Below are positions 1 to 12,186 of a stretch of DNA of 12,186 nucleotides, in pieces. How positions within the stretch are numbered: position 1 is the first letter of the stretch; each line of letters starts with the position of its first letter. This DNA is from Candidatus Methylomirabilis sp. (GTDB taxonomy: Bacteria; DYJV01). Location: assembly GCA_020722945.1 (NCBI GenBank), contig DYJV01000067.1, positions 1 through 12,186 of the forward strand. Direction: 5' to 3'. Below the pieces are notes generated by a model, which did not search any database, was not told the origin of the DNA, and was given only the letters and a program-made list of their open reading frames with translations. A program made the position numbers and the translations under genes.

Positions 1-717
1 CGTCCCACCATTAATCTTTATGTAAGTGATATCCGTACTCCACACCTGATTGGCTCGATTGATATCAAGACCTTTGAGATGATAGGCATGTTTGAAATGT
101 TGCTTATCCGCAATGGTCGTTGAAATGGGTCGGACAGCTAAAACTGCCCGTAATCCTAGCTCTTTGCGATACGCAGAAACTGTATTTAAACTCACACTAA
201 AACCATCTTCTAAAAGCTGTTGATGCACCTTTTGTTCCCCATAAATCGGTATCTCTTCAAAAATTTTGAGTATCTGATTTTTGATAGCAATCTTTTTTTC
301 ATTGACTTTCGGAGTATAATAAAATGGTTTTCGGCTAATCCCCAATAACTCGCATTGTCTTGATAGCGATATTTTTTTTAGCTTAGGCTCTGCTATCTCT
401 TGTTTTTTAGATAAGCCCAAGCTTTTTAGCTTTCCCTCGAGCCAATCTCGCTCTACCGTGATTTTACCGACAACTTTTGCATACTCATCAATCTTTGCTT
501 TGAGTTCGGCATTTTCATCTTTGTATTCTTTGACAGCTTTACTCGGCTCCATCGCAAACTCGGCATTTGCTAGAAATATTGCTTTCCAATTTTGCAAATT
601 TTTCACAAGAACATTGTTGTCAATTGCAATCTGCTGTATCGTTTTTTCACCCTTCAACAATTCAAGCACCAATTTAGTCTTAAATTCTGTACTATATGTT
701 GTTTTTTTTCTACTCAT
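1..717 (-). CDS. IS3-family transposase, OrfA-OrfB in one frame, C-terminus outside the window
   Basis: This is a DDE transposase that cuts and rejoins IS3-family ends. I translated 239 codons from the ATG at 717-715, preceded by GAAAGGG six bases upstream, and found no stop to the window edge. Residues 1-45 form an OrfA helix-turn-helix (YSTEFKTKLVLELL...IQQIA...NLQNWK). Residues about 66-95 look like a leucine-zipper coiled coil. Residues about 108-120 carry the OrfB signature RQCELLGISRKPFYY, followed by the HTH_21 region with IYGEQKVHQQL. The integrase core begins at NQVWSTDITYIK, where D229 is the first catalytic Asp of the DDE triad. In most IS3 members OrfA and OrfB lie in overlapping frames joined by a -1 frameshift; here they are continuous, so the fused transposase would be made directly. 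The remaining catalytic D and E are off-window, so activity cannot be judged. Confidence 0.88.
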   Translation of the reverse strand, partial: MSRKKTTYSTEFKTKLVLELLKGEKTIQQIAIDNNVLVKNLQNWKAIFLANAEFAMEPSKAVKEYKDENAELKAKIDEYAKVVGKITVERDWLEGKLKSLGLSKKQEIAEPKLKKISLSRQCELLGISRKPFYYTPKVNEKKIAIKNQILKIFEEIPIYGEQKVHQQLLEDGFSVSLNTVSAYRKELGLRAVLAVRPISTTIADKQHFKHAYHLKGLDINRANQVWSTDITYIKINGGT

Positions 718-737
718 AGTTTACCCTTTCATTTATT

Positions 738-765
738 GTCTAATTATAATTTTTTTGAATTAGAC
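738..765. repeat. 8-bp perfect inverted repeat upstream of the transposase
   Basis: GTCTAATT (738-745) and AATTAGAC (758-765) form a perfect dyad with a 12-base A+T-only or nearly A+T-only loop. It sits between the IS tip and the transposase start. It could be a transposase or operator site, or a weak hairpin protecting the gene from outside transcription. The function is unknown. Confidence 0.4.
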
Positions 766-785
766 TTTAGAAATTTTTGAGTTTT

Positions 786-807
786 TTTGTTGGGGCATTA
801 TAAGACA
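786..807. repeat. Putative terminal inverted repeat of the IS3 element
   Basis: The plus strand reads TTGTTGGGGCATTATAAGAC and ends CA at 807, so the outer end is 5'-TG on the element strand with CCCC about a dozen bases in. It lies about 70 bases upstream of the transposase start, the expected distance. The partner repeat is outside the window, so the exact boundary is a guess. Confidence 0.45.
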
Positions 808-827
808 TTTGTTATGTTTTCAAAATG

Positions 828-868
828 AAAATGATATAGATATTAAAAAAGTATCATTTTAAAGATAC
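828..868. repeat. Overlapping dyads upstream of the FNR-type box
   Basis: AAAATGATA (828-836) is the exact reverse complement of TATCATTTT (852-860), a 9-bp arm with a 15-base spacer. A second, smaller dyad, GTATC (851-855) with GATAC (864-868), overlaps its right arm. The position just upstream of the regulated promoter at 871-913 suggests an additional operator. The ATGATA/TATCAT halves are loosely Fur-like, but the spacing does not match a standard Fur box, so no regulator is assigned. Confidence 0.35.
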
Positions 869-870
869 GA

Positions 871-913
871 CTTGATTTACATCAAGATTCTTTTTTCAAT
901 AATTTACTATACT
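871..913 (+). promoter_or_regulatory. FNR-type class II promoter of the DUF2249 operon
   Basis: The 16-base perfect palindrome CTTGATTTACATCAAG (871-886) contains the consensus FNR/FixK site TTGAT-N4-ATCAA, centred at 878.5. A -10-like TATACT lies at 908-913, which predicts transcription from about 920 and puts the box at about -41.5, the classical activating class II position. No -35 hexamer is needed in this arrangement. The ribosome binding site AAGGAAG at 950-956 follows, three bases before the ATG at 960. Which Crp/Fnr-family protein binds cannot be told from the site. Confidence 0.8.
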
Positions 914-959
914 TCAAAAATCCAAAATATGGATAAAAACTTTTTAGATAAGGAAGAAA

Positions 960-1295
960 ATGAAACAAGAGATAACACTAGAGGGTGCTACAATACCATT
1001 TTACAAAGATACGATAGAAGGAATTGTAACATATAGTTTTGATAGTAGTAGATGTGGGCATCCAGAACCTATGATAAATGCGATGGTTGGGCTTCAGAAT
1101 ATCAAAGATAATGAAAAATTAATTATGATAAATCATAAAGCACCAGCAGGACTTTTTCCTAAAGTTGAAAATGATTTTAATTACGAAGTGATAGAGCTTG
1201 AAAATGGGACATTCCAAATTACTTTTTCAAAAAAAGGCGATGGAAGTAATACAAATTTTAATGATAGAGGATGTAGTGGAGGTGGATGTCACTAG
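960..1295 (+). CDS. DUF2249 / TusA-like small protein
   Basis: This 111-residue cytoplasmic protein has no signal peptide. The core around residues 22-90 fits the DUF2249 fold, which is related to the sulfur carrier TusA: a first strand (IVTYSFDSS), then CGHPEPM at 32-38 in the place of the TusA CPxP motif, a helix (INAMVGLQNI), a strand with LIMINHKAP and a final pair ending in FQITFSK. C32 is the obvious candidate for a sulfur- or metal-handling residue. The tail adds a glycine- and cysteine-rich motif (CSGGGCH, C105, C110, H111) absent from plain TusA, possibly a metal site. It is first in an FNR-type operon and lies ten bases upstream of a membrane protein gene. In nitrate- and NO-respiring bacteria such genes often accompany NnrS- or oxidase-like genes. 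Family assignment is moderately sure; the function is unknown. Confidence 0.7.
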   Translation: MKQEITLEGATIPFYKDTIEGIVTYSFDSSRCGHPEPMINAMVGLQNIKDNEKLIMINHKAPAGLFPKVENDFNYEVIELENGTFQITFSKKGDGSNTNFNDRGCSGGGCH

Positions 1296-1304
1296 GAAAA
1301 TCTT

Positions 1305-2537
1305 ATGGCTGTTTCAACAGATTTTGCCCCACCTTTTAGGCTTATTGCCCCATATTTTATATTCGGAATACTTTTTTATATAGGGAGTATTTTATATCTT
1401 TTTGAGATAAATGTATCAAATCTATCTCATTTTTTTCCAAATACACTTTCTTTCATCCATATTTTTTTATTGGGATTTGTAATGATGATTATTTTTGGAG
1501 CAATGGCTCAACTTGTTCCTGTCGTTTTGGAAGTTGGACATTTTGCAATTGATTTATATTATATAATCTATCCACTTTTAACCATTGGTACTTTACTTAT
1601 GGGATATGGATTTGTATCATCTCCAATATTGCTTCCTTTTGGTGGTCTTATTGTTTTGATTGCGATGGGGATTTTTTTATTTGAAACATTAATGACTATC
1701 CAAAAAGTAAAAAAACTCAATTTTGTAATGAAAACAGTTTTGATAGCAAATATTTTTCTTTTTTGTGGACTTATATTTGGGATTATAATGGCTTTGGGTT
1801 ATGGTGGCATTATTGTTGTAAATATAGAAAAATATCTAATTTTTCATCTATTTTTGACATTTTTTGGTTATGTTGGGGTTACGATTATGGGGATGAGTTT
1901 AGTGCTTTTGCCTATGTTTTGGCTTTCTCATGGCTTTAGTTGGAAAAGTATAGAATATAGCTTATATAGCTTTATTCTTAGCGTTATAGCAATTACCTTA
2001 TATATTATCTTTTCAAGTAATTTGCTTCTTTTTATCGGATATGCTTTGATTATCATTTCAGTGGTCTTGTATCTTAATCAAATTTTGATTATTTATAAAA
2101 CAAGAGTAAGAAAAGAGAATGATATCTATTTTAAATCAATATTTTTTTCTTATATTAGCTTATTTATAGCACTTTTGCTTGGAATAAGCTTTTTAATCTT
2201 GCAAAATGAAAAGTTACTCTTGCTTTTTGGTTGGATATTATTGTTTGGCTATATTGGCAATATTATTACTGGACATTTGTATAAAATTGTCCCTTTCTTA
2301 GTATGGTATCAAAGATTTTCACCACTAATAGGGAAGCAAAAAGTACCGATGTTAGCTGACATGGTTCCCAAATTAGGAGCAACTTATCAGTTCTATTTTA
2401 CTGTTTTTGGGCTACTACTTAGTAGTTTTGCAATAGGATTTGGCAATAATGAGCTATTTTACACTGGTGTGAGTTTTCTGTTAATAGGAGGAGTTTTTAT
2501 GTTTAAAAATCTACTTTTTATGATAAATTTTAAATAA
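1305..2537 (+). CDS. Polytopic membrane protein, heme-copper oxidase subunit I-like / NnrS-like
   Basis: This 410-residue inner-membrane protein has about 11-12 hydrophobic segments. Two segments resemble the heme-binding helices of heme-copper oxidase subunit I and NorB: IHIFLLGFVMMIIFGAMAQL with PVV following (H52), and HLFLTFFGYVGVTIMGM with LVLLPMF following (H181). A third conserved-looking stretch is TGHLYKIVPFLVWYQRF (H324). The other histidines at 79 and 209 lie near helix ends. The full catalytic set of an oxidase or NO reductase is not evident, so I read it as a non-canonical member of this fold rather than a terminal oxidase. Its length suits NnrS (about 400 residues), the NO-stress membrane heme protein, but I do not see a clear NnrS signature. 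The start codon lies nine bases after the previous stop with AGGAAAA overlapping it, so the two are cotranslated. The function is inferred only as NO- or denitrification-related membrane chemistry. Confidence 0.65.
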   Translation: MAVSTDFAPPFRLIAPYFIFGILFYIGSILYLFEINVSNLSHFFPNTLSFIHIFLLGFVMMIIFGAMAQLVPVVLEVGHFAIDLYYIIYPLLTIGTLLMGYGFVSSPILLPFGGLIVLIAMGIFLFETLMTIQKVKKLNFVMKTVLIANIFLFCGLIFGIIMALGYGGIIVVNIEKYLIFHLFLTFFGYVGVTIMGMSLVLLPMFWLSHGFSWKSIEYSLYSFILSVIAITLYIIFSSNLLLFIGYALIIISVVLYLNQILIIYKTRVRKENDIYFKSIFFSYISLFIALLLGISFLILQNEKLLLLFGWILLFGYIGNIITGHLYKIVPFLVWYQRFSPLIGKQKVPMLADMVPKLGATYQFYFTVFGLLLSSFAIGFGNNELFYTGVSFLLIGGVFMFKNLLFMINFK

Positions 2538-2556
2538 ATGATATAAAGGATAATTA

Positions 2557-2862
2557 ATGATAACAAAAGAAGAAATTTTTAAAGCAGTATCAACAGTCAA
2601 TGACCCAGAAGTGGGATTTAATCTAGTCGAGATGGGACTTATTTATGATGCTGTATCAAATGAAAAAGATGAAGTAAGAGTAATTATGACTCTAAGTACA
2701 AGAGCTTGTCCCTTGCATCAGATGATTGTTCAATGGGTAGAAGAAGCCGTTTTGAGAGAAATCTCAACAGCACAAAGTGCAGAAGTTGAATTAGTTTGGG
2801 AACCTTCTTGGAATATTGGTATGGCAACACCTGAAGTTAAAGCAAAACTTGGAGGATTTTAA
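2557..2862 (+). CDS. DUF59 / MIP18-family iron-sulfur cluster assembly protein (SufT/PaaD-like)
   Basis: This 101-residue soluble protein has the family hallmarks: NDPEVGFNLVEMGLIYD at 15-31, the strand VRVIMTLSTRACPL with C51 (the usual reactive Cys of the TxxxCP loop), and a C-terminal W-E-P-S-W-N motif (81-86) followed by a helix ending LGGF. Proteins of this type help insert or repair Fe-S clusters. It is the last gene of the operon, 19 bases after the membrane protein, with AAAGGA at 2545-2550 serving the ATG. Next to a DUF2249 protein and an oxidase-like membrane protein, it suggests maturation or repair of a metal centre under low-oxygen or nitrosative conditions. The family call is firm, but the client protein is unknown. 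It is not the standalone SUF operon, because no sufBCDS genes are present. Confidence 0.85.
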   Translation: MITKEEIFKAVSTVNDPEVGFNLVEMGLIYDAVSNEKDEVRVIMTLSTRACPLHQMIVQWVEEAVLREISTAQSAEVELVWEPSWNIGMATPEVKAKLGGF

Positions 2863-2930
2863 GTATTCATTTTCAGATTGTCAAATATAAACTTTAGGTG
2901 GTCATTTGGTTATCAAGAAACAGCCATTTC

Positions 2931-3033
2931 AAAATCCCTAAATCATAGGTTTTTAGGAATTGCATGGTTAGATTTTTCATTTTAAAGGAGGTAAGATATG
3001 AAAAATTTTTAACAACTTATATTGACAATCTTA
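2931..3033 (-). ncRNA. Candidate FNR-driven small RNA, leftward
   Basis: The minus-strand promoter at 3081-3040 predicts a start near 3033. About 75-100 bases later the transcript would form a hairpin: on the minus strand ATTCCTAAA (2960-2952) pairs with TTTAGGGAT (2942-2934), nine pairs including one U-G, followed by a short U run. This gives a transcript of roughly 100 nt with no convincing ORF. The U tract is short (about four), so termination may be inefficient, and read-through would be antisense to the DUF59 gene. This is inferred from promoter geometry and the hairpin only; it may instead be a relic promoter. Confidence 0.25.
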
Positions 3034-3071
3034 AATGCGATTTTACTTATAAAAGTTATAAAAGTCTTTGA
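2984..3071 (+). pseudogene. Decayed gene start: strong RBS followed by a frameshifted short frame
   Basis: AAAGGAGGT (2984-2992) sits at ideal distance from an ATG at 2998, but the frame reads M-K-N-F and stops at 3010-3012. The stop arises at a run of five T's (3006-3010). With one extra T the frame would continue as MKNFLTTYIDNLKCDFTYKS and end at the TGA at 3069-3071, inside the left 21-bp repeat. This looks like the 5' end of a gene broken both by a homopolymer slip and by the junction with the rep-containing segment. The original product is not recognisable. An alternative is a regulatory leader with a mini-ORF, or an assembly error in the T run. Confidence 0.4.
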
Positions 3072-3081
3072 CTTAAATCAA
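3040..3081 (-). promoter_or_regulatory. FNR-type class II promoter pointing left
   Basis: On the minus strand the box TTGAT-TTAA-GTCAA (3081-3068) is centred at 3074.5, and a -10-like TAAAAT lies at 3045-3040. The distance from box centre to -10 is 29.5 bases, the same as in the DUF2249 promoter and within one base of the napA promoter. The first 21 bases match the napA promoter at 20 positions, and the -10 hexamer is identical. No convincing gene lies downstream on this strand. On the plus strand the same palindrome has no suitably placed -10 and would only read against rep. Confidence 0.55.
3061..3081. repeat. Left copy of a 21-bp inverted repeat flanking the rep module
   Basis: AAAGTCTTTGACTTAA followed by ATCAA is, with one mismatch (20/21), the reverse complement of 4360-4380. 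The similarity stops abruptly at the outer edge. The two copies enclose about 1.3 kb holding rep and its iterons. Each copy includes a full FNR-type box, so the repeat may reflect promoter duplication, element ends or recombination sites. Confidence 0.75.
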
Positions 3082-3097
3082 TTTAGTATAAAACCCT

Positions 3098-4030
3098 CTA
3101 AAACAGTGTATTTGGCTTTTGCATCTTGAGTTTGCTAATTTTCTTAACAGTCTGATACAAAGCCGTATCTTTTTTCTTCATATCACCAAAGTGGATAGTA
3201 TATTTTTTATCTTTACCCATGCTTCTAAGCTCTCCATCTGCATCAAAATAGAACTCATTCCCATCATCATCAACAGCGATAATCTTACCAGCATTAAAAT
3301 TGGCACACAAGAAGATATAAAACTTTTCAAGTTCTTTTACTTTGATATTTTTCCAACCGATATATTTGTCATCAGGGTCAAATGTCCAATTTAGCTTTAA
3401 AATCGCTCCTGTTTGCTTCCCACCTTTTTTAACCTTCTCAACAACCAAATTTTTAAAAAAAGGTGTTAAATCTTTCACAATTCGTTTAAATTCTTTGTTG
3501 ATATTTGCTTTCCCCCAATTTGCAATGCCTATTAAGTCTAAAAACTCTGGATAATCAATCGTCAAAAATCCTGTCATTCTAAACTGTTTTAACATCCGAT
3601 AGATGGTTTTTGAGTTGGTTTTGCTCAAAGACACAAACTGCTCCAGCTCAAAACGAGTAAAATTACTTGTTACAGCATTTAAAATATATTCAAACTTTTT
3701 ATTTGTTTGGATTAAAACAGTATCTTTTGTTTTATTAATTTTATATTCTGTAAATAAAACAAATTCTATATACTCTTCTTCATTCTCGATAGGCATAGTA
3801 CTTACCAATAATTTTTTATATGTTTTTTTAATATCCGATATAAATCTTTCTCTCGAAGTTGATTTATAATCAATTAGCTCTTTTATCTTTTCAAAACTAA
3901 GTTCTATCTCCGATAAGTTTTTATCTCTCATTTGTTGGCAAACAGCGAAAAATATATTAAACTCGATTTCTGTAAAGTGATTAAAATTGACTAAATTCAT
4001 ATTGTTATGATACTTCACAACTTCATTCAT
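3098..4030 (-). CDS. Rep_3-family plasmid replication initiator
   Basis: This 310-residue protein resembles RepB/RepE-type initiators that bind iterons and open a plasmid origin. The first winged-helix region covers about residues 12-120 (FNHFTEIEFNIFFAVCQQM, then ELSFEKIKELIDYK). The second starts near 123 with the typical NFTRFELEQFVSL, followed by KTIYRMLKQFRMTG, the helix EFLDLIGIANWGK and FKRIVKDLTPFFKNL. Length is normal for the family. The basic C-terminal stretch (residues 275-310) is lysine-rich. The start at 4030 is supported by AAAGGA six bases upstream and a consensus promoter just behind it. Iterons lie directly upstream, the classical arrangement. No partition, relaxase or toxin-antitoxin genes are visible. 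The frame is intact, so either the window is part of a plasmid or chromid, or a plasmid integrated recently. Confidence 0.88.
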   Translation of the reverse strand: MNEVVKYHNNMNLVNFNHFTEIEFNIFFAVCQQMRDKNLSEIELSFEKIKELIDYKSTSRERFISDIKKTYKKLLVSTMPIENEEEYIEFVLFTEYKINKTKDTVLIQTNKKFEYILNAVTSNFTRFELEQFVSLSKTNSKTIYRMLKQFRMTGFLTIDYPEFLDLIGIANWGKANINKEFKRIVKDLTPFFKNLVVEKVKKGGKQTGAILKLNWTFDPDDKYIGWKNIKVKELEKFYIFLCANFNAGKIIAVDDDGNEFYFDADGELRSMGKDKKYTIHFGDMKKKDTALYQTVKKISKLKMQKPNTLF

Positions 4031-4049
4031 AAAAATCCTTTTTTTATAA

Positions 4050-4079
4050 ATTATAACAAGTTATAGTGTTAATTGTCAA
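4050..4079 (-). promoter_or_regulatory. Sigma-70-type promoter of rep with iteron-like operator
   Basis: On the minus strand, TTGACA (4079-4074) and TATAAT (4055-4050) are both perfect hexamers, 18 bases apart. Between them on the plus strand, GTTATAGTGTTAATTGT (4060-4076) matches the inverse of the 22-bp iteron at 16 of 17 positions. An inverted iteron half over the promoter is the usual autorepression site of Rep_3 proteins, where Rep dimers shut down their own gene. The promoter is seen directly; the autoregulation is inferred from the family. Confidence 0.75.
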
Positions 4080-4098
4080 TACGAACACTATAATAAAA

Positions 4099-4180
4099 TA
4101 CAATTTACACTATAACTACATACAATTTACACTATAACTACATACAATTTACACTATAACTACATACAATTTACACTATA
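4099..4180. repeat. Iteron array (22-bp direct repeats) of a replication origin
   Basis: The unit TACAATTTACACTATAAC followed by TACA occurs three times in perfect tandem (4099-4120, 4121-4142, 4143-4164), followed by a 16-base partial copy (4165-4180). A further fragment, ACACTATAA at 4085-4093, continues the series toward rep. The 22-base period equals two helical turns, so all copies face the same side, as expected for Rep binding. The adjacent A+T-rich stretch (about 4183-4215) could be the unwinding region. I see no confident DnaA box. There are no spacers, so this is not CRISPR. Confidence 0.88.
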
Positions 4181-4218
4181 GCCTTACATTATATAAAAGA
4201 TTTAACAAAATATAGATG

Positions 4219-4256
4219 AAAAAAGGGGAAAAGAATAGTTCCTATTTTTTAACCCC
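4219..4256 (-). terminator. Intrinsic terminator-like hairpin, minus strand
   Basis: GGGG (4225-4228) pairs with CCCC (4253-4256), and AAAGAATAG (4230-4238) pairs with CTATTTTTT (4242-4250) around the loop TTC, with a small internal loop between the two helices. On the minus strand the stem is followed at once by TTTTTT (4224-4219), a proper U tract; on the plus strand there is none. It would stop leftward transcription before it enters the iterons. No minus-strand gene precedes it here, so it may be a relic of the rep module's former neighbour or an insulator. Confidence 0.45.
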
Positions 4257-4359
4257 AAAATTAGACTATAAATGAGCTAGTTTTCATTGAATTTGAGAGT
4301 TAAATAATTAAATTAGCACAATGACCAAATATAGATATGTTAGAATTAGAATTAAAAAC

Positions 4360-4380
4360 TTGACTTAAGTCAAAGACTTT
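4360..4380. repeat. Right copy of the 21-bp inverted repeat
   Basis: This is the reverse complement of 3061-3081 with a single mismatch (G at 4369 in the centre of the box). It forms the FNR-type box of napA plus the following AGACTTT. Beyond the repeat there is only scattered similarity to the left copy, chiefly the shared TAAAAT -10 hexamer. Confidence 0.75.
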
Positions 4381-4402
4381 CTACCTTCTTAAAAGCTAAA
4401 AT
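4360..4402 (+). promoter_or_regulatory. FNR-type class II promoter of the nap operon
   Basis: The perfect palindrome TTGACTTAAGTCAA (4360-4373) is centred at 4366.5, with a -10-like TAAAAT at 4397-4402 and a predicted start near 4408. The box is therefore at about -41.5. TTGAC...GTCAA halves are recognised by FNR/FixK/DNR-type regulators. AAGGAGG at 4427-4433 then serves the napA ATG at 4440. Because the box lies inside the right copy of the 21-bp inverted repeat, the promoter may be a consequence of, or may predate, the arrival of the rep module. Confidence 0.8.
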
Positions 4403-4439
4403 AAAACTTATATAGACAAATATCAAAAGGAGGAAGAAA

Positions 4440-7298
4440 ATGTCTTTAAATCGTAGAGATTTTTTAAAGAGTTCTGCAGTAGCTAGTGCGGCTGCGGCTA
4501 TTGGTATGAATATTCCATCAAAACTTAAAGCTGATGCCCAAGAGGCTGAAGCGGGTTGGAGATGGGATAAAGCAGCTTGTAGATTCTGTGGTACAGGCTG
4601 TGGGATAATGATGGCAACTAAAAATGGGAAAATAGTCGCAGTAAAAGGCGACCCAGCAGCTCCAGTAAATAGAGGGCTTAACTGCATAAAAGGCTATTTT
4701 AATGCAAAAATAATGTATGGTGCAGATAGACTTAGAACCCCATTACTTAGAATGAATGACGCAGGAGAATTTGACAAAAAAGGTAAATTTACTCCAATTT
4801 CATGGGAACGAGCTTTTGATGAAATGGCTAAACATATGAAAATAGCATTAAAAGCAAGTGGGCCTGAAGGAGTGGGTGTTTTTGCGAGTGGACAATATAC
4901 CATCATGGAAGGTTATGCAGCTTCAAAAATGATGCGTGGTGGATTTCGTTCAAATGCATTTGACCCAAATGCTAGACACTGTATGGCAAGTGCAGTTACT
5001 GGATTTTATCAAACTTTTGGGATAGATGAACCAAGTGGGTGTTATGATGATATAGAACTTACAGATACTGTTGTTTCATGGGGTTCAAATATGGCAGAGA
5101 TGCACCCAATTTTATGGTCAAGGGTAACTGATAGAAAATTAAGTGACCCAGAAAAAGTTAAAATCGTTAGTATCCAAACCTATACCCATCGTACAAGTGA
5201 TATGGCAGATATTGAAATCATATTTACTCCAAATACTGACCTTGCTCTTTGGAATTATATTGCTCATGAGATAGTTTACAATCATCCTGAAGCTATTGAT
5301 TGGGATTTCGTCAACAAACACATTGTTTTTGCTTCGCAACCTGTAAATATTGGTTATGGACTTAGAAGGTCTGATGAAAAATCTATTAAAGACGGAAAAT
5401 ATAGCGATAAAGAGATGCAAACCATATCTAAAGAGATGTCTAAAGTTGTATCTGCAACAGAAGCTCCAGCACTCGCACCTTTTGGATATAAAGAAGGCGA
5501 TATCATGAAAAATGAAACGCCAATGGTTAACGATAAACCTAATGTTCTAAAACACTGGGAGATATCTTTTGAAGAGTATAAAAAATTCTTAGCACCTTAT
5601 ACGCTTGATTATGTTGCTAAAATTTCTAAAGGTAATCCTGATGAACCGATAGAAAAATTTAAAGAAAAACTCAAAGCATTAGCTGATTTATATATCGAGA
5701 AAGAGAGAAAAGTAGTCTCTTTTTGGACAATGGGAATGAATCAACATACTCGTGGAACTTGGGTAAATACACTTTCTTATAATGTTCACTTTTTACTTAA
5801 TAAACAAGCAAAACCAGGGAGTGGAGCATTTTCTCTTACAGGTCAACCATCGGCTTGTGGAACAGCTAGAGAAGTTGGAACTTTTACTCATAGATTACCT
5901 GCTGATATGATGGTCGATAATCCGAAACATAGAGAAATTACAGAAAAAGCATGGAATTTACCAGCTGGAACCATTAATCCAATTGGAAACCAACACATTA
6001 TGAAGATTCATAGAGACCTTGAAGATGGTTTCATGAAATTTGCATGGGTTAATGTTTGTAATCCATATCAAGATAGTGCAAGTGCTACGCATTGGATTAA
6101 AGCTGCTAGAGAAATGGATAATTTTATTGTAACAAGTGATGGTTATCCAGGCGTAAGTGCAAAAGTAAGTGACCTTGTTTTGCCATCTGCTATGATTTAT
6201 GAAAAATGGGGTGGATATGGTAATGCGGAAAGAAGAACACAACTTTGGAGACAACAAGTTTTACCAGTAGGGGATGCTATGAGTGATACTTGGCAATGGG
6301 TTGAGCTTAGTAAAAGATTTACCGTTAAAGATTTGTGGGGAGAATGGCCACTTAGAGGAAAAGATGAAAAAGGAAATCCCAATAAACTTCCTAGCGTTAT
6401 AGAACAAGCAAAAGCGATGGGTTACAACGAAAACACAACTATGTTTGAAATTCTTTTTGCCAATACAAAAGCAAAAAGTTATAAATTAGATAAAGAAGAC
6501 CCTATTCAAAAAGGCTATGATAATACAGAAGGCTTTGGAGATAGCCGAAATGTGGTAGGAAGTGATGGTAAAGTTTTTAAAGGTTATGGCTTTTTTATTC
6601 AAAAATATTTATTTGAAGAGTATGCAGCTTTTGGTAGAGGTCATGCCCACGATTTAGCAGATTTTGATACCTATCACAGAGTAAGAGGATTAAAATGGCC
6701 TGTTGTTGATGGTAAAGAGACTCAATGGAGATTTAATGCCAAATATGACCCTTATGCAAAAAAATATGGTGCAGAAACTGGTCATACAGAGTTTGCTTTT
6801 TATGGGAAAATTGCAAAAGAGTTAAAACAAGGAGATTTAAAAGGAATAACAGACCCAAAAGAGACAAAACCAAAACCTCTTACCAATAAAGCCAAAATAT
6901 TTGCTAGACCTTATATGGATCCACCTGAAATTCCAGATACAGAGTATCCAGTTTGGTTATGTACAGGTCGTGTATTGGAGCATTGGCATAGTGGAACAAT
7001 GACCATGAGAGTTCCAGAGCTTTATCGAGCAGTTCCAGAGGCATTATGCTATATGAATCCAAAAGACGCAGAGACTTATGGAGTAAAACAAGGTGAGCTT
7101 TGTTGGGTTGAAAGCAGAAGAGGAAAAGTTAAAGCTAGAGTAGAGACAAGAGGTAGAAATAGACCAAGCAGAGGTTTAGTTTTTGTTCCATGGTTTGATG
7201 AAAAAGTACTTATAAACAAAGTATCTCTTGATGCAACTTGTCCACAATCTAAACAAACAGATTATAAAAAATGTGCAGTAAAAATTTATAAAGTATAA
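4440..7298 (+). CDS. napA: Periplasmic nitrate reductase, catalytic subunit NapA
   Basis: NapA reduces nitrate to nitrite in the periplasm at a Mo-bis-molybdopterin guanine dinucleotide centre. The N-terminus is a Tat signal ([17 protein letters not shown]), so the folded, cofactor-loaded enzyme is exported. The [4Fe-4S] cluster is held by C47, C50, C54 and C82 (CRFCGTGC ... NCIKGYF, with the conserved Lys K84). The Mo ligand is C181 in [10 protein letters not shown]. The C-terminal molybdopterin-binding region with [17 protein letters not shown] (about 841-857) is intact. At 952 residues it is about 120 longer than E. coli NapA. Much of the excess sits near residues 305-420, a lysine/glutamate-rich insertion common to epsilonproteobacterial enzymes. 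The start is fixed by AAGGAGG six bases upstream and by the Tat motif. It is first in the operon, behind an FNR-type promoter, and 31 bases before napG. Confidence 0.97.
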
Positions 7299-7329
7299 AA
7301 TATGTACTTTGGATATATAAAGGGCGGAC

Positions 7330-8118
7330 ATGGAAAAGAACATAGATAGAAGAGATTTTTTTTTAAAAGTCTCAAGGTCTGTTGGATTGGCTACTCTTGG
7401 AGGATTAGTATGGAGTGCATATATTGATGAGGCAACCGCAAATAGTTTGATTTTGCGTCCACCTTCAGCATTACCTGAAGAGGATTTTTTGAAATCTTGT
7501 ATAAAGTGTGGTATGTGTGTTAGTGCGTGTCCTTATGATACCTTGATATTGGCAAAAGCTGGAGATAATAAACCTTTAGGAACGCCATATTTTGTACCAA
7601 GAGATATTCCATGTTATATGTGTCCTGAAATACCATGTGTACCTGTTTGTCCTAGTGGTGCTTTGGATGTTAGTCGTGTAAGTAACAATGGAAAATTGGA
7701 CATTAATAAAGCTAAAATGGGTGTTGCTGTGGTTGATAGTCAGAATTGTATTGCTTTTTGGGGAATACAATGTGACGCTTGTTATAGAGCTTGTCCTCTT
7801 TTAGGAGAGGCTATCGTGTTGGAGTATGCGAAAAATGAGAGAACAGGCAAACACGCTTTTTTAAAACCTGTCGTAAAAAATGATGTTTGTACGGGATGTG
7901 GACTTTGCGAAAAGGCTTGTGTCACACAAAAAGCATCTATTACGATACTACCTAGAGAGCTTGTAATGGGAGTGGCTGGAGATCATTATATCAAAGGGTG
8001 GGATAAAAATGATGAGAAGAGAGTTAAAAATGCTACCAGTGAAACGACAACAACAGATATCAGCAAAAGAGATGCTATTGACTCTTTAAATGATATGGAA
8101 GGATTATTAGATGAGTAA
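7330..8118 (+). CDS. napG: Ferredoxin-type quinol dehydrogenase component NapG
   Basis: NapG is a periplasmic iron-sulfur protein that, with NapH, carries electrons from menaquinol to NapB/NapA. In organisms without NapC, as here, it is the main route. The 262 residues begin with a Tat signal (DRRDFFLKVSRSVG...). Four [4Fe-4S] motifs are visible: C57/C60/C63/C67 (CIKCGMCVSACP), C95/C98/C103/C107 (CYMCPEIPCVPVCP), C140/C148/C151/C155 (long-spaced, CIAFWGIQCDACYRACP) and C187/C190/C193/C197 (CTGCGLCEKACV). The last motif lacks the usual Pro after the fourth Cys. The length fits the family, with a charged tail of about 50 residues. The stop overlaps the napH start by eight bases, which indicates coupled translation. 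Confidence 0.95.
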   Translation: MEKNIDRRDFFLKVSRSVGLATLGGLVWSAYIDEATANSLILRPPSALPEEDFLKSCIKCGMCVSACPYDTLILAKAGDNKPLGTPYFVPRDIPCYMCPEIPCVPVCPSGALDVSRVSNNGKLDINKAKMGVAVVDSQNCIAFWGIQCDACYRACPLLGEAIVLEYAKNERTGKHAFLKPVVKNDVCTGCGLCEKACVTQKASITILPRELVMGVAGDHYIKGWDKNDEKRVKNATSETTTTDISKRDAIDSLNDMEGLLDE

Positions 8119-8932
8119 TATTTTGTATAAAAATAGATTTTTAATAGCAAGAAGAGTAACCCAAATATCTATTATGCTACTTTATATTATTGCAAATATT
8201 TTTGGTATAAAAATATTAATTGGTAATTTGAGTTCATCACTACTATTGGGGCTTATACCACTCTCAGACCCATTTGTTGTTTTGCAAATGATTTTTGCTG
8301 GAGCTGTATTATCAATAGACATTATTATTGGTGCATTGATTATTACAACTTTTTATTTTATTGTTGGTGGTAGAGTCTTTTGTTCATGGGTTTGCCCTGT
8401 AAATATGATTACTGACTTGAGTAATTATACACGAAGAAAATTGGGTTTTGATAAAATCCAGAAAAAACAACCTGCATCAAGAAATATACGATATTGGGCA
8501 ATAGCACTCACAATGATAATATCTTATTTGTTAGGAGTTGGAGCATTTGAGTTTATATCTCCAATAGGAATGGTTCAAAGAGGAATTATTTTTGGATTGG
8601 GTTTTGGATTGGCTACGATAGTAGTAATATTCTTATTTGATTTATTTGTTTTAAAAAATGGTTGGTGTGGGCATATCTGCCCACTAGGAGGTTTTTATTC
8701 AATAGTTGGTAAATTTGGCTTAGTAAGAGTAGAACACAATGCTGATAAATGTACTCTATGTATGAAATGTAAAACAATATGTCCCGAAAATCAAGTACTT
8801 TTTATGATAGGTAAAGAGAGTAAACAAGTCTTGAGTGGAGAGTGTACAAATTGTGCTAGATGTATAGAAGTTTGTGATGATGATGCTCTTAATTTTTCAA
8901 TAAAAAAATTTTATGAGGAGAATATGAAATGA
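8111..8932 (+). CDS. napH: Membrane quinol dehydrogenase component NapH
   Basis: NapH is an inner-membrane protein that, with NapG, oxidises menaquinol. The 273 residues show four transmembrane segments (about 16-36, 56-85, 127-147, 155-180). The family's two CxxxCP motifs at membrane edges are present: CSWVCP (91-96) and CGHICP (186-191). The C-terminal cytoplasmic domain carries two [4Fe-4S] sites: C214/C217/C220/C224-P and C245/C248/C251/C255, the latter followed by Asp instead of Pro. The start overlaps the end of napG. The final codons contain GAGGAG (8915-8920), which is the ribosome binding site of napB, and the two genes share ATGA. Confidence 0.95.
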   Translation: MSNILYKNRFLIARRVTQISIMLLYIIANIFGIKILIGNLSSSLLLGLIPLSDPFVVLQMIFAGAVLSIDIIIGALIITTFYFIVGGRVFCSWVCPVNMITDLSNYTRRKLGFDKIQKKQPASRNIRYWAIALTMIISYLLGVGAFEFISPIGMVQRGIIFGLGFGLATIVVIFLFDLFVLKNGWCGHICPLGGFYSIVGKFGLVRVEHNADKCTLCMKCKTICPENQVLFMIGKESKQVLSGECTNCARCIEVCDDDALNFSIKKFYEENMK

Positions 8933-9570
8933 AAAAGTATAGAACAATGTACTTAGGAGTGATAGCAACAGTTATTTTTATGGGTGGATGTTTTGATGGA
9001 GATAATAAAGAGAGTAATTCATCTACTCCTAAAAATGGTGTAGAAGAGTCGAAAATGGGTCTTAGTAATTCTGAATTACTGGGAGATGGGGCCGCAGATT
9101 GGGAAAAAACTCAATATAATTCAGCAGCAGCGGGGACAAGTCAAAAATTCAATCGAGCATATCAAGATGCTCCTCCAATGATACCTCATAATGTTGACGG
9201 AATGATGGAGATAACTAAGGCAAGTAATATTTGTATTACTTGCCATATGCCAAATGTTGCACCAACTGTTAAAGCAACTCCTATTCCTCAATCTCACTTT
9301 ACGAACTTTAGACCAAAACATCAAATGCAAAATGGTGAATTCAAGAAAAGTGTAGATGAGGCAAATAATGAAGTATCAATTAACAAACAAGCTACTTTGG
9401 TTCCAGCTAGACACAATTGTACTGCTTGTCATGCACCACAAAGTGTAACAAAAAATATACCTAAAAATGACTTTCAGCCCGAATATACTTCAAAAGATGG
9501 AGCTTCTAAATCTTCATGGAGTGGTGATAAATTTACAGATGGTTTAAAAACTGTTGAAACAAGTAAATAA
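8929..9570 (+). CDS. napB: Periplasmic nitrate reductase diheme cytochrome NapB, apparent lipoprotein
   Basis: NapB is the diheme c-type cytochrome that hands electrons to NapA. Two heme attachment sites are present: CITCH (102-106) and CTACH (164-168). The probable distal ligands are H87 (MIPHNVDGM) and H123 (QSHFTNFRP), giving the bis-His hemes typical of NapB. The conserved AYQDAPPMIPH stretch precedes the first heme. The N-terminus is unusual: MKKYRT, a hydrophobic run, then FMGGC (17-21) resembling a lipobox, followed by a Ser/Asn/Asp-rich linker of about 25 residues. That predicts lipid anchoring at C21 rather than a free soluble protein as in E. coli. At 213 residues it is longer than the usual 150-180. 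It overlaps napH by ATGA and napF by 17 bases. Confidence 0.93.
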   Translation: MKKYRTMYLGVIATVIFMGGCFDGDNKESNSSTPKNGVEESKMGLSNSELLGDGAADWEKTQYNSAAAGTSQKFNRAYQDAPPMIPHNVDGMMEITKASNICITCHMPNVAPTVKATPIPQSHFTNFRPKHQMQNGEFKKSVDEANNEVSINKQATLVPARHNCTACHAPQSVTKNIPKNDFQPEYTSKDGASKSSWSGDKFTDGLKTVETSK

Positions 9571-10048
9571 AAGAAGAGAGCTATTTAATTCTATTTTCTC
9601 TATGTTTAACCCTAACAAAGTAGAAAATGAGATAATAGCAAGACCTCCATATTTTAAAAATATGGATGATTTATTTGATAATTGTCTTGATTGTAATGGT
9701 GAATGTGTAAATAGCTGTCCAGAAAATATTATTAAAATAGGAAAAGACAATTTACCATTTTTAGATTTTAAAAGTGGAGGGTGTACTTATTGTGATGAGT
9801 GCGTTAAAGGTTGCTCAAAAAAGATATTGAAACTTGAGTATAAATCAAATATAAAAGTTTCATTTCAAATCAATGAAGCAAATTGTTTAAGTCACAACCA
9901 AACAATTTGTTTTAGTTGTAAAGAGAGTTGTCCCTCAAATGCAATAAATTTTAAAGGACTCTTTAAAGCCCAAATCAAAAATGATTTATGTACCAATTGT
10001 GGTTTTTGCTTTGGCGTTTGTCCTTCAAATGCAATTTATAAAGTCTAA
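9554..10048 (+). CDS. napF: Cytoplasmic ferredoxin-like maturation protein NapF
   Basis: NapF is an iron-sulfur protein thought to act on cytoplasmic NapA precursor before Tat export. The 164 residues carry four cysteine clusters: C44/C47/C51/C55, C77/C80/C83/C87, C111/C119/C122/C126 and C146/C149/C152/C156. The N-terminal KRRELFNSIF matches the family's RR-containing start and is not a cleavable signal. The start is a TTG at 9554, inside napB. The first in-frame ATG (9602) would remove the conserved KRRELF segment, so the TTG is preferred. There is no good Shine-Dalgarno for it, so translation is probably coupled to napB. The gene ends 26 bases before napL, which has its own strong site. Confidence 0.9.
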   Translation: MKQVNKRRELFNSIFSMFNPNKVENEIIARPPYFKNMDDLFDNCLDCNGECVNSCPENIIKIGKDNLPFLDFKSGGCTYCDECVKGCSKKILKLEYKSNIKVSFQINEANCLSHNQTICFSCKESCPSNAINFKGLFKAQIKNDLCTNCGFCFGVCPSNAIYKV

Positions 10049-10074
10049 ATAGCCTAAAACAAAGGAGTTTTATT

Positions 10075-11031
10075 ATGTGGATACAAAGATTTATTATATT
10101 GCTACTTTTAACTACTTCTCTCTTTGCAAATAAAGATATCAAACCAAAAAAGATTTTTAATGCAAATGGAGATGTTGAAGATATGGTCTTTAATAACAAT
10201 CTTCTTTATGTTGGTACGACAAGTGGAGAGGTAAATCTTTTTACTTTAACCAATACTAAACCTATTTGGAGTATTAAAATTCCAAAAATCAAAGATTTTA
10301 CGCAAGAAACAATAAATGCTAAGATTTATTCGATTGATGCTTTATCTTTTGACTCTAAAATTCTATTTGTCTCAGAAGGTGTTGGGGGATATAGGGATGT
10401 ATGGTTATTTAATGGCAATAAATTAGAAAAAATAATTAGTTCAACTCAGAAACTATTTATTAAGAAAGCTAAATTTGTCAATCATTCTACAATATTATTA
10501 GGATTATTGAGCAATCAACATATCTTGTATGATTTCAAAAAGAAAAAAATACTTTACACTATACAGCCCACTACATCATCGTTTTCAAATTTTACTTTAA
10601 GTGAAGATAAAAAATTATTTGTTACTACCGATGAGAGTGGAGAAGTAAGAATTGTGAATACTCTAAATGGAAAAATTATTAAAGTTTTTAATCAAATAAA
10701 TCTTGATAGAGTTTTTTCTTTAGACTTTAAAAAAGGAGTTATCTTAACTGCTGGTCAAGATAGACGAGTTGGCGTTTACACTCAAACTGAACATTATGCC
10801 TTAAATTTTGAGTTTTTGATATACAGTGCATCCCTTAACCATAACGCTTCATTGGCAGGAATTGCCTATAATGAAAATAATGATATCGCTGTTTATAATT
10901 TACTTACGAAAAGTAAAATTTTTAATTTAATAGGCTCAAAATCAACCATTACTGCTATTCTTTTTTTAAAAGATAACGAAATTATCGCAAGTAGTGAAGA
11001 TAAAAAGATAAATCTTTGGAGTATAAAATGA
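10075..11031 (+). CDS. napL: NapL, secreted beta-propeller-like accessory protein
   Basis: NapL is found in the nap operons of campylobacterota; its exact role is unsettled, although it affects nitrate reductase activity in some species. The 318 residues begin with a Sec signal peptide (MWIQRFIILLLLTTSLFA, probable cleavage after A18). The mature part is made of WD40/quinoprotein-like blades with recurring motifs such as SGEVNLFTL (about residue 46), SGEVRIVNTLNGK (about 189), RRVGVYTQ (about 230) and a last blade ending SSEDKKINLWSIK. No heme or metal motif is visible. AAAGGAG at 10061-10067 gives it an independent, strong ribosome binding site. The stop overlaps the napD start by ATGA. Identity rests on fold plus operon position. 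Confidence 0.85.
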   Translation: MWIQRFIILLLLTTSLFANKDIKPKKIFNANGDVEDMVFNNNLLYVGTTSGEVNLFTLTNTKPIWSIKIPKIKDFTQETINAKIYSIDALSFDSKILFVSEGVGGYRDVWLFNGNKLEKIISSTQKLFIKKAKFVNHSTILLGLLSNQHILYDFKKKKILYTIQPTTSSFSNFTLSEDKKLFVTTDESGEVRIVNTLNGKIIKVFNQINLDRVFSLDFKKGVILTAGQDRRVGVYTQTEHYALNFEFLIYSASLNHNASLAGIAYNENNDIAVYNLLTKSKIFNLIGSKSTITAILFLKDNEIIASSEDKKINLWSIK

Positions 11032-11417
11032 ATATATCAAGTATTGTAGTGAAAACTTTACCCATTTATTTGGATGAGGTTTTAGGAAATATAAAAAAAT
11101 GTGAAGTGTGTGATTATCATTTACACGATGATATGGGTAGGATTATTATCACAATTGAAGGCGATGGAGTAAAAGAAGAACTTTTAAAGCTTCAAGTAAT
11201 CGAAGCTATTCCAAATGTTTTGAGTGCAGAGATGCAAATGTCTTATAGTGAAGATGAATTAGATGAGCAGATAAAGATTTTGAATGATTCATCAATTGTC
11301 CCAAATATTTTGCAAAATAATATTACAGACCCATCAAATATCCCTTATAATGGAGATTTAAAAAATAAAGATTTACTCTCTTTTATTGATGAATTTGATA
11401 AGAAGAAGCCACTATGA
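11028..11417 (+). CDS. napD: NapD, chaperone for the NapA Tat signal peptide
   Basis: NapD is a small cytoplasmic ferredoxin-fold protein that binds the NapA twin-arginine signal and holds back export until the cofactor is inserted. The start is the ATG at 11028 (MNISSIVVKTLP), not the upstream in-frame TTG at 11016. GGAG at 11018-11021 is well spaced for the ATG, and the family begins with this strand. Residues 1-80 show the expected pattern: SSIVVKTLP, CEVCDYHLHDDMGRIIITIEG and the final strand NVLSAEMQMSYSED. The 129-residue length exceeds the E. coli protein (about 87) because of a C-terminal tail of about 45 residues, polar and Asn/Asp/Lys-rich. It overlaps napL (ATGA) and the following PAS gene (ATGA). 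Confidence 0.87.
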   Translation: MNISSIVVKTLPIYLDEVLGNIKKCEVCDYHLHDDMGRIIITIEGDGVKEELLKLQVIEAIPNVLSAEMQMSYSEDELDEQIKILNDSSIVPNILQNNITDPSNIPYNGDLKNKDLLSFIDEFDKKKPL

Positions 11418-11884
11418 GATATGATAAAAGTGAATTTTTAATACAAACTATTGTTCCTGAAGATGAGATTATTATATCAAGAACAGATTTAAATGGGATT
11501 ATTACTTATGCAAATGAAACTTTTGCTCAAATATCTGGTTATCAAGTAGAAGAGTTGATAGGAAAATCACATAATATTTTAAGGCATCCAGATATGCCAA
11601 AAATTCTTTTTGAGCATATGTGGAAAACCCTAAAAAGTGGGAAAATGTGGCAAGGATATGTAAAAAATATGCGAAAAGATGGTGGATACTATTGGGTTTA
11701 TGCTGAAGTATCTGGAGTATATAAAGAGAATATCTTAGTTGAATACAAGTCTATGCGTTCTCCAGTTTCTCTTGAAGTTATTGAAAAAATGCAAAAAGCA
11801 TACGATAAAATAAAACTTAAACAAAAAGATAAAATCAGAGTTATACAATATCTATCTTATGATGAATATTTAGAAATAACATAA
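11414..11884 (+). CDS. Single-PAS-domain protein (Aer-type), coupled to napD
   Basis: This 156-residue soluble protein consists of one PAS domain (about residues 15-115) and a helical, lysine-rich tail. It contains the hallmarks of Aer/PAS_3-type sensors: SRTDLNGIITYANETFAQIS, GYQVEELIGKSHNILRHPDMP, MWKTLKSGKMWQGYVKN and RKDGGYYWVYAEV. In Aer this pocket holds FAD and senses redox state, so FAD or heme binding is plausible. No HAMP, methyl-accepting, kinase or cyclase domain is attached, so it would have to signal through a partner. The ATGA overlap with napD implies coproduction with the nitrate reductase. The next gene, 17 bases on, is a Crp/Fnr-type regulator. A redox or nitrate-respiration sensing role is inferred from context only. 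Confidence 0.8.
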   Translation: MRYDKSEFLIQTIVPEDEIIISRTDLNGIITYANETFAQISGYQVEELIGKSHNILRHPDMPKILFEHMWKTLKSGKMWQGYVKNMRKDGGYYWVYAEVSGVYKENILVEYKSMRSPVSLEVIEKMQKAYDKIKLKQKDKIRVIQYLSYDEYLEIT

Positions 11885-11901
11885 ATTGATGATGGATTTC
11901 T

Positions 11902-12186
11902 ATGGATAGCATTAAAGAGTATCTTTTAAAACAGAGTCTATTTGAGGGATTAAATAGTGAAGAGATAGAACTACTTTGCAACTCATCTATCTTAAAAAAA
12001 TATTATGTTGGTAATATTTTATTTTACGAAAAAGAAGAACAACATAGTATTTATTATTTAGTCCAAGGTGAACTCAAAGTTTATAAAGTAAATAGGATAG
12101 ATAACGAAATATTTCTTTATAATCTATTTAATGGCACTTTAATCTCAGAAATTACTGACTTAGATGGAAGTATTAAATGTTTTGCT
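11902..12186 (+). CDS. Crp/Fnr-family transcriptional regulator, N-terminal part
   Basis: The 95 visible residues match the cyclic-nucleotide-binding-like beta-roll of Crp/Fnr regulators: LKQSLFEGLNSEEIELLCNS, a beta-roll core with the turn IYYLVQGELKVYKV, then NEIFLYNLFNGTLISEIT. The helix-turn-helix domain lies outside the window. No Fnr-type N-terminal cysteine cluster is visible; the only cysteines so far are C26 and C93. It is therefore not an oxygen-sensing [4Fe-4S] Fnr by sequence and more likely belongs to the Crp, NssR or Dnr-like branch. The ATG at 11902 lies 17 bases after the PAS gene; upstream ATGs at 11889 and 11892 are in a frame that stops at once. The ribosome binding site is weak (GGA). 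As the last visible gene after nap, it is a candidate activator of the FNR-type boxes in this window. Confidence 0.82.
   Translation, partial: MDSIKEYLLKQSLFEGLNSEEIELLCNSSILKKYYVGNILFYEKEEQHSIYYLVQGELKVYKVNRIDNEIFLYNLFNGTLISEITDLDGSIKCFA

Follow-up and report, generated by a model that had tools for sequence, protein, structure and literature searches.

A conserved three-gene operon behind an FNR-type promoter: a DUF2249 protein, an oxidase-like membrane protein and a DUF59 protein

When a DUF2249 gene, a gene for an oxidase-like membrane protein and a DUF59 gene are found side by side, do they form a functional unit, and what might this unit do? The question is raised by contig DYJV01000067.1 of a Candidatus Methylomirabilis assembly, analysed here over all of its 12,186 nucleotides (the 'window'), where an initial annotation had taken the three genes for a tightly packed, FNR-controlled system. 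The packing is as described: the three open reading frames (Table 1) are co-directional and separated by gaps of 9 and 19 bases, and their order is kept in relatives. We conclude that the genes for the DUF2249 protein, the 12-helix protein and the DUF59 protein make up a compact operon preceded by a predicted class-II promoter of the FNR type, and that this module is real, conserved and without a name. As a set, the cassette appears never to have been studied before: in a literature search, no paper was found that names DUF2249 and DUF59 together.

Table 1. Features of the cassette and of the neighbouring nap cluster in the window
Feature	Position	Strand	Basis
FNR-type palindrome TTGATTTACATCAA	872-885	+	Sequence; conserved in homologous loci; counts compared with shuffles
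Putative -10-like hexamer TATACT	908-913	+	Read from the sequence
DUF2249 protein, 111 aa, TusA/SirA-like core and flexible C-terminal Cys tail CSGGGCH	960-1295	+	PF10006, TusA profile, model, Foldseek
12-TM membrane protein, 410 aa, heme-copper oxidase subunit I fold	1305-2537	+	AlphaFold; structure and profile match
DUF59 (MIP18/SufT-like) Fe-S cluster assembly-type protein, 101 aa, invariant C51	2557-2862	+	PF01883
Second FNR-type palindrome TTGACTTAAGTCAA	4360-4373	+	Stands before napA; co-regulation probable
napA-like gene, first of the nap cluster	4440-7298	+	Named from translation

Conservation of the gene set and of its promoter

With the membrane protein alone as search query, 80 loci were retrieved, nearly all of them from Campylobacterota. 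DUF2249 lay directly upstream of the membrane gene in 77 of these loci, and DUF59 downstream of it in 74, that is, in 74 of the 77 where the contig continues (three of the six loci lacking DUF59 stop at a contig edge). The best match, 81% identical, is filed under Desulfosporosinus, and the contig in question is probably misfiled. Among 192 diverse genomes, the membrane family was present in 12 further genomes at 19 to 34% identity, and in at least nine of these 12 the membrane gene is adjoined by DUF2249, by DUF59 or by both.

Relatives in Thermus, Sinorhizobium/Ensifer and haloarchaea keep similar partners, often inside nar/nir/nor clusters. The gene order in T. thermophilus is narGHJIK, drpA, drpB, a small four-TM protein, a protoglobin, the membrane gene and DUF59; in Ensifer it is norECBQD, hemN, DUF2249, the membrane gene, DUF2249, DUF59, nnrS, nirK, nirV and a Crp/Fnr gene. 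Plasmid pSymA of S. meliloti has an arrangement like that of Ensifer, with insertions, while in Haloprofundus nirK is followed by three DUF2249 genes and then the membrane gene. All three cassette genes are carried by an 83-kb plasmid in Aliarcobacter butzleri. Several distant cassettes have no nitrogen genes nearby. That three unrelated anaerobic genes are clustered here by chance is scarcely credible, given that the same order is found in most of the 80 loci and recurs in rhizobia, Thermus and others. The oxidase-like protein, DUF2249 and DUF59 had been proposed to belong together, and they do constitute a conserved module, placed repeatedly in nitrate-respiration and denitrification clusters across phyla.

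Hemerythrin genes adjoin the membrane gene in genomes G081 and G012, as judged by profile match, and apparently also in G168 and G210, as read from the sequence. The predicted constant core would be a heme b membrane protein, a cysteine-tailed carrier and an Fe-S assembly protein, with NO- or O2-binding proteins (hemerythrin, protoglobin) as optional partners. Second paralogues of the membrane protein occur in some Campylobacterota at most 3 kb from the first copy; those at L015:10719-11987 and L049:11136-12401 are divergent (24 to 30% identity).

The promoter is conserved along with the genes. TTGATTTACATCAA is a perfect FNR palindrome centred about 41 bases 5' of the predicted transcription start, and the TATACT hexamer would stand at the class-II distance from it. 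A predicted site of the form TTGATN4ATCAA is therefore present near position -41.5 of a predicted start, and it is kept between species. When the 250 bases upstream of the DUF2249 start were searched, TTGA-N6-TCAA was found in 62 of 72 usable homologous loci, typically 60 to 75 bases before that start, compared to about 0.8 expected from shuffled sequence. Together with the conservation of the partners, this argues for operon and promoter having been selected together, and the near-ideal FNR-type promoter reported in the initial annotation is confirmed.

In the window, TTGA-N6-TCAA occurs three times, compared to an expectation of 0.8 after shuffling (three are reached in 11 of 300 shuffled sequences). 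The narrower TTGAYTTANRTCAA has only five occurrences in the 2.5 Mb genome, of which three fall within the window. Besides the palindrome of the cassette, FNR-type palindromes lie at 3068 and 4360. The position of the latter, TTGACTTAAGTCAA, makes co-regulation of napA with the cassette probable; no obvious gene follows the copy at 3068. Both lie within a 24-bp inverted repeat (92%; 3061-3084 and 4357-4380) that flanks a replication module. This module (3098-4194) comprises a Rep_3-type plasmid replication initiator (minus strand; Rep3_N E 1.8e-24) and, beside it, four 22-bp tandem iteron-like repeats (4085-4194). With a plasmid-type origin between cassette and napA, the nitrate-respiration genes may be plasmid-borne or may lie beside an integrated plasmid. 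The contig starts inside an IS3-type transposase (1-700, minus strand), which suggests a mobile context, and its ends do not overlap. At the other end, the nap cluster is followed by a gene for a Crp/Fnr-family regulator (11901-12186), which is cut off by the contig edge.

Fold and heme ligands of the membrane protein

Neither Pfam nor NCBIfam gave a match for the membrane protein. Its AlphaFold model, obtained with 48 relatives (pLDDT 93.5), has 12 TM helices in three four-helix repeats, the fold of heme-copper oxidase (HCO) subunit I. The model matches CcoN of cbb3 oxidase with a Z of 35.1 (384 residues, 3.1 Å) and NorB with a Z of 31.7 to 33.6 (Foldseek E 2.5e-6). Run against the PDB, the family profile also picks out CcoN from sequence information only (E 9e-10), so that a profile comparison with HCO subunit I, as suggested in the initial annotation, gives a match.

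In the profile alignment, TM1-3 of the family fall on TM9-11 of CcoN, with H52 on H347, and, at a weaker signal, TM5-9 fall on TM1-5 of CcoN, with H181 on H60. In the cbb3 structure, H60 and H347 of CcoN are the axial ligands of the low-spin heme b. H52 and H181 are invariant in 100 of 100 sequences and line up, in a permuted alignment, with H328 and H53 of NorB; they would thus correspond to the axial pair of a low-spin heme b. They are located about seven residues into TM2 and TM6, whereas H324, some 15 residues deeper, is about 22 residues into TM10. The positive loops place the N-terminus inside, and therefore H52 and H181 about seven residues from the periplasmic ends of their helices. 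H324 is a histidine in 82 of 100 sequences, and otherwise M, Q, F, Y or S. The earlier reading, in which histidines of two helices resembled the heme sites of oxidases and NorB, stands for H52 and H181, best matched by the low-spin heme b ligands, and fails for H324. Convergence of all three histidines, also envisaged at that stage, is not supported, only H52 and H181 being both invariant and level; a three-histidine metal cluster was rejected, H324 being variable and deeper.

The ligands of the catalytic site present a different picture. The position of the b3 ligand (50) is occupied by W, F or L in nearly all sequences, and the CuB/FeB histidines of TM6 and TM7 have no counterparts in the permuted alignment to HCOs, compared to canonical histidines kept in 30 of 30 reference HCOs. 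The family therefore does not carry the set formed by the high-spin heme b3 ligand and the CuB/FeB histidines (TM6, TM7 and TM10). Since the b3, CuB and TM7 ligands are absent, the membrane protein is not an oxidase or NO reductase, in agreement with the initial impression of an incomplete oxidase: the HCO fold is entire and the catalytic ligands are missing. From the model and the alignments, we infer that it keeps one low-spin bis-His heme b and that the catalytic site is gone. That the membrane protein should act as a heme-copper enzyme reducing NO or oxygen, as might be imagined from the complete fold and the adjoining nor genes of rhizobia, is very improbable in view of the residues at the b3 iron ligand position and the missing CuB/FeB counterparts; in addition, H324 is not universal and the operon has no NorC/CcoO-like partner.

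Owing to the internal symmetry of the fold, structural alignment alone does not decide whether the protein is permuted with respect to HCOs. Profile-profile scores against all 30 HCOs were 93 for the sequential order, 104 for the permuted order (four-helix rotation) and 86 for the other rotation; against the 12 shorter HCOs they were 86, 126 and 86, respectively. Eight random subsamples (some subsets yielded no parsable score) gave the permuted order a clear lead five times, a tie twice and a defeat once. Repeat-by-repeat sums favour it by about 28 and 50. The first repeat of the membrane protein best matches HCO repeat 3 (69), the second matches repeats 3 and 1 (58 and 45), and none recognisably matches the CuB-bearing HCO repeat 2. 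Judging from these sequence profiles, the membrane protein is likely to be an HCO fold circularly permuted by four helices.

The Thermus cluster also encodes a standalone protein with four TM helices and about 144 aa (L102:7539-7970 and L108:131-565), which matches a single repeat of the HCO fold (hhalign E 2e-9 to the TM10 region of NorB) and keeps an HVHAG motif. It is possibly a one-third oxidase repeat.

Membership in the NnrS family, which the initial annotation had singled out for comparison, was rejected. Neither the membrane protein nor 47 relatives gave a Pfam match to NnrS (PF05940), and genome G000 had no NnrS match. The family profile and NnrS match weakly (E 0.01, probability 4%, from three NnrS sequences), and the Ensifer and S. 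meliloti clusters that hold the membrane gene carry nnrS as a gene of its own.

The two soluble partners

DUF2249 proteins are found throughout prokaryotes and have, to our knowledge, no known biochemical role, although DrpA and DrpB influence nitrate respiration in Thermus and denitrification strongly induces haloarchaeal DUF2249 genes. The protein of the cassette covers the whole PF10006 domain with E 3.2e-5, its 24.1 bits being below the Pfam cut-off of 29.5; the Ensifer counterpart reaches 102.8 bits. It matches the TusA profile weakly (E 0.002). In the structural model (pLDDT 84.6) the tail is disordered, and the core is matched by Foldseek to the SirA-like 3hz7 (TMt 0.75, E 0.02). The catalytic CPxP motif of TusA is absent: HPEP is found here and PPEP in most relatives, with no Cys directly before PxP. 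The CSGGGCH tail noticed in the initial annotation is real, and amounts to a local elaboration of a single C-terminal cysteine (C105) present in 74 of 80 homologues. This exact form is found in a few close relatives, and the Ensifer DUF2249 protein independently ends in GCDCCCGSSSGH. The combination of a carrier fold and a flexible Cys near the C-terminus suggests that the protein may ferry sulfur, metal or NO groups.

The third protein had been described as an iron-sulfur assembly protein, and its family is confirmed: it matches PF01883 with E 1e-13 and 51.8 bits, compared to a cut-off of 23.5, and its C51 is invariant in 81 of 81 sequences. The nearest solved structures are TM0487 and TTHB138.

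Candidate functions and related systems

We tentatively favour, at somewhat less than even chances, the reading that the cassette encodes one membrane-to-cytosol redox module serving the protection, maturation or repair of iron centres during nitrate respiration. Low oxygen and nitrate-type signals would switch the operon on via an FNR-like regulator. The membrane part, a degenerate HCO fold with its b3-CuB centre presumably lost, would keep a bis-His heme b bound by H52 (TM2) and H181 (TM6) near the periplasmic face. Its cytosolic parts, which it would contact directly, would be the TusA-like DUF2249 protein with a swinging C-terminal Cys and the DUF59 protein, which belongs to a type known for passing on Fe-S clusters. 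The heme might pass electrons between the quinol pool and the DUF2249/DUF59 pair, or register NO, and the pair may protect, mature or repair Fe-S or other iron centres amid nitrate, nitrite and NO chemistry.

Several observations count in favour of the iron-centre reading: the conservation of partners across phyla together with the FNR-type promoter, the membership of DUF59 in an Fe-S assembly family, the hemerythrin and protoglobin neighbours, and a neighbourhood that includes nar, nir, nor, nap and heme d1 genes. An HCO fold in which only the low-spin heme ligand pair is invariant speaks for the redox module. NnrS can be added as a functional analogue (PMC9246220), as can a haloarchaeal P-loop Fe-S carrier that contains a DUF2249 domain, all four DUF2249 genes of H. 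mediterranei being induced under denitrification (PMC11218638). On the other side stand the distant cassettes devoid of nitrogen genes nearby, the only experimental data on the related DUF2249 proteins DrpA and DrpB that point to regulation (PMC6282519), and the results of a co-occurrence analysis. Among the 192 genomes, a comparison set that includes only two Campylobacterota, the family was weakly tied to NarG (P = 0.047, borderline) and not significantly to NorB (P = 0.19), so the co-occurrence with denitrification genes considered in the initial annotation is borderline for the former and not significant for the latter. In counts confined to Campylobacterota carriers, NirS was present in 14 of the 17 sampled, and NosZ in 27 of 50.

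In the host genome (98% complete, 5.8% contaminated), no match to NirS, NirK, cNorB or NrfA was found. The host therefore probably only reduces nitrate to nitrite, and nitrosative stress would be limited here. Taken with the NorB result, this makes a role with NO plausible and not assured. A strict dependence on NO or nitrite reductase was discarded, as neither the host genome nor the 192-genome test supports it. Of the two activities first suggested for the system, the building or repair of a metal centre would fit the partners (DUF59, hemerythrin), while NO handling is possible rather than proven.

A sensory module for nitrate respiration is a possible, if doubtful, alternative. The heme protein would read the membrane redox state, nitrate or NO, and DUF2249 would relay this state to the transcription machinery, like DrpA/DrpB in Thermus, the membrane attachment of DrpB being to the membrane protein of the cassette family. 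In Thermus, drpA-drpB are indeed followed, after a few genes, by the membrane gene and DUF59, so that the membrane protein is an obvious candidate for the partner of DrpB. When both Drp proteins are missing, expression of nar and dnr loses its nitrate dependence, and DrpB is cytosolic, yet binds the membrane through an unidentified partner (PMC6282519). Regulators are also found near the cassette: a TetR-type regulator fused to two DUF2249 domains (L107:2691-3905) stands directly upstream of a membrane-protein relative, and a Crp/Fnr gene lies at most 3.5 kb upstream of the cassette in 19 of 53 Campylobacterota loci. However, a sensor of this kind would not require DUF59, which is conserved as well as DUF2249, and DrpB consists of DUF1858 and two DUF2249 domains, whereas its Campylobacterota counterpart has one domain only, followed by a Cys tail. 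Sensing and iron-centre maintenance are compatible with each other.

It is improbable that the cassette encodes an assembly or metalation factor for one nitrate-respiration enzyme (Nap, cytochrome cd1, NO reductase or N2O reductase), for which electrons or heme would come from the heme protein and a cluster from DUF59. A napA homologue does follow the cassette at a distance of no more than 4 kb in 12 of the 54 loci with enough flank, siroheme/heme d1 genes (Met8, AhbAB/NirDL, NirJ, NirE) recur around Campylobacterota cassettes, and a NirJ-like radical SAM gene sits between the membrane gene and DUF59 at L095:7738-8901. However, no single client suits all the hosts, since the cassette is present in NirK organisms, NirS organisms, Nar-only Thermus and the Nap-only genome analysed here.

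That a widespread family with a permuted HCO fold, devoid of the catalytic centre and left with only a bis-His heme b, serves as the membrane part of a system for electron transfer or sensing, its cytosolic part being a TusA-like carrier with a Cys tail and an Fe-S assembly protein, is a conjecture that we hold with considerable reserve. If true, it would link the respiratory chain to iron-centre repair, and an HCO fold in a non-enzymatic role would be a new variant. For DUF2249, one constant partner in the membrane and another of the Fe-S assembly type are now at hand, so that its role can be tested within one operon, and a non-catalytic, probably permuted HCO fold is a new data point on the evolution of the superfamily. 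Campylobacterota are major sulfide oxidisers and nitrate reducers, and their cassette is a candidate for nitrogen-oxide tolerance.

Each protein can be set beside a known system. The membrane protein shares with the heme-copper oxidases CcoN and NorB the 12 helices, the three-repeat architecture and a His pair that matches the axial ligands of the low-spin heme; it differs from them by the loss of the b3 and CuB/FeB ligands, by the lack of oxidase partner subunits and by a best alignment that is permuted. The DUF2249 protein recalls TusA/SirA by its predicted core, and TsuA-TsuB (YeeE-YeeD) by the pairing of a small carrier-fold protein with a membrane protein; in contrast, the catalytic Cys-Pro of TusA is replaced by His-Pro or Pro-Pro, and the conserved Cys is found in the C-terminal tail. 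The DUF59 protein has the PF01883 domain of MIP18, SufT and PaaD, with the invariant Cys in the context S-T-x-x-C-P, but does not reach the scores that NCBIfam requires of the SUF-associated, SufT and PaaD equivalogs, which places it in a separate subgroup. DrpA and DrpB of Thermus thermophilus are likewise DUF2249 proteins of nitrate respiration encoded near a membrane-family gene and a DUF59 gene, but DrpA is reported to be periplasmic and neither has a C-terminal Cys tail. Finally, NnrS resembles the membrane protein in being a 12-TM protein of about 400 aa, with His and Pro motifs that are loosely similar; it is a heme membrane protein of denitrifiers under NnrR/NsrR/DNR control. NnrS does not remove NO, and protects the iron pool against dinitrosyl iron complexes (PMC9246220).

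Follow-up and report, generated by a model that had tools for sequence, protein, structure and literature searches.

Replicons of the Rep_3 family replicate by the theta mode, and several of their origins have been described. In those of the pCI305/pWV02 type, 22-bp iterons lie upstream of rep and an inverted iteron half lies at the rep promoter (PMC4293149), and pSK639 has the same layout of iterons and rep promoter, its operator being not proven (PMC5703833). Plasmids of Campylobacter fetus and Staphylococcus (L238 and L239) likewise carry 22-bp iterons and, within reach of the rep promoter, one copy in inverted orientation; an Enterococcus plasmid (L235) also has 22-bp iterons. The locus analysed here shares with all of these an initiator of about 300 amino acids with a Rep3_N domain and tandem 22-bp iterons just upstream. 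A second point of comparison is pSULKU01, a 118-kb plasmid of Sulfuricurvum kujiense and thus of a member of the Campylobacterota, whose nap operon is complete and has the gene order of ours, followed as here by PAS and crp genes. Its NapA is 69% identical to the one described below, and within 12 kb of its nap operon there is no relative of our Rep.

The window, meaning the whole stretch of DNA that was analysed, is an entire contig (C119) of 12,186 bases from a draft metagenome genome of 2.51 Mb in 184 contigs, with a completeness of 98% and a contamination of 5.8%. Its NapA groups with those of L012, L016 and L023 in a 36-protein tree (support 92/96); the latter two are labelled Arcobacter and Aliarcobacter, and by NapA the window is Arcobacter-like. 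A further NapA, 87% identical to that of the window, comes from a record (L011) titled Helicobacter pylori PMSS1; the record is a metagenome bin and its title is likely wrong. The features to which we refer are the following.

960–2862, plus strand: upstream operon of a DUF2249-like gene, a 410-aa membrane protein and a SufT-like Fe-S assembly gene, with an FNR box at 872
3040–3081, minus strand: second FNR-type promoter, facing left, with box TTGATTTAAGTCAA, an AGACTTT extension and a -10 hexamer TAAAAT at 3045–3040
3098–4030, minus strand: rep, Rep_3 family replication initiator of 310 aa (Pfam Rep3_N; tblastn to plasmid Rep proteins)
4047–4076, no strand: probable Rep operator, an inverted half-iteron overlapping the rep promoter (GTTATAGTGT at 4060–4069)
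4050–4079, minus strand (reads 4079–4050): rep promoter TTGACA-18-TATAAT with TG before the -10, 12/12 consensus match
4085–4180, no strand: 4.4 tandem 22-bp iterons, unit ACACTATAACTACATACAATTT (Tandem Repeats Finder, 95% matches)
4183–4359, no strand: A+T-rich flank past the iterons, a possible melting region judged from its sequence
4360–4402, plus strand: native napA promoter, with FNR box TTGACTTAAGTCAA, an AGACTTT extension and a -10 hexamer TAAAAT at 4397–4402
4440–7298, plus strand: napA (NCBIfam NapA equivalog, above cut-off), first gene of napAGHBFLD, whose order continues to 11417

This arrangement is best read as an ordinary iteron theta-replicon core of the 22-bp-iteron Rep_3 type. 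It differs from the Rep_3 theta plasmids of Firmicutes and Campylobacterota in that its iteron sequence is unrelated to theirs, its putative second winged helix (WH2) seems too diverged for Pfam, and the module adjoins a respiratory operon. Compared with other napA promoters of Campylobacterota, the locus adds a second, inverted copy of the promoter, which lies 1.3 kb further upstream and is separated from the first by the rep module.

The preliminary description had proposed an intact Rep_3 gene, and the protein bears this out, as its frame is open over all 310 codons and its residues 5–148 match Pfam Rep3_N (PF01051) at 1.8e-24 and 87.2 bits against a cut-off of 22.4. Neither rep nor the iterons show decay. 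In tblastn searches the nearest plasmid Reps, from Macrococcus, Enterococcus and Leptotrichia, were 38–42% identical, and those of Campylobacter and Helicobacter were about 30% identical or less. In initiators of this family the WH2 domain (Rep3_C) is the one that binds the iteron. The Rep of the window had no match to Pfam Rep3_C, which its plasmid relatives do match, although the corresponding region aligns with theirs; a single-sequence fold of the protein gave a pLDDT of 42, too low for use, and a search of the PDB returned no sequence match. This Rep is the only copy in the genome. A second Rep_3 match, on a virus-like contig (C166), was set aside as unrelated to it; on that contig, this weak match adjoins a dUTPase-like frame that has a long additional N-terminal portion (L113, 178–2070), and the contig, viral or foreign in appearance, may be contamination in the draft genome. 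Neither Rep nor the iteron matched anything in viral contigs. Rep was also not found in 145 relatives or in the phylum, a negative that means little because just two genomes of the phylum were covered.

The iterons and the rep promoter likewise agree with the earlier account. The half-iteron ACACTATAAC occurs in three exact copies in the array and once, inverted, at 4060 inside the rep promoter, with only two exact matches elsewhere in about 1.3 Mb of the remaining genome, and the segment 4047–4076 matches every copy of the iteron in inverted orientation (83% over 30 nt). By analogy of layout, Rep would bind as a monomer to the 22-bp iterons, melting the A+T-rich flank, and as a dimer to the inverted half-iterons of its own promoter, where it would repress rep and so set the copy number. 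The rep/iteron core would act as an origin, placed upstream of an intact FNR-regulated nap operon. The view that the origin looks complete holds for rep, iterons and promoter; it is weakened by the missing Rep3_C match and by the lack of any DnaA box in 4031–4440 at up to one mismatch to TTATNCACA or TTTTCCACA. A DnaA box in the origin is required only in some Rep_3 iteron replicons. The origin DNA itself had no match in plasmids.

Whether nap here lies on a plasmid or beside a plasmid core in the chromosome were the two readings offered at the outset, and both are live. We judge it rather probable that C119 comes from a plasmid, or a larger extrachromosomal replicon, that carries nap. An active plasmid keeps an intact, undecayed origin, the layout of this one recurs in the plasmids L238 and L239, no ends of an element were seen, the contig has an IS3 transposase at its edge, and pSULKU01 is a precedent in the Campylobacterota for nap on a plasmid. 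No relative of Rep was detected by tblastn in 80 related nap loci, within the flanking DNA covered (69 of the 80 have at least 1.5 kb upstream of napA); conservation of the same rep beside nap, which had been named beforehand as a result that would speak against the earlier interpretation, was not seen. Against a plasmid, the contig carries no partition, relaxase or other plasmid gene, the PF03432 relaxase was not found anywhere in the genome, Rep lacks the Rep3_C match that its plasmid relatives show, and no DnaA box was found in the origin. The preliminary description had proposed checking for a circular contig, and C119 proved to be linear, with ends that do not overlap. Both ends cut genes, the IS3 transposase (1–717) and a Crp/Fnr regulator (11902–12186); a search of the genome assembly found neither missing half, the second half of crp included, and no partner contig for either end. 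The composition of C119 is within the genome's range (the tetranucleotide distance at 12 kb is exceeded by 12% of genome chunks). Its napA is the only one found in the draft genome, and the Fe-S genes are also single copy; NapB and NapD were identified by Pfam. In many relatives nap looks chromosomal, as it lies mostly on long contigs, some of more than 200 kb, that are presumably chromosomal.

A smaller but still appreciable probability goes to integration, in which a plasmid core, or a whole small plasmid that was later reduced, entered the chromosome between the DUF2249 operon and napA and its origin was silenced or tolerated. The module does lie between an FNR-regulated operon and nap, as had been stated, with the FNR box at 872 preceding the DUF2249-like gene. 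Integration is consistent with the nap promoter being left whole at -80, with the ordinary composition of the contig and with the lack of other plasmid genes on it. It also draws on six loci (L067, L069, L077, L080, L084 and L087) in which the DUF2249, membrane and Fe-S genes are followed by napA after 250–300 bp with no rep. These loci supply the empty-site comparison that had been called for, although they are Sulfurovum-like and distant from the window in the NapA tree, and they are an analogy to an empty site, not proof of insertion. In the closest NapA sisters (L012, L016 and L023) nap does not have the upstream operon as a neighbour, and for the window's lineage the Sulfurovum-like loci are therefore no true empty site. 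The nearer Aliarcobacter loci L027–L029 and L033 carry two genes of the operon, membrane and Fe-S, downstream of nap and on the opposite strand. From the placement of the operon in these relatives, the window's gene order is therefore derived. Integration is further opposed by the undecayed state of rep and the iterons and by the surroundings of the core, which show no target-site duplication, no integrase and no transposon ends.

The same trio of DUF2249-like, membrane and SufT-like genes, or as many of them as the flank reaches, also stands beside nap in L045, L060, L056, L082 and L088, and across the Campylobacterota its orientation relative to nap varies between upstream, downstream and inverted. 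This recurrence suggests, from gene neighbourhood, a functional link with nitrate or nitric-oxide metabolism.

It is very unlikely that the contig is a misassembly or binning chimera joining a plasmid core to the nap operon. A draft metagenome genome in 184 contigs with 5.8% contamination, and contig ends without a partner, would allow such an error, but the joints hold no repeat that could mislead an assembler except the short 21-bp sites, and composition is uniform.

Those 21-bp sites were described earlier as inverted repeats bracketing the module, and they do so at 3061–3081 and 4360–4380, with a match of 20/21 (22/24 when extended). The similarity of the two edges reaches weakly to about 47 bp at 83%, the part downstream of the repeat being not significant alone (12% of shuffles). 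We searched for the repeat elsewhere, as had been proposed; at up to three mismatches, its 20-bp core has two other matches in 2.5 Mb, compared with one for a reversed control. The edge repeats are above chance. An FNR box, which is palindromic and functionally constrained, makes up 14 of the 21 bp in each, and at both edges the distance from this box to the -10 hexamer is 22–23 nt, both pointing outward. An FNR box of this form precedes napA in 64 of the 80 related nap loci, 70–180 bp upstream, and the right-hand box of the window lies 80 bp before the napA ATG, a position shared with many relatives. In the columns after the box in these 64 loci, the -10 hexamer has T, A and T at positions 23, 24 and 28 with 85% conservation; to this spacing consensus the left copy fits exactly and the right copy fits with one extra base. 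Because box and -10 spacing match the nap promoter consensus, both edges are, on sequence grounds, outward-facing FNR-type promoters, the right one napA's own. Neither inverted edge belongs to the replicon.

AGAYT follows the FNR box at 16 of the 64 nap promoters, including those of the sisters L016 (AGACTTAT) and L023 (AGACTTTA), so the idea that the repeat is a common extension of the FNR box stands for the napA promoters of relatives. It does not stand for this genome, where the extended motif TTGAYNNNNRTCAAAGAYTT has an exact fit only at the two edge sites and the fuller form has a single one-mismatch relative outside the locus. Since the genome has only these two exact sites, the left copy may be a local inverted duplication of the promoter. 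At about 5855–5890 in L043 and L046 the napA FNR box lies inside a longer palindrome (AAATCTTTGACATAAGTCAAAGATTT), which may make the AAAGAYTT extension a symmetric site for protein binding in its own right.

We consider it most improbable that the repeats are, as had been suggested, the ends of a mobile or invertible element carrying rep and the iterons: their 20/21 inverted match, its weak extension and the near absence of the fuller motif outside the locus would suit such ends, but the greater part of each repeat is an FNR box at nap-promoter spacing from a -10 hexamer, the extension recurs at napA in relatives, L016 and L023 among them, relatives with napA and the same box exist without rep, and only rep lies between the arms, with no recombinase or transposase and no flanking duplication. 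A search for direct repeats flanking the edges found nothing beyond a 14/15 match at 3014 and 4405, which is at chance level by a rough estimate. With the edges read as FNR promoter sites and not as mobile-element ends, the module is therefore probably a plasmid core of the ordinary sort, carried by a replicon for nitrate respiration.

The left promoter points towards the Fe-S assembly gene, at its 3' end, and has no recognisable gene downstream. It may mark either a lost divergent gene or a nap promoter that was copied in inverted form when the module arrived. In L022 and L026 a divergent crp is present, and two boxes precede napA at a distance of about 30 bp from each other. At 2981–3010, in front of the left promoter, a perfect ribosome-binding site and an ATG are followed by a stop after four codons (MKNF), which may be a leader or what is left of a lost gene; the strip 2863–3060 otherwise holds a possible frame-shifted 24-residue peptide, and neither this nor the five-codon frame has convincing relatives. 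That the two outward FNR promoters bracketing the origin let oxygen status tune origin activity or copy number, and through it nap dosage, is a speculation to which we give scant credence.

If nap is not plasmid-borne here, the module is otherwise an ordinary plasmid core. Its Rep/iteron pair is far from known plasmid types and might serve as the starting point of an Arcobacter vector. Should C119 be a plasmid, it would be the second case in the Campylobacterota, after pSULKU01, of a periplasmic nitrate reductase kept on a plasmid, and it would help to explain the movement of nap between Arcobacter-, Sulfurimonas- and Sulfurovum-like bacteria.
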